DNA from: Armatimonadota bacterium
GTDB taxonomy: Bacteria; Armatimonadota; HRBIN16
Length of the DNA: 64,000 nt
Reading direction: 5' to 3'
Assembly (NCBI GenBank): GCA_026003175.1
Contig: BPGT01000002.1
Span: 806,001 to 870,000 of the forward strand
The notes below the pieces were generated by a model. It was not told the origin of the DNA. It saw only the letters and a program-made list of their open reading frames with translations, and searched no databases. This document shows, in pieces, positions 1-64,000 of this stretch. Numbering within the stretch: the stretch's first letter is position 1; every line of letters starts with the position of its first letter. A program made the translations under genes and the position numbers.

Positions 1-1017
1 TCGGGATGCGGCATTAGCGTGGACTTCTCCCCCGACGGCAAGACGCTGCTGGTCAGTGGAGGCGAGAAAGGGCTCGTGCTGGTGAACGCAGACGGTTCCG
101 GAAGCCAGCTTCTGCCAAACACGAAGGGTGCCGGATATGCTCTCTGGAGTCCAGACGGGCGTTACATCCTGTACGGACGCACGGACTGGATGGGTAACCG
201 CGACCGCTCGAAAGTGTTCCTCTACGACTTGCGCACCAAATCCGCCCGTGCTTTGCCGGGATACCTCTCCCCGCCCTACACCTTCAGCGACGACAGCAGG
301 CAGGTGGTGGCATGGGATAAGGAGAAAGCGTGCCTGGTGTGGTTAGATGTGTCCTCTGGCGACAGGTTGCTCGAAGTAGCCTGTCCTGTGACCCCACAAA
401 ACACCCGACTACACTGGCTGCCTGACCGATATGGGGTTGCCTTTATGGCACAGGGAGAAAAAGAAGGCATAGATGTGTATACGGTAGAGGCAGGCAAGGT
501 GTACCGCATCAGCACCACCGGTGATGTGATAGGTTTGGGGCTATCACCGGACGGCAAGCAGTTACTCTGGGCACGGCAAACAGGATACGACACGAACGCT
601 ACCGTGACCACCTTTGCCTACGACCTGGACACCCGAAGCGTGAAAAAGCTTCCCTTGCAGGTGTCGGTGCGCGACCTGGCGCGTGCGACCTTGCCTCGCG
701 GTGCGAAAACCTTTGCCAGGGTGCAGTTCTCACCGGACGGTGAGGCGGTCGTCCTAATGGTCGCAGCAAGGTATGAAGAGAAGGAACTGCCTCTCTACCA
801 GAAGGTTTTCGTATTGCCCACGTCCGGCGGGCGGTCGGTAAGGGTGTTCAGTGTCCAGAGCAACGAGCTCCTGGTAGATGTAGCTTGGTCGCCCAACTCG
901 GAGCAGATGACGTTGCTAACACTCCGGGGCGAAAAGAACATGCAGGTAGAAGAAACCCGATTGCGCCTTCGGGTCGCACGCCCGGACGGCTCCCGGAGGT
1001 GGATGGTCGACCTGTAG
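1..1017 (+). CDS. TolB/WD40-like beta-propeller protein, 5'-truncated by the window
   Basis: The reading frame is open from base 1, so the gene begins upstream; the first usable start inside the window is GTG at 19. Repeated blades carry the FSPDG / WSPDG / LSPDG / WSPNS motif of TolB-type PD40 propellers, spaced through the whole 330+ residues. Such domains normally form a six- or seven-bladed propeller used for protein-protein contact. No catalytic domain follows; the protein ends after the last blade. A strong hairpin lies 7 bases after the stop. Substrate or partner cannot be told. The missing N-terminus could hold a signal peptide or another domain. Confidence 0.8.
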   Translation, partial: SGCGISVDFSPDGKTLLVSGGEKGLVLVNADGSGSQLLPNTKGAGYALWSPDGRYILYGRTDWMGNRDRSKVFLYDLRTKSARALPGYLSPPYTFSDDSRQVVAWDKEKACLVWLDVSSGDRLLEVACPVTPQNTRLHWLPDRYGVAFMAQGEKEGIDVYTVEAGKVYRISTTGDVIGLGLSPDGKQLLWARQTGYDTNATVTTFAYDLDTRSVKKLPLQVSVRDLARATLPRGAKTFARVQFSPDGEAVVLMVAARYEEKELPLYQKVFVLPTSGGRSVRVFSVQSNELLVDVAWSPNSEQMTLLTLRGEKNMQVEETRLRLRVARPDGSRRWMVDL

Positions 1018-1023
1018 CCCTTT

Positions 1024-1059
1024 GGGCAGAGGCTCACTCCCCTTCGTGAGCCTCTGCCC
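1024..1059. terminator. Bidirectional hairpin terminator between converging genes
   Basis: A perfect 14-bp inverted repeat (GGGCAGAGGCTCAC and its complement) closes an 8-base loop and is followed on the + strand by GTTTGT. It sits just past the propeller gene stop and overlaps the last codons of the converging MNT gene. Confidence 0.7.
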
Positions 1060-1366
1060 GTTTGTAGAAGATCACGCCGACGCGCTGGATATGCTCCAGC
1101 ACATCGGGATCGCGGATGTGGCTCAGGATAGAAAGGTCGAACGTATAGGGCAACAGCAGGTCGTCCAGCTCGTCGGCGATGCGGTAGAGGACTTGCAGGG
1201 TTAAGTCCTCCCCACCCACCAGAGTCAGATCAATATCAGAGCCGTTTTTGTAGGTACCCCTTGCGCGGGAGCCATAGAGAATAGCTTTCTGCACCTGCGG
1301 ATACCTTGCCAGCACACTGCAGATTTGTGCAATGACGGATTCCCTCAAGCCAAAGCGAGTGTTCAT
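1034..1366 (-). CDS. MNT-type minimal nucleotidyltransferase, antitoxin of a HEPN/MNT pair
   Basis: A 110-residue protein with the minimal nucleotidyltransferase signature GSRARG followed by SDIDL, which supplies the nucleotide-binding Ser and two metal-binding Asp residues of the polymerase-beta fold. Family knowledge: these proteins pair with HEPN proteins and several have been shown to neutralise the partner by transferring AMP to a tyrosine. The ATG overlaps the stop of the upstream HEPN gene by 4 bases (1363-1366), so the two are translationally coupled in HEPN-then-MNT order. The last codons lie in a terminator hairpin. Antitoxin role is inferred from motif plus context. Confidence 0.88.
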   Translation of the reverse strand: MNTRFGLRESVIAQICSVLARYPQVQKAILYGSRARGTYKNGSDIDLTLVGGEDLTLQVLYRIADELDDLLLPYTFDLSILSHIRDPDVLEHIQRVGVIFYKRAEAHEGE

Positions 1367-1776
1367 TCCCCTCTCACCCTTAGGGCATCCATCGTCTGCT
1401 GAAGCCGAATGAACTCCGCAAAGTAGCGGTTCAGGACGTCACCCACCACCTGCTCGGCAGTTTCCTCATTGTAGGTGTGCACGGTGAGCGTTCGGCTGCG
1501 CACCATGTCCATCCACACATCACCATCCTGAATGATACCTCGCTGGAATGCCATGCGAAAGGCATCACGGCTGCCGTGAATGCCTGTTTCGCCTTGCGAC
1601 TCCAGATAGTCTTTGAGTACGTTCCACGCCAGCTCATAGGTGTACTCAAACGCCTTAATGAGCCCCTGCTTCTCGAACTCGTTGAGGTCACCTTTTTCGA
1701 CAAACCTGCCGAGCTGCGCGAGCGCCTTGGAGAAGTGATTGAGCCGCTGTATCCAGCGAATATCCTGTTCACTCAT
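1363..1776 (-). CDS. HEPN-domain protein (HI0074-like), probable toxin of HEPN/MNT pair
   Basis: This 137-residue all-helical protein matches the nucleotidyltransferase substrate-binding (HI0074) family. It carries an exact R-x4-H-x-Y motif at R95, H100 and Y102 (RTLTVHTY). In active HEPN toxins R and H form the RNase centre, and the Tyr is the residue AMPylated by the partner MNT protein. Length is normal for the family. It is the first gene of a two-gene unit, overlapping the MNT gene by ATGA. No promoter was firmly placed upstream. Function as an RNase toxin is inference from the motif. Confidence 0.85.
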   Translation of the reverse strand: MSEQDIRWIQRLNHFSKALAQLGRFVEKGDLNEFEKQGLIKAFEYTYELAWNVLKDYLESQGETGIHGSRDAFRMAFQRGIIQDGDVWMDMVRSRTLTVHTYNEETAEQVVGDVLNRYFAEFIRLQQTMDALRVRGE

Positions 1777-1899
1777 TGCATACCCTCCCCGGATTTAGCA
1801 TACACCAACCCGCTCGTACAGTCAAACTTGGCGAATTACTTAGCGAGAATAAGATTCATTATCAATTTTTAATTTGATAAAAAAATTTTGTTTATTATA

Positions 1900-1928
1900 T
1901 TGAAAATTATTTTATTGTGATGTATAAT
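1900..1928 (+). promoter_or_regulatory. Sigma70 promoter of the prepilin-like gene
   Basis: TTGAAA at 1900-1905 and a perfect TATAAT at 1923-1928 with a 17-base spacer, in a strikingly AT-rich stretch (about 1850-1930) that stands out from the GC-rich surroundings. AGGAGG follows at 1951-1956 before the ATG at 1963. The stretch 1777-1899 holds nothing else recognisable. Confidence 0.8.
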
Positions 1929-1962
1929 CTCATTGCATATCATCCCTAAAAGGAGGTTCACG

Positions 1963-2712
1963 ATGCAAACCACACGCGATGCAAACAGGCTCGCATTCAC
2001 ACTGATTGAACTGCTCGTCGTTATCGCGATTATCGCGATATTGGCGGCGATACTCTTCCCGGTCTTCGCGCAAGCGCGCGAGAAGGCAAGGCAAGCCTCC
2101 TGCCTGAGCAACCTAAAACAGCTGGCTTTGGCAACGGCGATGTACGTGCAAGACTACGAGGCGTTCCCCATGTATTCTAAAGTGGAGGGGGGCGTAGAGT
2201 ACCGATGGTTTGACCAGGTTCAGCCTTACGTTCGGAGCCAGCAACTCCATTCCTGTCCAACAGTACCCCACCTCAAGTTCGGACGAAACCCTGCCTACGG
2301 CTACAACTATCAGTATCTAGGAAACTCACGCACAAACTGCTTCAATGTGCCGGTCAGTGATGCCCAAATACTCAGTCCGGTAAACACCATCCTCATCGGC
2401 GACAGCCAGGGATCGGGCACACGCATTTGCGATAACGATGAGCCCACTGACCCAGATTACCGCAATCTGGACTGTTTGGGCAATCACGGTTATACCATTG
2501 ATCCGCCGCTACTCCCTCCCTGCCGGAGTGGAGGTGGTCCCAATCGATACGGTACAGGTGGAACACCAGGTGTGCGTACACCTCTACATCCACGCCACAG
2601 CGGCGGCGCAAACATCGCCTTCGTAGATGGGCACGCTAAATGGATGAGAGTAAACGAACTAGACATAGATAACCGCTGGTGGAACGGGCGTTACCCGGAT
2701 CCCACCCCATAG
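1963..2712 (+). CDS. Type IV prepilin-like protein with N-terminal methylation motif
   Basis: The start is ATG 1963, six bases after AGGAGG; a longer frame from 1933 would put the ribosome site inside the gene. The N-terminus is a class III prepilin signal: a short leader, then [14 protein letters not shown] with the conserved Glu at +5 of the mature protein, then a [13 protein letters not shown] helix and a CLSNLKQ segment. The C-terminus has the [16 protein letters not shown] motif of the DUF1559/H-X9-DG pseudopilin family of Planctomycetes and Armatimonadota. It is exported and processed by a prepilin peptidase not in this window. No pilus assembly genes are adjacent, so this is an orphan pseudopilin of unknown role. 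Confidence 0.88.
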
Positions 2713-2721
2713 AAAAGAGCT

Positions 2722-2745
2722 AGCGCGGGGAGCCTTCCCCGCGCT
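2722..2745. terminator. Bidirectional terminator hairpin
   Basis: A 10-bp perfect stem (AGCGCGGGGA / TCCCCGCGCT) with loop GCCT lies between the converging prepilin gene and the glycosidase-like gene. Confidence 0.75.
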
Positions 2746-2749
2746 GGGC

Positions 2750-5626
2750 CTACTCTTTGCGCTTGCGGTGTTTCTTCCCGCCGCGCCTGCGCCGTTTCTT
2801 ACCGGTTGTACCCGATGTCGCTTCTGTGCTCACTTCCCCACTCCGCTCGGGCAATGGGATACCCAGCGCGGTAAGTTGCTCGTGCGTACCGACAGCATAC
2901 AATCCACTCTGCCCCATGCGCATGTTCAGGCGCAGGTTGGCGGCGTCCTCCGCAAGCAGCCGATCTTCTGTAATGTCGTACACGATGTACCGCTGTGGGA
3001 ACTGCAGATGCACCACCCCATCGCCCACCGAATGCACCGCCAGAAAAGGCGGCGCGACACGCACCACGTCACTGCTCTGTGACCACACATGTACCCCGGC
3101 GAACCGACATAAGCCGCGCAGCAGGTCGATACTTAACTGGCGTTCCCCGATGAACACCGAACGCCATGAGCCCATATCTTTGACAGCAATCGATGGCAAG
3201 CCGGTCTGGATGTACTCGCCCAGCACGATAGCCTTTTCATCCAGCACGTAGAACGAGGGGTTGATGCGCTCGCGTACGCCCACCTGTCTGCTGCGCAACC
3301 GCTCTGAGATGGGGTGTCGGTCGTTACTGATGATGGATCCTGTTTCGCTATTCCACGGCTGCGCCTTGATGGCGATGCCCGCTACATCGCGCGGCCCGTC
3401 GGGTGTATAGCCATCTTCGTCATACAATGCCACCGCGTAAAGCCACACCAGCGTTTTGCCGTCACGCTGGAGCCGCTCGCGGATGGCTTCACGCACCTCG
3501 GCGTCTACCTGTATCGGGTTGAGGAAGAGGTACATTCTGGCTTCGGGGAACGCCTTGCGTACGAGGTCGCTTTGCAAGTAGATGCCGTAGTGAATACCCG
3601 CCCGTGCCAGCACCTCCTGCTGCTGGATGAGTAAAGGCTCTAGCAATGCTCTTGGTGACTGAATGCGGGTAAGGCTTCGCTCGTCCACAATCACCGCCAC
3701 CTCTGGTGCTTCAGGAGGGCGCTGTCGGATATGCGCTAGATACAGGGTGGATAGTTTGTCCGCTTGCTGCCAGACCTCGCTATCGCTCACCCAACCTTCT
3801 CCCCACAGGTCCATCCACGAGATGCCCGCATGGTGTACCAGAGCGGTCATTGCGTTGCGCAGTCGTACATGATGGGTGGATTCGGCGTCTGGGCAGCGGG
3901 GGTTATAATCGTCGGGTGTCTCGGTCTGCGCCGTGTGGGGCTTGGTATCATCCTCCAGCACAAACAGTTTGCCGTGCAGACGCACCGACGCCACAGGCAC
4001 CGGCACACTGCCCGGCTGGGCAAGACGCCTGTCGCGATAGGATACCGGTGCGCAAATCAGGTCAATGCTCTGCGCCGATAGCACCTCCGATAGCGCAAGA
4101 TGCCCGCTGTGGGGCACGGGAAAGTCCAGGATGTAGCCGTATGACACCGCCACCAGGCGGCGGTTTTCGCAGTTTCTCTTTACTGTGCGTGAGAGGGCGA
4201 CAATCCGTCGGGCGATGGTTTCGGAGGCGAAGCGCAGATAATCTACATATCTCTGTCCCTTACGGTACTCGTATAGCACCGTAGCGCAAGCGGCGTCACC
4301 CCGGTAAGTGGGCACACTGGCGCTGGTAAACGTCACCGAGCCATCGTGCCACGCCGCCCGTAGCGCGACCACATCGTTTTTATATCGTGCTCGCAACCAC
4401 TGTCGGAAAGCCTCTTGCGCCGCCGGGCTGTAGTCGTACCCTCGCTGATACTCATAGAACCACTCCCGACAGTCCAGATGGTATCCGAGAATATAGCGCG
4501 CTTCTTCTGTGGTTTCCAGCTGACGCACCAGCATGGTCAGCGCTGCTTCCGCCTCCTGCCAGTAGCGTTCGGAGGCAAACGAGGGTTCACCAGTAGAGCC
4601 ATCAGCGTAGGTGGTCATCGCTTCCGGGTACAGCTTCTGCCAGTCGGGCGGCGGGCTGAACACCACCCGAAACATCACGTAGCCCTGAGGGTCGTGCTGG
4701 CGTACCAGATGCAACAGACGCAGCGCTTCGTTGACACTGTAAGAAACCAGCGGCACGGATACGGGCAGTTCCAGCAGCAAGGCGTGCAGGTGTACGCCCG
4801 CAGATGCTGCCTGTCGAATCTGCTCACACACTCTGCGTTCCGACGCCGCCGAGTCGATGTTGCCAAAGAAGAAGAGGGGTACCACCGGCTCGCCGTCGAT
4901 GATTATCTCCGGGTGACCTTGCCGAATACCCAGACGGACTCCCTCACGCTTGCGCCTGCGTTGTTCTACTACGCTTTCCTCTTCGGCAACCGCTTCCAAC
5001 GTTGTTGCTCGACGGGCACGTCGCCGACGAGTGGGAGGAGCCAAGGCCTCTTCCGTGGCGGGCAAGGGTGCCTCCGGCTCCGGTGCTTCTACTACTTCCA
5101 GTAGCGATTTCCCCGACTCAACAGCCCCTGCAGGCGGTGCTGGAGCGGAAGTTTCTTCAACGGTCACCTCCGCCACAGCCGTTGCTATCTCACCAGAGGG
5201 ATCTTCGGATGGCGCGATGACAGTCTCCACCGGAGCCTCCGTTCGTTTTGTCCGTCTGCGAGTGGAACTGCGTCGGCGGCGCGTGGTTGTTGCGGGCTGG
5301 ACGTCAGATGCCTCAGGTTGGTGTGTGGCATCCGCTGCGCCGATCGGCTGATCGGGCTGGGGGAGAGCCTCGGCAGATTCAGCCGCGGCGGGATGTTCTA
5401 TGCCTTCTGCTGCTTCAGGTGCCTCGGCAAGCTCTGCTTCTACTGCCTTTGCTTTGGCAGACCTGCGGCGCGAGCGACGCTTTGGCGCAGTTGCCGATTC
5501 GGATGGAGATACCTCCGCAGAGTCGGCAGCACTGTTCTGCAGCTGACCGACTGCTTCTGGCACCTGCGATGACTCAGCTGTTGACTCTGCGCTCTCCGGC
5601 GCGGAGCGACGTCGACGTGGTGGCAT
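2750..5626 (-). CDS. Glycoside hydrolase-like (clan GH-A, GH42-resembling) protein with Arg-rich low-complexity arms
   Basis: A 958-residue protein in three parts. Residues 1 to about 225 are low-complexity Ala/Glu/Pro sequence broken by basic blocks (PKRRSRRRSAKAK, TTRRRRSSTRRRTKR, TRRRRARRA). From about 230 a TIM-barrel-like core begins with EIIIDGEPVVPLFFFGNID, then a helix-strand pattern resembling beta-galactosidase-type enzymes (YILGYHLDCREWFYEYQRGYDYSPAAQEAFRQWL, split here as GYHLDCREWF and AFRQWLRARY). The C-terminus is again basic (KKRRRRGGKKHRKRKE). No signal peptide is visible, so it is probably cytoplasmic. I cannot place the two catalytic acids with confidence: the usual NE pair is RE here. 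It lies 23 bases after the HAD gene in the same direction. The family call is moderate; the function is unknown. Confidence 0.65.
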   Translation of the reverse strand: MPPRRRRSAPESAESTAESSQVPEAVGQLQNSAADSAEVSPSESATAPKRRSRRRSAKAKAVEAELAEAPEAAEGIEHPAAAESAEALPQPDQPIGAADATHQPEASDVQPATTTRRRRSSTRRRTKRTEAPVETVIAPSEDPSGEIATAVAEVTVEETSAPAPPAGAVESGKSLLEVVEAPEPEAPLPATEEALAPPTRRRRARRATTLEAVAEEESVVEQRRRKREGVRLGIRQGHPEIIIDGEPVVPLFFFGNIDSAASERRVCEQIRQAASAGVHLHALLLELPVSVPLVSYSVNEALRLLHLVRQHDPQGYVMFRVVFSPPPDWQKLYPEAMTTYADGSTGEPSFASERYWQEAEAALTMLVRQLETTEEARYILGYHLDCREWFYEYQRGYDYSPAAQEAFRQWLRARYKNDVVALRAAWHDGSVTFTSASVPTYRGDAACATVLYEYRKGQRYVDYLRFASETIARRIVALSRTVKRNCENRRLVAVSYGYILDFPVPHSGHLALSEVLSAQSIDLICAPVSYRDRRLAQPGSVPVPVASVRLHGKLFVLEDDTKPHTAQTETPDDYNPRCPDAESTHHVRLRNAMTALVHHAGISWMDLWGEGWVSDSEVWQQADKLSTLYLAHIRQRPPEAPEVAVIVDERSLTRIQSPRALLEPLLIQQQEVLARAGIHYGIYLQSDLVRKAFPEARMYLFLNPIQVDAEVREAIRERLQRDGKTLVWLYAVALYDEDGYTPDGPRDVAGIAIKAQPWNSETGSIISNDRHPISERLRSRQVGVRERINPSFYVLDEKAIVLGEYIQTGLPSIAVKDMGSWRSVFIGERQLSIDLLRGLCRFAGVHVWSQSSDVVRVAPPFLAVHSVGDGVVHLQFPQRYIVYDITEDRLLAEDAANLRLNMRMGQSGLYAVGTHEQLTALGIPLPERSGEVSTEATSGTTGKKRRRRGGKKHRKRKE

Positions 5627-5649
5627 CTTGTTAAACAGCCTCCTTTATC

Positions 5650-6390
5650 TCACGGCGTTTCCTTCGCCGCGGGGATGCCGACACGTGCCACCTCTGGCTC
5701 GGCGCGCCGTGAAAACGACCGGAAAAACTCCCGAAGCTGGGCAGGTTCTTCAAACAGCCAGTCGGGCGTCTCCGCACGCAGTACCTCCACTGGATGCGCG
5801 CCCCAACCGACCGCAATCACCCGCACCCCTGCTTCACGGGCACACTGGATGTCGTACACCGTATCGCCCACGAACACGGCTTCTTGTGGAAGCGCACCCA
5901 GCCTCTGCAGTGCTACCAGCACCGGGTCGGGCGCGGGCTTCGGGCGAGCTACGTCGGACGCACTGACCACCGCGTCTACCCATCCGTTTAAGTTCAAACG
6001 CGGTAGAAACGTTTCCAGCTCCAGCCTGTTCTTCGAGGTGACCAGAGCCGTTCGCAACCCTGCACGTTTTGCTTCCTTCAGCGCGTCTACCGCTTCCGGG
6101 ATGACCTGTTCTAGATGCTTGTGCGCTTCGTAATAGGCGATCTCATCCGCTTCCATCGCGCGGTGGTTCGGCACAAAGTCCACCAGATGGTCGAACAGGC
6201 GTACCTGTTTGTGTAGCGGGAGTCCAATCGTTCGACGCAGCTCGTCTCTCGAAATCTGCACTCCCAGGTGTTTGCGGAAAGTATGGTCTAAAGCGCGGAC
6301 GATTAACTCCACGGTGTCGACCAGAGTACCGTCTATATCGAACAGCGCGCAACGAAAAGGTGGCTGTGTCGCTGTCAATGCACCCCTCAT
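5650..6390 (-). CDS. HAD-superfamily phosphatase (phosphoglycolate phosphatase-like)
   Basis: All four HAD motifs are present: I, FDIDGTLVDT (nucleophile and acid Asp); II, VTSKN; III, Lys in KPAPDPVLVAL; IV, FVGDTVYDIQCAREAG. A helical C1 cap sits between motifs I and II, typical of the Gph/PpaX group of small phosphatases. At 246 residues the length is normal. The ATG at 6388-6390 has a weak ribosome site; an in-frame TTG slightly downstream is preceded by a GAGGGG and is an alternative start. It is divergent from the transketolase genes, with a palindromic operator between them, and leads into the glycosidase-like gene. The substrate cannot be told from sequence. Confidence 0.85.
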   Translation of the reverse strand: MRGALTATQPPFRCALFDIDGTLVDTVELIVRALDHTFRKHLGVQISRDELRRTIGLPLHKQVRLFDHLVDFVPNHRAMEADEIAYYEAHKHLEQVIPEAVDALKEAKRAGLRTALVTSKNRLELETFLPRLNLNGWVDAVVSASDVARPKPAPDPVLVALQRLGALPQEAVFVGDTVYDIQCAREAGVRVIAVGWGAHPVEVLRAETPDWLFEEPAQLREFFRSFSRRAEPEVARVGIPAAKETP

Positions 6391-6448
6391 TACTTGATAG
6401 ATGGACGATGAGAAATTCTTCCTTGTGCATTATACGGGCAAAACCGGT

Positions 6449-6496
6449 GTGTTGTCAACGACATGTTTGACAACACCGCCTCTATCGGGATAGAAT
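6449..6496 (+). promoter_or_regulatory. Promoter of the split transketolase with an overlapping 10-bp palindromic operator
   Basis: A perfect inverted repeat, GTGTTGTCAA (6449-6458) and TTGACAACAC (6467-6476), with an 8-base centre. The right arm contains the -35 hexamer TTGACA (6467-6472); TAGAAT (6491-6496) follows after 18 bases. The position implies repression by a dimeric regulator. It lies between divergent genes, so the HAD gene may share it. Confidence 0.72.
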
Positions 6497-6529
6497 AACC
6501 TTCGAACCCGTGTACAGGAGGTTGGTGCG

Positions 6530-7360
6530 TTGGTCACTACAGATGTTTCCATCGAACAGCTGGAACGAACCGCCCGCAAGCTGCGCCGGCACATTGTGAA
6601 GATGCTGGCAATCGCAGGCAGTGGACACCCCGGCGGTTCCCTTTCCGCTATAGACATCCTCACCGCGCTTTTCTTCGGCAATGTGATGCGCTATAACCCC
6701 CGTAATCCACGTTGGGAAGACCGTGACCGCTTTATTCTCAGCAAAGGACACGCGGTTCCTGCGTTGTACGCGGTGCTCGCCGAAGCGGGGTTTATCCCCG
6801 AAGAATGGCTATGGCAACTGCGCAAGATCGATACCCCGATGCAGGGGCACCCTTCGGTCAAAGACATCCCCGCGCTGGAAGCCTCTACAGGCAGTTTAGG
6901 ACAGGGGTTGAGCATCGGTCTGGGCATGGCGCTGGCAGCGCGGCTGGACAACAAAAGCTATCGCGTGTACGTGATGATTGGCGATGGGGAATCGGAAGAA
7001 GGGCAGATCTGGGAAGCGGCGATGGCAGCCTCGCACTTCCGCGCAGGCAACCTGACCGCTATTCTGGACTATAACCGCTACCAGCTCGACGGCGCCATTG
7101 GCGAGATTATGAGCATCGAGCCGGTCGTCGCCAAGTGGGAAGCCTTTGGCTGGACGGTGCGTGAGATCGATGGACACAATATGCAACAGATTCTGGAAGC
7201 CCTGCACTGGGCAAGAGAGCCGCGGGAGCAGCCCTCTATCATCGTAGCGCACACCGTCAAGGGCAAGGGCGTCTCCTTTATGGAGAACAATAACGAGTTT
7301 CACGGCAAGGCGCCGACGCAGGCTGAACTGGAACAAGCGCTGGTGGAACTCGCAGACTGA
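6530..7360 (+). CDS. Transketolase, N-terminal (TPP-binding) subunit
   Basis: A 276-residue protein equal to the first half of transketolase: GHPGGSLSAIDILTALFF near the N-terminus and the thiamine diphosphate motif GDGESEEGQIWEAA followed by LDYNRYQLDG. It transfers two-carbon ketol units in the non-oxidative pentose phosphate pathway together with the next gene product. The start is TTG at 6530, 8 bases after AGGAGG (6516-6521). The stop overlaps the frame of the C-terminal subunit gene. Split two-gene transketolases are common in archaea, Firmicutes and several deep phyla. Regulated by the palindromic promoter just upstream. Confidence 0.93.
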   Translation: MVTTDVSIEQLERTARKLRRHIVKMLAIAGSGHPGGSLSAIDILTALFFGNVMRYNPRNPRWEDRDRFILSKGHAVPALYAVLAEAGFIPEEWLWQLRKIDTPMQGHPSVKDIPALEASTGSLGQGLSIGLGMALAARLDNKSYRVYVMIGDGESEEGQIWEAAMAASHFRAGNLTAILDYNRYQLDGAIGEIMSIEPVVAKWEAFGWTVREIDGHNMQQILEALHWAREPREQPSIIVAHTVKGKGVSFMENNNEFHGKAPTQAELEQALVELAD

Positions 7361-7389
7361 TGATCAGGGAGAGACAGGAGGAAGTGGCA

Positions 7390-8349
7390 ATGGCAAGACC
7401 ACTGGGTGAAGCCACCCGTGAAGCATACGGCAAAGCACTGGCAGAACTGGGGCGAGAAAACCCGAACATCGTGGTTCTGGACGGTGACCTGTCCAAGTCC
7501 ACGATGACCAAATATTTTGCACAGCAGTTCCCCGACCGCTTCTTCAACGTGGGCATCGCCGAGGCGAACATGGTGGGCATCGCAGCGGGACTGGCGGCAT
7601 CTGGTAAAATCGCCTTCGCGTCCAGCTTTGCCTGCTTCGTGATGTGCAAGGCGTTTGACCAGATGCGTCTGGCGGTGGCTTATAGCGAAAACAACGTAAA
7701 GATTGTGGGTTCACATGGAGGCATCTCCATCGGTGAGGACGGTGTGTCGCAGATGGGGCATGAAGATATCGGGCTGGCGCTGTCGCTGCCAGGCTTTGTG
7801 GTGATGGTTCCTGCCGACGGCGCACAGACTCGCGCGGCGGTGAGAGCAGCAGCGCAGCATGTCGGACCGGTGTACATCCGCGTCGGTCGCCCGAAGGCGC
7901 CCATCGTGTACGAGAACGGATGCCCTGATTTTCAGATCGGCAAAGCCATTACCTTGCGCGACGGGCGTGACGTGACGCTTATTGCCAACGGGTTGATGGT
8001 GGCTGCTGCACTCGATGCCGCCGAGCTGCTAGAACAGCAAGGTATCTCCGCCCGAGTGCTGGACATGCATACCGTGCGCCCACTGGACGAGGAAGCGGTC
8101 GAGAAGGCAGCACGCGAGACCGGAGCCATCGTTGTAGCAGAAGAGCATCTGCTCTATACCGGCTTGGCGTCGCAGGTAGCGATGGCGGCGGCAAAGCGTT
8201 ATCCGGTGCCGATGCGTTTTGTTGGGCTGCACGGTTACGCCGAATCAGGCGCGCCGGACGCGCTGATGCAAAAATACGGCTTGACCGCCGATAACATCGC
8301 CCGTGAGGCGATGGAACTGGTACAGTTGCGTCAAGGAGCCGTCGTGTAG
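7390..8349 (+). CDS. Transketolase, C-terminal subunit
   Basis: A 319-residue protein with the pyrimidine-binding domain (GDLSKSTMT, FFNVGIAEANMVGIAAGLA with the catalytic Glu, SHGGISIGEDGVSQMGHEDIG region) and the C-terminal domain (RVLDMHTVRPLDEEAV). The start chosen is ATG 7390, 8 bases after AGGAGG at 7376-7381; a frame from 7360 overlapping the previous stop would add ten residues and bury that ribosome site. It forms the active heterotetramer with the preceding subunit, the active site lying at their interface. A hairpin terminator ends the two-gene operon. Confidence 0.93.
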   Translation: MARPLGEATREAYGKALAELGRENPNIVVLDGDLSKSTMTKYFAQQFPDRFFNVGIAEANMVGIAAGLAASGKIAFASSFACFVMCKAFDQMRLAVAYSENNVKIVGSHGGISIGEDGVSQMGHEDIGLALSLPGFVVMVPADGAQTRAAVRAAAQHVGPVYIRVGRPKAPIVYENGCPDFQIGKAITLRDGRDVTLIANGLMVAAALDAAELLEQQGISARVLDMHTVRPLDEEAVEKAARETGAIVVAEEHLLYTGLASQVAMAAAKRYPVPMRFVGLHGYAESGAPDALMQKYGLTADNIAREAMELVQLRQGAVV

Positions 8350-8370
8350 CTACCAGCCGCCGGACAAGGA

Positions 8371-8410
8371 GGGCAATCTGCGCTGCGCAGGTTGCCCTGT
8401 GCTTTTCGAA
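8371..8410 (+). terminator. Terminator of the transketolase operon
   Basis: GGGCAA...TTGCCC (8371-8397) with an inner CTGCG/CGCAG pairing forms a long hairpin, followed by TGTGCTTTTC. Confidence 0.7.
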
Positions 8411-8514
8411 TAACTGAAAACTGCTAACTTTACCGGTGTGAGTATCTTGCCAAAATTGCGTGAATGTGCGAAAATAGGCTACCCGATGGGTTTGGGGAAA
8501 GGGAGAGAGATGAA

Positions 8515-10392
8515 ATGCGTCGCGACATAGCTATATTCTCTCTGGCGATTTGGCTGCTGGCTACGGGCGCGTTCGCTCAGAAGCCCGTGAGAACGCCTGC
8601 GCCAAAACCGCTGCCACGACATATCGTCTGGGTCATTCTGAAAGAACAGCCGATGGCGGAGGCGGCGGAACGCTGGCAACCTGCGTTGCGCCAGAGGCTG
8701 GAGGAGATAGACCTCGCTCTGCGAGCGTTCGTCAGTAATCCGATGGTAACGCCGGACGCGGTACTCGGTGCGCATCTGGCGGCGCAAATTCAAAGCGCAG
8801 AGGCGTTGAACACCTATCGCCTGATGGTGTATGTGGACTCGGCGCGCTCCCTGATGCTATCGCGAGCGAAACTCACCTCGCGTGTTGCCCGGCTCGGGGG
8901 ACGAGTGCTCACGCACATTCCGTTCCTGAATAGCTTCGCGGTGGATGTTCCCGCGCACCGCGCGCGCGACCTGCAGAGGATACCGGAGGTGGCTGTGGTA
9001 TGGTACCCTCCCGTTCTGCAGGCGCAGCTGGACGTTTCCACGCCCACCCTGTTCGCTCCGGCAGTGTGGGATGAGGGCTACACCGCACCCACCTGGGCGG
9101 TAGCGATTATGGATACAGGTGTGAACTACGTACATACTGCCCTCAATGCGCACACATGGATTATCCCCAACCGCACGGTGCCGGGAATCGGTAGCGGTAT
9201 TCAAGCGTTCCACGACTACGGCAGGCTGGACACTGACTCCAGCGGCAATCCCGTTTACGCTGACGACTATATGACCGCCAGTGACCTGCAAGGGCATGGC
9301 ACGCAGGTGTCTGGTGCCGCGCTAGCTAACAGCACTACCCGCAAAGGAGTAGCCCCCTTTGCGGGATACGGCGTGATACTGAAAGCAGGATACCGCACCA
9401 AGACGGGCGGCGGTTCCATGAACGCAGCAGATGCGCTGATTGGGCTGGATTGGGCAGCGCGTGAAGCTCCCCTGCCACAGGGAGTGGGAATAGCAGGCAT
9501 CAACTTCAGCTTTGGTGGTCCCACAAGTTTAGACGATGACATCCTGACGCAGGCGTTTGATGCTTTCATCTACACGTATCAGATACCACTCTCTATCGCC
9601 GCGGGCAACGGAGGCGGACCGGACAAGAAGCTGTTCACTCCAGCACCTGCGTACAACGGTATCGCTGTTGCCGCATCGGACGACAGGAACACGTTGACCC
9701 GCAGCGACGATGTAATAGCCAGTTTCAGCAGCCGCGGTCCCACCATCGCCGGGCGCAAAAAACCCGATGTGACAGTTCCGGGCGCAGCCATTACCACCAC
9801 CTCGGGTTCCGGCAGCGGCTTTGCAACCGTTAGCGGTACCAGCATCGCCGCTCCGCACGTGACAGGCGCGCTAGCCCTGTTGAACGACGTAGGCATCCAT
9901 GACCCGCTACTGCTCAAAGCGGTGCTGATTAACAGCGCAGAAGACCGGGGCACCGCCGGCTGGGACAAAGACTGGGGCTGGGGGTATGTAGACCTGCGCT
10001 CCGCCATGCAGCACATTATCAATCGCCAGTACGCGACCGGTTCGGTGAAGCCCGCCGGCGTGTCGGGCAGCGTTGCCTATTTCCGCACCCGGCTTCCCGC
10101 AGGCGGAAAAGTGACCCTGGTGTGGCATCGGCACGCCGGTTTTTCGCCTTCGTCAGGATATACCTATCTGCGCACACTGGCGAACCTGAAGCTCACCCTG
10201 ATAGACGAAAACACCGGCAACGTCATCGGTGCATCGGCATCCACTATCGATAACGTGCAACAGGTGGTATCGCCTGCTGCGTATTCACGAGTGCTGGTCA
10301 AAGTGGAGGCAACTAGCGCCTTCGACCAATATCTTACCGAGCCGTTTGCCTTAGCGAGCAGCGGTGTTTTAGTGCCGGTGAACAACCCATAA
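8515..10392 (+). CDS. Secreted subtilisin-like serine protease (peptidase S8)
   Basis: The start ATG 8515 gives a clean signal peptide (MRRDIAIFSLAIWLLATGAFAQ); an in-frame ATG at 8464 would place 17 charged residues before it. An inhibitor-I9-like propeptide region runs to about residue 185, then the S8 domain with Asp200 (MDTGVNYVH), His261 (GHGTQVSG) and Ser443 (GTSIAAPHVTG) on this numbering. The last 120 residues form a beta-rich C-terminal domain. The 625-residue length suits a secreted subtilase with a pro-domain. It is a single gene between the transketolase terminator and the sigma54 promoter of the exopolysaccharide operon. A maturation role for surface proteins is possible but only positional inference. 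Confidence 0.92.
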   Translation: MRRDIAIFSLAIWLLATGAFAQKPVRTPAPKPLPRHIVWVILKEQPMAEAAERWQPALRQRLEEIDLALRAFVSNPMVTPDAVLGAHLAAQIQSAEALNTYRLMVYVDSARSLMLSRAKLTSRVARLGGRVLTHIPFLNSFAVDVPAHRARDLQRIPEVAVVWYPPVLQAQLDVSTPTLFAPAVWDEGYTAPTWAVAIMDTGVNYVHTALNAHTWIIPNRTVPGIGSGIQAFHDYGRLDTDSSGNPVYADDYMTASDLQGHGTQVSGAALANSTTRKGVAPFAGYGVILKAGYRTKTGGGSMNAADALIGLDWAAREAPLPQGVGIAGINFSFGGPTSLDDDILTQAFDAFIYTYQIPLSIAAGNGGGPDKKLFTPAPAYNGIAVAASDDRNTLTRSDDVIASFSSRGPTIAGRKKPDVTVPGAAITTTSGSGSGFATVSGTSIAAPHVTGALALLNDVGIHDPLLLKAVLINSAEDRGTAGWDKDWGWGYVDLRSAMQHIINRQYATGSVKPAGVSGSVAYFRTRLPAGGKVTLVWHRHAGFSPSSGYTYLRTLANLKLTLIDENTGNVIGASASTIDNVQQVVSPAAYSRVLVKVEATSAFDQYLTEPFALASSGVLVPVNNP

Positions 10393-10400
10393 GGCACTTT

Positions 10401-10416
10401 TGGTACGAATCTTGCA
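10401..10416 (+). promoter_or_regulatory. Sigma54 (-24/-12) promoter of the exopolysaccharide/exosortase operon
   Basis: TGGTACGAATCTTGCA fits the sigma54 consensus TGGCACG-N4-TTGCW, with GG and GC separated by exactly 10 bases. Predicted transcription starts near 10427, about 53 bases before the ATG at 10480. The same box with nearly identical sequence precedes both PEP-CTERM-like genes (58231-58246 and 59425-59440). Confidence 0.8.
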
Positions 10417-10479
10417 CTATATAGTGAACGGGGAGAGATGCTTCAAGTGGGTTCCCCGAAGAAGGAGGTAATCAAACGC

Positions 10480-11400
10480 ATGAGAGCTGTATGGATAGCG
10501 TTGCTCCTGGTGACCGTCGGCGCACTGGCGACGGCGGACGACACGTACCGCATACAGAGAGACGACGTTCTGCAAGTGACCGTGGTGGAGGACCCAAACC
10601 TGACCCGCGAGATGGTAGTGGCACAGGATGGAACCATTAACCTGCCGGTTGTGGGCACCATCACGGTGCGCGGGCTAACTACCGGCGAGGTGGCGGAGAA
10701 GATTCGGCTTGCGTTGATTGAGGCACAGTTCCTGCGCGACCCGCACGTGAGCGTTAGCATCCGCGCGGTTAACCGCCCGCGCGTGGCAGTGTTGGGGATG
10801 GTGATGCGCCCTGGCTCCTACGAGTTCAAGGAGGGCGAAACCATTATGCACGCCATCTCGATGGCAGGCAGCTTCGACCCCGACCGCGCACTGCTCAAGG
10901 ATGCTCTGCTCCGTCGCAAGCGACCGGATGGTACCGAAGAGACCATCCCGCTGGACCTGGAAAAGCTTTTCTTCAAGGGCGACCTGAGCCAGAACTATCG
11001 TCTACAACCCGACGATGTGATATTCATCCCCGAGGACGTGGTGAACCGGATATACGTTCTGGGCAAGGTGATGCGTCCGGGGCTCTACCCATGGAAAAGC
11101 AGCACCACCGTGCTGGAAGCTATTAACCGAGCGGGTGGTCAGCAAGATAAAGGCACCCTCAGCAGAGTGTACGTCATCCGCCCCAACCCCAACGCGCCGG
11201 ACAAGCCCCAGCGCATCGTGGTGAACCTGCTGAAGCTGATCGATAAGGGGGACACCTCGCAAGATATTCCGCTCCAGCCTGGCGACACGGTTTACGTACC
11301 GGAGGTCAAAAAGCCCGACTGGAACCAGATATATAGCATCGTAGCAACCGTTGCGCTAACGCGAAACGTCATCCTGAACAGAGCATTCTATCGTTACTAA
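10480..11400 (+). CDS. Polysaccharide export protein with SLBB domains (Wza-like)
   Basis: The start ATG 10480 follows AAGGAGG (10462-10468) and opens with a signal peptide (MRAVWIALLLVTVGALATA). Next comes the Poly_export domain (YRIQRDDVLQVTVVEDPNLTREM, GTINLPVVGTITVRGLTTGEVAEKI), then two SLBB repeats (VAVLGMVMRPGSYEFKEG and IYVLGKVMRPGLYPWKSS). About 306 residues. It forms the outer-membrane or periplasmic export conduit for an exopolysaccharide. It is the first gene of the operon behind the sigma54 box; the chain-length/kinase gene follows after 11 bases with its own AAGGAGG. Confidence 0.93.
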   Translation: MRAVWIALLLVTVGALATADDTYRIQRDDVLQVTVVEDPNLTREMVVAQDGTINLPVVGTITVRGLTTGEVAEKIRLALIEAQFLRDPHVSVSIRAVNRPRVAVLGMVMRPGSYEFKEGETIMHAISMAGSFDPDRALLKDALLRRKRPDGTEETIPLDLEKLFFKGDLSQNYRLQPDDVIFIPEDVVNRIYVLGKVMRPGLYPWKSSTTVLEAINRAGGQQDKGTLSRVYVIRPNPNAPDKPQRIVVNLLKLIDKGDTSQDIPLQPGDTVYVPEVKKPDWNQIYSIVATVALTRNVILNRAFYRY

Positions 11401-11411
11401 AAGGAGGCGAT

Positions 11412-13538
11412 TTGTACGTGGAGTTCTGGCGTCACTATATGATTTTGAAACGGCGATGGCGCATCATCGCGCTGGTGGTGATACTGTGCGCAGGCGCAGT
11501 ACTGGTGTGGTCGCGCACGTCACCTCAGGAGTACGAAGCCGTCGCTGTGCTGCGAGAGCAACGCCCTGTGGGTGAGATGGCGACCGAGATATACCCTGTG
11601 CGTGCCCTGATTAACGACCCGGTGCTGCGCCTGCAGAACCTCGCGCAAATTGTGTCCAGCAACACCGTTATCAGCAAAACCGTGGACGAACTTCAGGTGC
11701 TGCGTCCGGGTGTGCTGGAGGGAGAAACTCCGGCTGATCGCGTCGTAGCCTTCAGCGGGAAGGTGCGCGTGGAGCCGATACCCAACACCGAATTCTTGCG
11801 CGTGCGCCTGCGCGACCCGGACCCCCAGAGTGCGCTGACCGCTCTCAGCGTGCTTGTAGCGAAAGCCACCGAGCGCTACAACGAGCTGACACAGGGAACC
11901 GTCCGGTCAGAGCGCGAACGCATCGAGAACGAACTCTTACCCGCAGCAAAGGCGGACCTAGATGCCAAGCGCAAAGCGCTCGCCGACTACAAGCTGGCAA
12001 ACCGCATTAGCGGGGATTTAGCTTTCCAGACGCAGGTGCTAGTGCAGCGAGCTGCGCAGTATCGCGCCAACCTGGACCAGGCGACGGTGGAGATGGAAGA
12101 AGCAAGGGCGCGGCGCATCGCGGCGGAACAGGAGCTCAAAAGCCAGTATGCTAAGAACGAGTATGAGGAGCTCCAGCGCGTGATGGCGACTAACCCTGTG
12201 CTAGAGCAGCTACGCATAGACCTGGCGCGAGCACAGGCGAGCCTGCAGAAAGAGCTGCAGACCAAAGCTGAACGCCATCCCGACGTGGTTGCGCTCAAAG
12301 CGCAAATCGCGGAGATCGAGTCGCGAATGCGTCTGGAGAGCGAGCAGATTTTGAACTCACAGACGCGCTCCCGTAACCCTATTCGGGACGCGGCGTTACA
12401 GGCGTACATCACGGCTCGAGTTGCTGAAGAGGCTGCCGCCAAACGCGCGCAGGCTTACGCAGAACCGTTGCGTCGTGCGCTTGCCGAACTGGCTGATATG
12501 CCGCGCAAAGAGGCTGGCGTTGCCCGGTTGGAACTGGCGGCGCGCACTGCCGAGCAAACATATAACCTCTACCTGCAAAAGCTCGACGAGGCGAGAGCGA
12601 AAGAACGAGGCGCTCAGACCGCGACGCTGGTGCTGCTAGACCCCCCACAGGTGTTCGTGGTACCCAAACAGACAGGGTTGAAGGTCGCTCTGGCGCTGCT
12701 GTTGTCGCTCCTCCTGGCGAGTAGCGTGGTGTTGTTGCTGGGGCAGCTGGACACCTCCGTACGCACACCCGAGGAAGCCGAACGCCTGCTTAAGCTGCCT
12801 GTGTTCGCAGTAATACCGCTGATGAAACCCAACGCACTGGACAAGCAGGACGGTTTTACCCCAATCGGCGCGTCGTATCAGATACTCTCCACCAACCTGT
12901 GGTACGCCAGTCGCCAGATGCAGGGTTCTGCTGTAGTTATCGCCAGCGCAGAGCCCAACGTCGGACGCAGTACCACCGCGGCGAACCTTGCCATCACGCT
13001 CGCCCGCGATGGGGCGCGGGTGCTGTTAGTGGATGGCGATATGCGCCAGCCTACCTTACATACCCGCTTCGGCATGGATAACTCGCTGGGGTTGGCGGAT
13101 GTGTTGTCTGGCGAGAAATCCATCGAAGATGTGGCTGTGCCCACGATGATTGAAGGGCTGGTGTTGATACCGGCGGGGTCGTCGGCGGGCAACCCGGTTC
13201 GTCTGCTGCGCTCGGCGACGATGGAGCAGTTCGTGGAGCGCACGACCCGACTGGCGGATTTCGTCATTTTCGACTCGCCAGCGGGAGCCATCTTCGCAGA
13301 CAGCACGCTGATAGCAGCGCACGTGAAGAACGTGATTATCGTGCACGCTGCCGGACAACCGTCGCGCGGTGCGGAAGCGGAGTTCCATGCCCGTCTGGAA
13401 CAGGTTGGAGCCAACCTGATAGGCGCGGTACTGAACAAGGTACGCCCGGAGGATAGCAGGGGCGTATACTACTACAGGAGAGCATATCGCGAGCTGGCAC
13501 TGCGCCAGCCATCGGCGCGTGCACTACCCCGAGGATAG
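11412..13538 (+). CDS. Exopolysaccharide chain-length determinant fused to a BY-kinase-like ATPase
   Basis: N-terminal Wzz domain (FWRHYMILKRRWRIIALVVIL transmembrane segment), a long coiled-coil periplasmic region (about residues 150-410), a second transmembrane helix (VALALLLSLLLASSVVLLLG), then a cytoplasmic CpsD/CapB-type ATPase with Walker A' LLVDGDMRQPTLH and Walker B ADFVIFDSPA. A Tyr cluster YYYRRAY near the C-terminus is the usual autophosphorylation site of bacterial tyrosine kinases. The Walker A is unusual: AEPNVGRSTT, with Arg519 (codon CGC at 12966) where the family has Lys. The start is TTG 11412 or GTG 11418 after AAGGAGG at 11401; the latter has better spacing. It controls polymer length and export with the preceding protein. 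Confidence 0.9.
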   Translation: MYVEFWRHYMILKRRWRIIALVVILCAGAVLVWSRTSPQEYEAVAVLREQRPVGEMATEIYPVRALINDPVLRLQNLAQIVSSNTVISKTVDELQVLRPGVLEGETPADRVVAFSGKVRVEPIPNTEFLRVRLRDPDPQSALTALSVLVAKATERYNELTQGTVRSERERIENELLPAAKADLDAKRKALADYKLANRISGDLAFQTQVLVQRAAQYRANLDQATVEMEEARARRIAAEQELKSQYAKNEYEELQRVMATNPVLEQLRIDLARAQASLQKELQTKAERHPDVVALKAQIAEIESRMRLESEQILNSQTRSRNPIRDAALQAYITARVAEEAAAKRAQAYAEPLRRALAELADMPRKEAGVARLELAARTAEQTYNLYLQKLDEARAKERGAQTATLVLLDPPQVFVVPKQTGLKVALALLLSLLLASSVVLLLGQLDTSVRTPEEAERLLKLPVFAVIPLMKPNALDKQDGFTPIGASYQILSTNLWYASRQMQGSAVVIASAEPNVGRSTTAANLAITLARDGARVLLVDGDMRQPTLHTRFGMDNSLGLADVLSGEKSIEDVAVPTMIEGLVLIPAGSSAGNPVRLLRSATMEQFVERTTRLADFVIFDSPAGAIFADSTLIAAHVKNVIIVHAAGQPSRGAEAEFHARLEQVGANLIGAVLNKVRPEDSRGVYYYRRAYRELALRQPSARALPRG

Positions 13539-13643
13539 CACGGGTAAACTCGGTTCGCCTCGGCTCGCGTAAAAGAGAGTGAGGTACACGGAATCTGACT
13601 GCTGAACTGTGGCATTTTTGGGATGAAGGGAGTTTAAGAGGCG

Positions 13644-14351
13644 ATGGCACATGCACAAGCACCGTTACCGGGTGTTGCGCCCCCCACGGTTGGGGAGGCG
13701 GACATGCCCGACCTGCGGGTAGAAGTGCCTGTACTTGAACTGCCCAGAAGCTACCGCCTTGCCAAGCGGGCACTGGATGTTGTGGTGGCAAGCATCGGGC
13801 TGATTCTGCTGGCGCCGCTGATGTTGCTTATCGCGATCGCGATTAAGCTGGACTCGCCGGGACCGGTGCTCTTTCGGCAGGTGCGGATTGGCAAGGGCGG
13901 TAAGCCGTTCTGGTTCATTAAGTTTCGCTCGATGGTGAAAAACGCCGAACAGATTAAACGGGAGCTGATACCGAAGAACGAAGTGCGTGGTGGTCCGGTT
14001 TTCAAGATGCGCAACGACCCGCGCGTGACGCGCGTGGGCAGGTTCCTGCGTCGATATAGCCTGGACGAGCTGCCCCAGCTTATCCATGTGCTGCATGGTG
14101 AGATGAGCCTGGTGGGTCCCCGACCGCCGCTGCCCTCAGAAGTGGCGAGCTATGGCGAGTGGGAGATGCGCCGGCTTAGCGTGACTCCCGGCTTGACCTG
14201 TCTGTGGCAAATCAGCGGGCGCAGTGACATCGGGTTCCGCGAATGGGTGGAGCTCGACCACATCTATATCGACACCATGAGCTTCTGGACCGACCTGAAG
14301 ATACTGTTGTTCACCGTTCCCGCGGTGATTACCGGTAAAGGAGCCTGCTGA
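13644..14351 (+). CDS. Undecaprenyl-phosphate sugar-1-phosphate transferase (bacterial sugar transferase family)
   Basis: A 235-residue monotopic phosphoglycosyl transferase. A hydrophobic hairpin (ALDVVVASIGLILLAPLMLLIAI) leads into DSPGPVLFRQVRIG, FWFIKFRSM, DELPQLIHVLHGEMSLVGPRPPLPSE and a CLWQISGRSDI end, all family signatures (PF02397 type). It starts repeat-unit assembly by loading a sugar phosphate on the lipid carrier. The first 40 residues are an unrelated Pro-rich segment. A 105-base gap with no obvious promoter separates it from the kinase gene, so it is probably in the same operon. The sugar cannot be told. Confidence 0.93.
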   Translation: MAHAQAPLPGVAPPTVGEADMPDLRVEVPVLELPRSYRLAKRALDVVVASIGLILLAPLMLLIAIAIKLDSPGPVLFRQVRIGKGGKPFWFIKFRSMVKNAEQIKRELIPKNEVRGGPVFKMRNDPRVTRVGRFLRRYSLDELPQLIHVLHGEMSLVGPRPPLPSEVASYGEWEMRRLSVTPGLTCLWQISGRSDIGFREWVELDHIYIDTMSFWTDLKILLFTVPAVITGKGAC

Positions 14352-14378
14352 GAAAGCAACGACGGGTGGGACAATCGC

Positions 14379-15296
14379 ATGAAGTGGTTGCAGCAGAACG
14401 AGGTCTCTTTGCAGCAGACAAACTTTTTAGGGTGGATAAAATGGGGCGTGGTGGCGATGCGACCGCGCCAGTGGAGCAAAAACCTGCTACTGTTTGCAGG
14501 CTTGCTTTTCGCCGAGAAGCTGGGAGACGTTACCAGAGTATGGCTGAATATCCTGGCGTTTTTCAGCTTTTGCCTGATTTCGGGCGCTGTGTATATCTAC
14601 AACGACCTGCAAGACGTTGAGGAAGACCGTCTGCACCCCCAAAAGCGATTGCGCCCTATCGCCTCCGGCAAGTTGCCGATAGGGGTTGCCATCTGGCTGA
14701 TGGTATGCGCGATGCTGGTGGGCTTGGTGCTATCATTCTGGATACGCCCTGCTTTCGGCTGGCTGGCGGTGCTGTATATATTGCTCTCGCTGACGTATTC
14801 GTTGGGCGCAAAGCACATTGTCATTCTGGACGTGTTCCTGATTGCAGCGGGGTTCGTGCTGCGCGCGCTAGCAGGGGCGGTGGCTATCGACGTTAGCATC
14901 TCGGGCTGGTTACTGGCGTGCACCACATTGCTGTCGCTTTTTCTGGGCTTCTGCAAGCGCAGGCACGAACTCGTTACACTGGGCGAGGATGCGCCCAATC
15001 ACCGGGTTACGCTGGGGGAATACAGCGTTGGGTTGCTGGATCAGTTCATCGCGATAGTGAGCTCCGCGACCATCATTACATATGCGCTCTACACCATCCA
15101 GAGCGCAACTGCGGCGCAACATGAGAATTTGAAGTATACTATTCCACTGGTGATGTACGGTCTCTTCAGGTATCTGTATCTGGTGCATCGCAAAGAGTTG
15201 GGCGGCGCTCCCGAGCAGGTACTACTGGAGGACCGGGGCATCCAAACCACAATATTATTGTGGATAGCTGTGGCGGTATGGGCAATCCTGCACTAG
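14379..15296 (+). CDS. UbiA-family decaprenyl-phosphate phosphoribosyltransferase-like (DPPR synthase-like) membrane enzyme
   Basis: A 305-residue polytopic protein. MRPRQWSKNLLLFAGLLFAEKL and the metal-binding NDLQDVEEDRLHPQKRLRPIASG region (NDxxDxxxD then HPxKxxRPIASG) are characteristic of the DPPR-synthase branch of UbiA enzymes, which transfer phosphoribose from PRPP to a polyprenyl phosphate. A second Asp-rich loop is not obvious. It is followed 9 bases later by a GtrA gene. In mycobacteria the corresponding enzyme (Rv3806c) and a GtrA protein (Rv3789) take part in arabinan precursor synthesis. Presence in an exosortase operon suggests pentose decoration of the polymer or protein; that is inference. 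Confidence 0.87.
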   Translation: MKWLQQNEVSLQQTNFLGWIKWGVVAMRPRQWSKNLLLFAGLLFAEKLGDVTRVWLNILAFFSFCLISGAVYIYNDLQDVEEDRLHPQKRLRPIASGKLPIGVAIWLMVCAMLVGLVLSFWIRPAFGWLAVLYILLSLTYSLGAKHIVILDVFLIAAGFVLRALAGAVAIDVSISGWLLACTTLLSLFLGFCKRRHELVTLGEDAPNHRVTLGEYSVGLLDQFIAIVSSATIITYALYTIQSATAAQHENLKYTIPLVMYGLFRYLYLVHRKELGGAPEQVLLEDRGIQTTILLWIAVAVWAILH

Positions 15297-15305
15297 GAGC
15301 AATGA

Positions 15306-15779
15306 ATGAACGGTATTTCTGTTAGCAATTGGATAACGGCGCAGCTGCAGCGTAAAGGTGTACGGCAGTTCATCAAGTTCTGTATCGTTGGTGCAAGCAG
15401 CACGCTGATTGACTTCACGGTGGCAAACATTGCCTACTACCTGCTGAACGTCCGCCCTGCAGCGCTGGCGAGCGTGATGGGTTTCTGTGTGGCGGTGGTC
15501 AACGGCTATTTCTGGAACAGCCGCTGGACATTCCGCGACCGTGAACGACGCGCTGTGCACGAAGAGTTCATTCGCTTTGTCATGGTGAACATCGTCGGGG
15601 CGCTGTTGAACTATAGCATCGTAAGCTTCGTATTACTATTTGATAAGCATGATCCGCATCCCAAACTGGTATTTAACGGCGCCAAGATACTGGCAACGGG
15701 TATCGTGGTGTTCTGGAACTTCTTTGCCAATAGACGCTGGACGTTCGGTCATCGGAAAGGAGCGGTACGGACACAATGA
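15306..15779 (+). CDS. GtrA-family membrane protein
   Basis: A 157-residue four-helix membrane protein: FIKFCIVGASSTLIDFTVANIAYYLL, a second helix pair with NGYFWNSRWTFRDR, and the closing FFANRRWTFGH motif, as in GtrA. Family members are thought to help move or organise polyprenyl-linked sugars. The ATG of the exosortase gene overlaps its stop (15776-15779), showing translational coupling. Confidence 0.92.
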   Translation: MNGISVSNWITAQLQRKGVRQFIKFCIVGASSTLIDFTVANIAYYLLNVRPAALASVMGFCVAVVNGYFWNSRWTFRDRERRAVHEEFIRFVMVNIVGALLNYSIVSFVLLFDKHDPHPKLVFNGAKILATGIVVFWNFFANRRWTFGHRKGAVRTQ

Positions 15780-16642
15780 ACGAAGCGATTCGTAAACCTC
15801 GCTGGGCTGTGAAGCAGTGGTTGCCTCTGCGTGCCTTTTGGCTGGGCATCGGGTTGGCAATAGCGGTCTTTGTAGCTTACTACTCGATGTTCGTCGACTG
15901 GAAGGGCAAATGGTTCGAATGGACAGGTTACTACTCGCACGGTGTGCTCGTGCCTTTTCTGGCAGCGTATATGGTATGGATGCGCCGCGAAGAACTGCGC
16001 AGAGAAGTGCCTGCTCCTAGCGGTCACGGCTTCTGGCTGATCGTGCCCGCACTGCTCCTGCGTATACTGGGACATGTCGCACCGTCCACTACGCTATCCT
16101 CCATTTCTTTCATGATGCTGCTGTATGGTATGACGGCTGCCCTGCTCGGCTGGAACTATGTACGCATTCTCTGGTTTCCGCTGCTTTTTCTTATCTTTAT
16201 GGTGCCTCTGCCCGGCGTCATCTTCGATGAGATCTCTCAACCTGCACAGGCGTGGTCTACCGGTGTTGCTGACGCAATCCTTAAAACTATCGGTTACGAA
16301 ACCCGTCGAGTGGGCAATTTTATCTATATCCCGGGTGGGTTCGATCTGGATGTGGGAGTGCCTTGTAGCGGATTCAAAATGCTTATTTCAATGGCAACTT
16401 TTGCTGCCTTCTTCGCCTACTACATCGGCACCAGTGTCTGGCGGCAAGTGCTTCTGGTAATAACTGCATTGCCTCTGGCGATTCTCATCAACGGTTTACG
16501 AATTGCCCTTATCGGCGTCGTCGGCACTAAGTTCGGCGAGGAAGCCGGCTACAACTTTCACGATTGGAGCGGCTACCTCGTGCTGGTAATCGCCTTCGCC
16601 GCATTGTTTCAGGTAGGGAGGTTGCTAGGATGGCGTCGTTAA
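15776..16642 (+). CDS. Exosortase
   Basis: A 288-residue multi-pass membrane protein with the exosortase triad: Cys197 in VPCSGFKML, Arg242 in NGLRIALIG and His262 in NFHDWSGY. The N-terminal WFEWTGYYSHGVLVPFLAAYMVW is the usual YSHG-type loop. Exosortases process proteins with a C-terminal PEP-CTERM tag (motif, hydrophobic helix, basic tail) in exopolysaccharide-producing Gram-negative bacteria. It is coupled to gtrA upstream and overlaps the EpsI start downstream. Candidate substrates are the IPDAST-tagged proteins at 57.4-59.4 kb, which share its promoter type. Confidence 0.93.
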   Translation: MNEAIRKPRWAVKQWLPLRAFWLGIGLAIAVFVAYYSMFVDWKGKWFEWTGYYSHGVLVPFLAAYMVWMRREELRREVPAPSGHGFWLIVPALLLRILGHVAPSTTLSSISFMMLLYGMTAALLGWNYVRILWFPLLFLIFMVPLPGVIFDEISQPAQAWSTGVADAILKTIGYETRRVGNFIYIPGGFDLDVGVPCSGFKMLISMATFAAFFAYYIGTSVWRQVLLVITALPLAILINGLRIALIGVVGTKFGEEAGYNFHDWSGYLVLVIAFAALFQVGRLLGWRR

Positions 16643-17307
16643 CTTCTGTTTCTAACGGCTGCCCGAAATACTCGCTACGCAACTTGTGGATACTCTTTGC
16701 GCTCAGCGTAGCAACAGCAATTGTCGTACTGGTTACCCGCCCGGGGCAGGGCAAGGTCACTGTGGAAATCACCGACGAGCGTATCCCTATGCAGGTGGGG
16801 GAATGGCAGGGACGACGCTATGAAATGGGAACGCTGGTTTATCAGGCTCTTCGCCCAGACGCTATCATCTCGCGAATATACATCAACCCGGAAGGACGGC
16901 AAATCGACTTTGTCTTGCTTGCCGGCACGCACTCAGACGCTTTTCATAATCCGCATCTGTGTTTTCCCGACCAGGGATGGAAAATCCAGAACGACCGTCA
17001 GATAGAGTTTCGGATACCCGGCTTAGATAAATCGTTCAATGCACGCCTGATGCAGGTAGACAATAATGGGCGTAAAGCGACGGTCGTGTACTGGTACCGC
17101 TCGCCTCTGGGGTCGACTGGTTCAGCCGCCGTTGCGCGAATCTCCACCTACATAGCACGCCTGCTAGGGATGCAACGCCAGCAGACTTTCTTCATGCGTT
17201 TCATTGTACCCTCCTCCGGCAGCGAGGATAAGGACCTGGACGTGGTTCGCGAGTTCGCCGGACAGCTGTTCTCCGCGTTGAAGCAGAGTTTGCCTGAGGT
17301 TATCTAA
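16630..17307 (+). CDS. epsI: EpsI-family exosortase-associated protein (DUF3485)
   Basis: The start is ATG 16630, inside the end of the exosortase gene and after GGGAGG; a frame from 16564 would overlap far more. One N-terminal transmembrane helix (LWILFALSVATAIVVLV) is followed by a periplasmic domain with MQVGEWQGRRYEM and AGTHSDAFHNPHLCFPDQGWKI, the HxPxxCxPxxGW signature of EpsI. About 225 residues. EpsI is found with, or fused to, exosortase and is thought to assist sorting or polymer assembly. The last four bases overlap the converging GT-C gene. Confidence 0.92.
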   Translation: MASLTSVSNGCPKYSLRNLWILFALSVATAIVVLVTRPGQGKVTVEITDERIPMQVGEWQGRRYEMGTLVYQALRPDAIISRIYINPEGRQIDFVLLAGTHSDAFHNPHLCFPDQGWKIQNDRQIEFRIPGLDKSFNARLMQVDNNGRKATVVYWYRSPLGSTGSAAVARISTYIARLLGMQRQQTFFMRFIVPSSGSEDKDLDVVREFAGQLFSALKQSLPEVI

Positions 17308-18905
17308 GGTGCGCTTCTCAGTTCCCAGATAAGATATACCCCTTCTCGCGCCTGCTGACGGAATCGCTCTTGCTTCCGCTGGAGGGGAATCGCATCGCTC
17401 ACCGTACCGTACAATCGGCTAACGTAACGGATGCTGGTCCGCTCATATGCGCCCATAGCAACTGAAGAGGCGTCCTCCACTGCTGTGGAGCGCTCGTGCA
17501 CAGCATGTTGCACCAGAAACCTCACACCCTTTCGAGCAAGGTACCGAGCCAGCTGCTGCTGATGGAGATACATCTGCAGCTCGCGGTTGTTTACCACTCC
17601 ATCCAGGTTCACCACGCGGCGGTCCGAGTAGTAGCCAAAAACCCCGCAATCTTTCATGGCAAACACTGCCGAGGCAGGCGTATTCTGTCGTGCCCATAAA
17701 GCTGCGCGATAACCCACCCGATGCCAGTTCGGTATCTCCTCCCCGCGCCACGCTTGCCAGAAGAGCCGTCCCAGCAACAGTGTGATCGCTATCCATACCA
17801 TCATTCCTGCCAGATATACGAGAGTGGTGTAGCGAGACGGCTGCCATCGTGTAAGTAGCAGAGGTACGACCGTCGTCAGCGGCACCCAGTAGGAAGAGAA
17901 ATGCCAGTTGAACACAGCCCATTTCATAAACAAAACAGTATGCAGCGCATGCACCCAGCTTCCTGCACTCCATGCCAGCAGGAAAAGGAGAAGCATTCGT
18001 GGCTGCTCTATCTTGCGCCACAGCCAGAGCGTCGCGAACAGACAGATAACCAGCACAAGATAGAACTGCAAGGGTACGCGAAACAGGTCAGGGTGCTCCA
18101 CACGTGGAAACGAACTTTTTAGCCTGCCGCTAATCGGCATCCAGTCACCGAAAATAACATAGTTATATAGCAGATAAGGCGCAGCTACCAGTCCCACCAT
18201 CCCAGCCATCAATAGCAGATGGCTCCAGCGCATGCCCAGTTGCTTCCTCAGCAAAGCGTGCCCCACCATCCATGCGAGAAGAATAAAAACGCTATCCAAT
18301 CGCGATAGAAAAAGTATGCCTGACAACAGCCCGACCAGGGCGAAGTACGTCGTGCCCGGTGGATCGGCGGTTTGACGAGACAGGTACCAGATAATGCTCG
18401 CGAAGACAAGAAAAACCGTCGTGGTCTCCATCCCGTTCACGAACAACCGTAAGCCCAATACAAGGGTAAAGGCATCTCCCGTTAATACCGCAGGGAGGTT
18501 GCACCGCTGAATCATCGCACTATGCAGCAGAACAACAGCCAACAGCAACAATATTGCCTGGTACACGAGGGCAACGCGAGGAAAGACCTCCACATGCATC
18601 TCCCGGGTAATATAAGCGGGTATTAGCAGCAGATACATCCACAACGGCTGGTAGCCGTTTGTCGGATTGATAGCATCAAATGAGAAGCCATACCCTTTCA
18701 CAAAGTTACGGGCGATTTTGAAGTAATAAAAGGCATCGTCTGGCAATAGACTGGCAATAGATTCTGACGGCAGCACGAAAAAGGAGATGAGCGCGCAGAC
18801 AAATAACAACACACTGATGCCGGTGACCACCGCGCCAATCATAGCAATCGCATCACCAGTTGGAACCGGTCCCCTTCTGGGGTTTGGGGATATTTTCTGC
18901 CTCAC
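17304..18905 (-). CDS. GT-C-type polyprenyl-phosphate-sugar-dependent glycosyltransferase (membrane)
   Basis: A 533-residue protein with about ten to eleven hydrophobic segments. LPDDAFYYFKIARNF in the first periplasmic loop supplies the acidic pair of GT-C enzymes, and GYGFSFDAINPTNGYQPLW follows as in many uncharacterised PMT/ArnT-like proteins. The C-terminal region is a soluble periplasmic domain. Start is GTG at 18903-18905 with a modest GAGG upstream. It converges on the EpsI gene with a 4-base overlap. A DPM1-type synthase that could make its lipid-linked donor lies at 59561. The 172 bases upstream (18906-19077) show no clear gene. Confidence 0.8.
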   Translation of the reverse strand: MRQKISPNPRRGPVPTGDAIAMIGAVVTGISVLLFVCALISFFVLPSESIASLLPDDAFYYFKIARNFVKGYGFSFDAINPTNGYQPLWMYLLLIPAYITREMHVEVFPRVALVYQAILLLLAVVLLHSAMIQRCNLPAVLTGDAFTLVLGLRLFVNGMETTTVFLVFASIIWYLSRQTADPPGTTYFALVGLLSGILFLSRLDSVFILLAWMVGHALLRKQLGMRWSHLLLMAGMVGLVAAPYLLYNYVIFGDWMPISGRLKSSFPRVEHPDLFRVPLQFYLVLVICLFATLWLWRKIEQPRMLLLFLLAWSAGSWVHALHTVLFMKWAVFNWHFSSYWVPLTTVVPLLLTRWQPSRYTTLVYLAGMMVWIAITLLLGRLFWQAWRGEEIPNWHRVGYRAALWARQNTPASAVFAMKDCGVFGYYSDRRVVNLDGVVNNRELQMYLHQQQLARYLARKGVRFLVQHAVHERSTAVEDASSVAMGAYERTSIRYVSRLYGTVSDAIPLQRKQERFRQQAREGVYLIWELRSAP

Positions 18906-19077
18906 TTGCAGCCTGCCTCTTCATCCTGTCGTTGTCGGGACATCGCTTCAGCGGGTGTATTACTGCAGTCGCGCAAACACCTCCAGCCCCTGCTCCGCAA
19001 TGCGCGGTAAGGCTAGCACTGGACCTCTTGGCTTGCGTCGTCCCTGTCTCCAATCCTGAACAGTTCGCACGCGAGCA

Positions 19078-22000
19078 CTACCTCATCAACATCTCTATCG
19101 CCTTATCCAGCTGGGGGTCGCGTTCTGCCAGCCAGTCCTCCGGTGACATCCACACCTGCACGTCCGGCTTCTCGCCAATGTTTTCCATCGGTGTGCCGTC
19201 CAGTCGATAGACGCCGCTCTGTGGCATCCGCGCACCCGTGCCGTCTACCAGCTGCAGCCCCCATGTCCAGATAACGTATCCGGGAGTAGGCATGCCCACC
19301 AGCTTCGCCAATCCTTTGGCGCGCATGGCGTATGGGAACATCTCGGCGTTGGAGTAGCTGTGTTCGTTCATCAGCACGATGATAGGTTTGTCCCACGCGC
19401 GGTTGGGAGCAGGTTCGACAGCACCGTCACGTGGGCGGTAGAAGCCGTGCGGCTTGCGCTCCAGCCAGTCCACCAAAGTATCGGAGATGTTACCGCCGCC
19501 GTTGAAGCGCACGTCGATAATCATCGCCTGCTTGCCGACCACCTGTTCGTACACCTCGCGCTCGAACTGTACCTGATTGCCGAAGCCCATACCCGAGATG
19601 TGCACGTAGCCGATTTTGCCGCCGCTCTTCTCGTCGGTGTACTTGCGCAGGCGTTCAATACGGTTGCGGTAGATAAGGTCGTTCCACTCGCCACCGCTCA
19701 GCACGCGGTACTTCACCACCCTTGCGCCGTCCTTGCTGGGTTTGGAGTTGACCAGAAATTCGAATTCGCGCCCTTGCTTGTCGTTAATCAGCTTCCACAG
19801 GTTCTCGTCGAGGGTGACATCCTGCCCGTTTATCGCCAGCACATACTCGCCCTCGCGGATGCGCGTTTGCGGGTAAGAGCCGGGCGCACCCTGAGGTACT
19901 TTGCCCACCCTGATGCCGGGTCCCTCATAGCTGTAGTCAAAGGTGAAACCCAGATGAGGGGTTACCGGGCTAGGATTGCCGCCGGGTGCGGGAGATACCT
20001 CCGAATGCGAGGCTTCCAGCTCACCCACCATCATTTGCAGCAGGGTGGCGAACTCCTCCCGGGTTTCCACTGCGTCCAGCAAAGGCTCGTAACGCTTGCG
20101 GATGGCTTCCCAGTCTCTACCGTGGAAATTGGCGTCGTAGAAACCGCGATGATAGCTGCGCCAGAATTGGGTAAACGCCGCTTTGCGCTCGGCGCGTACA
20201 TCGCGGTCCCAATCGGCGGTGAAGGTTACCTTCTCCTGCGGGTTGTTACCCTCCAGTTTCATCGTCCATAGCTCGCCGCTGCGGATGAAGAAGAGCCGTT
20301 TGCCGTCGGTGGATACTCGCAAGCTGGATATGCCTCCACCACTTGTCAAACGCTTGGTCTCCTTGCCGTCGTACGACACCGACCAGATGTCGCCTTCAGA
20401 GAGGAAAAGGATTAAGCCCTCACTGCTGACCGTCAGGTCTGCTTGCGGGTTCTGATTAACCACCTTGCGGATACGTTGTTGAATATCCTGAAAGTCTATC
20501 TCCACCAACACCTTGTCCTTTGGTTTTTCGAACTTCAGGTCGGTATCTACGGTGCGAGCAGGTTCTTGCTGCAAAGGTAATACGTACAGCCCGCTACCGT
20601 CGCGGTCGCTCTGGAAGAACAGATACTTGCCGTCGGGCGACCAGGCGGGCTGGCTGTGATAGGCATTGAGACGTGTGACGTTAATCGCATCGCCTCCGGT
20701 GGCTGGCATAATCCAGATGTTCCACGCGAGGTCCTCCCCGCGGTAGGTGAACGCTATCCAGCGCATGTCTGGCGACCAGGCGAATTGACCGCCGCCCAGA
20801 CCATACCAGTGCGTACCAGGCACCTTTGCCAGACGTTTGACCTCGCCGGTCTCCAGCGTCAGCACATATAAACCGCCTTCGCTACCCGACACCCAGAAGC
20901 CCAGCTGCTTGCCGTCGGGGGAAAGGCGCGGACCGGTCACGTCTTCGGAGCGGTTCCAGAGGGGTTTGACTTGCAGCGTTTCGATGTCCAGCTCGTACAG
21001 GCGGGTGTTGAACTCACGGTCGGAGGTGAAGTAGAGCTTCTTGCCGTCCGCTGACCACACGAAATCCGAGTCGTCTCCTGCCCAGTCGGTGAGGCGGCGG
21101 GCGATTTCTGCACTGCGCCCCGCTACTCCCTTCGGTTTGTCGATAAGCACTGTCCAGATGTCGCCTCGCAATCCGAAGGCGAAGGTCTTACCGTCGGGTG
21201 ACGGCTCGGCTTCGGTCACGCCAGAGGTCAACACCTCGCGTCGGCGGGTGCTCTGTTTTTCGTCTTCAATAGCATAAAGCACAATTTTTTGCGGGTTGCG
21301 CGAACCGGCGGGCAGTAACCACAGGTCGTGTTCATACTCGAAGGCGATATCGCCTGTACGCAAGGCTACTGTAGGGAAGCGCACCGAGCCGCCAGTAAAG
21401 AAAGTCAACTGCCTACCCCGTCCTTCCAGGTCAAACACCCACAGATTGGGGGTTCGGCTGGGGCTATCTACAATCTTCGGGATGGTCGTGCCCAGTTTGC
21501 TGACCGAGGGCGTCTCCTCGCCAACGGTAACGGTGAGCAGGCTCTTACCATCGGGCAGGAACTTCGTCCACAGGTGTTGGCGGCCGTTGTTCGTCAGGGG
21601 GCGGCGTGTGTTTTTAGTGAGGTCTAATAGCCAGATTTGCGCCGCCGCCGAGCCGACATAGCGCGGACGAGTCCAATGGAAGCCGTAGCGCCCATACACC
21701 ACCATCTTGCCGTCCGGCGAGTAGCTCGGGTAGTTGATAGAAGCGTAGTCCTCGGTCAGTTTCTTGAAGCGCAACGTGCGCACGTCCAGTGCATAAAGGG
21801 TGCTGTTGGTGGTATCCCGCACCGAGGAGAACAGCAAATACTTTCCGTCGGGGCTCCAGCCGTATGCGATTTCACTGTTCGCATGATACGTTAACTGCCG
21901 CACCTCCCCTCCGTCCGCGGGCACCACGAAGATATCCCAGTTGCCATTGCGGGTGCTTGAGAAGGCAACCCATCTGCCGTCGGGGGAAAAGAGCGGGAAA

Positions 22001-22236
22001 GCATCCATCTCCACATGACGCGTGAGAGGTGTCGCCTGTCCACCTGTAACGGAAGCAATCCACACATCACCACGATACACAAAGGCGATCCGTTTACCGT
22101 CGGGGCTGAGGGCGGGCATTCGCGCCCCAATGATTGGCTTAACCGGAGGCACTGGCAGCTGTGCCCATACTGTAATCTGTACCTGCGCGGCGAACGCGCA
22201 AAGCGTCCATAACAGAACAATATACGCTCGTCTCAT
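19078..22236 (-). CDS. Tricorn protease homologue (peptidase S41 with TolB-like propeller)
   Basis: A 1052-residue protein with a signal peptide (MRRAYIVLLWTLCAFAAQ, then VQITVWAQ). Two beta-propellers of PD40 blades (ALSPDGKRIAFVYRGDVW and many WSPDGKYLLF-type repeats) occupy residues 30-660, then core domain C1, a PDZ domain (GIRVGKVPQGAPG, VLAINGQDV) and catalytic C2 with DVRFNGGGNISD and the nucleophile Ser962 in NEHSYSNAE. Order and length match tricorn, which degrades peptides coming from other proteases. The signal peptide implies a periplasmic version. The upstream region holds mobile element copy A; no clear promoter for this gene was found and its ATG lacks a good ribosome site. Confidence 0.92.
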   Translation of the reverse strand: MRRAYIVLLWTLCAFAAQVQITVWAQLPVPPVKPIIGARMPALSPDGKRIAFVYRGDVWIASVTGGQATPLTRHVEMDAFPLFSPDGRWVAFSSTRNGNWDIFVVPADGGEVRQLTYHANSEIAYGWSPDGKYLLFSSVRDTTNSTLYALDVRTLRFKKLTEDYASINYPSYSPDGKMVVYGRYGFHWTRPRYVGSAAAQIWLLDLTKNTRRPLTNNGRQHLWTKFLPDGKSLLTVTVGEETPSVSKLGTTIPKIVDSPSRTPNLWVFDLEGRGRQLTFFTGGSVRFPTVALRTGDIAFEYEHDLWLLPAGSRNPQKIVLYAIEDEKQSTRRREVLTSGVTEAEPSPDGKTFAFGLRGDIWTVLIDKPKGVAGRSAEIARRLTDWAGDDSDFVWSADGKKLYFTSDREFNTRLYELDIETLQVKPLWNRSEDVTGPRLSPDGKQLGFWVSGSEGGLYVLTLETGEVKRLAKVPGTHWYGLGGGQFAWSPDMRWIAFTYRGEDLAWNIWIMPATGGDAINVTRLNAYHSQPAWSPDGKYLFFQSDRDGSGLYVLPLQQEPARTVDTDLKFEKPKDKVLVEIDFQDIQQRIRKVVNQNPQADLTVSSEGLILFLSEGDIWSVSYDGKETKRLTSGGGISSLRVSTDGKRLFFIRSGELWTMKLEGNNPQEKVTFTADWDRDVRAERKAAFTQFWRSYHRGFYDANFHGRDWEAIRKRYEPLLDAVETREEFATLLQMMVGELEASHSEVSPAPGGNPSPVTPHLGFTFDYSYEGPGIRVGKVPQGAPGSYPQTRIREGEYVLAINGQDVTLDENLWKLINDKQGREFEFLVNSKPSKDGARVVKYRVLSGGEWNDLIYRNRIERLRKYTDEKSGGKIGYVHISGMGFGNQVQFEREVYEQVVGKQAMIIDVRFNGGGNISDTLVDWLERKPHGFYRPRDGAVEPAPNRAWDKPIIVLMNEHSYSNAEMFPYAMRAKGLAKLVGMPTPGYVIWTWGLQLVDGTGARMPQSGVYRLDGTPMENIGEKPDVQVWMSPEDWLAERDPQLDKAIEMLMR

Positions 22237-22288
22237 GCTACAAAAGTTAGAACATCACCATCGGGATTCCTGTTTTGCTCGGTAGATT

Positions 22289-22474
22289 GAGGGTGTTCGA
22301 GAATTGTTGAGAAGTTGGTTGTAGCGCAAGGAGAGAGGCGTTCTTGCTATCCCTGCCTTACCTCACCCCCGTCCCCTCTCCTACGAGGAGAGGGGCGTTC
22401 CCCCTTCCCTTGCAGGGAAGGGGGCAAGGGGGTTAGGTTATCTATCCATTTAACCAGCAATTTCGAACACCCTC
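22289..22474 (+). mobile_element. 186-bp non-autonomous inverted-repeat element (MITE-like), copy A
   Basis: Bounded by the 12-bp terminal inverted repeat GAGGGTGTTCGA (22289-22300) / TCGAACACCCTC (22463-22474) and flanked by a perfect 9-bp target duplication CGGTAGATT (22280-22288 and 22475-22483). Inside are two strong hairpins: a 10-bp stem CCCCTCTCCT with loop ACG (22373-22395) and an 11-bp stem CCCCCTTCCCT with loop TGC (22400-22424). It encodes nothing convincing. Copy B (41855-42040) has the same length, opposite orientation and only about two mismatches. The rest of 22237-22545 holds only the promoter at 22483. Confidence 0.9.
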
Positions 22475-22482
22475 CGGTAGAT

Positions 22483-22511
22483 TTGACTTTCTTTCCTTCT
22501 GCCTGTAGAAT
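22483..22511 (+). promoter_or_regulatory. Sigma70 promoter abutting mobile element copy A
   Basis: TTGACT (22483-22488), 17-base spacer, TAGAAT (22506-22511). The first T of the -35 box is the last base of the element's right-hand target duplication. It drives the small basic-protein gene. Confidence 0.65.
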
Positions 22512-22545
22512 CTGCTGCTGGTGATACTGAGAAGGAGGCGATGCC

Positions 22546-22647
22546 ATGCGCATACGACAGAAGGAGCTACGTCAGCGGCGCAAGCGCAAGGAGGAGAAAC
22601 AGAAAGCCGCCCGACGCGAAGCCCGAATGCGGGCAAGGCGAGTGTAA
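22546..22647 (+). CDS. 33-residue highly basic small protein
   Basis: AAGGAGG at 22532-22538, 7 bases before ATG 22546, opens a 33-codon frame ending TAA at 22645. The product begins MRIRQKELRQRRKRKEEKQK and is more than half Arg, Lys and Glu, predicted as one charged helix. It resembles tiny basic proteins near ribosomes or nucleic acids in many bacteria, but I do not recognise the family. A promoter lies 35 bases upstream. An alternative ATG at 22541 in another frame gives a longer, less regular product and has poorer ribosome-site spacing. Confidence 0.62.
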   Translation: MRIRQKELRQRRKRKEEKQKAARREARMRARRV

Positions 22648-22668
22648 AACTGAGCTGCCAGCAGGGGC

Positions 22669-23526
22669 TTACTGCAACCGCAACTCCAGCTTGATATCGA
22701 GGGCAGGCGCGGAGTGCGTCAGCGCGCCGATGGAGATGGCGTCCACGCCTGTCTCCGCAATCTGGCGCACGGTATCGAGGCGCACTCCGCCGGATGCCTC
22801 CAGAAATGCACGCCCTTTTGCAATGCGCACCGCCTCACGCAACTCATCAATCATCATGTTGTCCAGCAAAATAATATCTACCCCTGCTTCCAAAGCCTCC
22901 TGAACCTGCCCCAGTGTAGTGCATTCCACCTCCACCTTCATCGTATGTGGCAACGCGCGTCGCACTCGCTGAACAGCCTGTGTGATACCTCCGCACACTG
23001 CGATGTGGTTATCCTTAATCAATACCGCGTCGTATAATCCGAAACGATGATTATAACCCCCACCTGTGCGCACCGCATAGCGTTCCAGATAACGTAAACC
23101 CGGTGTGGTTTTGCGGGTGTCACAGATACGTACGGACAGGTCCTTCACCGTCTCCACAAAGCGGGCGGTCAAGGTGGCGATCCCGCTCAGTCGTTGCAGA
23201 AAGTTCAGGGCGACGCGCTCTCCTACCAGTACGGCTCTTGCCTCACCATGTACTTCCGCCAGCGCCGAGCCTGCATCGAAGTGCTGTCCCTCCTTCACCA
23301 TGCGCTCCAGACGCACTCTGGGGTCCAGCTGGTGGAACACGCGCTCCACTACAGGCATTCCCGCCAGTACACCCGGCTGGGTGGCGATAAACTCGCCCCT
23401 TGCTTCCACTCCGTTGGACACGGTGAGCAAGGTGGTTATATCCCCCGTGCCAATGTCTTCCAGCAGGGCTCGCTGTACTATCTCATCGATGATTCGCGCG
23501 TCCAGTAACTCTGGCATCAGTCCCAC
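22669..23526 (-). CDS. nadC: Nicotinate-nucleotide pyrophosphorylase (carboxylating)
   Basis: A 285-residue quinolinate phosphoribosyltransferase. Signatures include LLEDIGTGDITT near the N-terminus, RVALNFLQRLSGIATLT, the RKTTPGLRYLERYAVRTGGGYNHR core (read as CDTRKTTPGLR then GGGYNHRFGL), DAVLIKDNHI, VEVECTTLGQ and LEASGGVRLD. It converts quinolinate and PRPP to nicotinate mononucleotide in de novo NAD synthesis. It overlaps the end of the frameshifted mgtC gene by 10 bases, so the two were co-translated. nadA and nadB are not in the window. Confidence 0.95.
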   Translation of the reverse strand: MGLMPELLDARIIDEIVQRALLEDIGTGDITTLLTVSNGVEARGEFIATQPGVLAGMPVVERVFHQLDPRVRLERMVKEGQHFDAGSALAEVHGEARAVLVGERVALNFLQRLSGIATLTARFVETVKDLSVRICDTRKTTPGLRYLERYAVRTGGGYNHRFGLYDAVLIKDNHIAVCGGITQAVQRVRRALPHTMKVEVECTTLGQVQEALEAGVDIILLDNMMIDELREAVRIAKGRAFLEASGGVRLDTVRQIAETGVDAISIGALTHSAPALDIKLELRLQ

Positions 23527-24174
23527 TTCACCTCCAGCACCTGTTCACATTGCGCCAGCGCACCTAGCACCTGCAGCGACGAAGCCTGCGAAGGCAGTTG
23601 CAGTGAGAGTTCGAAACGACGAGTGTTGGGTAGCAATGTGGGCAGGCTGCGAATAGATTGCACATCCACATGTAACGCGACGAGCGCATCCAGCACGGTA
23701 TCGATAACTGCGGCTCCTTCGCGGGTGACAATCTCTAAGTCCCGCACGCGACGCTTGAGCTTGAGGGTGTTCTCCAGCAACTGCACCAGCGCGAGGGTCA
23801 GGAACACCAGAACAGTGGCGATAAGTGCCGTCATCCAGTACCCGCCGGTCCAACCCCACTGCCAGTCCGATCGCAGCAGTTGTCCAGATACTTGCGGCGG
23901 TGGTCAACCCGCGAACCGTGCCTCCGAGGTGGATAATCGTGCCCGCGCCGATGAAGCCAATGCCGGTTACCACCTGCGCGGCGATGCGCGTGGGGTCTAC
24001 GTTCGGCGCGCTTATCCCCCGCGACATTATGCCGAACAACGCCGCGCCCAGCGACAACAAGATGTGTGTTCGCAAGCCCGCTGGCCTGCCATGCAATTCG
24101 CGCTCGACGCCGACCACCGCTCCGAGCGCAGACGCCAGCAGCAATTGTGCCAGGGTGTCCCATAGAGAAGACAT
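23517..24174 (-). pseudogene. mgtC: MgtC/SapB-family membrane protein, interrupted by a +1 frameshift
   Basis: The first frame (ATG at 24174) gives four helices typical of MgtC: SALGAVVGVERELHGRPAGLRTH, GIGFIGAGTI, VRGLTTAASIWTTAAIGLA. The match is lost after AIGLAVG and resumes in another frame (GWTGGYWMTALIATVLVFLTLAL) with a normal C-terminal ACT-like domain ending at 23517. Removing one base from the C4 run at 23854-23857 rejoins the frames as AVGWTGGYWMTAL. MgtC proteins are inner-membrane proteins linked to Mg2+ limitation and membrane potential. Either a real broken gene or a homopolymer read error; I favour error, as the C-terminal half is otherwise intact and still overlaps nadC. Confidence 0.8.
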
Positions 24175-24518
24175 GCTGTCTATCCCCTTCCGCAAAGAGG
24201 ATGGTTCTATTGTACTGTGGAAGTAAAAAAGAGGCAAGTTTCGCACAAAAAATTGCCTGCGCTCAGAGCAATCGGGGTTGGGCGAACGCTCTGAACAGCA
24301 GGCTCCATCGACGTGATGGACAGAGTGAAAAGGAGGACATGCGCTACTACATAATACGAAAAGCGGGCATAGAAAGTTCCGCGGGGCGTAACCCCTTCGG
24401 ACTCAGCCCCGTCTAAAATGCGGTGAGGAGCAGGAATCCCTGAGTGACCTGCTGTATGATATACCGTACCTGATGTGCGGTACGCTCTGAAAACAACCCG
24501 AGGCGAGGAGAGACGACG
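24175..24518. other. 344-bp intergenic region between divergent genes
   Basis: No convincing gene. A 25-codon frame starting at ATG 24340 follows AAAAGGAGG, but with only two bases of spacing, and encodes nothing recognisable. A CGTACC/GGTACG inverted repeat lies at about 24465-24490. Promoters for the flanking genes are not clear. Confidence 0.4.
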
Positions 24519-26168
24519 ATGCATATCCGTTTGAAGAGCTTTATTCTGGTGGGACGGTGCCGTGCAGTGACGGTTTGTGCCGTAGCGATGCTGGCGGCAT
24601 GTGCGGCGAACGCTCAGGATGTGGTGTCTTACCGGTTTTCTCCCACGCATGGGGGCATTGCACCGGCAGGCATCCAGATGCCTGTGGCGATGTACTGGCG
24701 TTACACCGCTTCGCCTGCCCCGCAAAACTTCGCGGCTCCAGCCATTGTTGGCAACACGATTTATTACCCCTGCCGCGACCGATTCTATGCTCTGGATGCG
24801 GAGACAGGGCGCGTCATCTGGCGATACCCCACTGACCAGCCACTTGATGCACAGTTTCGTACGACGCCAGCCGTTGCAGACGGAATCGTCTACGTGGGAG
24901 CAACCGACGGTAACCTCTACGCCCTCTCTGCAGCTACAGGCAAAGTGCTCTGGACATTCCGGACGCAAGGCGCTGTCTTGTCGCCTCCCACCGTGGTGGA
25001 CGACGTGGTGTACTTCGGTTCCGCCGATGGGCGGGTGTACGCCATCAACGCCAGAACGGGCGAACCGATATGGCGAGGAGGCTTCCGTACACTGGACGCT
25101 GTCAACGGCGCTGTAGCGGTTGCAGATGGTATGGTGTACTTCATCTCTGCCGACCAAACATTGTATGCCGCCGCAGCAGCAACAGGACTGCTCTTGTGGC
25201 GAATGCGCTTGCCGGGCACGTTGTACGCCCTCTCGCCCGTAGTGGCAGACCGTAATGTGTATGTGGTGGCTTCGAATGTGCTGTACGTGCTGCAGGCGCG
25301 AAGCGGGCGCCAGCTGTGGGCACGCACCTTATCTGACGACATCGTAGCCGAGCCCGTTGCAGGAAACAGCATGATATACGTGCTCACGCGCGACGGGCGT
25401 GTGTGGGCATTTGATAACACGGGCAAACTACTCTGGAACACGAAGGAACCTGTATTCACGAACCAGGTGGTTGCCCCTCCCACGCTGGCAGGCAACGTGC
25501 TCATCATCGGCACCACACGTGGAGGCATTTACGCGCTGGACGCCTCTAATGGCAGCGTCCTGTGGAAGTACCTGCTGCAGTCGTCGTCCTCTACCCCTGA
25601 ACGCCCGACTTTCACCGACATCACTGCGCCACCGGTAGTGGCGAATGGCACGCTGTACATCGTCTCGGATGATGGTAGCCTGACCACCTTCCGCGCCGAC
25701 GCACCAGACAGCATTCCACCCGTTGTGACGGAACTGGAGCCGGCGCGGGGGGTTGCGATGTCGGGCGCTCCACCCATTCGCTTCCGCGCGCTCATCAGCG
25801 ACGACGGTTCGGGCATCAAAACGGATAGCATCCAGTTCTTCCTGGACGATAGACCCGTGAAATACGAGTTTGACCTCGCTAAGGGTGAGATAAGCTACCT
25901 CTGGGGCACAAAAGAGGCGGCTGCTACGCCTGCTGGACAAGAAGGGGGGGCAACCACTGTAAAGCCGCTGGCGGACGGACGCCACACGGTGAAAGTGGTA
26001 GCGGAAGACTGGCGAGGAAACCGTACTGAATACACCTGGACGTTCATCGTGGATAACACGCTACGCAAACGCCCTGCTACCTCCCAGCCGCGTACGCAGC
26101 CAGGCATACCGGGCGGCATGGGCGGACGACGCGGTCCCGGCGGACGCGGGGAAGAAGGCGGATACTGA
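24519..26168 (+). CDS. Exported PQQ-like beta-propeller protein
   Basis: A 549-residue protein with a signal peptide (VTVCAVAMLAACAANAQ), then seven or so tandem blades with the quinoprotein repeat pattern (YALDAETGRVIWRYPT, LYALSAATGKVLWTF, VYAINARTGEPIWRG, LYVLQARSGRQLW-type). After residue 400 comes a short Ig-like domain (SDDGSGIKTDSIQFFLDDRPV) and a Gly/Arg-rich tail. No dehydrogenase domain or PQQ-binding disulfide is seen, so it is a scaffold-type propeller as in BamB relatives rather than an enzyme. GAGGAGAGACGACG precedes the ATG. dprA follows after 17 bases and is probably co-transcribed. Confidence 0.87.
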   Translation: MHIRLKSFILVGRCRAVTVCAVAMLAACAANAQDVVSYRFSPTHGGIAPAGIQMPVAMYWRYTASPAPQNFAAPAIVGNTIYYPCRDRFYALDAETGRVIWRYPTDQPLDAQFRTTPAVADGIVYVGATDGNLYALSAATGKVLWTFRTQGAVLSPPTVVDDVVYFGSADGRVYAINARTGEPIWRGGFRTLDAVNGAVAVADGMVYFISADQTLYAAAAATGLLLWRMRLPGTLYALSPVVADRNVYVVASNVLYVLQARSGRQLWARTLSDDIVAEPVAGNSMIYVLTRDGRVWAFDNTGKLLWNTKEPVFTNQVVAPPTLAGNVLIIGTTRGGIYALDASNGSVLWKYLLQSSSSTPERPTFTDITAPPVVANGTLYIVSDDGSLTTFRADAPDSIPPVVTELEPARGVAMSGAPPIRFRALISDDGSGIKTDSIQFFLDDRPVKYEFDLAKGEISYLWGTKEAAATPAGQEGGATTVKPLADGRHTVKVVAEDWRGNRTEYTWTFIVDNTLRKRPATSQPRTQPGIPGGMGGRRGPGGRGEEGGY

Positions 26169-26185
26169 GCCCGGAGTGGAAACCC

Positions 26186-27268
26186 GTGGAGGAAGCTCGT
26201 TACCGTGCACTGTTGCGACTGGCGTACCTCGAGCTTCCTCCAAGGCGTTTGCTTGCTCTGCTGGATCACTTTGAGCATCCTGAAGACATCTTCTCCACCT
26301 CCCGGCACGATTTGCTGCGTGTAGAGAGCATGACCGAGACTGCCGCTGTCCGCGTCCTGAGCGCACCCGAACTCACCCCAAATCAGTGGCAAAGGTGGCA
26401 GAACAGTGGTGCTCGTCTACTCACGTGGCGCGATGATGGCTACCCCCCTGCCTTGCGCGAGATTGAGGACTTTCCTCCCCTGCTGTTCGTGCGCGGTAGC
26501 CTACAGGAGCGTGACCGGTTCGCCGTCGCTATCGTTGGCACGCGCCACCCCACACAATATGGCCGAACCGTCGCCGAGCGGCTTGCCCGCGAGCTGAGCC
26601 GCTATGGATTGACCATCATTAGCGGAGGAGCTCGAGGTATCGATACCGCCGCACATACCGGCGCGCTGCGAGCGGGTGGGCGTACGATAGCCGTGTTGGG
26701 CAGTGGGATTGACGTTCCATACCCGGTGGAGTCGGCGGCGCTATTCAATCGCATCGCTACGCAGGGTGCGGTGCTCTCCGAGTATCCTCCTGGCACCAAG
26801 CCCGAAGCCTGGCGGTTTCCCGCTCGCAACCGTCTGGTCAGTGCACTATCACTGGGCGTGCTGGTGGTGGAAGCTCCCAACGACAGCGGTGCTCTTATCA
26901 CCGCCACTCACGCGCTGGAACAAGGCAAGCCTGTGTTCGCCGTGCCGGGCAATATCGATACAGGACACAGCGCAGGTTGTCACCGGCTGATTAAGGACGG
27001 GGCTACTCTGGTGGATAGCGTCGAGGACATCGTGCGCGGGCTTGGCATCGTCTCCGAACCGCCTCCAGAACGTGCGCTGGAGATGCCATCGCTGACCCCA
27101 ATCCAGCAGGAGATTTTGCGCATGCTTTCGTTGACCCCGAAGCATGTGGACGTGTTAGCGGACGAGCTGAAACTGCCGGTGGCACAGCTAAACGCGGAAC
27201 TGTTGATACTGGAAATGCACAACCTCGTGCGAAGACAACCCGGAAACACGTATGTTCGGGTACCATAA
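26186..27268 (+). CDS. dprA: DNA-processing protein DprA (Smf)
   Basis: A 360-residue protein with GTG start. An N-terminal SAM-like helical region (RALLRLAYLELPPRRLLALL) precedes the Rossmann-like core: AIVGTRHPTQYG, TIISGGARGIDTAAHTGAL, AVLGSGIDVPYPVESAALF, LSEYPPGTKPEAWRFPARNR. A C-terminal winged helix follows (TPIQQEILRMLSLTPKHVDVLADEL). DprA loads RecA on incoming single-stranded DNA during natural transformation. It is complete and of normal length. No other competence genes are in the window apart from prepilin-like orphans. Confidence 0.95.
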   Translation: MEEARYRALLRLAYLELPPRRLLALLDHFEHPEDIFSTSRHDLLRVESMTETAAVRVLSAPELTPNQWQRWQNSGARLLTWRDDGYPPALREIEDFPPLLFVRGSLQERDRFAVAIVGTRHPTQYGRTVAERLARELSRYGLTIISGGARGIDTAAHTGALRAGGRTIAVLGSGIDVPYPVESAALFNRIATQGAVLSEYPPGTKPEAWRFPARNRLVSALSLGVLVVEAPNDSGALITATHALEQGKPVFAVPGNIDTGHSAGCHRLIKDGATLVDSVEDIVRGLGIVSEPPPERALEMPSLTPIQQEILRMLSLTPKHVDVLADELKLPVAQLNAELLILEMHNLVRRQPGNTYVRVP

Positions 27269-27337
27269 AGGGTGCGCAACCTTTGGCGCAATCTAAAGCC
27301 TGTGGTTATGCAAATCCAGTAACTGACTGCTGGTGGG

Positions 27338-28146
27338 ATGAAAAGCCTGAATATCTCTATTGCTAACACTGTTCTGAAGCTGGAATGCGCGGATGAAGAC
27401 TTCCTGCAAGAGCTACTGCAGGAACGATACACCGCGTTTGTTGCTTCAGAGGAAACACCAGACATCTGTGTTACCCTGCAACCCAAATCATCACCCCCTA
27501 CTCATGTACGTATAGAGAGCGTGAAGGTTCGGCAAGCGGAGGGAGGCTGGCGGTTTGTGTACGACACCTTCGTGGCGGATGTCACCCCGACAGCCGACAG
27601 GGCAGAGGTTGCCTGCTTACGCAGTTCTTACGCGGTAGACTCCTTCTTGCGCACGCTCATCGCGCTGTATCTACCGCAGCATCATGGCGTCATGCTACAC
27701 GCCTCTGCGGTAAGATACGGGGGGCAGGGCTACGTCTTCGCGGGACGATCTGGCGCAGGTAAAAGCACGGTAGCACGATTACTGGCTGGCGTCGCCGAGG
27801 TGCTGAGCGATGAGTTGATAGCCGTTCGCCAGATGCCTACAGGCTGGCAGGCGTTCGGTACCCCCCCTTCTGGGGCGATTTTGCTCGCGCCGGAGCCAAC
27901 CGGAACGCGCCGTTGCGGGGGATATACATGCTGCAGCACGCCAAACAGCACCATCTAGAGAGGCTCTCCCGCCGCGATGCTCTAACTGCTATCCTGCAGT
28001 GCAGCTTGCAGTTTGCCGAAGGCACACAGGTAGCAGAGTGGATGCTGAACGTGGTCTCCGCGCTGGTGCGCGACGTGCCCGCTTATCGTTTGCATTTCCT
28101 GCCGGATGTGGGGTTCTGGGAGATAGTGCAGCAGAGGTTGGTTTAG
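27338..28146 (+). pseudogene. HPr-kinase-like P-loop ATPase, interrupted by a frameshift in a C7 run
   Basis: The frame from ATG 27338 runs through HGVMLHASAVRYGGQGYVFAGRSGAGKSTVARLL (Walker A GRSGAGKST) and LSDELIAVRQ, as in HprK C-terminal-like proteins. It loses similarity at the C7 run 27861-27867 and stops at 27958. In another frame the sequence continues FWGDFARAGANRNAPLRGIYMLQHA to a normal end at 28146, so the tract is two bases too long or one short. This ATPase group is often found with peptide-modification or surface-polysaccharide genes and is not a true HPr kinase. Slipped-strand phase variation and read error are both possible. Confidence 0.78.
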
Positions 28147-28224
28147 GAACAGGAAATCGATTATCTGCGTGCTCATTAGATCACCCTCTACTATACCGCG
28201 GAAGGTCAAAGCAAGGACCAGCCC

Positions 28225-28587
28225 TCAGTCCACGCGAGATTTCCCCCGGTGCGAATTGCCTTCCAGGTAATCCACAAACAGGTCGTGACCGATATAGTAG
28301 TGCACAGAGTACTCTGCCGGACGGCATTGAATCAACCCTTTCGGCACAGCGTGAAAGAACAGGTCGGCAACACGCTGCGCCTCTTCGTGCACAACACGCC
28401 CGCCGTCCACGCGCGTAATGGACAAGTGCAGCAGGTCGTCCTCTCCTTCGAACTGCACCCGGAAGTTGCCAAGGATCGTACTGTATCGCTCGCGGCGGCT
28501 AAGCAGGATGGGTATTCCCGCCCGCGTATCCTCGACAATCGCCTCTAATATCCGGCGAACCTCCGGGTGCTCGCTCGCCAGTTTCAT
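28225..28587 (-). CDS. Conserved-looking hypothetical protein
   Basis: The start is ATG 28587, 7 bases after AGGAGG, giving 120 residues (MKLASEHPEVRRILEAIVED...). A PilZ-like beta pattern is hinted at by RRERYSTILGNFRVQFEGEDDLLHLSI but the conserved RxxxR and DxSxxG motifs are not clear, so no family is assigned. There is no signal peptide. The start overlaps the stop of the zinc-ribbon-like gene by 4 bases, implying co-translation. It faces the HprK-like gene tail to tail. Confidence 0.65.
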   Translation of the reverse strand: MKLASEHPEVRRILEAIVEDTRAGIPILLSRRERYSTILGNFRVQFEGEDDLLHLSITRVDGGRVVHEEAQRVADLFFHAVPKGLIQCRPAEYSVHYYIGHDLFVDYLEGNSHRGKSRVD

Positions 28588-28802
28588 ATGCGTTCCTCCT
28601 GACGTTCCGTTGGGCACGGGGCGCACCGGCAGTGTGCCACTCTGACCTCATTGCCTTGTGTCCATGTCATCAGCGGCTCGTCGAACGTGATGGGCTTCCC
28701 ACACACCAGACAGGTAAACAGCCAGTTCGGGTTTTCCTTTGTCCAGGGCTGGGATGGCTCCGCGCGTCTGAGCCGCTCCTTGCGCGCCAACGTCTCTGCC
28801 AT
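28584..28802 (-). CDS. Small Cys-rich (zinc-ribbon-like) protein
   Basis: The 72-residue frame from ATG 28802 follows AAAGGAGG. It carries CLVCGKPI and, about 24 residues later, AHCRCAPC: two CxxC-type knuckles with His, suited to binding one zinc ion. The N-terminus is basic (ETLARKERLRRAE). It is translationally coupled to the hypothetical gene that follows. Function unknown; likely a nucleic-acid or protein adaptor. About 110 bases without a gene separate it from the HtrA gene. Confidence 0.65.
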   Translation of the reverse strand: MAETLARKERLRRAEPSQPWTKENPNWLFTCLVCGKPITFDEPLMTWTQGNEVRVAHCRCAPCPTERQEERI

Positions 28803-28912
28803 TGCATCCCAACCTCCTTTCCGCAGCAGCATCTGGGCACTGGCAAAATGCTTAGACGGATGGCGCGCCCTGCAGGTTTCACCAGAATCGGTGATGTGTC
28901 ATAGATTTTGTG

Positions 28913-30070
28913 CTAAATTCCCGGCACTGGTCGCCCGAACCGGTCAGTGGGGTGGTCGGCGACACGCAGGCGAACCCTTCCCCGTTCGGTTCCCCGCTGC
29001 ACCAGCAAGGTGACCTCCGTGCCGGCAGGCATGGCGGCAATCATGTTTTTCAGCTCGCCCGGGGAGGTAACCCGCTTGCCGTTGCACTCCAGAATGATGT
29101 CGTCGATATCCAGCCCGGCAAGGTCGGCGGGGCTGTTGCGAAACAGGTTGGCAACGATGACACCCTGTACCGTACCCTCCTCCACGCGGGCAGGGATAAT
29201 CCCCAGCCATCCACGCGATACCTTGCCCTCGCGTAGCAGCAGTTCCATCACTCGCCGCGCCTCTGCACTGGGGATAGCGAAACCAATACCCACGTTGCCA
29301 CCGCTCTGCGACAGGATAGCGGTGTTGATGCCTACCAGCTCGCCGCGGATGTTCACCAGCGCACCGCCAGAGTTGCCCGGGTTAATCGCAGCGTCGGTCT
29401 GAATGAAGTCTTCATACACAGAGATGCCTACATCTCGTCTTCCCTTCGCGCTGACAATACCCGCCGTGACCGTTTGACTCAGCCCGTATGGATTGCCGAT
29501 AGCCAGCACCCATTCGCCCACCTCCAGCGCACGCGAGTCTCCCCACTTGATAGCGGGCAGGTTGCTCGCGCGGATGCGCAACAGCGCAAGGTCGGTTGCA
29601 GGGTCGGTGCCGACTACCTGCACGTCCGAGAATCTGCGCCCATCGGCGAGGGTTACGGAGATTCGGCTTGCGCCTGCGATGACATGGTTGTTGGTGAGTA
29701 TCAAGCCATCCCGACTTACAATAACTCCCGACCCCAGGCTGCGCACCACACGTTCCGGCTCGCGGAAAGGGATATCCTCGTCGCCAAAGAAGTAGCGGAA
29801 CAGCGGGTCGTCGAACAAGGGGGATCGCCTGCCCGGGATAATCGTTGCTGCGCTGATGTTCACAACCGAAGGTGTGGCTATCTTGGCTACCGCCGCAAAG
29901 GCTTCAGAGCTGCTCTTCAGTTGTGTGGATGCCTGCTCGAAGCTCATCGGCGGCGGTTCAGGTACGGCAGGATTCGGTCGGGTGCGTGCGCCCAGCCACC
30001 ATCCCGCCAGCAGAGCAAACACCACCAGCACGGCAATAGGCACAACGTTGCGTTGCTCAAGGTGCCTCAT
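28913..30070 (-). CDS. HtrA/DegP-like periplasmic serine protease
   Basis: About 385 residues. An N-terminal membrane anchor (VVPIAVLVVFALLAGWWLGA) is followed by a trypsin-like domain with His in TNNHVIAG, Asp in DPATDLALLRI and Ser in INPGNSGGAL, then one PDZ domain (GVIVANLFRNSPADLAGLDIDDIILECNG). One PDZ and a signal anchor fit the DegS/HtrA group of protein-quality-control proteases. ATG 30070 overlaps the end of folC by 14 bases; an upstream in-frame ATG at 30097 is possible. No regulatory site seen. Confidence 0.93.
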   Translation of the reverse strand: MRHLEQRNVVPIAVLVVFALLAGWWLGARTRPNPAVPEPPPMSFEQASTQLKSSSEAFAAVAKIATPSVVNISAATIIPGRRSPLFDDPLFRYFFGDEDIPFREPERVVRSLGSGVIVSRDGLILTNNHVIAGASRISVTLADGRRFSDVQVVGTDPATDLALLRIRASNLPAIKWGDSRALEVGEWVLAIGNPYGLSQTVTAGIVSAKGRRDVGISVYEDFIQTDAAINPGNSGGALVNIRGELVGINTAILSQSGGNVGIGFAIPSAEARRVMELLLREGKVSRGWLGIIPARVEEGTVQGVIVANLFRNSPADLAGLDIDDIILECNGKRVTSPGELKNMIAAMPAGTEVTLLVQRGTERGRVRLRVADHPTDRFGRPVPGI

Positions 30071-31451
30071 TGCCAGCGTTCTCCCCTGAAGCTGCATAGG
30101 TCATTCCCTCCTCCGGGTTTGTGATTCGATACGGCTGCCATTTTTCCACCGGTACCTCTCCTACCACGTAAAAGCTACCTGTGACACACACCAGGTCATC
30201 GGCATGCGCCATGCTCATCGCATGCTCTACCGCTTCTGGCACAGACGGGATAATCTCGTAAGGTGGAAGAGACATAGTGGATGACTCAGGCAGGTCCATA
30301 GCAGGACGCGCTCGTTCTTTCGGTTGAGTAAAGATGATATGTGACGCCAGCGGTGCAAGCGCATCCACCACCCCTTGCGGTTCGTGTCCCTTTGTCATGC
30401 CCAACACCAGTATCAACCGCCGGTAGCGGAAGGTTTCGACAATCGCTTGCGCCAGACAGCGGGCGGCGTCCACATTGTGTGCCCCGTCCAGCAGTAAAGT
30501 TGGCGAACGCCGCACAATTTGCATCCTGCCGGGCAGGGTAGTATGTTCCAGACCGATGCGGATTGCGCTTTCCGGTATCTCTACCCGATGGGCATGTTGC
30601 AATGCTTCGATGGCGGCGACGGCTACCGCCGCGTTGGAGCACTGGTGCCTCCCTAGCAGGCGCAGGCTCAGGTGACGATATACCCCATCCGTTGTGCGCA
30701 CGGATACCCTCTGCCTCATCCGATGCACCCCTTCATCCTGCCAGTGTACCCTGCGTGCCGGTGGCGGGATAACCATGCGTTCGGGTTTTACCTCCGTCAG
30801 AGGCACACCAGCCCGCTGGGCGTGCTCGCGAATCACCTCCAAAGGCTCTGGGGCGACCACTCCGGTCACCACCGGCGCGTATGGCTTGATGATGCCTGCC
30901 TTCTCCGCTGCGATTTTGCCCAGCGTATCCCCCAGCCTGTCCATATGGTCCCAGCCAATGGAGGTAATCACGCTCACCAGCGGGCGCACCACGTTGGTGG
31001 CGTCCAGTCTACCACCCAGCCCCACCTCAACCACCGCGAAATCCACCCGTTGTTCGGCAAAACAGCTGAACCCCACCGCCGTTTTGAGTTCAAACTCTGT
31101 TACTTGCCCCAGCGGGGTTTGCGCCAGTTCCTCGATATGTGGCTTAATCCATGTCACCAGCCGCGCGAAATCGGCTTCGGGAATCATATAGCCGTTCACC
31201 TGTATCCGCTCGCGCAGGTTAAACACGTAGGGCGAGAGATACAGCCCCACCTTGTACCCTGCCGCCTGCAGAACGGTAGCGATGAATGCACTGGTGGAAC
31301 CCTTGCCGTTGGTTCCTGCTACGTGGATAACGCGCAGTTGATGGTGTGGGTTACCTATGCGCTCCAGCAACGCCTCGAATCGCTCATTACCCAGCTTGAT
31401 GCCGAAGCGCTTCAAACTCTGCATGTACATTACAGCGCGTGCGTAGTCCAT
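30057..31451 (-). CDS. folC: Bifunctional folylpolyglutamate synthase / dihydrofolate synthase
   Basis: A 464-residue Mur-ligase-type enzyme: VAGTNGKGSTSAFIATVL (P-loop), GLYLSPYVFNLRERIQVNG, FSCFAEQRVDFAVVEVGLGGRLDATN, ITSIGWDHMDRLGDT, AAEKAGIIKP and the C-terminal LLDGAHNVDAARCL. It adds glutamate to dihydropteroate and folates in the cytosol. It lies between an MFS gene 20 bases upstream and the HtrA gene it overlaps. A second folate/pterin gene, folE2, is at 44.2 kb. Confidence 0.95.
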   Translation of the reverse strand: MDYARAVMYMQSLKRFGIKLGNERFEALLERIGNPHHQLRVIHVAGTNGKGSTSAFIATVLQAAGYKVGLYLSPYVFNLRERIQVNGYMIPEADFARLVTWIKPHIEELAQTPLGQVTEFELKTAVGFSCFAEQRVDFAVVEVGLGGRLDATNVVRPLVSVITSIGWDHMDRLGDTLGKIAAEKAGIIKPYAPVVTGVVAPEPLEVIREHAQRAGVPLTEVKPERMVIPPPARRVHWQDEGVHRMRQRVSVRTTDGVYRHLSLRLLGRHQCSNAAVAVAAIEALQHAHRVEIPESAIRIGLEHTTLPGRMQIVRRSPTLLLDGAHNVDAARCLAQAIVETFRYRRLILVLGMTKGHEPQGVVDALAPLASHIIFTQPKERARPAMDLPESSTMSLPPYEIIPSVPEAVEHAMSMAHADDLVCVTGSFYVVGEVPVEKWQPYRITNPEEGMTYAASGENAGNEAP

Positions 31452-31471
31452 ACATTTCCTTCCCGCTTGCT

Positions 31472-32707
31472 TTACACCGCCGGAAGCTGACGCACATCAC
31501 GTCGGACCGCAGCCAGTCCGACAACCGTCGCACACATCAGCGCGCCGATTACCACTGCTGTTGTTGCAGTCCAGTGCGAAGCCAGCCATCCCATCAACAG
31601 GTTCCCAAACGGCGCCAGCCCCATTAGGGCAAACACATGCAGCGACATGGTGCGCCCACGCAGGTACTCCGGGCTGAGGGATTGCAATAGCGCGTTGATG
31701 GAGCCCAATGTACTGACTGCGCAACCGCCAATCAACACCAGACATCCCAGCGAAAACAGGTAGCTGCGTGAGAGCGCGAACAGAAACAAACCGACGCACA
31801 GCCCCGTAGCGGCAGTAATCACTACCTTGCCTCTGGGCACAACACCCGTCACTCTTGCCAGGGTCAGCGCGCCAAAACCGGTTGCCGAAAACAAGTTGCC
31901 CAAGCCCTGCTTCCCTACCTGCAACACATCGCGAGCGAAAACGGGCATCAGCGTTGTATACGACATCGCAAAGATGCTCAGTGCGCAGTCAAGAAGCACC
32001 AGCGTCCTTAACAAGCCGTCGCGGTATACGTAGCTCACCCCCTCCTTCAGTTCCGACCACACCGAGAGACGTTCCACCACGCTCTGGTTGGGCGTTCCGG
32101 GAATGCGCCAAAGAGCGAAAATGATGCCCAGATAGCTTAGCGCGTTGATGAAGAAGCACCACCCCGCATTGAGCACCTCAATTAGTTTACCCGCGATGGC
32201 TGGTCCCAGAATACGTGCCGTGTTGAACGCAGCGGAGTTCATCGCCACACCCACTGTGACGAATTGTTCGCCCACCAGGTCCATCACCATTGCCTGTCGT
32301 GCGGGGGCATCTATCGCGACAATCAAACCATTGAGCGACGCAATGAGCGCGATGTGCCAGAACTCCACCCGCCCCGTCAGTACCAGTATCGACAGCACAA
32401 AAGCGTTTATGGCAAACAACGCCTGGGTTGCAATCACCAGCTTACGCTTCTCGAAACGGTCCGCCACCACCCCACCGAACAAACTGAACAACGTCGTTGG
32501 CAGTGACCCCACAAATCCCAAAAGCCCTAAAAGCAATTTGCTATTGGTAATCTCGTAAACCACCCATCCCTGAGCGACTGTCTGCATCCAGCTACCGAGA
32601 AAGGAGACGAACGCCCCAACCCAGTAAGTGCGGTAAACGCTATTGTGCCAGAGCGCAACAGCGGGAGAAGGTGAACCGCTGACGTTATCGTCTTTACGCT
32701 GCCCCAT
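31472..32707 (-). CDS. MFS transporter (MFS_3 / enterobactin-exporter-like)
   Basis: A 411-residue protein with about 12 helices. YRTYWVGAFVSFLGSWMQTVAQGWVVYEITNS and LFGGVVADRFEKRKLVI are diagnostic of the MFS_3 branch, as is DAPARQAMVMDLVGEQ later on. Usual cargo is small hydrophobic molecules or siderophores; nothing here names a substrate. It is first of a run with folC and htrA, divergent from the hydrogenase operon. Confidence 0.9.
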   Translation of the reverse strand: MGQRKDDNVSGSPSPAVALWHNSVYRTYWVGAFVSFLGSWMQTVAQGWVVYEITNSKLLLGLLGFVGSLPTTLFSLFGGVVADRFEKRKLVIATQALFAINAFVLSILVLTGRVEFWHIALIASLNGLIVAIDAPARQAMVMDLVGEQFVTVGVAMNSAAFNTARILGPAIAGKLIEVLNAGWCFFINALSYLGIIFALWRIPGTPNQSVVERLSVWSELKEGVSYVYRDGLLRTLVLLDCALSIFAMSYTTLMPVFARDVLQVGKQGLGNLFSATGFGALTLARVTGVVPRGKVVITAATGLCVGLFLFALSRSYLFSLGCLVLIGGCAVSTLGSINALLQSLSPEYLRGRTMSLHVFALMGLAPFGNLLMGWLASHWTATTAVVIGALMCATVVGLAAVRRDVRQLPAV

Positions 32708-32755
32708 ACGTTATCATTTTACCATTAAGTTTGAGGCGGAGTAAACAACGGGCTG

Positions 32756-32800
32756 TTGCATCTTCCGAAAGGATATGATATTCTATTAGTTGAATAGAAT
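32756..32800 (+). promoter_or_regulatory. Promoter and palindromic operator of the hydrogenase operon
   Basis: TTGCAT (32756-32761), 17-base spacer, TATTCT (32779-32784). An exact inverted repeat ATTCTATT (32780-32787) / AATAGAAT (32793-32800) with a 5-base centre overlaps the -10 box and the likely start site, the position of a repressor site. Confidence 0.65.
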
Positions 32801-32848
32801 GAACCTACTGTTTGAAATTTGGGTGTACGATACTGGAGGAGAAGGTTC

Positions 32849-34033
32849 ATGCCACAGTCGGATGCTGAGGAGGGAAAACGATTCACTTTGCCCGCCTCGC
32901 GGTTTCAACAGCTGTTCGATGCTCTGCAACGGCTTGGCTATCAGGTTATCGCCCCTACCCTGCTGGACGGCGCTATGGTCATCGAGCAGGTGGAATCGGT
33001 GGATGAACTGCCCATTGGCTTTTGCGATGAACAGCGGGCGGGTGTGTATCGCCTGAAGCGACGTGCGGACAGGGCGTTCTTTGGCTATGCTGTGGGACCG
33101 CGCTCGTGGAAGCACTATCTCTATCCGCCCCGTCAACGGCTGTGGCAGGCGAAGCGCAACGGCAGCGTTGGTTTTCAGGTTATTCCCGAACAGGAGCAGA
33201 TACCGCGTTACGCTTTCGTTGGAGTGCGGGCGTGCGAGCTGGCAGCCATCGCGATTCAAGACAAGATTTTTCTAAACGGGCAGCATCAAGATGAGCACTA
33301 CCAGCACAGGCGCGAGAACGTCTTGCTCATCGCAGTGAACTGTACCTGCCCTGCAGGCAACTGCTTTTGCACTTCCGTCGGGACAGGTCCACGTGTGCAG
33401 GCAGGTTTCGATTTGGCGATAACAGAGGTGTTGGGCGGCAAGGCACACTTTCTGGTGATAGAGGTCGGCAGCCAGCGCGGCGCAGCGGTATTGGAAGGTG
33501 TGGACGTTCAGCCCGCTACCGAGCAGCAATGGCAGCAGGCACAACAGGCTGTGGATAGCGCTGCCAGACGTATCCTGAAGCACCTGGACACCGCCGACCT
33601 GAAAGAGCTGCTCTACCGTCATTTGGACAGCCCACACTGGGAGACGGTAGCGAAACGGTGTCTCACCTGTTCGAACTGCACAATGGTGTGTCCTACCTGC
33701 TTCTGCCATACCGTAGAGGACACAACAAACCTGCAAGGGACAGTTGCTGAGCGGTGGCGCAAGTGGGATTCCTGTTTCCACATTGATTTCTCTTATATTC
33801 ACGGTAGCCCGGTGCGCGTATCTGAGGCGTCGCGCTATCGCCAGTGGATTACCCACAAGCTGGCGTTCTGGCAGGAACAGTTCGGCACGTTGGGCTGTGT
33901 TGGGTGCGGGCGGTGCATCACGTGGTGTCCCGTGGGCATCGATATCACCGAGGAGATACGCGCCTTGCGACGAAGCGAGGAGGGCGGCGTTGCCCCAATG
34001 GTACCAAAGGAGGAGAGCCATGCGAACACTTGA
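32849..34033 (+). CDS. hydB: Group 3b [NiFe] hydrogenase beta subunit (iron-sulfur)
   Basis: The start ATG 32849 follows GGAGGAGAAGG; product about 394 residues. Three cysteine groups are visible: CTCPAGNCFC in the middle, then ferredoxin-type CLTCSNCTMVCPTCFC and CVGCGRCITWCPVGID near the C-terminus for [4Fe-4S] clusters. This matches the HydB/anaerobic sulfite reductase A family, which passes electrons between the hydrogenase module and the flavin subunit. First gene of the HydB-CNBD-HydG-HydD-HydA operon; its end overlaps the next gene by 14 bases. Confidence 0.92.
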   Translation: MPQSDAEEGKRFTLPASRFQQLFDALQRLGYQVIAPTLLDGAMVIEQVESVDELPIGFCDEQRAGVYRLKRRADRAFFGYAVGPRSWKHYLYPPRQRLWQAKRNGSVGFQVIPEQEQIPRYAFVGVRACELAAIAIQDKIFLNGQHQDEHYQHRRENVLLIAVNCTCPAGNCFCTSVGTGPRVQAGFDLAITEVLGGKAHFLVIEVGSQRGAAVLEGVDVQPATEQQWQQAQQAVDSAARRILKHLDTADLKELLYRHLDSPHWETVAKRCLTCSNCTMVCPTCFCHTVEDTTNLQGTVAERWRKWDSCFHIDFSYIHGSPVRVSEASRYRQWITHKLAFWQEQFGTLGCVGCGRCITWCPVGIDITEEIRALRRSEEGGVAPMVPKEESHANT

Positions 34034-34505
34034 AACCATCCTTGCTGAGCATCCTTTCTTCGCGGGGCTGGAGCAGCGATATCTGCAGATTATCGCCGGC
34101 TGTGCTACTAACGTCGTGTTCGAGAAAGGGCAAATCATTTTTCGGGAGGGTGAGGAGGCAAATCGGTTCTACCTTATCCGGCAGGGCAGGGTGGCGCTGG
34201 AGGTGCACGCGGCTGGCATCGGTACTCTTACCATCCAGACACTGGACGCAGGCGACATTCTGGGCTGGTCCTGGCTGGTGCCTCCCTACCGATGGCACTT
34301 TGACGCGAAAGCGGTAGAGCCAACACGCGCTATTGCTCTGGACGGGGAGTGCCTGCGTCGCAAGTGTGAGGAGGACCATGATCTCGGCTACGAGCTGCTC
34401 AAGCGATTCGCCGAGATTATCACCCAGAGGCTCCAGGCGACCCGCTTACAGCTGCTGGACGTGTACGGTACAGAAGGTCACATATCACGCAGAGGGAGAG
34501 CATAG
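34020..34505 (+). CDS. Cyclic-nucleotide-binding-domain protein without DNA-binding domain
   Basis: Starts at ATG 34020 after AAAGGAGG, inside the end of hydB; a longer frame from 33744 has no ribosome site. The 161 residues form one CRP-type beta-barrel: FFAGLEQRYLQIIAGCA, GQIIFREGEEANRFYLIRQGRVALEV, LDAGDILGWSWLVPPYRWHFDAKA, then the C-helix. The protein stops where the helix-turn-helix of Crp/Fnr proteins would begin. The phosphate-binding cassette lacks the classical RxxSA arrangement (WSWLVPPYRWHFDA), so the ligand is uncertain. Embedded between hydrogenase subunit genes, it probably modulates or assembles the complex. Confidence 0.85.
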   Translation: MRTLETILAEHPFFAGLEQRYLQIIAGCATNVVFEKGQIIFREGEEANRFYLIRQGRVALEVHAAGIGTLTIQTLDAGDILGWSWLVPPYRWHFDAKAVEPTRAIALDGECLRRKCEEDHDLGYELLKRFAEIITQRLQATRLQLLDVYGTEGHISRRGRA

Positions 34506-34513
34506 CCTGAACA

Positions 34514-35329
34514 ATGGTTCCACGTCCATTTCGGTTACAGCAGATACGACGCGAGACACATGATACCTTCACGCTACACCTGGAGCCCGTGGACGGTTCC
34601 GACGGTTTCCCCTTCCGGGCGGGGCAGTTCAACATGCTGTATGTATTCGGCGTGGGCGAAATACCCATCTCTATCAGCAGCGACCCCACGAACCCCCGCG
34701 TGCTGATGCATACCACCCGGGAGGTGGGCACGGTGACCAAAGCGATGGGCAAACTCCGTCGTGGCGATATTATCGGTGTGCGAGGACCGTTTGGCACGCC
34801 CTGGCCCATCGAGCAGGCGGAAGGTGCGGATGTGGTCATCGTAGCAGGAGGCATCGGCTTGGCACCACTACGCCCCGCGCTATACCATCTGCTGGCGCAC
34901 CGCGACCGCTACGGCAAAATCGTGTTGCTCTACGGAACCCGTACGCCGGGCGACATCCTGTACCGGCGCGAACTACAGCGGTGGCGTGCCCAGTTTGACC
35001 TTGAGGTGCACATCACCGTAGACCGCGCGCTGAGTGGGTGGCGAGGCAACGTGGGTGTGGTCACCTCGCTAATCCCCCGCGCACCTTTCGACGCTCGTAA
35101 CACCGTCGCGCTGGTGTGCGGTCCCGAAATCATGATGCGATTTACTGTGCTGGAGCTGCAACGACGAGGTGTCTCCCCGTCGCGTATCTACGTCTCGCTG
35201 GAACGCAATATGAAGTGCGGAGTGGGCATGTGCGGGCACTGTCAACTGGGACCGTTCTTCGTCTGCAAAGATGGTCCCGTGTTTTCCTACGACAAGGTGC
35301 AGCATCTACTTGAAAAACGGGAGATATAG
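34514..35329 (+). CDS. hydG: Group 3b [NiFe] hydrogenase gamma subunit (FAD/NAD(P)-binding)
   Basis: A 271-residue ferredoxin-NADP reductase-type protein: [29 protein letters not shown] (FAD), [17 protein letters not shown] (NAD(P) loop), [15 protein letters not shown] and the C-terminal [23 protein letters not shown] with four Cys for a [2Fe-2S] cluster. It exchanges electrons with NAD(P)H. Normal length for HydG/dihydroorotate dehydrogenase B-like proteins; position after hydB identifies it as the hydrogenase subunit. The next gene begins 2 bases after its stop. Confidence 0.93.
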
Positions 35330-35331
35330 CG

Positions 35332-36111
35332 ATGGCGCGCACAACTAAACCGAAGCTGGCTGTCTGGAAGTTTGCCTCCTGCGACGGCTGCCAGCTCAGC
35401 TTGCTGGACTGTGAGGAGGAGCTGCTGGAAGTTGCGGGAGCGGTGGAGATAGCCTATTTTCTGGAGGCAAGTCGTGTCACAGTGAAAGCGCCTTACGACA
35501 TCTCGCTCGTAGAAGGTTCCATTACCACGCCGCACGACGCGGAACGCATCCATCAGGTACGTCGCGCCTCACGCTTCTTGGTCACTATTGGCGCGTGCGC
35601 CACCGCAGGCGGCATCCAGGCGTTGCGTAACTTCAAGGATGTGCGCGAGTTCATATCTCTGGTATACGCTTCACCACAGTATATCCAGACACTGAGCAAG
35701 TCTACCCCCATACGCGACCATGTTTTTGTGGACTACGAACTGCGCGGCTGTCCTGTGAACAAGCACCAGCTGCTGGAGGTTATCAACGCACTGCTCAACG
35801 GGCGCAAGCCGAACATCGCTCCCCATAGCGTCTGCTCCGAATGTAAACGTCGGGGCATTGTCTGCGTGATGGTGGCAAAGGGTACGCCGTGTCTGGGACC
35901 TGTCACTCATGCGGGATGTGGCGCGATATGCCCCGCCTACGGACGAGGCTGCTATGGCTGCTTTGGTCCGAAAGAGACGCCCAACACTTCCTCCTTGAGC
36001 AAGCGCTGGAAACAGATGGGCGTGAAAGAGGACGACCTGGTTCGCGCTTACCGCAGTTTTAACGCCGATTCCGAGCCTTTCCGTCGAGAGAGTGAGAACC
36101 ATGAGAGGTAA
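35332..36111 (+). CDS. hydD: Group 3b [NiFe] hydrogenase small (delta) subunit
   Basis: A 259-residue protein of the NADH:ubiquinone oxidoreductase 20-kDa family. [19 protein letters not shown] holds the proximal-cluster cysteines, [18 protein letters not shown]-type (read [12 protein letters not shown]) and [17 protein letters not shown] continue the cluster site, and a Cys-rich C-terminal region ([42 protein letters not shown]) binds further clusters. It relays electrons from the large subunit to HydB. Overlaps the large-subunit gene by 11 bases. Confidence 0.94.
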
Positions 36112-37390
36112 CAGCATCAACGTAGACTACCTGGCGCGTGTGGAGGGCGAAGGCTCTCTGATCGTGCGTTTTCGTGGGGGGCAACTCAAAGAGGTGCAGT
36201 TCAAGATTTTCGAGCCGCCCCGCTTCTTCGAGGCGTTTCTGCGCGGACGCAGCTACCGCGAAGCACCCGACATCACCGCCCGAATCTGCGGAATCTGTCC
36301 CGTTGCCTATCAGATGAGTGCGGTGCATGCGATGGAGGATGCCTTCGGCATCAGCATCGAGGAACCGGTGCGTGACCTGCGCCGATTGATATACTGTGGG
36401 GAGTGGATAGAAAGCCACGTACTGCATATCGCCCTGCTCCATGCCCCCGACTTCCTCGGTTACGAGGACGCCATCCAGATGGCGCGTGACCACCCCCAGA
36501 TCGTACAGACCGCGCTGAAGCTGAAGAAGGTGGGCAACGACCTGGTAGCCCTCATCGGCGGGCGGGAGATACATCCGATTAATGTGAAGGTGGGAGGATT
36601 CTACAAAGTCCCCCGTCGGCGCGACCTGGGCGAGATGGAAGAACGCCTGAAATGGGCACGCGATGCGTCGATACAGCTGGCGAAGTGGACTGCCAGCCTG
36701 CCCTTCCCCGATTTCGAGCGGGACTACGAGTTCGTTGCTCTGCGCCACCCCGAGGAATACCCGTTCAACGAAGGAAGGCTGGTGTCGAACAAAGGGCTGG
36801 ACATCGCGATTGACGATTTTGAGACGTGCATTGTGGAAGAACATGTGCCGCACTCGAACGCCCTGCATTCACGTATCGCCGAGCGCGGAGCATATCTGGT
36901 CGGACCGCTGGCGCGGTTTAACCTGAACTTCGACAGGCTTTCACCTCTGGCGCAGGATATTGCGAAGGAGGTAGGCATTACCCCGCCCTGTCGAAACCCC
37001 TTCCAGAGCATTGTGGTGCGCGCTGTCGAAACCGTGTACGCCTGCGATGAGGCATTGCGCCTCATCGCGAACTACACTCCGCCCGACAACCCGGCGGTGG
37101 AGGCACAGCCCTGTGCCGCCACAGGGCACGGCTGCACCGAAGCACCGCGTGGCATCCTCTACCACCGTTATCGTGTGGATGAGTACGGCACCATTCTGGA
37201 CGCGCGCATCGTGCCTCCTACCGCTCAGAACCAGAAGAGTATCGAGGCAGACCTGTGGGCGCTGGTTCAGGCAAACGCCGACCTGCCGCAGGAACATCTA
37301 CAGCGGCGCTGTGAACAGGCGATACGCAATTATGATCCGTGCATCTCCTGCGCGACGCACTTCCTAAAATTGCATGTGGAGCGGGAGTAG
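36101..37390 (+). CDS. hydA: Group 3b [NiFe] hydrogenase large (alpha) subunit
   Basis: Start ATG 36101 (an in-frame GTG at 36092 is possible). The NiFe site is complete: RICGIC at Cys63/Cys66 and DPCISCATH at Cys414, Cys417 and His420. About 429 residues. The order HydB, HydG, HydD, HydA copies the soluble NADP-linked hydrogenases (group 3b, as in Pyrococcus sulfhydrogenase), which couple H2 and NADPH. Nine residues, starting with Phe, follow the last His and would be removed by a maturation protease. No hyp or protease genes are in this window. The gene ends 5 bases before a converging gene. Confidence 0.95.
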
Positions 37391-37395
37391 GAGAT

Positions 37396-39406
37396 TCAGA
37401 AGCCCGCTCCACGAACGCCAATAACGGACTCCAGCAGCACGACGGTGCAGTACACCACCACATCGCCCAGAATCAAACCCAGAAAGAACGGGCGCAGTTT
37501 GCGGTACACTGGCATCCCACCATAACGCTTCACCAGCGACGACAGCAGCCAGCCGATGAATGCACCGCCCCATATCTGACCGCTCACATTCTCACTGCTG
37601 GCGATAACGAACCCTAACGGCGACAGCCGCCACCAGGTGAACTGCCGGTTCATTTGCAGCAGAAACAACCCGATGCCCGCTCCCACCAGCGTCGCGCTCC
37701 ATACTTCTCCCGAAGGCGGTTGACGTGACGCCATGTCGCCTGTCAACCGTTGCAGGTGTTGGGGCACGTTCCATGAGAGGGGCCATGCGGCGAAGTTCAC
37801 AGCGCCATACTGATACGACCACCATAGGATAAAGAAATACGCGCCCAACAACGCCGTCAGCACCGATACCACCACTCCCGCCAGATGCACGCGCTGAGGC
37901 AACCGCGCCTCGTAACGGAACTTCTCGTCGTTAAGGGCGAAGTACAGGAAGCTCATGTCTGCCCGCCCGACCAGCGCGTTCTGCGCGTTGAGCATCCATA
38001 GCCCGCTGTTGCTCTGCCACAGGCTACCCGTCAGCCCGTGTATCAGCCGTTCGGGTACGTAGCCGTTATCTACTAGGTACACCCCCTCCCGAAGCTACCA
38101 TCCTGCCCAGCGCGAGCACAATGGCGTACAGCACCAGCAGAAAGAGAAGTACGGGCAGCACGTTACGCCCGGCAGCCAGCGCCCACACCAGCATCGCGCC
38201 GTTCGCCCCCAGAAAACCCAGCACCGCCCCGCGCGGCACCCGCGCATCGGGCTCATGCCGCCACGCCTTCTTGACCTCTCCCCACACCGGCAGTAACATG
38301 CTTACCGACAACACCACGCACGCGCCGAACTCGGTATGGTGTATCCAGTCCATCGGGTTGAAGGTGGTGGTACCTGCAGGCGCGGCGGCGTTATACCCCA
38401 TCAGCGCGAACGCCAGCAGTTGCGCCCGATACAGCAGGTGGAACATCCAGATAGAAGCCGCCACCTCGCCGTTGATGAGGTACGAAACACCGATGACCAG
38501 CATCCATACCGGAAACACGAAATCGCGCAGGGCGTTAAGTGGTGCAGTCTGCCATCCTTCCCCAAGGCGCCAGGTGATTATCTGCCCAATCTCGGGGATG
38601 GCGGGGAAATAGGAGTGCATCTGCCCAACGCCGATCATCGTGCCCGGGATGAGGAACCCCAACCAGAGCAGAGGGTTGCGCCAGAAGCGGTCGCCTTCAT
38701 TGCCCGCCCCCATCATCTCTAAAGGCAGCTCCATCAGCGGGAAGGTAACACGTTCCTCTTCAATCCACCGGTGCGACAGGATACGCGCCAGACAGCCCAG
38801 CGCCGCGATCAGCGCGAGCGCGAACGCCGTCCACCCGAGCATCGGTATCACCCATGCGCCCCAGGGGACAGGTTCACCGGGCGCAAGTCCCTCGTAGAAC
38901 GCCCGTACAGCCTCCCTATCCCGTACCAGCAACCACGTCGGGACAGCGTCACCCAGTTGCTCAGCATATGGCACTCCGCCTCGTCTCGGATAGTACTGTG
39001 GAGCCACCGCTAGCGTAATCAGCGTCTGCCCGATGGAAGCCTGTGGTATCGCCGCGGAGATGAACAGCATCGAGAACACGATGCCCAGTTCCCACTTCTG
39101 CATCGCCCATCGTGCATGGATGCGCTTCAGGATGCCGTTCAGCACCACCGTCAGGAAAAAGAAGAACACCGCTCCACTGGGTAGCGAAGCGGCGGTGATA
39201 TATCGCCGGTATATCAGGTTAGAATGGGTGGTCAGGGCGCACAGCATCAACACCAGAATTAAGCCCCACGCCACCGCACGTATCGCCCGCCAGCGGGTGG
39301 AGAGCGCAAGCTCCTCTTGCATCGCGCTGGCAGCGATTCTTGCGACCGATGCCTTTTCACGGCACATCTGCTCGCTCTCCACAGCAATCTTCATACTACG
39401 GTTCAC
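37396..39406 (-). pseudogene. DUF6785/DUF6784-like polytopic membrane protein split by a +1 frameshift
   Basis: The first frame (GTG 39406 to 38066) encodes 446 residues with about nine hydrophobic helices and a conserved-looking TTTFNPMDWIHHTEFGACVV region; the second (to 37396) encodes 228 residues with four or five more helices. They join cleanly if one base is removed from the C5 run at 38082-38086: MVASGGVYLVDNGYVPERL instead of a stop. The rebuilt protein of about 670 residues fits the length of a large uncharacterised membrane family I associate with DUF6785; that name is moderately sure. Function unknown. A read error is as likely as a real break. Confidence 0.7.
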
Positions 39407-39535
39407 TTCGGAGCGGGCAGATACCTTCCGCTTCGCAGGGCGAACAGCCAGCGCAGGCTGTTTTCGTTTGAGAGAGTGCGACTTCAGCGTTTCATAGGTG
39501 ATATCATCTTGTTCGGCCAGTATAATGACAGGTAA

Positions 39536-39622
39536 AAACGTTACCTCTGGCTGCTTGTGCTCGCGCTAGCGATGCCCACCTTCGCTGCCCCACCCAACCG
39601 GGACATCTCCAGCACCTGTTGA
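39536..39622 (+). pseudogene. Possible remnant of a secreted-protein gene (signal peptide only)
   Basis: This short frame reads KRYLWLLVLALAMPTFAAPP, a textbook signal peptide with an AxA-type cleavage site, then stops after a few residues. It has no start codon with a ribosome site, and its stop overlaps the -35 box of the subtilase promoter. A decayed 5' end is the simplest reading. The remaining part of 39407-39535 shows nothing further except an isolated TATAAT at 39521. Confidence 0.35.
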
Positions 39623-39647
39623 CAATTGCACTCTATCCGTCTATGAT
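39619..39647 (+). promoter_or_regulatory. Consensus sigma70 promoter of the second subtilase
   Basis: TTGACA (39619-39624), 17-base spacer, TATGAT (39642-39647); AGGAGGTG follows at 39666 before ATG 39681. Confidence 0.82.
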
Positions 39648-39680
39648 GTATCTGAAAGATTTCACAGGAGGTGCCCGCGA

Positions 39681-41849
39681 ATGCGTGTTCGCGCACTATG
39701 GCAAATTATTGCGTTGATATTCCTTTTCAGCCTGAATGGTTACTCGGCTCCTGTGCGGTTCGCCGGTGTGCCTGTTGCAAAGCAGGCGGTGACACGACAA
39801 GAGTATCGCGATGGACAGGTGCTGGTAAAACTGCGTCCCCAGTTTGTCAAGGCAGTGCAAAACGCTCTGTCTCCAGCCTCAACGCGCCCGGTTCTTGCTG
39901 AAGCCATGCAACCCGTTCTGGACGGGATCCCACAGCTTGCAGGAGCGCGCGTAGAGCGCACTATCGAGCGAATCGGCTGGGCGGTGGTACGCTTGCCGCA
40001 AGGCGTATCAGTTCCGCGTGCGGTGGATCTGCTCAGAAAGCGACCGGAGGTGCTCTGGGCAGAGCCGAATTATATCGTGCGCCCCCTGCTCCCCGAGCCC
40101 AACGATCCGAGGTTCCATGAGTATGACACGGGCAAAATCTCCGGCATCCCCAATCTGTATCCCTATCTCTGGGACATGCTGATTATTCAGGCGTACGAGG
40201 GCTGGCAGATTTACCCGAACCGCTACTACACCGCCGCCAACAAGCCACGTGACGCCATTCGAATAGCGGTTATCGACAGCGGCATAGACCCCGACCATCC
40301 CGATTTCAAGAACGCTGGCGGAACCAGCACCGACTCGCGCTACGGCGGGCAGATAGACTGGACGTTGGGATGCAGTATCTTCGGCGGTGTGTACGATTCC
40401 GACTTTACCGATGAATTAGGACACGGCACGCATGTAGCGGGCATCGCTGCAGCCGCGGCGAACAACGGCGAAGGCGTTTTCGGTGTGGCATACAATGCCC
40501 AGCTTGTGCCCATCAAGATTGTGGACGCGACAGGCAGCGGGGAAGATGCCGACCTGGTGGAAGCCATCATCTACTGCGCGGACAACGGCATTCCCGTGAT
40601 TAACATGAGTCTGGGTACCACCAGCTATCCGCAAATTCTCGCCGATGCGGTGAACTACGCCTACTACAAGGGGTGCATCCTCATCGCAGCAGCGAACGAA
40701 TCAGGCAACGGTGGCGGGAATATCGGCAACATCTATCCCGCCGCCAATAGCAAGGTGCTGGCGGTTTCGCCGACTGGTATCCTGGATGATTTCCCAGAGG
40801 CGCTCTACGCAGGTACTGGCGACTATATCGGCATCAGTGCGCCGGGTGGTAGCCTGTTGTGGGTAGAAGACGACGATGGCAATCTGTGGCCCGAGGCATT
40901 CACCATCTACTCCACAGCCCCAAGCTACCCAGTGCCCCTGCCCGATGCTTTCGGAGAACAGTTCTACATGTACGGCTATCAGATTGGCACTTCTATGGCA
41001 ACTCCCCACGTATCGGGGCTGGCGGCGCTGTATGCGGAGTACAAAGGATTTACCGTGAACACGCCCGGCGGCAACCTCGCGACCTGGCGGGCTATCCAGC
41101 GCGGGGCAGATAACGCGCAGCAACGTGCGGATGGCGGCTGGACGCCCAGCTACGGTTTCGGGCGTATCAACGTGCGCAACACCCTGCTGGAACTCAATGC
41201 ACGCAACGCCACGGTGGGTTGTTTGTCGGGACAAGTTTACTTCAACGGCACGCCGGTACAGGGAGCGCAGATTGAAGTGCGCGCCATGGTGGGTAGTACC
41301 CGCAAAGTGACTACCGCCCAGAACTATGGGTTGTGGCGTATTCCCAACCTGCCACCCGGATACTATCGGGTGAAAGCGACCGCCTACGGCTATAGCAAGG
41401 AGTTCGAGTGGGTAGAAGTCGTTGCGGGCGCGGATACCCCCGGGGTGGATTTCTGGCTCGGTCCGGTGGACATGCAACCCGACACCACGCCACCAGAAAC
41501 ACCACAGGTGTGGGATGACGGCACGGTGCAAAGCAGCTTGACCACCCTGCACGCCCGCTGGTGGAGCCGTGATTTAGAGACAGGTATCTTCCGCTATGAG
41601 GTAGCCATCGGCACCACGCCCGGCGGCACCGACGTGATGGGCTGGACAAGCGTGGGAGTGCGCACCGAAGCCACCTTCAACGTGAGCCTGGCGCATGGCA
41701 AGACCTACTATGTCGCCGTGCGCGCGGTGAACGGAGCGGGTTTAACCAGCGCAACGGGAGTATCGGATGGCATCCGGGCGCAGATCCCCATCAACCCACC
41801 GACCCAGCGCCCAAGGGGAGGCGGAAGGCGACCGGTAACCACCCGATGA
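39681..41849 (+). CDS. Secreted subtilisin-like protease with C-terminal carboxypeptidase-regulatory and fibronectin-like domains
   Basis: 722 residues with a signal peptide (IIALIFLFSLNGYSAP). A fervidolysin-like propeptide (DGQVLVKLRPQF, WAVVRLPQGV, WAEPNYIVRP) precedes the S8 domain with Asp199 (VIDSGIDPDHPDF), His248 (GHGTHVAG) and Ser438 (GTSMATPHVSG). After residue 510 comes a CarboxypepD_reg-like fold (LSGQVYFNGTPVQGAQIEV, GYYRVKATAYGY), then a beta-sandwich ending in a Pro/Arg-rich tail. It is exported, probably for protein degradation outside the cell. The stop TGA (41847-41849) lies inside the left target duplication of mobile element copy B, which inserted 5 bases beyond it. Confidence 0.93.
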   Translation: MRVRALWQIIALIFLFSLNGYSAPVRFAGVPVAKQAVTRQEYRDGQVLVKLRPQFVKAVQNALSPASTRPVLAEAMQPVLDGIPQLAGARVERTIERIGWAVVRLPQGVSVPRAVDLLRKRPEVLWAEPNYIVRPLLPEPNDPRFHEYDTGKISGIPNLYPYLWDMLIIQAYEGWQIYPNRYYTAANKPRDAIRIAVIDSGIDPDHPDFKNAGGTSTDSRYGGQIDWTLGCSIFGGVYDSDFTDELGHGTHVAGIAAAAANNGEGVFGVAYNAQLVPIKIVDATGSGEDADLVEAIIYCADNGIPVINMSLGTTSYPQILADAVNYAYYKGCILIAAANESGNGGGNIGNIYPAANSKVLAVSPTGILDDFPEALYAGTGDYIGISAPGGSLLWVEDDDGNLWPEAFTIYSTAPSYPVPLPDAFGEQFYMYGYQIGTSMATPHVSGLAALYAEYKGFTVNTPGGNLATWRAIQRGADNAQQRADGGWTPSYGFGRINVRNTLLELNARNATVGCLSGQVYFNGTPVQGAQIEVRAMVGSTRKVTTAQNYGLWRIPNLPPGYYRVKATAYGYSKEFEWVEVVAGADTPGVDFWLGPVDMQPDTTPPETPQVWDDGTVQSSLTTLHARWWSRDLETGIFRYEVAIGTTPGGTDVMGWTSVGVRTEATFNVSLAHGKTYYVAVRAVNGAGLTSATGVSDGIRAQIPINPPTQRPRGGGRRPVTTR

Positions 41850-41854
41850 GCGTT

Positions 41855-42040
41855 GAGGGTGTTCGAAATTGCTGGTTGAATGGATAGATAACCTAACCCC
41901 CTTGCCCCCTTCCCTGCAAGGGAAGGGGGAACGCCCCTCTCCTCGTAGGAGAGGGGATGGGGGTGAGGTAAGGCAGGGATAGCAAGAACGCCTCTCTCCT
42001 TGCGCTACAACCAACTTCTCAACAATTCTCGAACACCCTC
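41855..42040 (-). mobile_element. 186-bp non-autonomous inverted-repeat element (MITE-like), copy B
   Basis: Same element as copy A (22289-22474) in reverse orientation, with TIR GAGGGTGTTCGA / TCGAACACCCTC and the same two internal hairpins. It is flanked by a perfect 9-bp duplication ATGAGCGTT (41846-41854 and 42041-42049). Only about two mismatches separate the copies, so movement was recent. The left duplication preserves the subtilase stop codon and the right one preserves the -35 box of the next gene. Confidence 0.9.
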
Positions 42041-42048
42041 ATGAGCGT

Positions 42049-42078
42049 TTGACATTTGGTGGATAAAAAGCGTATACT
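42049..42078 (+). promoter_or_regulatory. Sigma70 promoter abutting mobile element copy B
   Basis: TTGACA (42049-42054), 18-base spacer, TATACT (42073-42078). The first T of TTGACA is the last base of the element's target duplication, the same register as at copy A. Confidence 0.75.
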
Positions 42079-42111
42079 TCTATAGCATCCAACCAGAAGG
42101 AGTAAGGTCCT

Positions 42112-42864
42112 ATGAGAACGCGATTCATGACCTGGCTCGTGGCAGGAGCGGTGTTGCTCGCCAGCATACCCAGCCACGCGCAGGACATACAGACCATTCT
42201 GAACAAGGTAGCCGCTGCCTACAAGAGCGCAAAGAGCTATCAGGCTCAAGCATCGTTGACTGAGACAGTTCGGATGGGTGGACAGCAACAGAAGCGGTCG
42301 AGCACCATCTCCACGAAGTACAAAGCCCCGAACAAAATGGTCACCGTCGTTCAGGGCAATGAAAACCTGCAGATTTACAGCGACGGAAAGACGATGTATA
42401 TCTACTCCCCGAAGAACAAGGAGTACGTGAAGATGCCAGCTCCTGCTTCCTTTGCGCAGATGGCGGGTATGAGTGGAGTTGGCTCGGGTGACCCGTCGCA
42501 GATTGGCGCGCAGCTTCAGGCGATGTTCGCCAGCGGTGGTAAGAAGCTGCCCGACCGGAACATTGGGGGCAAGCCGGTGTTCGTTCTCCAATCTACACGT
42601 TCGGGGCAATCGCAAGATGGAAAAAGCTCGTTCAATATGACCGCAACCGCCTTCATTGACAAGGCAACCTACATGTTGCGCCGGCTTACGCTTGAAGCCA
42701 CCCAGAGTCAAGGAACTCAGAAGGTAGCACAGACTATAAACATCATCTTTGCTTCGCAACAGATTAACCCCAACCTGCCGGACTCGGTTTTTGCTTTCAA
42801 GCCGCCTGCTGGAGCGAAGGAGAGAACGACGCAAACGCCGCCCGGAGGGCCCGCGCCGAGATAG
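42112..42864 (+). CDS. Exported LolA-like / DUF2092-type lipoprotein-handling domain protein
   Basis: 250 residues with a signal peptide (MTWLVAGAVLLASIPSHAQ). The mature part starts DIQTILNKVAAAYKSAKSYQAQASLTE and continues with beta strands (STKYKAPNKMVTVVQGNENLQIYSDGKTMYIYSPKNKEY), the pattern of the LolA/LolB half-barrel families. It may carry lipid or lipoprotein in the periplasm, though DUF2092-type members are uncharacterised. AGAAGGAGTAAGG precedes ATG 42112. Single gene behind its own promoter. Confidence 0.8.
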   Translation: MRTRFMTWLVAGAVLLASIPSHAQDIQTILNKVAAAYKSAKSYQAQASLTETVRMGGQQQKRSSTISTKYKAPNKMVTVVQGNENLQIYSDGKTMYIYSPKNKEYVKMPAPASFAQMAGMSGVGSGDPSQIGAQLQAMFASGGKKLPDRNIGGKPVFVLQSTRSGQSQDGKSSFNMTATAFIDKATYMLRRLTLEATQSQGTQKVAQTINIIFASQQINPNLPDSVFAFKPPAGAKERTTQTPPGGPAPR

Positions 42865-42932
42865 AACGGTCGTTCTAGAGGGCGAATCATCTGTTGAGCA
42901 AACAGGGGGGTGCGTTCCACCGTGACCTTGTG

Positions 42933-43032
42933 GATACGACGGAGCGTATCCCTTCAGCCTCACCCCGCTTCCCCGCACACAGGGAGGAGCATTCATTGTC
43001 CCCCCTGCCTGCGGGGAGACCAGAAGGGGGAC
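42933..43032. repeat. Hairpin-rich intergenic repeat-like segment
   Basis: GATACG/CGTATC (42933-42950) and a GTCCCCC/GGGGGAC hairpin (42998-43032) lie between two + strand genes. Translated, the segment gives SPLPAGRPEGG, a string common in intergenic palindromic repeats of many bacteria. It may be a repeat remnant or the terminator of the preceding gene. Confidence 0.45.
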
Positions 43033-43073
43033 TAACGGCTCAGCAGGAGCCTTGCCCTCCGCGGGAAGTCAGT

Positions 43074-44192
43074 ATGCGCGTACTGCTCTTCTCCAAAGCC
43101 GCCATACGTGCGGTTTACCACAAACAGTATGAGCATATCGCCGCCCAACCTGGGGTCAACGAGCTGCTCGTGGTGGCGCCTCCATACTGGCGAGAGCCTC
43201 GGGTTGGACGATTAACCCTGGAAGAGATTCATCCCCGGAACTACAGGCTGGAGGTAACCCCTCTTCGCTGGAACGGTCAGTACCATCTCTACTACGCCCC
43301 CCAACTACCTCGCCTGATGCGCGAGTTTCATCCTGACCTGGTGCACATCGATGAAGAAGTGTACAATTTCGCTACTTTTCATGCGGCGCTGACGGCGTGG
43401 CGTATCGAGGCACTTACCGTTGCGTTCTGCTGGCAAAACATCTATCGCCGCTATCCGCCACCTTTTCGATGGTTTGAGCTTGTGTTGGCGAAGAGGCTTA
43501 GTGGAGTCGTCGCAGGCAACGCCGACGCCATGCAGGTGCTTCGAAGGAAGGGCTTCACCCTGCCGATAAACATTATTCCTCAGTACGGTGTGGACATAGA
43601 TACCTTTACACCGGGCAGCCCTCCTGTACCTCCCCCTTTCCATGTCGGCTATCTGGGGCGTCTGGTGCCTGCAAAAGGCATCGATGTGCTGCTGGAAAGT
43701 CTGCAGTGGCTCCCTGAACACTGCCAATTGTGGGTTGCTGGCGATGGGGACGAATCACCCTGGCGAGCAATGGCGGAGCGATTGGGTGTAGCGGAACGCG
43801 TGCGCTGGCTGGGGGCGATCCCATCCAGACAGGTGGCGGATTTCCTACGAGGTCTACATGTACTGGTATTGCCATCCCGCACTACTTCGCGCTGGAAGGA
43901 GCAGTTCGGCAGGGTGTTGGTGGAGGCAATGGCGTGTGGTGTGCCCGTCATTGGCTCCGATAGCGGCGAGATACCGCGCGTCATTGGTAACGCAGGACTG
44001 GTTTTCGCGGAAGGCAACGCTGTACATCTGGCGAATCTTATCCGCCTGCTGGCGGAAAAACCGGCGTTGCGCGGGAATCTGGCGCAAACAGCCCGGCGAC
44101 GGGCAGTGGAACAGTTCAGCATGGAGCGGATTGCCATGCGCACGGTGACTTTCTGGCAGGAATTACTTGTGAAAAGCGGAAACAGCTGTTGA
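43074..44192 (+). CDS. GT4-family glycosyltransferase
   Basis: The start is ATG 43074 (MRVLLFSKAAIRAVYHK); the frame stays open upstream to 42894 but that part is the repeat-like segment. GT-B fold: an N-terminal Rossmann half with PDLVHIDEEVYNFATF, then HVGYLGRLVPAKGIDVLLESL and the C-terminal EX7E-type motif EQFGRVLVEAMACGVPVIGSDSGEIPRVIG. About 372 residues, probably cytosolic or membrane-associated. Sugar and acceptor unknown; it may serve the exopolysaccharide made by the sigma54 operon. Confidence 0.92.
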   Translation: MRVLLFSKAAIRAVYHKQYEHIAAQPGVNELLVVAPPYWREPRVGRLTLEEIHPRNYRLEVTPLRWNGQYHLYYAPQLPRLMREFHPDLVHIDEEVYNFATFHAALTAWRIEALTVAFCWQNIYRRYPPPFRWFELVLAKRLSGVVAGNADAMQVLRRKGFTLPINIIPQYGVDIDTFTPGSPPVPPPFHVGYLGRLVPAKGIDVLLESLQWLPEHCQLWVAGDGDESPWRAMAERLGVAERVRWLGAIPSRQVADFLRGLHVLVLPSRTTSRWKEQFGRVLVEAMACGVPVIGSDSGEIPRVIGNAGLVFAEGNAVHLANLIRLLAEKPALRGNLAQTARRRAVEQFSMERIAMRTVTFWQELLVKSGNSC

Positions 44193-44249
44193 CCCACTCG
44201 TGATAAAATGGGTACTCTAGACGTGCAAACCATTTCGCGGGAGAAAGCG

Positions 44250-45065
44250 ATGGGTGAAATCGGAATAGCACTTTCGCTTCCTGACGTTGCCAATCAGCAG
44301 GACGCGCGTCAAATCCCAATTCCCCGGGTTGGCGTGCGTGGGGTACAGCTGCCCGTACAAATCGCTGGCAGCGACGGCCGTGCGTTCGCCACCGTGGCTG
44401 CGGTGGATTTTGCGGTATCCCTGCAACCTGACAAGAAGGGCACACACATGAGCCGCCTCATGCAGATACTGGATGAAGCAACTCGCGCCCCTCTCACCCT
44501 TCAAGATTTGCAACGGATGCTTGACCGTGCCCGCGACATGCTGGACGCCGACCGCGCTGAAATCACCATGCGGTTCAAATACTTCCTGCGCAAATACGCC
44601 CCCGTTACCGGCGCCGCCGGCTGGTTGGACGCCGATGCGGAATGGGTGGTGGTGCTGGAAAATGGCTCCTGCACGCGCCTGGTCAGAGTGAATGTGCCCG
44701 TGAAGTCGCTGTGCCCATGCAGCAAACAGATTGCGCTATACGGTGCACACAATCAACGGGCATACGTGCGGGCGGAGATTGAGCTGCTGCCTTCTACCCA
44801 CCACGTGGATATGGAGAATCTCTGCAGGTTGCTGGAGGAACAGGGTAGCAGTCCGTTGTATCCTGTACTCAAGCGCCCCGATGAGAAGCATGTGACCGAG
44901 TCCGCATACGATAACGCCAAGTTTGTGGAGGATATGCTACGCGACTCGGTGCTGGCGCTGAGGCAGCTACCTGGCATACGACGGTTCAAGGTGGAATGCG
45001 AGTCGGTAGAGTCCATACACAACCACAACGCTTTTGCTGCAACCGAGGAGTGGCTTTTGCCCTGA
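44250..45065 (+). CDS. folE2: GTP cyclohydrolase I type B (FolE2)
   Basis: Starts at ATG 44250 (MGEIGIALSLPDVANQQD) after GGGAGAAAG. GCYH-IB signatures are GVRGVQLPVQI, DFAVSLQPDKKGTHMSRLMQIL, VPVKSLCPCSKQIALYGAHNQRA (metal-binding Cys) and HNHNAFA at the C-terminus. About 271 residues. It converts GTP to dihydroneopterin triphosphate for folate or 7-deazaguanine synthesis, and this type can work with metals other than zinc. Its end overlaps the next gene by 16 bases. folC at 30 kb serves the same pathway. Confidence 0.95.
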   Translation: MGEIGIALSLPDVANQQDARQIPIPRVGVRGVQLPVQIAGSDGRAFATVAAVDFAVSLQPDKKGTHMSRLMQILDEATRAPLTLQDLQRMLDRARDMLDADRAEITMRFKYFLRKYAPVTGAAGWLDADAEWVVVLENGSCTRLVRVNVPVKSLCPCSKQIALYGAHNQRAYVRAEIELLPSTHHVDMENLCRLLEEQGSSPLYPVLKRPDEKHVTESAYDNAKFVEDMLRDSVLALRQLPGIRRFKVECESVESIHNHNAFAATEEWLLP

Positions 45066-46180
45066 TAATCGAGCTCCTGTTCGCAACGGTCGGGGGAGCA
45101 GGTGAAGAGATAGAACGTCCCTCTCCCCCGCCTGTCTGGAACGCCTCCTTGCAGAACGGCTTCGAAGCGCAGCTGCTACAACCGTTGACACCTGCTACAG
45201 GAACGGTGGTATTAACCCCTCGATTGAACCAGACAACCATTTCCCTATCGGACCCCAAACATGGCTGGCTATTCACCGTCGCCTGCTACGGCTACTTCCG
45301 CAACGAGCACCTGAACCATCCAGAACTGCGGTTCAGAGTGTATGCTCAGCAGCCACAAGACCTGCCGATGGCGCAAAAGGTATGTCGCTTGCTGCTGCGG
45401 CTGCAGGAGGTTGCCTGGCAGAGGTTGCGGCTGCAGGTGAACTTGCAGGGCGAGCGTGTGCTGAGTGTATGGCTATGTCGACAAGGTAATGCCGGTGGCG
45501 AACAGTGGCGAAACAACCTCTACATCTACTCGATTCAGGAGATCCTCCGTCCGTCGGAGTGGCTGCGCGAAGTGGCGCACGAGTTTTCACACGCCCTGCT
45601 GCCCGGGATTACCGGTTACACTGTGCCCGAGTCGTGGGCGAACGGTTACGTAGGTGAACGTCTCCTCATGATGTGGATAGAACCGCTGCTACATAGCGGT
45701 CAACTTTCGCCCGACGACGTGTGCGGAGCATCCGCTTCGGATGTTCGCGACTTCGTGCAACACCGATGCTTACCCCTGCTTCAACGTTGGGCAACGGGTG
45801 GCTTTCCGCACAAGGATTTCGGGCGAACGGACGCGGTCGGCATGAGTGCGCTCATCGGACTGGTATTGTATATCGACAGCGTGTATGGCAGCACGATGCT
45901 GCGGGCAACTTTCGCGCGACTCGCCGAGCCTTATCCCGTCGCGTTATGGAAGGCGTTTACCGAAGCGGTTGGCGAATCGGACGAGGTGCGCATTACCCCG
46001 TCCGGCGGAGCGACTCAGGTATGGTTACCAGCCCGACAATGGCGCATAGAGACGGAGGATAAGAAGGCGTTGTTACAGCAGGATAAGGCTCGCTGGCAGG
46101 CAACGCAATCGATGTGGCGACTGCCCAGAAGCAGCTGGTATTTGCTGAAAAGCGCATCTCCGCTGCGTCTGGTGAGATAG
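45050..46180 (+). CDS. Secreted protein with HExxH zinc-metallopeptidase motif, family unknown
   Basis: The best start is GTG 45050 within the end of folE2, just after GAGGAG; it yields a short signal peptide (MAFALIIELLFATVGGAG). About 376 residues. The central segment EVAHEFSHALLPG gives HEFSH, an exact HExxH, and PESWANGYVGERLLMMWIE about 20-30 residues later could supply the third ligand (Glu) of a gluzincin-type site. The rest matches nothing I know. Tight overlap with folE2 may be compactness rather than shared function. Confidence 0.68.
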   Translation: MAFALIIELLFATVGGAGEEIERPSPPPVWNASLQNGFEAQLLQPLTPATGTVVLTPRLNQTTISLSDPKHGWLFTVACYGYFRNEHLNHPELRFRVYAQQPQDLPMAQKVCRLLLRLQEVAWQRLRLQVNLQGERVLSVWLCRQGNAGGEQWRNNLYIYSIQEILRPSEWLREVAHEFSHALLPGITGYTVPESWANGYVGERLLMMWIEPLLHSGQLSPDDVCGASASDVRDFVQHRCLPLLQRWATGGFPHKDFGRTDAVGMSALIGLVLYIDSVYGSTMLRATFARLAEPYPVALWKAFTEAVGESDEVRITPSGGATQVWLPARQWRIETEDKKALLQQDKARWQATQSMWRLPRSSWYLLKSASPLRLVR

Positions 46181-46251
46181 AAAAGCGTTTCACCACAAGA
46201 ACGCAGAGGGCAAGGGTGTTGTGTGTACTCTGTGCCTAATTCCCTTCGCCA

Positions 46252-47784
46252 CTACCTTCCCGGTGGTGCTGGATTCACCGACGGGGGCGTGGTCACCGGT
46301 GGCGTGCTGGTTACCGTCACCTTCACGCTTTTGGTCACCACCTCTCCGGCGTCGTTCGTTGCGGTGAGGGTGTAGACGGTATCCTGCGTCGGCGAGACGA
46401 CCGTCTCCCCTTGCGGCGCCACCTCACCGACCCCATTGTCGATAATGACCCGTGAGGCAGCCTGAACTCTCCAGCGCAGAGTGAGGGTACCTCCTGCAGT
46501 GATAACGGAGGGTTCCGCTTTGAACTCCAACACCTCCAGCGCGTTCGGGTCGCGCACCTTTACGGTAATCTTCTTCTCCACTTTGCGCCCTGCGGTATTG
46601 ATGGCTACCAGCGTGTAAGTGGTAGTCACCGCAGGCGTGTCCCGCACAGAGGTAAGCAACGGGTCCAGCTCCCCAATCGGGCTGAGCAACAATTTGGTGG
46701 CGTTCTGTACCTGCCAGCTCAGGATAACAGGGTCGCCTTTGGTTACCTGAGCAGGTTCCGCCTTAAACGAGAGGATGGCAGGCGGCGGCGGCTCCGGCGC
46801 AGGCTGAACGGTCAACACCACCTCTTTTTCGGCAACTCCGCCCCGCCCTCGTGCCACCAGATGATATGTGGTGGTCTGCGAAGGAAGCACCTGCCGACTG
46901 CCGGCGTTTTCTTTCACCACGCCGATGTCTGGAGTAATGCTGATTTCGGATGCGTTTGCCACGTGCCAGCGGAGCACAGCGGTACCGCCCTGCTGGATAA
47001 CAGTCGGTTCTACGGCGAACTCCAGTATCTCCACCGGCTTGGGACGGGTAAATGCCCACACACCCAGCGCCAGCAGAAGCAAAGCCAGCACGCCCAGCGT
47101 CGCCGGCGAAACCAGTGGGCGGGTATGTAACTGCCCCTGTGTGTGTACTGCGACGTAAGCGTTGTCCACACAACGCGCGGTAACGGTGAAGGAGGCAATC
47201 TGACCGCGTCCCACCATAGCACGACGGGAGGGCTCCACACTCAGCACCACCGTCTCCGACGCGCCCGCCTGTAAACTCAGCACCTCACGCTCGAAGGTAT
47301 ACACCCCTACGTCATCGGGGTCATTCGCATACAGCCGGACATCCAGCGGAGTATTGCCCAGATTGTGGACTGTGACTTCGAATTCGCTGACGGGTTTCCA
47401 GTAGGAACATACAGCGCGACGCGGATAGAGCTCCATCGATAGGGCGGCAAACGGCTCTACCAGCAAAGTCGCTGGCGCAACAACAGTATCACCTGTTTCC
47501 ATCGAGCGGGCGCGCACGACGAAGGGATATGCTCCGGCGGTGCTTTCACTGCGCCGAGGTATCTTGAGCAGTATCTTTTCACTGCCCCGAGCACGTGGTG
47601 CCAACGTGATGGTAGGGACGGGTATCGCTACCCACTCGTAGTCCAGCCCTTCCACCTCCAGCCCGATGGTATCGGGCTGGTCAGAAGTATTGGCAACCTC
47701 AATGTTCAGTTGTGCCGTACCACCTGGCTCTATTTTTATCTCGTCTTGCGAGAGCTTGATTTCTATCGTGGTGCTGGCAGGCAT
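46252..47784 (-). CDS. Membrane-anchored protein with tandem Ig-like domains
   Basis: Start ATG 47784 (MPASTTIEIKLSQDEIKIEPGG). Residues 1-215 hold two Ig/NEW3-like domains, then a single helix (VSPATLGVLALLLLALGVWAF), then three tandem Ig-like repeats of about 90 residues, each starting ILxFxAEP / ITxGGxxxLxWxV and ending TYTLVAxNxAG. A Pro/Thr tail closes it. There is no signal peptide, so topology is unusual: half the domains would lie on each side of the membrane. Role unknown; such repeats often bind carbohydrates or proteins. Confidence 0.72.
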   Translation of the reverse strand: MPASTTIEIKLSQDEIKIEPGGTAQLNIEVANTSDQPDTIGLEVEGLDYEWVAIPVPTITLAPRARGSEKILLKIPRRSESTAGAYPFVVRARSMETGDTVVAPATLLVEPFAALSMELYPRRAVCSYWKPVSEFEVTVHNLGNTPLDVRLYANDPDDVGVYTFEREVLSLQAGASETVVLSVEPSRRAMVGRGQIASFTVTARCVDNAYVAVHTQGQLHTRPLVSPATLGVLALLLLALGVWAFTRPKPVEILEFAVEPTVIQQGGTAVLRWHVANASEISITPDIGVVKENAGSRQVLPSQTTTYHLVARGRGGVAEKEVVLTVQPAPEPPPPAILSFKAEPAQVTKGDPVILSWQVQNATKLLLSPIGELDPLLTSVRDTPAVTTTYTLVAINTAGRKVEKKITVKVRDPNALEVLEFKAEPSVITAGGTLTLRWRVQAASRVIIDNGVGEVAPQGETVVSPTQDTVYTLTATNDAGEVVTKSVKVTVTSTPPVTTPPSVNPAPPGR

Positions 47785-47909
47785 AAAGGCTACCCCTCGA
47801 GTTCTGAGATGAATGAGAAGACAGAAAAACAGCAGCAAGACACGCTATTGTGTACCATGTACTGCCCTCCACCGCAATTATACGAGACTGCAAGTCAAAA
47901 ATCAAGGCG

Positions 47910-48506
47910 TCAGTAGCCTGCGGGCAGCGAGAAGCCACCTGCTCCATCGGAGCGGAACAGCGCCTGGACCACCGCGTGTAGCGTGCCGGTGCCCACGAAT
48001 ATCATCACGCCCAGCAGTACTCCAGTCATCACCGCCACGCTGTACCAGCCCCTGCCCCCTGCTCGTCTGCCGAAACCAGCCGCACAAAGTGGAGCAAAAG
48101 GAAAACAAAGCAGGTAGAAAAACGCGCTCTGCTGGTTCAGTACCTTCAGCGGTAGAGCCAGCAAATAAATAGGCAGGCAGAAGAGGAAGGTAACGATTGC
48201 CGTGTACACCGTCAGTAGCAAAGACGCTACCAGCGCTATCGCCAGAGGGCGCGACTGGAGTGCGGGCAGGCAGTGCACTTGTCCAGGGATGTCTGTGGGC
48301 ACTACCTGAGGCTCTATCCCTGAAACGGGTTGTAGCCCGCGGCGGCTTAACTCGTCCAGAATCGCACGATACCTGTCGGGATACTGCAGCACGTCGATAT
48401 GGAAGTACACGTCCTGCAGCTCATCGTTGGTGCATTGGGCGAGCATCCGCCGATACTCCTGCAGTGCACGCCATGATTCCTGCTTGTGTGCGCTGGCGAG
48501 CGACAT
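47910..48506 (-). CDS. Hypothetical membrane protein
   Basis: 198 residues from ATG 48506 (MSLASAHKQESWRALQEYRRML). A soluble helical N-terminus with LQDVYFHIDVLQYPDRYRAILDELSRRGL is followed by four hydrophobic helices (LAIALVASLLLTVYTAIVTFLF and others). Not recognised. It is divergent from the secreted glycosidase gene and follows the Ig-like protein gene's upstream region, with no clear operon partner. Confidence 0.62.
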   Translation of the reverse strand: MSLASAHKQESWRALQEYRRMLAQCTNDELQDVYFHIDVLQYPDRYRAILDELSRRGLQPVSGIEPQVVPTDIPGQVHCLPALQSRPLAIALVASLLLTVYTAIVTFLFCLPIYLLALPLKVLNQQSAFFYLLCFPFAPLCAAGFGRRAGGRGWYSVAVMTGVLLGVMIFVGTGTLHAVVQALFRSDGAGGFSLPAGY

Positions 48507-48611
48507 GGTACTTTGATTGTACGCCAAAAGCGTACGGCAGTCAATCGCCGGCAGGAATCCTCCCCAGCTCCTCGAAACCGTTATCTGAAACGTTTAAGAG
48601 GAGGCGAAGTG

Positions 48612-51083
48612 ATGCGAGTGTGGATAGCTCTGTGTGTGCTGGCAATCGCCCTGCCTGCTGGAAGTGCACCCAACATGCTTCTGAACGGCGGATTTGAGAG
48701 GGGCACCATGGGCTGGTCAGTTCCAGGCGAGGCACAGATAACGACCGAAAGCGCCAGAGAGGGACGAAACTGCCTGCGTATCTCCGCGAACTCACCGGGC
48801 TGGACGGTAGCGGGACAGGACTGCCTGCTGCCCCCGGGAGCGAAGCGCGTGCGCCTTTCCGGCTGGATGCGCACTCAGAACGTGAAGATGGGCGCGAACC
48901 CCTGGGAGAAAGCGCGACTGCAAATAACCTTCTACAACGCAAACGGCGAGCTCGTCGGAGGGTATCCTCCGGGTTTCGACGTCGACGGCACCACCGATTG
49001 GACCCAGTATACACGCGATTACGAAGTGCCGGAGGGGGCAGTGCGCGTGTCCCTAATCGCAGGCTTACACAACGCCACCGGCACAGCGTGGTATGATGAC
49101 TTGAGACTGGAGGCGTTTGATATGCAGAACAACCCGCTCCAACCCATTACCGAATCCCAAACCGATACCCGCGACTGGTATCCATTGGACAGTTCTCCCG
49201 ACGACTACACCAGACCGGCAGTGGTAGACCTTTCCCGTTACCTGCACCGTCCGGCGGGTCAACACGGCTTTGTCACAGTGAAGGACGGCAAATTCGTCTT
49301 TCAGGATGGCACGCCAGTGCGCTTCTGGGGCGTGAACATTGTGGCAGGTAACGTGTTCATGGATAAAACAACCGCTGAACGCACCGCTGCGCGCCTCGCC
49401 AAGTTCGGTTGCAACATGGTGCGTCTGCATCATATGGACGCCAGCTGGGCGCAGCCTAACATCTTCGGCAACCACCCCACCAGCACGCTCAACCTCTCAC
49501 CGGAGATGCTGGATCGGCTCGATTACTTCATCTACCAGTGCAAACAGCACGGCATTTACATCTACATCGACCTGCTGGTGCACCGCAAGTTCCAGCGCGA
49601 TGACGGTGTGCGCGACTGGGAGACGCTGGAGAACGGTGCGAAAGTGGCTGCACACTACAACCGCCGCCTGATCGAGCTGCAAAAGAAGTATGCGCATGAC
49701 CTGCTCACGCACTACAACCCCTATACGAAGACCCGCTATGTAGATGAACCCACCATCGCCATGATGGAGATTATCAACGAGAGCACGCTGTTCTGGGTTG
49801 GGGGCTACAGCGCGTTGCCTCCCTCGTACATCCAGGAGATAAACGACCTGTTCAGCGAATGGTGCAGTAAGAAAGGCATCAGCCGCCCGCAGGGTAGCGT
49901 GCCTGACCTGTTGCGCCAGAAGAACCCCACCGTGGGACGCTTCCTGTATGAAGTGCAAACGAATACCTATAAGGAGATTTACGACTACTTGCGCTCCATC
50001 GGGGTGAAAGTGCCTATCACCGGTAGCAACCACTGGGAGAACTGGATAGGCGACTTGCTCTCCAATGCACAGCTGGACTACATTGACCGGCACGCCTACT
50101 GGGACCATCCGCAGGGCGGTTATTCCCCCACCAACCGCTTTAACAATAGTCCGATGGTCAAGCAGCCCGCGGGTTCCACCATTACATGGATGGGGCGTCA
50201 GCAGATGGAGGGAATGCCCTTCATCGTCACCGAGTGGAATAACTGCTGGATGAACGAGTGGATTTCAGAAGCTCCCCTGTTAATGGCGGCTTACGGCTCT
50301 ATGCAGGACTGGGACGGACTGCTGCAGTTTGACTACTCGGGCGGCGACTGGGCGCCGCGTATGGAGGGCAGCTTCAACGTGGGCAACAAGCCACATGTGA
50401 TGGCGGCGCGAATCCCTGCCGCGTTGGTGTTCCTGCGCAACGATGTGCCTCCTACCCCAAGCACCTACATCTATTCCTTCAAAGATGCCGACGACTGGCT
50501 ATTGCGCCCGATGGGCGACACGGTACCCGGCGGACTGATGCTGATGCAACGGGTAGCGTGCAAGCAGGATGCCCCCCAAATGCCCGTACCCGATGTGCCC
50601 AATGACACCTTCACCAGCCAGCACAACCTGCTCCGCTGGAACCGCGAAGGGGTGTTCTTAATCAACGCGCCGCGCACGCAGGGAGCAGTGGGTTTCATCG
50701 GAGGCAAAGCGATGGAGTGCCAGAACGTGCGCATCGAGGCGCAAACACCTTTCTGCCAGGTGGTGCTGAGCAGCCTGGACGACCAGCCGGTAGCACGCTC
50801 TAAACGGCTGTTGCTGACGGCGGTAGCGAGGGCAGAGAACAGTGGGCAGGTGTACAACCCCTCGCACACTTCCCTGCTGGATGAGGGCAAACCGCCTATT
50901 CTGCTGGAGCCGGTCCGGGCAACCGTTAGCCTGAAAGGCATCCGCGCTATGAAGGTGCACATCCTGGACCATCACGGCAGGCGCACAGGCAAGACCTTGC
51001 CGGTCACAGGCGGCAAAATCACTATCGGCAACGAGAAGACCTTCTGGTACGAGATAGAGGTTGCGCCTGCAGGAGGAGGGTAA
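48612..51083 (+). CDS. Secreted GH5-like glycoside hydrolase with N-terminal carbohydrate-binding domain
   Basis: Start ATG 48612 after AGGAGG; signal peptide MRVWIALCVLAIALPAGSA. Residues 20-175 resemble a CBM4/9-type jelly roll (MLLNGGFERGTMGWSV, GTAWYDDLRLE). From about 230 a clan GH-A barrel follows: RFWGVNIVAGNVF, GCNMVRLHHMD, acid/base Glu in MMEIINESTLFW, nucleophile Glu in MPFIVTEWNNCW. The last 200 residues form a beta domain. About 823 residues, exported, probably acting on plant or microbial beta-glycans. The subfamily cannot be settled by eye. Confidence 0.87.
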   Translation: MRVWIALCVLAIALPAGSAPNMLLNGGFERGTMGWSVPGEAQITTESAREGRNCLRISANSPGWTVAGQDCLLPPGAKRVRLSGWMRTQNVKMGANPWEKARLQITFYNANGELVGGYPPGFDVDGTTDWTQYTRDYEVPEGAVRVSLIAGLHNATGTAWYDDLRLEAFDMQNNPLQPITESQTDTRDWYPLDSSPDDYTRPAVVDLSRYLHRPAGQHGFVTVKDGKFVFQDGTPVRFWGVNIVAGNVFMDKTTAERTAARLAKFGCNMVRLHHMDASWAQPNIFGNHPTSTLNLSPEMLDRLDYFIYQCKQHGIYIYIDLLVHRKFQRDDGVRDWETLENGAKVAAHYNRRLIELQKKYAHDLLTHYNPYTKTRYVDEPTIAMMEIINESTLFWVGGYSALPPSYIQEINDLFSEWCSKKGISRPQGSVPDLLRQKNPTVGRFLYEVQTNTYKEIYDYLRSIGVKVPITGSNHWENWIGDLLSNAQLDYIDRHAYWDHPQGGYSPTNRFNNSPMVKQPAGSTITWMGRQQMEGMPFIVTEWNNCWMNEWISEAPLLMAAYGSMQDWDGLLQFDYSGGDWAPRMEGSFNVGNKPHVMAARIPAALVFLRNDVPPTPSTYIYSFKDADDWLLRPMGDTVPGGLMLMQRVACKQDAPQMPVPDVPNDTFTSQHNLLRWNREGVFLINAPRTQGAVGFIGGKAMECQNVRIEAQTPFCQVVLSSLDDQPVARSKRLLLTAVARAENSGQVYNPSHTSLLDEGKPPILLEPVRATVSLKGIRAMKVHILDHHGRRTGKTLPVTGGKITIGNEKTFWYEIEVAPAGGG

Positions 51084-51121
51084 GCCGAGCTTTTGGTCTT
51101 CACCCCTTCCTTCCTGTATGG

Positions 51122-51127
51122 TATAAT
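51122..51127 (+). promoter_or_regulatory. -10 element of the C26 amidotransferase gene
   Basis: A perfect TATAAT, about 29 bases before the ATG at 51156. The matching -35 is weak (TTCACC at 17 bases). Confidence 0.55.
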
Positions 51128-51155
51128 GGGCTACACAGCACACACGGGAGCGACG

Positions 51156-51878
51156 ATGAAAGCACCTCTCATCGGCATCACAACGGGCTACGAGCAACAC
51201 GGCGAATCTGTCGTCTCGCTGGGAAGACGCTACCTCCGCGCGGTAGAGCAGGCTGGTGGCGTGCCGGTGACGCTGGCTCCCCTGCAAGAACAAGGGCTGG
51301 TGGAACAAGTCGCCACCTTGCTGGACGGTTTGATTGTCAGCGGGGGCAAGGACATTCCACCTGCCCTGTATGGAGAGGAACCGCGTCCCCAGACCGATGC
51401 CCTTTCGGCAGAACGACCGCTGTTCGAAATCGCGCTGGTACGTCTGTTCCGGGAGCTGGACAAGCCTGTGCTGGGCATCTGTTATGGTTGTCAGCTGCTC
51501 AACGTAGCGTTCGGCGGCACGTTGTTACAGGACATTCCCTCCCAGATCGGCAACGGGGTCAAACATCGGCGGCAGTCGTCCGAAGAGCCGCACGCCCGCC
51601 ATGTGGTAGCGATACGCGCAGGGAGCCTGCTCAGGCGGATACTGGGCAAGGCAGAGGTGGAAATCGTCAGCTCGCATCATCAGGCGGTGAAGCAACCAGC
51701 TGAGGGTTTACAGGTGACCGCTACCGCACCTGATGGAGTAATAGAAGCCATAGAGCTGGAGGACGCGCGCTTCTTCATTGGGGTACAATGGCATCCAGAA
51801 ATGGACCCCGAAGCGGAGGCAACCCATCGGCTGATACAAGCTTTCGTTCGCGCAGCTTCGGAGTGCACCAAACGATAA
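51156..51878 (+). CDS. Gamma-glutamyl-gamma-aminobutyrate hydrolase-like class I glutamine amidotransferase (peptidase C26)
   Basis: 240 residues from ATG 51156 (MKAPLIGITTGYEQHG), after GGGAG. Class I amidotransferase features: GLIVSGGKDIPPALYGEE, the nucleophile Cys in LGICYGCQLLNVAFGG, and His/Glu in FIGVQWHPEMD. PuuD-type enzymes cleave gamma-glutamyl amides in the cytosol, for example in putrescine breakdown. No other polyamine genes adjoin it. The prepilin-like gene follows after 12 bases. Confidence 0.9.
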   Translation: MKAPLIGITTGYEQHGESVVSLGRRYLRAVEQAGGVPVTLAPLQEQGLVEQVATLLDGLIVSGGKDIPPALYGEEPRPQTDALSAERPLFEIALVRLFRELDKPVLGICYGCQLLNVAFGGTLLQDIPSQIGNGVKHRRQSSEEPHARHVVAIRAGSLLRRILGKAEVEIVSSHHQAVKQPAEGLQVTATAPDGVIEAIELEDARFFIGVQWHPEMDPEAEATHRLIQAFVRAASECTKR

Positions 51879-51890
51879 GGAGGCATCAAC

Positions 51891-52559
51891 ATGTACCGTC
51901 GCGCTGCGTTTACACTTATCGAGATGCTGGTAGTCATCGCCATTATCGCTTTACTGGCGGGACTGCTGTTCCCCGTCTTCGCGCGCGCCCGCGCTAAAGG
52001 CAGGGAAACATCCTGCCTGTCGAACATCCGCCAAATCGGCATGGCAATCATGATGTACGCTGAGGACTGGGATGAGCGCTACCCCTGGGCGGTAGACGCC
52101 ACCGATAAATACACCCCACAAATCTGGAACGACCATCCTTACTGGCAGCAGTGGATACCCTACATGCCTTTGCTGCACGAGGTGCTGATACCTTACTGTC
52201 GCAGCGCGGAGCTGTGGCGTTGCCCTTCCGACATCGGCTACGTGTATCAGGACTTCAACTGCGAGCCCCTGGATGCAACGCCTTCTTCCTACCAGAAGTT
52301 CGGCACCAGCTACGTCTTCCGCACCGAAATCGCCTTCCGGCAGATGATGCTATCCAATTTCCAGTATCCGGCGGAAACGAACGTCATCATGGACAGTAGC
52401 GGCGCGTGGCATGGCAGTGAAGGCATTATGCGCACTCTCGCCGAATGTTTCGATACGCGCTACTATCGCGGCTACCGCTACAATGTATTGTTTGGCGACG
52501 GACATGCCAAAAATATAACGTACTACGATCTGGACAGGGCGTGGAGTATTCCACTGTGA
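51891..52559 (+). CDS. Type IV prepilin-like protein
   Basis: 222 residues after AAGGAGG; ATG 51891. The leader [34 protein letters not shown] is a class III signal with Glu at +5, followed by CLSNIRQIGMAIMMYAEDWDERYPW and ending in NVLFGDGHAKNITYYDLD. Same DUF1559-like group as the protein at 1963. Its stop overlaps the start of the deaminase gene. No assembly genes are near. Confidence 0.88.
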   Translation: MYRRAAFTLIEMLVVIAIIALLAGLLFPVFARARAKGRETSCLSNIRQIGMAIMMYAEDWDERYPWAVDATDKYTPQIWNDHPYWQQWIPYMPLLHEVLIPYCRSAELWRCPSDIGYVYQDFNCEPLDATPSSYQKFGTSYVFRTEIAFRQMMLSNFQYPAETNVIMDSSGAWHGSEGIMRTLAECFDTRYYRGYRYNVLFGDGHAKNITYYDLDRAWSIPL

Positions 52560-53914
52560 TTGTGCGAGCCGAATGGGTGCTGCCCGTTGCCCGCGAACCC
52601 ATCGAACAGGGCGAGGTGGTAGTACAGAACGGGGTGATTGTAGACGTACGTGCGCGTTCGGGCACGCGCGGCGGCGCGGATGTACTGGACCTCGGTGAAG
52701 CGGTCATTCTGCCCGGGCTGGTGAACGTGCATACCCACCTCGAGCTGACCATCCTGCGCAGCGCAGTGGAAGACTTGCCCTTTTTCCGGTGGATACGCCA
52801 ACTGGTAGACCTCAAAGCGCTACTTACCGAGCAGGAGTGGCGCGATTCCGCCCTGTGGGGCGCGTTAGAAGCGGCGGCATCGGGTGTGACCACCGTGGCA
52901 GATACCACCGATTCGGGAGCCTCTGTGTATGCCCTTTTGCAGGTGGGCTTGCGCGGGCGCGTGTATCAGGAGGTGTTCGCCGTACAGCCCGATCAGTCTG
53001 CCCGCAAAACGCTGAGTGAACTGGAAGACAGGATGCAGTGGCACCATCGCGCCACACGCGGCACACCGGTGGAGGTGGGCGTCGCCCCGCACACGCTGTA
53101 CACCGTCCGTCCAGAGGTCATGACCGCCCTGCGTGAATACACTCGCGAGAAAGGCTATCCCGTGTGCATCCACGCCGCCGAATCGAGCGATGAGGTCGCC
53201 CTGTTGCAGGATGGCACGGGCCAGTTCGCGCAGATGTACGCGGAGCGAGGCATCCCCTGGCAATCGCCGGGCAAGCATCCAATAGACATCCTGCACGAGC
53301 AGGGCTGGCTGGAGCCGAACACCTTGCTGGTACACGCGGTGCAGACCGATTCGCGTCATGCGGAGGTCTTCGCCTCCACCGGTACCGCCATTGCCCATTG
53401 CCCGCAGTCCAACGCGAAGCTGTACAACGGCGTGGCTCCACTGAGCGAATGGCTGGCGCAGGGGGTGAAGGTTGGTTTGGGAACCGATAGCGTGGTGAGC
53501 AACAACACGCTGGACATGTTCGCCGAGATGCGCAGTGCGGTCATGCTTCAGCGGGCGGTACGCGGGATGGACTCGTGCCTGACCACTCGCCGGGCACTGG
53601 AGCTGGCAACATCAGGCGGGGCGAACGCGTTGGGTATGGCAGACCGCATCGGCACGCTGGAGCCGGGCAAACAGGCAGACCTGTGCGTGGTGTCGCTGGA
53701 AAGGACACACGCCTTCCCCGTTTATGACCCGCACGCTGCACTGGTGTTTTCCGCACGCGCCCCAGATGTGGTGATGACGATGGTAGCGGGCAAAATCGTC
53801 TACCAGAGGGGCGAGTATCCCCTGCTGCGCGAACCGGTGCAGAATCTGCGCGAACGGCTCCGTCGCACCGTGCGCCGTGTGCGCGAAACGCTGAACCGCG
53901 ATGGAACTGGATAA
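52556..53914 (+). CDS. mtaD: 5'-methylthioadenosine/S-adenosylhomocysteine deaminase-type amidohydrolase
   Basis: The GTG at 52556 overlaps the preceding stop and follows GGAG; a frame from 52445 would run inside the prepilin gene. About 452 residues. Metal site: HTH in LVNVHTHLELT, His in CIHAAESSDE, and Asp in KVGLGTDSVVSNN; SNAKLYNGVAPLSEWL and GGANALGMADRIGTLEPGKQADL are typical of this subgroup. It deaminates MTA, SAH or 5'-deoxyadenosine. The class II aldolase gene begins within its last codons, suggesting one salvage route. Confidence 0.9.
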   Translation: MIVRAEWVLPVAREPIEQGEVVVQNGVIVDVRARSGTRGGADVLDLGEAVILPGLVNVHTHLELTILRSAVEDLPFFRWIRQLVDLKALLTEQEWRDSALWGALEAAASGVTTVADTTDSGASVYALLQVGLRGRVYQEVFAVQPDQSARKTLSELEDRMQWHHRATRGTPVEVGVAPHTLYTVRPEVMTALREYTREKGYPVCIHAAESSDEVALLQDGTGQFAQMYAERGIPWQSPGKHPIDILHEQGWLEPNTLLVHAVQTDSRHAEVFASTGTAIAHCPQSNAKLYNGVAPLSEWLAQGVKVGLGTDSVVSNNTLDMFAEMRSAVMLQRAVRGMDSCLTTRRALELATSGGANALGMADRIGTLEPGKQADLCVVSLERTHAFPVYDPHAALVFSARAPDVVMTMVAGKIVYQRGEYPLLREPVQNLRERLRRTVRRVRETLNRDGTG

Positions 53915-54533
53915 CCTGCGACAGCAGCTGTGTGAATTGGGGCACTACCTCGCCGAGCGCGGGCTGGCATGGGGTACTTCGGGCAACATCAGCCTGCGCG
54001 TGGACGAGCAGCGCTTCCTCATCTCCGCCTCCGGGGCGTGGCTGGGCAAGCTCGTGCCGGAACAGACCGCCCTCTGCTCTCTGCACGAAGACGCTTGCGT
54101 GGGAGCAAAGCCATCCATAGAAACACCGATGCACCGCGCCATCTACCGCACACGCCCCGAGGCGCAGGTGGTGGTGCACGTCTCGCCCCTCTACAGCACA
54201 CTGGTCGCCTGCTCGGAGATGGAGGTGCCTACCGACCTGAATATCGAGAACATCTTCTACCTGGGGCGCATTGCCCGCGTGCCCTTCATCCACCCGGGCA
54301 CGCAGCAGCTCGCCGACGCCGTTGCCGAGGCGGTGCGTGAACACGAGACGGTCATCCTCTCCAATCATGGCGTTATCACCTTCCACCAGTCCGTCCCCGA
54401 CGTGCTGATGCGGGTGGAGTCCTTTGAGATGATCTGCCGCATCCTCGTGATGGCACGCATGGCGAACCTCCCGCTGCACCATCTGCCGATGGACATGGTG
54501 GAACAGTTACGGGGCGGCTACAGGCGGTCATAA
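53901..54533 (+). CDS. Class II aldolase/adducin-family protein with an altered zinc site
   Basis: 210 residues. LAWGTSGNISLRV, FLISASGAWLGKL, ETPMHRAIYRTRPEAQVVVHVSP and ILSNHGVI mark the fuculose-phosphate aldolase family. The usual VHTHS segment, which gives two zinc-binding His, is VHVSP here, so one ligand appears missing; the third His (SNHG) is kept. It overlaps the deaminase gene by 14 bases. Family members cleave deoxysugar phosphates in MTA or 5-deoxyribose disposal, which fits the neighbour. The altered site leaves activity uncertain. Confidence 0.85.
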   Translation: MELDNLRQQLCELGHYLAERGLAWGTSGNISLRVDEQRFLISASGAWLGKLVPEQTALCSLHEDACVGAKPSIETPMHRAIYRTRPEAQVVVHVSPLYSTLVACSEMEVPTDLNIENIFYLGRIARVPFIHPGTQQLADAVAEAVREHETVILSNHGVITFHQSVPDVLMRVESFEMICRILVMARMANLPLHHLPMDMVEQLRGGYRRS

Positions 54534-54629
54534 CCATATCTCCTGTGGTGTTTTCATCCTTCACCTGGGTTCCTTCTGGACACGTTCCTAAAGCCTACGA
54601 TAAGTTCAACCTCACTCGGGCTCTCCCTG

Positions 54630-55389
54630 CTAAACCAGCTCCAACCTCTGGCACTCCTCCGCGAACCGCGCCAGCCCCTCCTCGTGTGCGGGGGTCATGT
54701 CGTACTGCATGATGTCGCGCAGGTAATGCCGAACCAGCTCCTCCCCTGCTCTCAGACGCTCGCTCTCATGGCGCACAACCTGTTCGATATGCTCCAGTCC
54801 CCACTGCCGCGCCCGAAGCAGAGCCTCCACCAGCGGAGGCGTGATGAACTCCTCCCTGCCCAACCACAGTGCCCACACAAACGGCAGTCCCGTCCACCGA
54901 TACCACTCCTCGCCCAGATCGGCAACGGTCAGCCCCTCTGCCCGCGCCAGCATGCCCTTATCGCCGATGAGCAGAGCCGCGTCCCGCCCGCCGGAGCATC
55001 GCCTCCAGATCGGGCGCGGCAGAGATATACTCCGGCTTCGCCTGCCACCATCGCGCGAACAACACCTGCACCAGCGCGGAGGAGGTCAACGAACCGGTAT
55101 CCAGCGCCACCGAACGCACCCTGTCCAGAGGCACTCGAGAGAAGAGACGTACGCTCAGCACCCTGCCTGTGCTGGCGATGGCGATATGCGGCACCGCTTG
55201 CCAGTGCGGGCGGCGGAAGAACTCGATGGAGGAAACCATCGCACACGCCACTTTGCCCGTCTCCACCATCTGCGCAAGGCGAGAGGGCACATCGTACACC
55301 ACCTCTATCCCGCGGTCTTCACCTTCGGGCGTGTGGAACCAGCTCACCAGAGGCTTTGCGTTCAGATACGGCACACTACCGATAAGCAC
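54630..55389 (-). pseudogene. mqnA: Chorismate dehydratase MqnA, interrupted by a +1 frameshift
   Basis: The frame from GTG 55389 gives GSVPYLNAKPLVSWF, VVYDVPSRLAQMV, MVSSIEFFRR and VALDTGSLTSSALVQVLF, the MqnA pattern, then goes out of phase after DLEAMLRRA. One base too many in the C3 run at 54983-54985 explains it: removal restores ADAALLIGDKGMLARAEG and the rest of the protein to 54630 (WTGLPFVWALWLGREE). MqnA starts the futalosine menaquinone pathway from chorismate. mqnP lies 3 bases upstream in the same direction. An essential step broken in a single place points to read error. Confidence 0.85.
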
Positions 55390-55392
55390 CCA

Positions 55393-56265
55393 TCACCTCC
55401 AGAATATCCACCAGTCCACAAGGGTCAACACGAAAAGCAGCACACTCACCCATCCGTTCAACGTGAAGAAGGCGAGGTTCACCCGGCTCAGGTCGTTGGG
55501 CTTCACCAGACTCTGTTCGTAGGCGATGAGCACAGCGGCTACCGCCACGCCCGCATAATATCCCCAGTGCAGATTCGCCAGCCACCCCACCACCAGCAAC
55601 AACGCCACCATCCCCACATGCATCAGGCGCGACAGCCACAGCGCACGAGCCTCACCCAGCGTCTGCGGTAGCGAGCGCAAACCGACCTGACGGTCGAACT
55701 GCACATCCTGCAGGCTATAGATGATGTCAAAGCCCGCCGTCCACAGCATCACCGCCAGCGACAGCAGGATGGGCACTAAGTCAAACTGCCCCCGCACCGC
55801 CAGCCATGCCCCCACCGGCGCGATGCCCAGGCTCAGCCCCAGCCACAGGTGACTGAGGGCGGTGAACCGCTTGGTGTAGGAATACGCCAGAATCCACAAC
55901 AACGCTACTGGAGAGAGCGCGAAACAGAGCGGGTTCAGCTGCCATGCTGCGGAAACGAACACCGCCGCCGACATCGCGGTGAACACTGCCACCTGACCGA
56001 TAGTGAGAATGCCTCGAGGTAACGCGCGGTTCGCTGTGCGGGGATTGAGGGCATCGTAGTGCAGATCGGCGATGCGGTTGAACGCCATCGCCGCGCTACG
56101 CGCCCCCACCATCGCAATCAGAATCCAACCCAGCGTGCGCCATTCGGGTATCCCCTTTGCCGCCAGCAGGGCAGACAACAGCGCAAACGGCAGCGCAAAC
56201 ACCGTATGCTCGAACTTGATCATCTCCAGAATGATACCGATTTGCCTCAACACCCTGCCTAACAT
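55393..56265 (-). CDS. mqnP: UbiA-like prenyltransferase of the futalosine pathway
   Basis: 290 residues, about eight helices. KFEHTVFALPFALLSALLA and the first Asp motif NRIADLHYDALNPRTANRALP, then DIIYSLQDVQFDRQVGLRSLP (second Asp motif), mark the 4-hydroxybenzoate polyprenyltransferase-like group. Adjacency to mqnA identifies it as MqnP, which prenylates the naphthoate intermediate in the membrane. Normal length. mqnB, C, D and E are not in the window. Confidence 0.9.
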   Translation of the reverse strand: MLGRVLRQIGIILEMIKFEHTVFALPFALLSALLAAKGIPEWRTLGWILIAMVGARSAAMAFNRIADLHYDALNPRTANRALPRGILTIGQVAVFTAMSAAVFVSAAWQLNPLCFALSPVALLWILAYSYTKRFTALSHLWLGLSLGIAPVGAWLAVRGQFDLVPILLSLAVMLWTAGFDIIYSLQDVQFDRQVGLRSLPQTLGEARALWLSRLMHVGMVALLLVVGWLANLHWGYYAGVAVAAVLIAYEQSLVKPNDLSRVNLAFFTLNGWVSVLLFVLTLVDWWIFWR

Positions 56266-56410
56266 CGCTCATGCCCCGTTGATGGTTTCACCACCATTAT
56301 ACCTCTTACTTGCTCAAAACGCTTTCCTGCTCTGGTATGCGCCATCACAGCATTTTTCGATTTGTTTAGGTATACTAAATACACACACATCCAGTGGAGG
56401 TGAACGCATC

Positions 56411-57049
56411 ATGAGAACTACCTTCGTCGCCGTTTTGCTCGCCCTGTTACTGTTGCCCGCAGGTGCGCAAACCCTGCGTGGCGATTATGTGGAGGCGCGC
56501 ACGTGCAGCGTGTACGCAGGGGGATGCCACTACTCGGGCGAATACGTGACTGCAGGGCGCGAAGCGCTACTCTTCTGGCACATCCGCGAGGGCAGCTGGA
56601 ACGGCGTGAACCTGAGTGGAGTGTCGGTGCTCGCAGCGGTAGTAGCAGATAACAACCTCGCCGAGCCATCGGCGCGCCGTCAGAGTGTGATTTACGTGGA
56701 CGCCCGCGCCAGCAAAACGCAGCGTGAGGCGGTAGCCCAATTGCTCTCGCACCACTACGCCAGCGTGCTGGGCAGCGTACAGGCGGTCAAGACCGTTGCT
56801 ATCCGCTACAACCAGCAGGATAAACAGATGACGGTGGACGCACCGGGCGTGGCGACCCTGCAGGTTTCGCGTTACCCGTGCAAACACTGCGTGCAGCCGC
56901 ATCAGGTATGGTACCAGCCGCTCACACCCGTCACAGGGGCGGAGGTCGCCTCGGCGAAGACTGCCGCCTACCGTGACCGCCAGCTGGGTACCGTCTGGCA
57001 ACGCGGTGAGGAGAATAGCGCGTTCGTGGGGGAGTTTGAGATACGATAA
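56411..57049 (+). CDS. Exported DUF1326-type protein
   Basis: Start ATG 56411 after GGAGGTG; the open frame further upstream is antisense to mqnP. Signal peptide MRTTFVAVLLALLLLPAGAQ. GDYVEARTCSVYAGGCHYSGEYV and WHIREGSWNGVNLSGVSV match DUF1326, with Cys at positions typical of the family (RTCSVYAGGC) and a second pair CKHC near the C-terminus. 212 residues. Function unknown. A TATACT at 56371 may be the -10 box; the rest of 56266-56370 shows nothing clear. Confidence 0.82.
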   Translation: MRTTFVAVLLALLLLPAGAQTLRGDYVEARTCSVYAGGCHYSGEYVTAGREALLFWHIREGSWNGVNLSGVSVLAAVVADNNLAEPSARRQSVIYVDARASKTQREAVAQLLSHHYASVLGSVQAVKTVAIRYNQQDKQMTVDAPGVATLQVSRYPCKHCVQPHQVWYQPLTPVTGAEVASAKTAAYRDRQLGTVWQRGEENSAFVGEFEIR

Positions 57050-57052
57050 CCG

Positions 57053-57247
57053 ATGCCATCCGCTGATCAGCCTAAACGCATCCTCTGCCCACGCTGTCGG
57101 CTATATGACCACAAAGGGCGCCGTTGTACGGTCGGCAAAGTGAACCCTCGCACCAAGCTGGATACCTACGAAACTGCGCAGGTGCTTGGGGTTCGGGCTT
57201 TATGCATGTTCAACCTCTACCGCGACCAGATTCTGCGGGGCAAATAA
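57053..57247 (+). CDS. Small Cys-containing hypothetical protein
   Basis: A 64-residue product starting 3 bases after the DUF1326 stop. CPRCRLYDHKGRRCTVGKVNP holds a CxxC plus a third Cys, with a fourth later (ALCMFNLYRD); the spacing could bind zinc or an iron-sulfur cluster. Basic overall. It has no good ribosome site, so it depends on coupling to the preceding gene. A hairpin terminator follows. Family not recognised. Confidence 0.6.
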   Translation: MPSADQPKRILCPRCRLYDHKGRRCTVGKVNPRTKLDTYETAQVLGVRALCMFNLYRDQILRGK

Positions 57248-57253
57248 TAGAGA

Positions 57254-57296
57254 GTGCGCCGATAGGCAGCGTGTCGTTTGCTGCAGCACGGCGCAC
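57254..57296. terminator. Conserved hairpin serving converging genes
   Basis: GTGCGCCG (57254-57261) pairs with CGGCGCAC (57289-57296), with an inner GGCAGC/GCTGC pairing. It lies after the small Cys gene on + and after the PEP-CTERM-like gene on -. The same element recurs downstream of the second PEP-CTERM-like copy (58432-58472). Confidence 0.6.
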
Positions 57297-57334
57297 TTCA
57301 TTTCTGGTAGCCGGTTTGAATTTTCTGGAAGGAG

Positions 57335-57364
57335 GGAACCTGTGGTGAGCACACCACAGGTTCC
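57335..57364 (-). terminator. Hairpin directly after PEP-CTERM-like copy 1
   Basis: A perfect 13-bp stem, GGAACCTGTGGTG / CACCACAGGTTCC, with loop AGCA, 10 bases past the stop codon. It has no good T-run. Confidence 0.6.
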
Positions 57365-57373
57365 GGTTTGGTA

Positions 57374-58168
57374 CTATGCCTTCTTGCGTCGGAGCAGTGC
57401 CAGTGCGGGCACCCCGCTCAGGAACAGCATCCACGTGGAGGCATCGGGAATGACCGACGCAAACACCACGAAGTCCTGATAATCTCCGTCGAATGAGGTG
57501 CTCTCCACCGTCATGTCCTCTACCCCGATGTAATACGACTGGTTCTTCACCACCTCAAAGAAAGCGAAGTGCTGAACCAACTTGTCCGCTGTCTTCGTGT
57601 TCAGACCGGACTCCGAGAACCAAGCCCACTTGGCCGTGCCGGGGTTGGCCTTATCCTCCGTCGCCAGATACCAGCCGAAATCCGTCCACGGCGGGGTGAA
57701 GGTTTTAATAGCACCTGCGGTGTCACCACCAACGAACAGACGCACGTGGTCTGCCGACGAAGCGGTGAGCAGGGTATTCTTGTTGACCGCCACGCCTTTC
57801 TTGTAGATGCCGAAGTAGTTGTAGTCATCCAGCCCTGCCACCTCGATGCGGATAGCCGCCCAGTTGGGGTCGGTGGAGGTGAAGTAGATGCTCAAATCTC
57901 CAGCCGAAGAGCTGCCAACGTATGGGTAGGCTACGCCAGGACCAGTACCGCCAGTAAAAGCACCGGTATTGGTCAACCAGTTACCGATGTTGCCAGGCTT
58001 GGTAAAGTCCTTGGAGTTGCCATCCCAGTAGGGGTCGCCATTTTCATCGGCATCTGCTGCTACCCAGCTTTGCGTGGTGCTGACACTGGGCTGCAACGTC
58101 AACGCCTGGGCAGTGCCTACTGCCAGTGCCAAACCAGCTACCAGCACGAACAGTACGAACCTTTTCAT
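57374..58168 (-). CDS. Secreted protein with a PEP-CTERM-like sorting tag (IPDAST variant), copy 1
   Basis: Start ATG 58168 after AAAGGAGGG; a longer open frame upstream is spurious because it includes the promoter. 264 residues: signal peptide MKRFVLFVLVAGLALAVGTAQA, a beta-rich mature domain with many aromatic and Asn/Thr residues (FTGGTGPGVAYPYVGSSSAG, AAIRIEVAGLDDYNYFGIYKKG), then the C-terminal IPDAST motif, a hydrophobic helix and RRKKA. That tripartite tail is the layout of exosortase substrates, with Asp-Ala in place of Glu-Pro. A sigma54 box lies 63-78 bases before the ATG, matching that of the exosortase operon. Copy 2 follows upstream in tandem. Probably anchored or secreted with the exopolysaccharide; ligand unknown. 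Confidence 0.82.
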   Translation of the reverse strand: MKRFVLFVLVAGLALAVGTAQALTLQPSVSTTQSWVAADADENGDPYWDGNSKDFTKPGNIGNWLTNTGAFTGGTGPGVAYPYVGSSSAGDLSIYFTSTDPNWAAIRIEVAGLDDYNYFGIYKKGVAVNKNTLLTASSADHVRLFVGGDTAGAIKTFTPPWTDFGWYLATEDKANPGTAKWAWFSESGLNTKTADKLVQHFAFFEVVKNQSYYIGVEDMTVESTSFDGDYQDFVVFASVIPDASTWMLFLSGVPALALLRRKKA

Positions 58169-58230
58169 TCCTTTCCCTCCTTTTCGCAGTTTTCTGGGGG
58201 CTGCGAGTCCCCCTTCCACCCTATATATAA

Positions 58231-58246
58231 TGCAAGAAGCGTGCCA
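58231..58246 (-). promoter_or_regulatory. Sigma54 promoter of PEP-CTERM-like copy 1
   Basis: On the minus strand TGGCACGCTTCTTGCA, an exact match to TGGCACG-N4-TTGCW, followed by TATATATAGGGTGG. Predicted start near 58221 gives a leader of about 53 bases, the same as at 10401. The remainder of 58169-58559 holds the two hairpins of copy 2 and no gene. Confidence 0.85.
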
Positions 58247-58421
58247 CAGGCGGGACACCGTAACCTTAGCAAGTGAATTTTTATGAAAAATTGTCGGAGT
58301 TGACTTGATATATTGCCTGTAATGGATGGTGTAATACATTGCAAGCAGATCAAGGTGACAGATGGAGGCATACTCATCATCAGGGGCGAAGCAATCTCCC
58401 GTTTTACCGGACTGCGTAACC

Positions 58422-58472
58422 CCTAAAACAAAATGCGCCGATAGGCAGTTTCTCACTGCAGCACGGCGCATT
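58422..58472 (-). terminator. Intrinsic terminator of PEP-CTERM-like copy 2
   Basis: On the minus strand AATGCGCCG pairs with CGGCGCATT (58432-58472), with an inner CTGCAGT/ACTG pairing, followed by TTTTGTTTTAGG. The internal bases TGCTGCAG and CTGCCTAT are shared with the hairpin after copy 1. Confidence 0.75.
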
Positions 58473-58519
58473 CTTACAGGTTGGAGTTCTGTTTAGCCGG
58501 TCTGTTCTCGGAGGGGAAG

Positions 58520-58547
58520 AGACCTGCGATGGGCACGCCGCAGGTCT
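58520..58547 (-). terminator. Hairpin directly after PEP-CTERM-like copy 2
   Basis: AGACCTGCG (58520-58528) pairs with CGCAGGTCT (58539-58547), 12 bases past the stop. It is the positional equivalent of the hairpin after copy 1 but with different stem sequence. Confidence 0.5.
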
Positions 58548-58559
58548 TCCCGTGGTCAC

Positions 58560-59360
58560 CTATCCTTTCCGACGGCGCAACAGCGCCAGTGCGGGCACCC
58601 CGCTCAGGAACAGCATCCACGTCGAGGCGTCGGGAATGACCGACGCAAACACCACGAAGTCCTGATAGTCTCCGTCGAATGAGGTGCTCTCCACCGTCAT
58701 GTCCTCTACCCCGATGTAATACGACTGGTTCTTCGCCACCTCAAAGAAGGCGAAGTGCTGAACCGTCTTGTCCGCTGTCTTCGTGTTCAGACCGGACTCC
58801 GAGAACCAAGCCCACTTGGCCGTGCCGGGGTTGGCCTCGTCCTCCGTCGCCAGATACCAGCCGAAGTCCGTGCCACGGCGGAGTGAAGGTCTTGAGTAGC
58901 ACCTGCGGTGTCACCACCGACGAACAGGCGCACGTGGTCTGCCGACGAAGCGAGTGAGCAGGGTATCCTTGTTGACCGCCACGCCTTTCTTGTAGATGCC
59001 GAAGTAGTTGTAGTCATCCAGCCCTGCCACCTCGATGCGGATGGCCGCCCAGTTCGGGTCGGTGGAGGTGAAGTAGATGCTCAAATCTCCAGCCGAAGAG
59101 CTGCCAACGTATGGGTAGGCTACGCCAGGACCAGTACCGCCAGTAAAAGCACCGGTATTGGTCAACCAGTTACCGATGTTGCCAGGCTTGGTAAAGTCCT
59201 TGGAGTTGCCATCCCAGTAGGGGTCGCCATTGTTGCATCGGCAATCTGCTGCTACCCAGCTTTGCGTGGTGCTGACACTGGGCTGCAACGTCAACGCCTG
59301 GGCAGTGCCTACTGCCAGGATTAAACCGACAGTCAACGCGAACAGAATTGATTTCTTCAC
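58560..59360 (-). pseudogene. PEP-CTERM-like protein copy 2, broken by several single-base insertions
   Basis: Nearly the same protein as copy 1: GTG 59360 after GGAGGGACAG, signal peptide, shared mature domain, and the tail IPDAST...LLRRRKG ending at 58560. Relative to copy 1 there are three extra bases at 59231-59255 (frame kept) and single extra bases near 58953, 58894 and 58872. The last three throw about 27 codons out of frame with a stop, after which the original frame returns. Promoter, signal peptide, tag and terminator are all intact. Either a recent pseudogene or a poorly called stretch. Confidence 0.75.
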
Positions 59361-59424
59361 TTTTTCTGTCCCTCCTTCCAGAGATTGCCCCACTACGTAA
59401 GTAGGGCTTCCACCCTATATATAA

Positions 59425-59440
59425 TGCAAGAACCGTACCA
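59425..59440 (-). promoter_or_regulatory. Sigma54 promoter of PEP-CTERM-like copy 2
   Basis: On the minus strand TGGTACGGTTCTTGCA, with GG and GC 10 bases apart, followed by the same TATATATAGGGTGG as copy 1. The TGGTACG half is identical to the site at 10401. Confidence 0.82.
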
Positions 59441-59560
59441 CAAACGGGGTTTCCGGCATCTTTTTCGCAAAAATTTTCGAAATTTTTCGCCTGAGGTGCT
59501 TCGCCCGACACTCCGATAATGAAAGCAGGTGTGCTATAATCGTCTAAGGGTCGAGAGAAC

Positions 59561-60223
59561 ATGGTCACGGAACCTGAAAACCAGCACCACGCAGTGGTGG
59601 TCATCCCGACCTACAACGAGCGGGAGAACTTGCCCCTGGTATGCCAGCAGGTGCTGCAGGCAACGGACGGACAGGTGCACATCCTGGTTGTGGATGACAA
59701 CTCGCCTGACGGTACCGGTCAGATCGCGGACGAGCTGGCAACACAACATCCGCAGATCCACGTAATGCACCGCGAGCGGAAAGAGGGATTGGGGCGCGCC
59801 TACGTGGCGGGGTTCAAACAGGCACTGGATATGGGTTACCAGCTGATTGCCCAGATGGATGCCGACCTCTCGCACGATCCCAAGGACCTGCCGAGGCTTC
59901 TTGAAGCGGCTGTTTCAGCGGATCTGATAATTGGTTCACGTTATGTGCCAGGAGGCGATGTCAGCAACTGGTCTCGCCAGCGATTCTGGCTCAGCTTTTT
60001 CGCTAATCAATACGTCAGATGGATAACCCACCTACCAGTGCGCGATGCAACAGGCGGCTACCGTTGCTGGAGACGTCAGGTGTTAGAAGCCATCAACCTG
60101 GATACCATCCGCTCCAACGGCTACGCTTTCCAGATAGAGATGGCATATCGTGCTTATCGGCATGGTTTTCATCTTCAGGAAATCCCCATCGTCTTCACCG
60201 AGCGACGCGCGGGCAAGTCCTAA
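59561..60223 (+). CDS. Polyprenol monophosphomannose synthase-like GT2 (DPM1 type), C-terminus lost by a frameshift
   Basis: 220 residues: VVIPTYNERENLPLV, LVVDDNSPDGTGQIADEL, AQMDADLSHDPKDLPRLLE (metal-binding DAD), GSRYVPGGDVSNW, ATGGYRCWRR and IPIVFTERRAGKS. These match DPM1-type enzymes that make polyprenyl-phosphate-mannose from a GDP sugar. The stop comes at RRAGKS; with one T removed at about 60221 the frame continues SKLSKKVIWEAIWLPWKLRF, the normal family ending. The donor it makes could feed the GT-C enzyme at 17304. Upstream, 59361-59560 holds the sigma54 box of the opposite gene. Confidence 0.88.
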   Translation: MVTEPENQHHAVVVIPTYNERENLPLVCQQVLQATDGQVHILVVDDNSPDGTGQIADELATQHPQIHVMHRERKEGLGRAYVAGFKQALDMGYQLIAQMDADLSHDPKDLPRLLEAAVSADLIIGSRYVPGGDVSNWSRQRFWLSFFANQYVRWITHLPVRDATGGYRCWRRQVLEAINLDTIRSNGYAFQIEMAYRAYRHGFHLQEIPIVFTERRAGKS

Positions 60224-60329
60224 GCTCTCCAAAAAGGTGATCTGGGAAGCGATATGGCTTCCCTGGAAACTGCGCTTTTCCAGGATACATAACCCGTCCA
60301 TCATCAAGAAGAAATCCCGTTCCCCCTGT

Positions 60330-60358
60330 TTGACACATCTCGCTCCCCGCGTTATAAT
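60330..60358 (+). promoter_or_regulatory. Consensus sigma70 promoter of the GntR-type regulator
   Basis: TTGACA (60330-60335), 17-base spacer, TATAAT (60353-60358), a near-perfect housekeeping promoter. AAGGAGG (60405-60411) precedes GTG 60420. Confidence 0.85.
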
Positions 60359-60419
60359 GTGTAGCGAAGGGTTGCTCAGCATTATATAACGCTTTGCTCC
60401 AGATAAGGAGGGCTATATC

Positions 60420-61508
60420 GTGAGCACGTCGGATGTAGACGAGCCAAGGTACATTCGCATCCAGCGCATTCTGGAAACGCAGATTCTGGAGGGTAAACTG
60501 CCTGCTGGCAGCCAGCTGCCCGGCGAGCGTGCCCTTGCCCGACAGTTCGGCGTGAGCCAGATGACCGTCAACCGCGCCATCCAGGAACTGGTGCGCAAGG
60601 GGCGTCTGTATCGACGCTCGGGCGCGGGAACCTTTGTCACCGACGCGGTACAGCCGGTGCGCGTGCATGGCGTGGTGCTTGTGGTACCGTACGCCGAGCA
60701 TCCACAGGCGGATACCTACCTGCGCGAGCCATTCCGTGCGGTGCGAAACGTGGCTCAGGCGCGTGGGTTAACCCTTCAGGTGGTTCAGGCTGATGTGTCA
60801 GAATATGCTGAGGTCGCTCGGCGCCACTCATATGGTGCACTGCTATTCGTTGCTCCTCCGCTGGATGCACACGATGTGCTCATGAACCTCTGGCAGGACG
60901 GCACGCATTTGTGGTGATGGGCGCCTCCTGGCAATCGAACCTTTTTCCCTGCGTGGATAGCGACAACTTCGGCGGGGCGCGACGCGCTGTGGAGTACTCT
61001 GCTCTCGCTGGGACACCGCCGCATCGCCTACCTCAACGGCTGGGAAGGCAGCACCAACTGCGCGGACCGCCTGCGCGGCTACCGGCACGCCATGCAGAAA
61101 GTGGGAAGCGCCCGTGTGCGCTCTGAGTGGATCGTGCAGGCAGGCTCGGACTCACATCTTTCCGTGGAGGCGCGACAGCAGCTGACCGATTTGCTTATCC
61201 GCGCCGAGCATGTCACCGCTATCTTCATCGCCGGCTACTACCTCGCGCTGGAAACGCTGAGCTTGTTGCGCTCACTGGGACTGCGTGTGCCCGAGGACGT
61301 GAGCATCGTCGCTTTCGACGACCCATCCAGCGCGGCGCATCTCAACCCTCCCCTTTCCACCGTGCGCCAGCCCCTGTACGAAATGGGACAACGTGCGATG
61401 GACCTGCTCTTCGAAGTGCTTACCAGCACCGAACCCGACGCTCTCTGCCAGACCATTTACCTGCCCACCGAGCTGGTCATACGCGAGTCGTGCGCGCGGC
61501 TGGGATAG
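60420..61508 (+). pseudogene. GntR-type regulator with LacI-like sugar-binding domain, two compensating frameshifts
   Basis: The GTG start gives a GntR winged helix (RYIRIQRILETQILEGKLPAGSQLPGERALARQFGVSQMTVNRAIQELVRKGRLYRRSGAGTF, here in pieces: LPGERALARQFGVSQMTV). A periplasmic-binding-protein-like effector domain follows. After LWQDG a base is missing near 60905 (TPFVVMGASW is readable in the next frame), causing a stop at 60915; an extra T near 60998 returns to the first frame at LLSLGHRRIAYLNGW, and the protein ends normally at 61508 (VRESCARLG-type end). The layout is like AraR-type sugar regulators. The sugar ABC ATPase is near. Confidence 0.8.
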
Positions 61509-61627
61509 CCCGTCTAGTCCACCTGCTTTTACCTCCCTCAACACCGACACCGGCAGGTTTGCGGTGCAGGAGACGCCGTTCCTCCGCCGACCACAGGAAT
61601 AGTGAAACCTGCGGGGAGGTGCGGCTG

Positions 61628-61912
61628 ATGATGAAGACGCTGATATACTGTCCTCGAAATTGGGGCGACGATGCCCAGGCAGTGGGAGGAGCGGCGCAGA
61701 CTGTGCCGAGCAGTCGAGCAGAGAGCTGGGATCTGGTCCATGCGGTGGAAGCAGAGGACTTTGCAACCCTTCAACGCCTCTGCCTGCGCGAGGGCTATCA
61801 ACACGTTATCGTGCCTGGCACAATGTATACTCCCCCAGAGGTCATCCTCTGGCTAAAAAGACACCGTATCCGCATCCATGATGCCATGCGCTTGCAGGTA
61901 CAGCAGGGCTAG
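61628..61912 (+). CDS. Hypothetical protein of 94 residues
   Basis: ATG 61628 (or 61631) follows GGGAGGTGCGG. The product (MMKTLIYCPRNWGDDAQAVGG...) has an alternating strand-helix pattern with HVIVPGTMYTPPEVILWLKRHRIRIHDAM, reminiscent of small Rossmann-like domains, but no family is recognised. Its stop overlaps the stop of the converging ATPase gene. The 119 bases between it and the regulator gene show no promoter. Confidence 0.6.
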   Translation: MMKTLIYCPRNWGDDAQAVGGAAQTVPSSRAESWDLVHAVEAEDFATLQRLCLREGYQHVIVPGTMYTPPEVILWLKRHRIRIHDAMRLQVQQG

Positions 61913-63018
61913 TAAATCGCCTTCTGCGTCTCCTTATCAAACAGATGCGTCTTCTCCATGTCCAGCACGATTTCCAGCTCCTCGCCCTCCTTCGCCTTCG
62001 TATCGGCGTCGATGGTAGCCACTATTTGGTGCGTGCCCAGCGTCAGGTACGTCGTGACCACCGCCCCCATCGGCTCAATCACGTCCACCATCGCCTTCAG
62101 TGTATTTCCGTCGTGCGCGGCGGTAGTTGGTGCTAGCGCCTTGTCGAAGATGTCCTCTGGACGCACACCAAACACCACCTGCTTATCCACCCACGGCTGC
62201 ACCTTATCGGCAGCGAACTTCGGCAAGCAGGAGCTTGAAATCGCCGCCGTCCACGTAGTAGTCCTCGCCGCTGCGCTTCAGCGTCACATCCAGGAAGTTC
62301 ATCGGCGGCGTGCCGATGAAGCCGGCGACGAACATGTTCGCCGGATAGTGATAGATATTCAAAGCGGTGTGTCCACCTGCTGCAAGACCCCGTCCTTAAT
62401 GACCGCGATGCGGTCACCCATCGTCATCGCTTCTACCTGGTCGTGGGTGACGTAGATGGTGGTGACCGCCAGCCGCCGCTGCAGTTTGATGAGCTCGGCA
62501 CGGGTCTGCACGCGAAGCTTGGCGTCGAGGTTGGAGAGCGGTTCGTCCATCAAGAACACCTGTGGCTCGCGTACGATAGCACGCCCTAGCGCCACACGCT
62601 GCCGTTGACCGCCGGAGAGCTGTTTGGGCTTGCGGTCCAGCAGTCCTTCCAGCCCAAGCAGCTTCGCCGCTTCGTGCACCCGCCGCTGAATCTCCGCTTT
62701 GGGGAACTTACGCATCCGCAGGGCAAACGCCATGTTATCGTACACCGTCATATGCGGGTACAATGCGTAGTTCTGGAACACCATAGCGATATCGCGGTCC
62801 TTGGGTTGCACATCGTTTACCAGTCGGTCGCCGATGTAAATCTCCCCGGAGGTGACCTCCTCCAGCCCGGCGATCATGCGCAACGCGGTGGTCTTCCCGC
62901 AGCCCGAAGGTCCCACCAACACGAGGAACTCTTTATCCTTGATTTCCAGATTCAGGTCGTTGACGGCAACGACGTTCTTGAAAACTTTGGTCAGGTGTTT
63001 TAACGTGACCGATGCCAC
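61909..63018 (-). pseudogene. ugpC: UgpC/MalK-type sugar ABC-transporter ATPase with three +1 insertions
   Basis: GTG 63018 opens a full ATPase core: [18 protein letters not shown] (Walker A), [14 protein letters not shown] (Q-loop), [19 protein letters not shown] (signature), [14 protein letters not shown] (Walker B), VTHDQVEAM. It stops at VDTPL (62359). Two extra bases near 62357 and 62361 hide the canonical EIYHYPANMFVAGFIGTPPMN, readable downstream in another frame; a third extra base near 62230 returns to the first frame (VFGVRPEDIFDK) to the end at 61909. Such ATPases energise several sugar importers. The divergent LacI gene is a plausible regulator. Confidence 0.85.
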
Positions 63019-63055
63019 GGCTCACCGCCCTCCGTTCAGTGTTTGTCTACTATTC

Positions 63056-63085
63056 ATCATACGGGAAATGGACTCCTGCTGTCAA
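63056..63085 (-). promoter_or_regulatory. Sigma70 promoter of the ABC ATPase gene
   Basis: On the minus strand TTGACA (63085-63080), 18-base spacer, TATGAT (63061-63056), about 38 bases before the GTG start. Confidence 0.75.
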
Positions 63086-63161
63086 GCGTTCGTTTGCCCT
63101 TGGGCGTCGATACCGAACTCCCAATTTTTCTCGTTGTTTTGCAGGTGAGACGAGAAAGGGC

Positions 63162-63209
63162 TTGCAATCTCTAAAACGCTCTGCTAAAATAAAGATAGTT
63201 AACGTTAAC
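63162..63209 (+). promoter_or_regulatory. Promoter and palindromic operator of the lacI-type gene
   Basis: TTGCAA (63162-63167), 17-base spacer, TAAAAT (63185-63190). The perfect 12-bp palindrome GTTAACGTTAAC (63198-63209), with the central CG typical of LacI-family sites, sits at the expected transcription start, which implies autorepression. Confidence 0.75.
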
Positions 63210-63219
63210 GTTGATCGAG

Positions 63220-64000
63220 ATGGCGAAAATGCGCGTGACCATCAGACACATTGCGGAGGAGGTTGGCGTCTCCGCGATGACGGTCTCCCGAGCCTTGCGT
63301 AATGACAAGGGCGTTAGCGAAGCCTTGCGCCAGCGCATTTTGCAGGCAGCGGAACGGCTGAACTATCGTCCAAACCTGCTGGCGCGGGGTCTGGTATCGC
63401 AGCGCACTTATCTTATCGGCGTGCTTATCCCCAACCTGCGACACTCCTTCTGGCTGCACATGGTCATAGGTATCGAAGAGGTGGCTAAACGCGAAGGCTA
63501 CACGGTGCTGATATGTCACTCCGACGACGACCTTCAGGTAGAGCAGCAGGAAATCCGCTCGTTGATTAGCCGGCAAGTGGAAGCGCTGCTGATAGCCTCC
63601 TGTAATCCCGACCGTAATGCTTCCTTCCTGAGCACGCTGCAGCAGGAACATATCCCTGCCGTACTATTTGACCGTTACTCACAGGCACTGCATCTCCCTT
63701 ATGTGGGATGCGATGACCGTGCAGGTGCTCGGCTGGCAACGGAGCACCTGGTACGGTGCAAATACCGAAAAATCGCCCACCTGGCAGGCGACCAGTCGCT
63801 CAGTGTGGGACGTGACCGTTTACTAGGCTATCAGGAGGTGATGCAAGAAGCGGGGCAGCAACCCATCGTGGAAGTGTGCGGGTTCGGCGAGGATAACGGC
63901 TACAAAGGCTTCCGGCGTTTGTTTACCAAACACCGCCCGGATGCTATCTTTGCCTCCCACGACCCCGTAGCCATCGGCGCGATGCGCGCTGCCTTCGAAA
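63220..64000 (+). CDS. LacI-family transcriptional regulator, 3'-truncated by the window
   Basis: From ATG 63220 (or 63229) the frame runs to the window end, 260 codons. The helix-turn-helix reads VTIRHIAEEVGVSAMTVSRAL with hinge ERLNYRPNLLARGL, then a periplasmic-binding-protein-like domain (YLIGVLIPNLRHSFWLHMVIGIE, PAVLFDRYSQALHLPYVGCDD, KIAHLAGDQSLSVGRDRLLGYQEVM, AIFASHDPVAIGAM). It probably binds the palindrome in its own promoter and may control the divergent ABC ATPase gene. The effector is not predictable; roughly the last quarter is missing. Confidence 0.92.
   Translation, partial: MAKMRVTIRHIAEEVGVSAMTVSRALRNDKGVSEALRQRILQAAERLNYRPNLLARGLVSQRTYLIGVLIPNLRHSFWLHMVIGIEEVAKREGYTVLICHSDDDLQVEQQEIRSLISRQVEALLIASCNPDRNASFLSTLQQEHIPAVLFDRYSQALHLPYVGCDDRAGARLATEHLVRCKYRKIAHLAGDQSLSVGRDRLLGYQEVMQEAGQQPIVEVCGFGEDNGYKGFRRLFTKHRPDAIFASHDPVAIGAMRAAFE

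Follow-up and report, generated by a model that had tools for sequence, protein, structure and literature searches.

Insertion of a MITE and an IS5-group element at a fixed register of promoter -35 boxes in an Armatimonadota genome

What brings two copies of a mobile element, lying in opposite orientations, to the same base of a promoter -35 box? The question is raised by a 64,000-nucleotide stretch of an Armatimonadota genome (C2:806001-870000, hereafter the window), which carries two copies (A and B) of a 186-bp MITE with the following surroundings.

22280..22288, no strand: left target duplication of copy A, 9 bp, CGGTAGATT, read from the sequence
22289..22474, + strand: copy A of the 186-bp MITE, with ends GAGGGTGTTCGA...TCGAACACCCTC, 99% identical to copy B
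22475..22483, no strand: right target duplication of copy A, CGGTAGATT, ending on the T that opens the -35 box
22483..22511, + strand: promoter A, TTGACT-17-TAGAAT, downstream of copy A, present without the element in nine congeners
22546..22647, + strand: small basic ORF, MRIRQKELRQRRKRKEEKQKAARREARMRARRV, read from promoter A, in a region conserved in 10/10 genus genomes
41846..41854, no strand: left target duplication of copy B, 9 bp, ATGAGCGTT, read from the sequence
41855..42040, - strand: copy B of the MITE, 99% identical to copy A
42041..42049, no strand: right target duplication of copy B, ATGAGCGTT, ending on the T that opens the -35 box
42049..42078, + strand: promoter B, TTGACA-18-TATACT, downstream of copy B, present without the element in congeners
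42112..42864, + strand: gene of 250 aa read from promoter B, with a secreted-type N-terminus and orthologues of 71-82% identity in eight congeners

The -35 and -10 boxes of promoter A lie at 22483-22488 and 22506-22511 (spacer 17), and those of promoter B at 42049-42054 and 42073-42078 (spacer 18). These coordinates confirm what the sequence-only reading of this DNA had noticed, namely that the two copies, in opposite orientations, share one register on the -35 box. The element is classified as a MITE: it is short and non-coding, is present in about 100 copies in the 4.1-Mb genome (7 contigs), and has its terminal repeats, GAGGGTGTTCGA, and its target register in common with an insertion sequence (IS) described below. 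Elsewhere in the window, 57374-59345 holds a pair of tandem blocks separated by about 1,188 bp and 89-99% identical (families D1-D4).

Both promoters are older than the insertions, since congeners carry them without the element (at least seven congeners in the case of promoter B). For example, congener G179 reads through insertion point A as CTTGCTCGATGGATT joined to TGACTTTC, where the present genome has TTTGCTCGGTAGATT, the MITE, and then CGGTAGATT joined to TGACTTTC. These empty-site orthologues support, at both window sites, the earlier proposal that the duplication rebuilds the promoter.

The 18-base left end of the MITE has at least 97 exact matches in the genome, and 101 copies were read, most of them with some 3 kb of flanking DNA at either end. 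With the copies that abut another element and those with repeated flanks set aside, 72 remain, of which 62 have an exact duplication (9 bp in 49, 10 bp in nine, 11 bp in three, and 12 bp in one). In 52 of these 62 copies, in either orientation of the element, the final base of the duplication is also the first T of TTGAC, which stands beside the right end in 35 and beside the left end in 17. At the background frequency of TTGAC in the same DNA (0.00079 per position and strand), only about 0.1 copies are expected to show this by chance. The binomial log10 p is about -135, a value calculated on copies that are not strictly independent, those in duplicated DNA (e.g. L018) having been removed only in part; the flanks nevertheless vary between insertion sites. 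The comparison of the flanks of all copies, which had been proposed as a check, thus did not yield random flanks, and the suggested targeting of -35 boxes is strongly supported as far as the fixed register is concerned. That insertion takes place at a fixed -35 register may be regarded as practically certain.

In duplications of more than 9 bp, the register is usually kept on the TTGAC side; therefore, one cut appears to be fixed and the other variable. The base following TTGAC, the sixth of the box, is A in 43, T in 16, C in two, and G in none of 61 targets. The sites lacking TTGAC often retain TTG at the register together with a strong -10 box (7/16 with -10, p 0.02), and the degenerate boxes found there are TTGTGT, TTGCCT (twice), TTGCGA, TTGCGC, and TTGCAT.

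The targets have the properties of promoters. A -10 box at 16-18 bp, scored with E. coli-like weights set by hand, is present in 53/60 target flanks but in only 8/60 far flanks of the same insertions, which serve as an internal control; similarly, it is present in 54/61 target flanks versus 51/749 other TTGAC occurrences in the same loci. The spacing to TAnnnT among the 61 targets is 17 in 27 and 18 in 22. With genes called by our own script, 60/60 sites are intergenic, and 54 face the start of a gene on the same strand at a median distance of 95 nt. Among the intergenic TTGACW occurrences with a same-strand gene no more than 350 nt away, those bearing the element are 49 with and five without a -10 box, while the free ones are 15 with and 17 without (OR 11, p 1.6e-5). 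The bare TT/TGAC motif, offered earlier as an alternative to -35 boxes, is thus insufficient, because the -10 box matters too. Conversely, when a strong -10 box is given, the ratio of element-bearing to free sites is 37:16 for TTGAC, 5:20 for other TTG, and 9:79 for the rest. On the largest contig, C1, 23 of 100 TTGACW-16..18-TAnnnT sites, among those listed, abut an element, and the pattern occurs 290 times versus 41 times for its reversed form, so that about 14% of the sites are expected by chance. From these two figures, roughly a quarter of the real consensus promoters on this contig carry the element.

The MITE is probably mobilised by an IS5-group element of about 1.0 kb located elsewhere in the genome, as suggested by the ends and the target that the two have in common and by the existence of joint MITE-IS units. 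This IS is 1,012 bp long, has short terminal inverted repeats GAGGGTGTTCRAAAAATC and a direct target duplication, mostly of 9 bp, and encodes a DDE_Tnp_1 transposase of 326 aa; it is present in four intact copies and in five with a common 23-bp deletion in the transposase gene. The transposase scores 30.9 bits against PF01609 (cut-off 23), and 5/5 aligned homologues match DDE_Tnp_1. D123, D202, E260, and K267 are invariant in the alignment and are the putative catalytic residues, while the classical Y(2)R(3)E(6)K signature lacks its Y at the expected place. The best-scoring of NCBI's curated IS5 subgroup models, NF033579, gives 39.1 bits, far below its cut-off of 140, and the element is therefore named only as 'IS5 group', with no subgroup. 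An AlphaFold model of the transposase, built on three sequences, has a pLDDT of 44, which is too poor for a search for domains that might bind sigma or the polymerase.

The five copies with the 23-bp deletion (L085-L089) lie at different sites. Judging from this spread, the defective form is mobile, and both it and the MITE have presumably been moved in trans. A programmed frameshift had been considered for the split of the transposase at residue 83/84 in five copies and was rejected, the common deletion of about 23 bp being found instead.

As the target survives insertion, one promoter can receive the element repeatedly. Tandem MITE arrays with 9-bp duplications between the copies are found at L013, L024, L039, L070, L072, L075, and L078, and MITE-9 bp-IS units at L060 and L074. 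Some MITE dimers appear to have moved as units, since those with CGTGTCCGT or GTTCCATCT at the inner position are found at several sites. Such joint units, of the form MITE-TCGAGCTCT-IS, lie at L060:3063-4246, L074:3001-4184, and L064:3039-4245, and their inner 9 bp, TCGAGCTCT, is the same as the duplication of a single MITE at L069. Some joint units likewise appear to have moved whole, since they have an outer duplication of their own, as at L074 (tttccctct before TTGACA). An array of four MITEs at L022:2992-3735 differs from the others in that its inner junctions, spaced 185-187, are without the normal right end and duplication.

Homologues of the transposase are found in 18 of 291 genomes of the phylum, including the present one. 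A scan of genome contigs with a single transposase query gave no matches, and an alignment-based scan gave 13 loci that mostly bear the name Armatimonadota or Fimbriimonadales, together with some unplaced assemblies. These named relatives are metagenome assemblies, and the present genome may be one too. More distant homologues are ISAae1 of Aquifex and those on Thermus plasmids, and none was found in the viral contigs and phages searched. Congener G184 has nine insertions with a duplication, one of 186 bp and eight of IS size or larger; in all nine, TTGAC is found where the duplication ends, and in eight there is a -10 box. The 186-bp element with the duplication ggaaaacct is found at the same promoter in two species (L264 of G184 and L034 here), which may reflect either an old shared insertion or transfer. 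The pattern is also seen in four genomes of another Armatimonadota family, f17. There, TTGAC lies at positions 7-12 for 27 of the 59 distinct element ends, which corresponds to about one TTGAC per insertion, because each insertion has two ends; few copies can be paired with an exact duplication, and most of those keep only a degenerate box. ISAae1 (L279:1402-2411) has a 9-bp duplication that ends on the first T of TTTACA-16-TATACT, and this single site hints that the register trait may be older than the Armatimonadota. The Thermus homologue (L280) was set aside; it has different ends and no TTGAC at the duplication.

Comparison of these sequences demonstrates the register, its one-sidedness, its dependence on both the -35 and -10 boxes, and repeated insertion at one site. 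Our overall reading, which we hold to be probable, is that the IS5-group transposase mobilises itself and the MITE and targets sigma70 promoters upstream of the -35 box. In this mechanism, a divergent DDE transposase from the IS would mobilise its own element, the deleted copy and, in trans, the MITE, and insertion would occur directly upstream of the -35 box. On one strand, the fixed cut would separate the two Ts of TTGAC(A/T); the opposite strand would be cut 9 bp, or in some cases 10-12 bp, further upstream. Repair would then duplicate the stretch between the cuts, leaving the promoter with its -35 and -10 boxes.

As to how the promoter might be recognised, the balance tips barely, if at all, towards a promoter to which RNA polymerase-sigma70 is bound, so that sigma region 4, seated on the -35 box, would determine where insertion occurs, and away from bare TTGAC. 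Guidance by the polymerase is favoured because two boxes read by sigma70 and separated by 17 bp are involved and because no mirrored half-site is seen: a preference for one would be expected of a symmetric transposase dimer that recognised nothing but DNA, and no motif was found on the far-side flank of the insertions examined. Against it, the match to TTGAC is stricter than most promoters of this genome show. Such strictness would be predicted if the transposase itself read TTGAC(A/T) to one side of the cut, the association with the -10 box then reflecting accessible, weakly constrained DNA just upstream of promoters. This direct reading, which we consider tenable but somewhat improbable, would also account for the strict TTGAC in 52/62 copies, for the strong preference for TTGAC even among promoters with a strong -10 box, and for L062, where TTGAC stands at both ends of the duplication. 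It is, however, at odds with the much rarer use of gene-facing intergenic TTGACW without a -10 box (OR 11), with the several degenerate -35 sites that keep their -10 box, and with the lack of a mirrored half-site. The phenomenon itself is accepted under both polymerase guidance and direct reading.

Two further explanations concern selection and function. The insertions are survivors, so that selection shapes the observed sites, and the fact that all of them are intergenic indicates that selection does act. Near-random insertion followed by purifying selection that left only the elements just upstream of -35 boxes is nevertheless scarcely credible: it cannot produce a single-base register in 52/62 copies, which contradicts it as a full explanation, many other harmless intergenic positions are on offer, and full-length IS copies of another species show the same register. 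It also seems very unlikely that the MITE is retained at promoters because its hairpins insulate or tune them. The RNA fold of the element is indeed very stable (-98 kcal/mol, z -8), and it is the right end that adjoins the promoter in 41 cases and the left in 19, a twofold difference (p 0.006). However, no intrinsic terminator was found at either window copy, and a co-directional upstream gene is as common at promoters with the element (28/59) as at free ones (15/32; OR 1.02), which leaves the earlier suggestion that the hairpins separate the promoter from upstream transcription unsupported. Moreover, at both window sites the promoters of congeners lack the element, and the register is shared by IS copies that do carry a transposase.

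The nearest named relative of the IS in the IS5 family is ISAae1 (Aquifex aeolicus plasmid ece1), which shares DDE_Tnp_1 (32% identity over 83%), has ends, GAGCCTGTTGAAAAAATC, that resemble GAGGGTGTTCRAAAAATC, and likewise makes a 9-bp duplication. The titles and abstracts listed in the literature searches contain no account of an IS, the ISAae1 group included, that targets -35 boxes. The ISAjo2 group of the IS1202 family inserts next to dif, 5 bp away from its XerC site, and contact of the transposase with the bound protein has been proposed (PMC10132070). It resembles the present elements in seeking sites beside the binding site of a host protein, but is not kin to them and differs in its Tn7-like transposase, 5-bp duplication, fixed orientation, and dif targets, whereas here the target is a promoter and both orientations occur. 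The yeast retrotransposons Ty1 and Ty3 insert upstream of transcribed genes under the guidance of the transcription machinery, RNA polymerase III (PMC5911963), and similarly find a safe haven in a compact genome; they act through an integrase and RNA polymerase III and have no kinship to the present element. Two papers describe IS5 upstream of E. coli operons as activating or building promoters at individual loci (PMC2753651, PMC11894529). As described there, an IS5-group element likewise lies upstream of promoters, while here the native promoter is unchanged and the register is genome-wide.

Near-neutral landing sites would account for about 100 copies in a gene-dense 4.1-Mb genome, and where uncultured bacteria lack transcription data, the insertion sites would provide a natural map of their -35 boxes. 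To our knowledge, base-exact finding of sigma70 promoters would be a new kind of target choice among bacterial insertion sequences, and it raises the question of how the transposase finds promoters. If the transposase is guided by the polymerase, this would be a bacterial counterpart of Ty3 targeting, and would tie transposition directly to the initiation of transcription in bacteria.

What the first reader, a model, noticed from the sequence alone, without database searches (positions are those of the whole stretch)
58231..59440. Two PEP-CTERM-like genes carry near-perfect sigma54 promoters
Seen: TGGCACGCTTCTTGCA (58231-58246) and TGGTACGGTTCTTGCA (59425-59440), both on the minus strand, GG and GC 10 bases apart, each followed by TATATATAGGGTGG. 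Known: some PEP-CTERM genes in other phyla are controlled by a PrsK/PrsR two-component system with RpoN. Inference: the same control logic operates here, on a variant tag and probably in Armatimonadota.
Basis: partly seen in the sequence, partly recalled or inferred. Interest (0 to 1): 0.78.

Follow-up and report, generated by a model that had tools for sequence, protein, structure and literature searches.

The report
Sigma54 regulon for cell-surface protein sorting
Two surface-protein genes in a bacterium of the phylum Armatimonadota belong to a set of about 26 promoters, conserved across its genus, through which one alternative sigma factor (sigma54) and one unusual activator without a DNA-binding domain appear to switch on surface proteins, the enzymes that sort them, slime export and some small RNAs.

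Summary
In detail: both sites are exact -24/-12 promoters, and a third (10401, not reported) heads a wza-to-exosortase operon in the same window. They belong to a genome-wide regulon: 40 pattern matches against 7 in the reversed control, about 26 sites real by layout. The sites recur through the genus (6-20 per genome at least 89% complete, control 0) and more thinly in other Armatimonadota families. Targets: eleven PEP-CTERM-like substrate genes, both exosortase/EPS operons, a REC-PilZ regulator, secreted proteins, RHS proteins and up to three non-coding transcripts. rpoN is present.

The PrsK/PrsR inference is only partly right. The sole strong sigma54 activator is a REC-AAA+ protein beside a GAF-GAF-PAS kinase. 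Both fall below the PrsR and PrsK cut-offs, and the activator lacks the C-terminal DNA-binding domain in all eight genus members whose gene end could be read, like Helicobacter FlgR and Chlamydia CtcC. Most likely it acts from solution, so promoter sequence alone sets membership. Haft et al. (2006) found the sigma54/PEP-CTERM link only in Proteobacteria; here a different activator type serves the same output: a new variant of a known kind. All of it is sequence inference; no transcription data exist.

The parts
58231..58246 (-). sigma54 promoter P1 (TGGCACGCTTCTTGCA); predicted transcription start about 58219-58221
   Evidence: start position inferred from 11-13 nt below GC
58277..58294 (-). 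A/T-rich element upstream of P1, at the position shared by the regulon (31-48 bases before TGG)
57374..58168 (-). gene 1: secreted protein, signal peptide, DUF4114-like region, IPDAST...RRKKA tail
59425..59440 (-). sigma54 promoter P2 (TGGTACGGTTCTTGCA); predicted transcription start about 59413-59415
59441..59452 (-). AAACCCCGTTTG block next to P2, shared with other regulon sites
59471..59488 (-). A/T-rich element upstream of P2
58560..59361 (-). gene 2: paralogue of gene 1, frameshifted here; an equivalent pair is open in relative G004
10438..11400 (+). Wza-like polysaccharide export protein (true start probably 10480)
11412..13538 (+). Wzc-like chain-length protein/tyrosine kinase
13644..14351 (+). 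undecaprenyl-phosphate sugar transferase
14379..15296 (+). decaprenyl-phosphate phosphoribosyltransferase-like protein
15306..15779 (+). GtrA-family membrane protein
15776..16642 (+). exosortase 2 (PF09721, TIGR02602); Cys/Arg/His conserved
16564..17307 (+). EpsI (TIGR02914, DUF3485)

Best explanation
The two sites are true sigma54 promoters and belong to one regulon of about 26 promoters. Its targets are PEP-CTERM-like substrate genes, both exosortase/exopolysaccharide operons, a REC-PilZ regulator (probably c-di-GMP-binding), large secreted proteins and up to three non-coding transcripts. Proposed mechanism: a GAF-GAF-PAS histidine kinase phosphorylates the adjacent REC-AAA+ activator. That activator has no DNA-binding domain and is the only strong one in the genome, so it remodels RNA polymerase-sigma54 from solution at promoters of this type; selectivity then comes from sigma54 and the promoter layout. 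Shown by sequence: the sites, their enrichment and conservation, the gene content, the single activator without HTH. Inferred: phosphorylation, activation from solution, co-expression, sorting of the tagged proteins by the exosortases.
For: rpoN complete. One strong PF00158 protein, 254.8 bits, the others 31 bits or less. Pattern enrichment 40 vs 7 and 21 vs 1. Sites in all ten genus genomes with control 0, and in four genomes of three other families. A site 34-45 nt after the activator's stop in eight of eight readable genus members. A site 200-214 nt before the exosortase-1 domain in nine of nine genus genomes that carry it. Targets are mainly surface, sorting and EPS genes. Aquincola pepA, a PEP-CTERM gene, was shown to need RpoN (PMC9850573). 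Activators without a DNA-binding domain are known: FlgR, CtcC.
Against: No transcript data. The wza-operon site is found in only four of eight genus genomes examined. The conserved A/T-rich element upstream is not explained by an activator that does not bind DNA. The activator reads NAFTGA instead of GAFTGA. Many tail genes have no site. Some targets (RHS, cold-shock) do not fit the surface theme neatly. The short activator form also occurs in phylum members without matches to the pattern.
Confidence: 0.75

Rival explanations
1. Classical PrsK/PrsR control: a DNA-bound, Fis-type PrsR at an upstream enhancer drives the genes, as in Proteobacteria.
For: The activator scores 412.5 bits against TIGR02915, kinase and regulator are adjacent, and EPS-type ABC transporter genes lie next to them.
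Against: Below the TIGR02915 and TIGR02916 cut-offs; no HTH domain in any readable genus member; better scores to AtoC and NtrC models; the upstream element sits at a fixed distance, whereas Haft et al. report motif 1 at 32-92 nt.
Confidence: 0.07
2. Sigma54 regulon as above, but the activator is guided to these promoters by a separate DNA-binding partner or a bending protein that recognises the conserved A/T-rich element 31-48 bases before the -24 box.
For: The A/T pattern is in 17 of 22 non-redundant true sites and in 1 of 16 chance matches, at a fixed position.
Against: No partner identified; the element could as well be a contact for the RNA polymerase alpha subunit or bent DNA (inference); it is weak or missing in some sites such as the wza promoter.
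Confidence: 0.15
3. The two sites are chance matches or a by-product of a gene duplication.
For: Genes 1 and 2 are recent paralogues, and some RHS-type targets share near-identical upstream DNA.
Against: 0 of 100 shuffles reach 3 sites in the window; controls 0 in genus genomes; the same site at the same place before orthologous exosortase and activator genes in up to nine genomes; 22 upstream regions remain after removing look-alikes.
Confidence: 0.02

Closest known systems
PEP-CTERM/EpsH system with PrsK/PrsR/PrsT and sigma54 in Proteobacteria (Haft et al. 2006, PMC1569441)
   Same: -24/-12 promoters before PEP-CTERM genes; exosortase with EpsI and EPS genes; adjacent histidine kinase and sigma54-interacting response regulator
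   Different: Different phylum; the activator lacks the Fis/HTH domain and misses the PrsR cut-off; the kinase misses the PrsK cut-off; both exosortase/EPS operons have a site; variant tails; no variable-distance motif 1
RpoN-dependent pepA of Aquincola tertiaricarbonis (PMC9850573)
   Same: PEP-CTERM gene with a mapped -24/-12 promoter needing RpoN
   Different: Betaproteobacterium with PrsK/PrsR; experimental there, inferred here
Activators without a DNA-binding domain: Helicobacter FlgR, Chlamydia CtcC (type Ic in PMC3162934; PMC7482065)
   Same: REC-AAA+ architecture ending after the AAA+ lid; CtcC likewise drives a whole sigma54 regulon
   Different: Known cases serve flagella or chlamydial late development; here the output is protein sorting, EPS and surface proteins; motif NAFTGA rather than GAFTGA in most genus members

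Membership tests
sigma54-dependent promoter | GG and GC 10 bases apart within TGGCACG-N4-TTGCW | tested here: met
sigma54-dependent promoter | rpoN in the genome with activator, core-binding and DNA-binding domains | tested here: met
sigma54-dependent promoter | transcription start about 12 nt below GC, dependent on RpoN | not testable with these tools
   needs RNA 5' ends and an rpoN mutant
PrsK/PrsR two-component system | response regulator above TIGR02915 cut-off (502.6 bits) | tested here: not met
   412.5 bits
PrsK/PrsR two-component system | Fis-type DNA-binding domain in the response regulator | tested here: not met
   no HTH family; short ends
PrsK/PrsR two-component system | kinase above TIGR02916 cut-off (300 bits) | tested here: not met
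   best 109.9 bits as a protein, none over the cut-off genome-wide
PrsK/PrsR two-component system | transmembrane kinase | tested here: inconclusive
   only one weak hydrophobic stretch, in the region of the second GAF domain, by a simple scale
PrsK/PrsR two-component system | kinase and regulator in tandem near EPS genes | tested here: met
   L046: ABC-2 permease, ATPase, kinase, activator in a row
PrsK/PrsR two-component system | PrsT TPR protein | not tested
PEP-CTERM/exosortase system | exosortase (PF09721, TIGR02602) with conserved Cys, Arg, His | tested here: met
   two exosortases; C197, R242, H263 in exosortase 1 numbering
PEP-CTERM/exosortase system | window proteins recognised by PEP-CTERM models | tested here: not met
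   no PF07589 hit at E 0.01 and only weak C-terminal matches to two PEP-CTERM families; the layout (motif, hydrophobic stretch, basic end) is present
bEBP lacking a DNA-binding domain (FlgR/CtcC type Ic) | REC and AAA+ domains, no DNA-binding domain | tested here: met
bEBP lacking a DNA-binding domain (FlgR/CtcC type Ic) | activates from solution without an enhancer | not testable with these tools
   needs in vitro transcription

The most novel reading that the evidence does not exclude
In this Armatimonadota lineage all sigma54 transcription is run by one activator without a DNA-binding domain and is devoted mainly to building the cell surface: one class of sorted proteins, both of their sorting enzymes, polysaccharide export, a c-di-GMP receptor and a set of undescribed sigma54-dependent small RNAs. 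Which proteins are sorted together would be decided at the promoter, with tail sequence and promoter co-varying as two substrate classes.
Probability: 0.35. Interest if true: 0.75.

Novelty: new variant of a known kind. Interest (0 to 1): 0.62.

Why it matters
If true, sigma54 control of exosortase-sorted surface proteins is not limited to Proteobacteria and can be run by a different activator type, so the link is either old or has arisen more than once. It also offers a compact case for asking how a bacterium with a single activator that cannot bind an enhancer assigns genes to a sigma54 regulon, and gives a testable list of surface, EPS and small-RNA genes in a phylum with few cultured members.

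Tried and rejected
(1) PrsK/PrsR membership: rejected on cut-offs and missing HTH. (2) Chance or duplication: rejected. (3) A strict two-class rule (PDxx/PExG tails with sigma54, PEPA-type tails without) fits G000 and G004 but has exceptions in G001, G013 and G027, so it is a tendency only. (4) I first thought that only exosortase 1 was sigma54-controlled; the window operon showed that exosortase 2 also lies behind a site, though one found in only half of the genus genomes examined. (5) Rfam on the window and on the RNA candidate: no match. (6) L225 (G001) is not an orthologue of the structured RNA and was left out. (7) A literal GAFTGA search missed the genus activators because they read NAFTGA or SAFTGA; repeated with a looser motif. 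(8) Site L129 lies inside a gene read as dnaG and was not counted.

Full report
What is there. Both reported sites are exact -24/-12 promoters on the minus strand, each followed by TTATATATAGGGTGG. They end 62 and 63 bases before the likely start codons of two tandem genes for secreted proteins with IPDAST...RRK tails (coordinates). A third exact site at 10401 (+) was not reported. It heads a run of seven genes: Wza-like export protein, Wzc-like kinase, sugar transferase, decaprenyl-phosphate phosphoribosyltransferase, GtrA protein, exosortase and EpsI. Shuffled windows gave 0.21 such sites on average; none of 100 reached 3.

Genome-wide. The window lies in a 4.1 Mb genome of 7 contigs. rpoN is present with all three domains. 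TGGYACNNNNNTTGCW occurs 40 times against 7 for the reversed control. I called 24 of the 40 real because they share a further layout: an A/T-rich element 31-48 bases upstream, often an AAACCCCGTTTG or CCTGAG-like block next to the -24 box, and a TATA-like stretch downstream. Two more (GGGTACG... before the L092 gene; TGGCACTCCTCTTGCC before the L104 gene) came from the mismatch search. The A/T pattern is in 17 of 22 non-redundant true sites and in 1 of 16 chance matches. I chose the 24 by eye on this layout, so those numbers describe the set and do not test it; the pattern counts and the recurrence in relatives are the independent tests.

Targets. Eleven genes for proteins with PEP-CTERM-like tails, counting both window genes, with one further weak case (L097). 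Exosortase 1 with EpsI, a Wzc-like protein and a further gene with a nucleotide-binding N-terminus. The Wza...exosortase 2 operon. A REC-PilZ regulator just behind the activator gene. Two large secreted proteins, the one read in full having subtilase, Ig-like and dockerin domains (L042; L009 was judged by its similarity to it). Five RHS-type genes. A DUF1559 protein with a pilin-like N-terminus. A cold-shock-like protein. Three sites with no convincing gene (below).

The activator. PF00158 gives one strong hit (254.8 bits); the other four are 31 bits or less, and this family also rings in every control genome, including those without the sigma54 DNA-binding family. The protein is REC-AAA+-lid, 408 aa. 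It ends 42 residues after the start of WPGNVREL, with a sigma54 promoter 36 nt further on. Eight genus members, including this one, gave readable ends; none has the HTH, and each has a sigma54 site 34-45 nt after the stop. A ninth (L059) was not parsed by my script. Outside the genus both forms occur: the four other genomes with several promoter matches (G013, G027, G029, G040) have the short form, and G011, G024, G028 and G038, with the long form, have no match; but several short-form genomes also have none. The kinase just upstream is GAF-GAF-PAS-HisKA-HATPase.

Conservation. With one mismatch allowed, genus genomes hold 2-20 sites of the extended pattern (2 only in the 77% complete G007) and no control match. 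Exosortase 1 has a site 200-214 nt before its domain start in all nine genus genomes that carry it. The wza site is found in four of eight. In other families, sites in G029, G027 and G040 precede genes with PEP-CTERM-like tails, a Wzz/GNVR gene (G029) and REC-PilZ regulators; one in G013 precedes a PEP-CTERM-like gene. The closest named exosortase-1 loci are from HRbin16 and an uncultured bacterium, both with the promoter; HRBIN16 is placed in Armatimonadota.

Tail class. The genome has about 30 tail genes at E up to 0.005. Tails with P-D, or with G after PEx, have a site above the null maximum in 12 of 13 cases in G000 (counting the window's second gene, whose promoter is known); the other tails in 0 of 17. 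In G004 it is 9 of 12 against 0 of 18 (Fisher p 1.5e-7 and 1.5e-5). I saw this split before testing it, the profile and matrix were trained on the sigma54 set, and the two genomes share orthologues, so these p-values overstate the case. Exceptions exist: PEPA tails behind sites in G001 (L257), G013 (L177) and G027 (L191).

Mechanism. Shown: promoters, their spread, one activator without HTH, gene content. Inferred from known activators of that type (FlgR, CtcC): activation from solution. Inferred from Haft et al.: that exosortases sort these proteins. The REC-PilZ protein has R...R and D.S..G motifs, which suggests but does not show c-di-GMP binding.

Against known systems. Haft et al. found sigma54 motifs before PEP-CTERM genes only in Proteobacteria, with a Fis-type PrsR and a separate motif 1. 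Aquincola pepA was shown to be RpoN-dependent. A 2025 survey of sigma54 regulons has none of Armatimonadota, PEP-CTERM or exosortase in its main text. I found no report for this phylum, but only an open-licence library was searched.

Non-coding transcripts. L037 has a site followed by about 200 nt without a gene on that strand, ending in a hairpin and a T-run. The RNA folds at -114.5 kcal/mol (z -7.0); an alignment of six genomes keeps 75 predicted pairs, 7 of them with changes on both sides. A second (L041, with copies in G001, G002 and G004) ends in a conserved hairpin and T-run after about 120-140 nt. A third (L015, with copies in G002 and G004) runs into the terminator-like hairpin beside a convergent gene and is the weakest.

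Noticed in passing
L037:4167-4395: Sigma54 site followed by a strongly structured RNA of about 200 nt (z -7.0) ending in a hairpin and T-run, after alaS, conserved in five genus relatives with paired changes; no Rfam match.
   Followed up: partly
L041:4471-4637: Second sigma54-driven small-RNA candidate, about 120-140 nt, with conserved ends and terminator in G001, G002 and G004.
   Followed up: partly
L015:1501-1645: Third, weaker candidate: sigma54 site leading into a terminator-like hairpin beside a convergent gene, with copies in G002 and G004.
   Followed up: partly
window 58560-59361: Gene 2 differs from gene 1 by several short indels that break the frame, in a stretch otherwise nearly identical: pseudogene or assembly error.
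   Followed up: partly
L046:10094-12496: The activator reads NAFTGA instead of GAFTGA (SAFTGA in one relative), and a REC-PilZ gene with its own sigma54 site follows it; REC-PilZ genes behind sigma54 sites also occur in G029, G027 and G040.
   Followed up: partly
L002, L008, L048, L030, L049: Five RHS-type genes share near-identical sigma54 upstream regions, as if promoter and gene start spread together as a cassette.
   Followed up: no
L244, L249: In G004 and G001 a sigma54 site precedes a small gene whose C-terminus looks like a sigma-70 region 4, a possible cascade.
   Followed up: no
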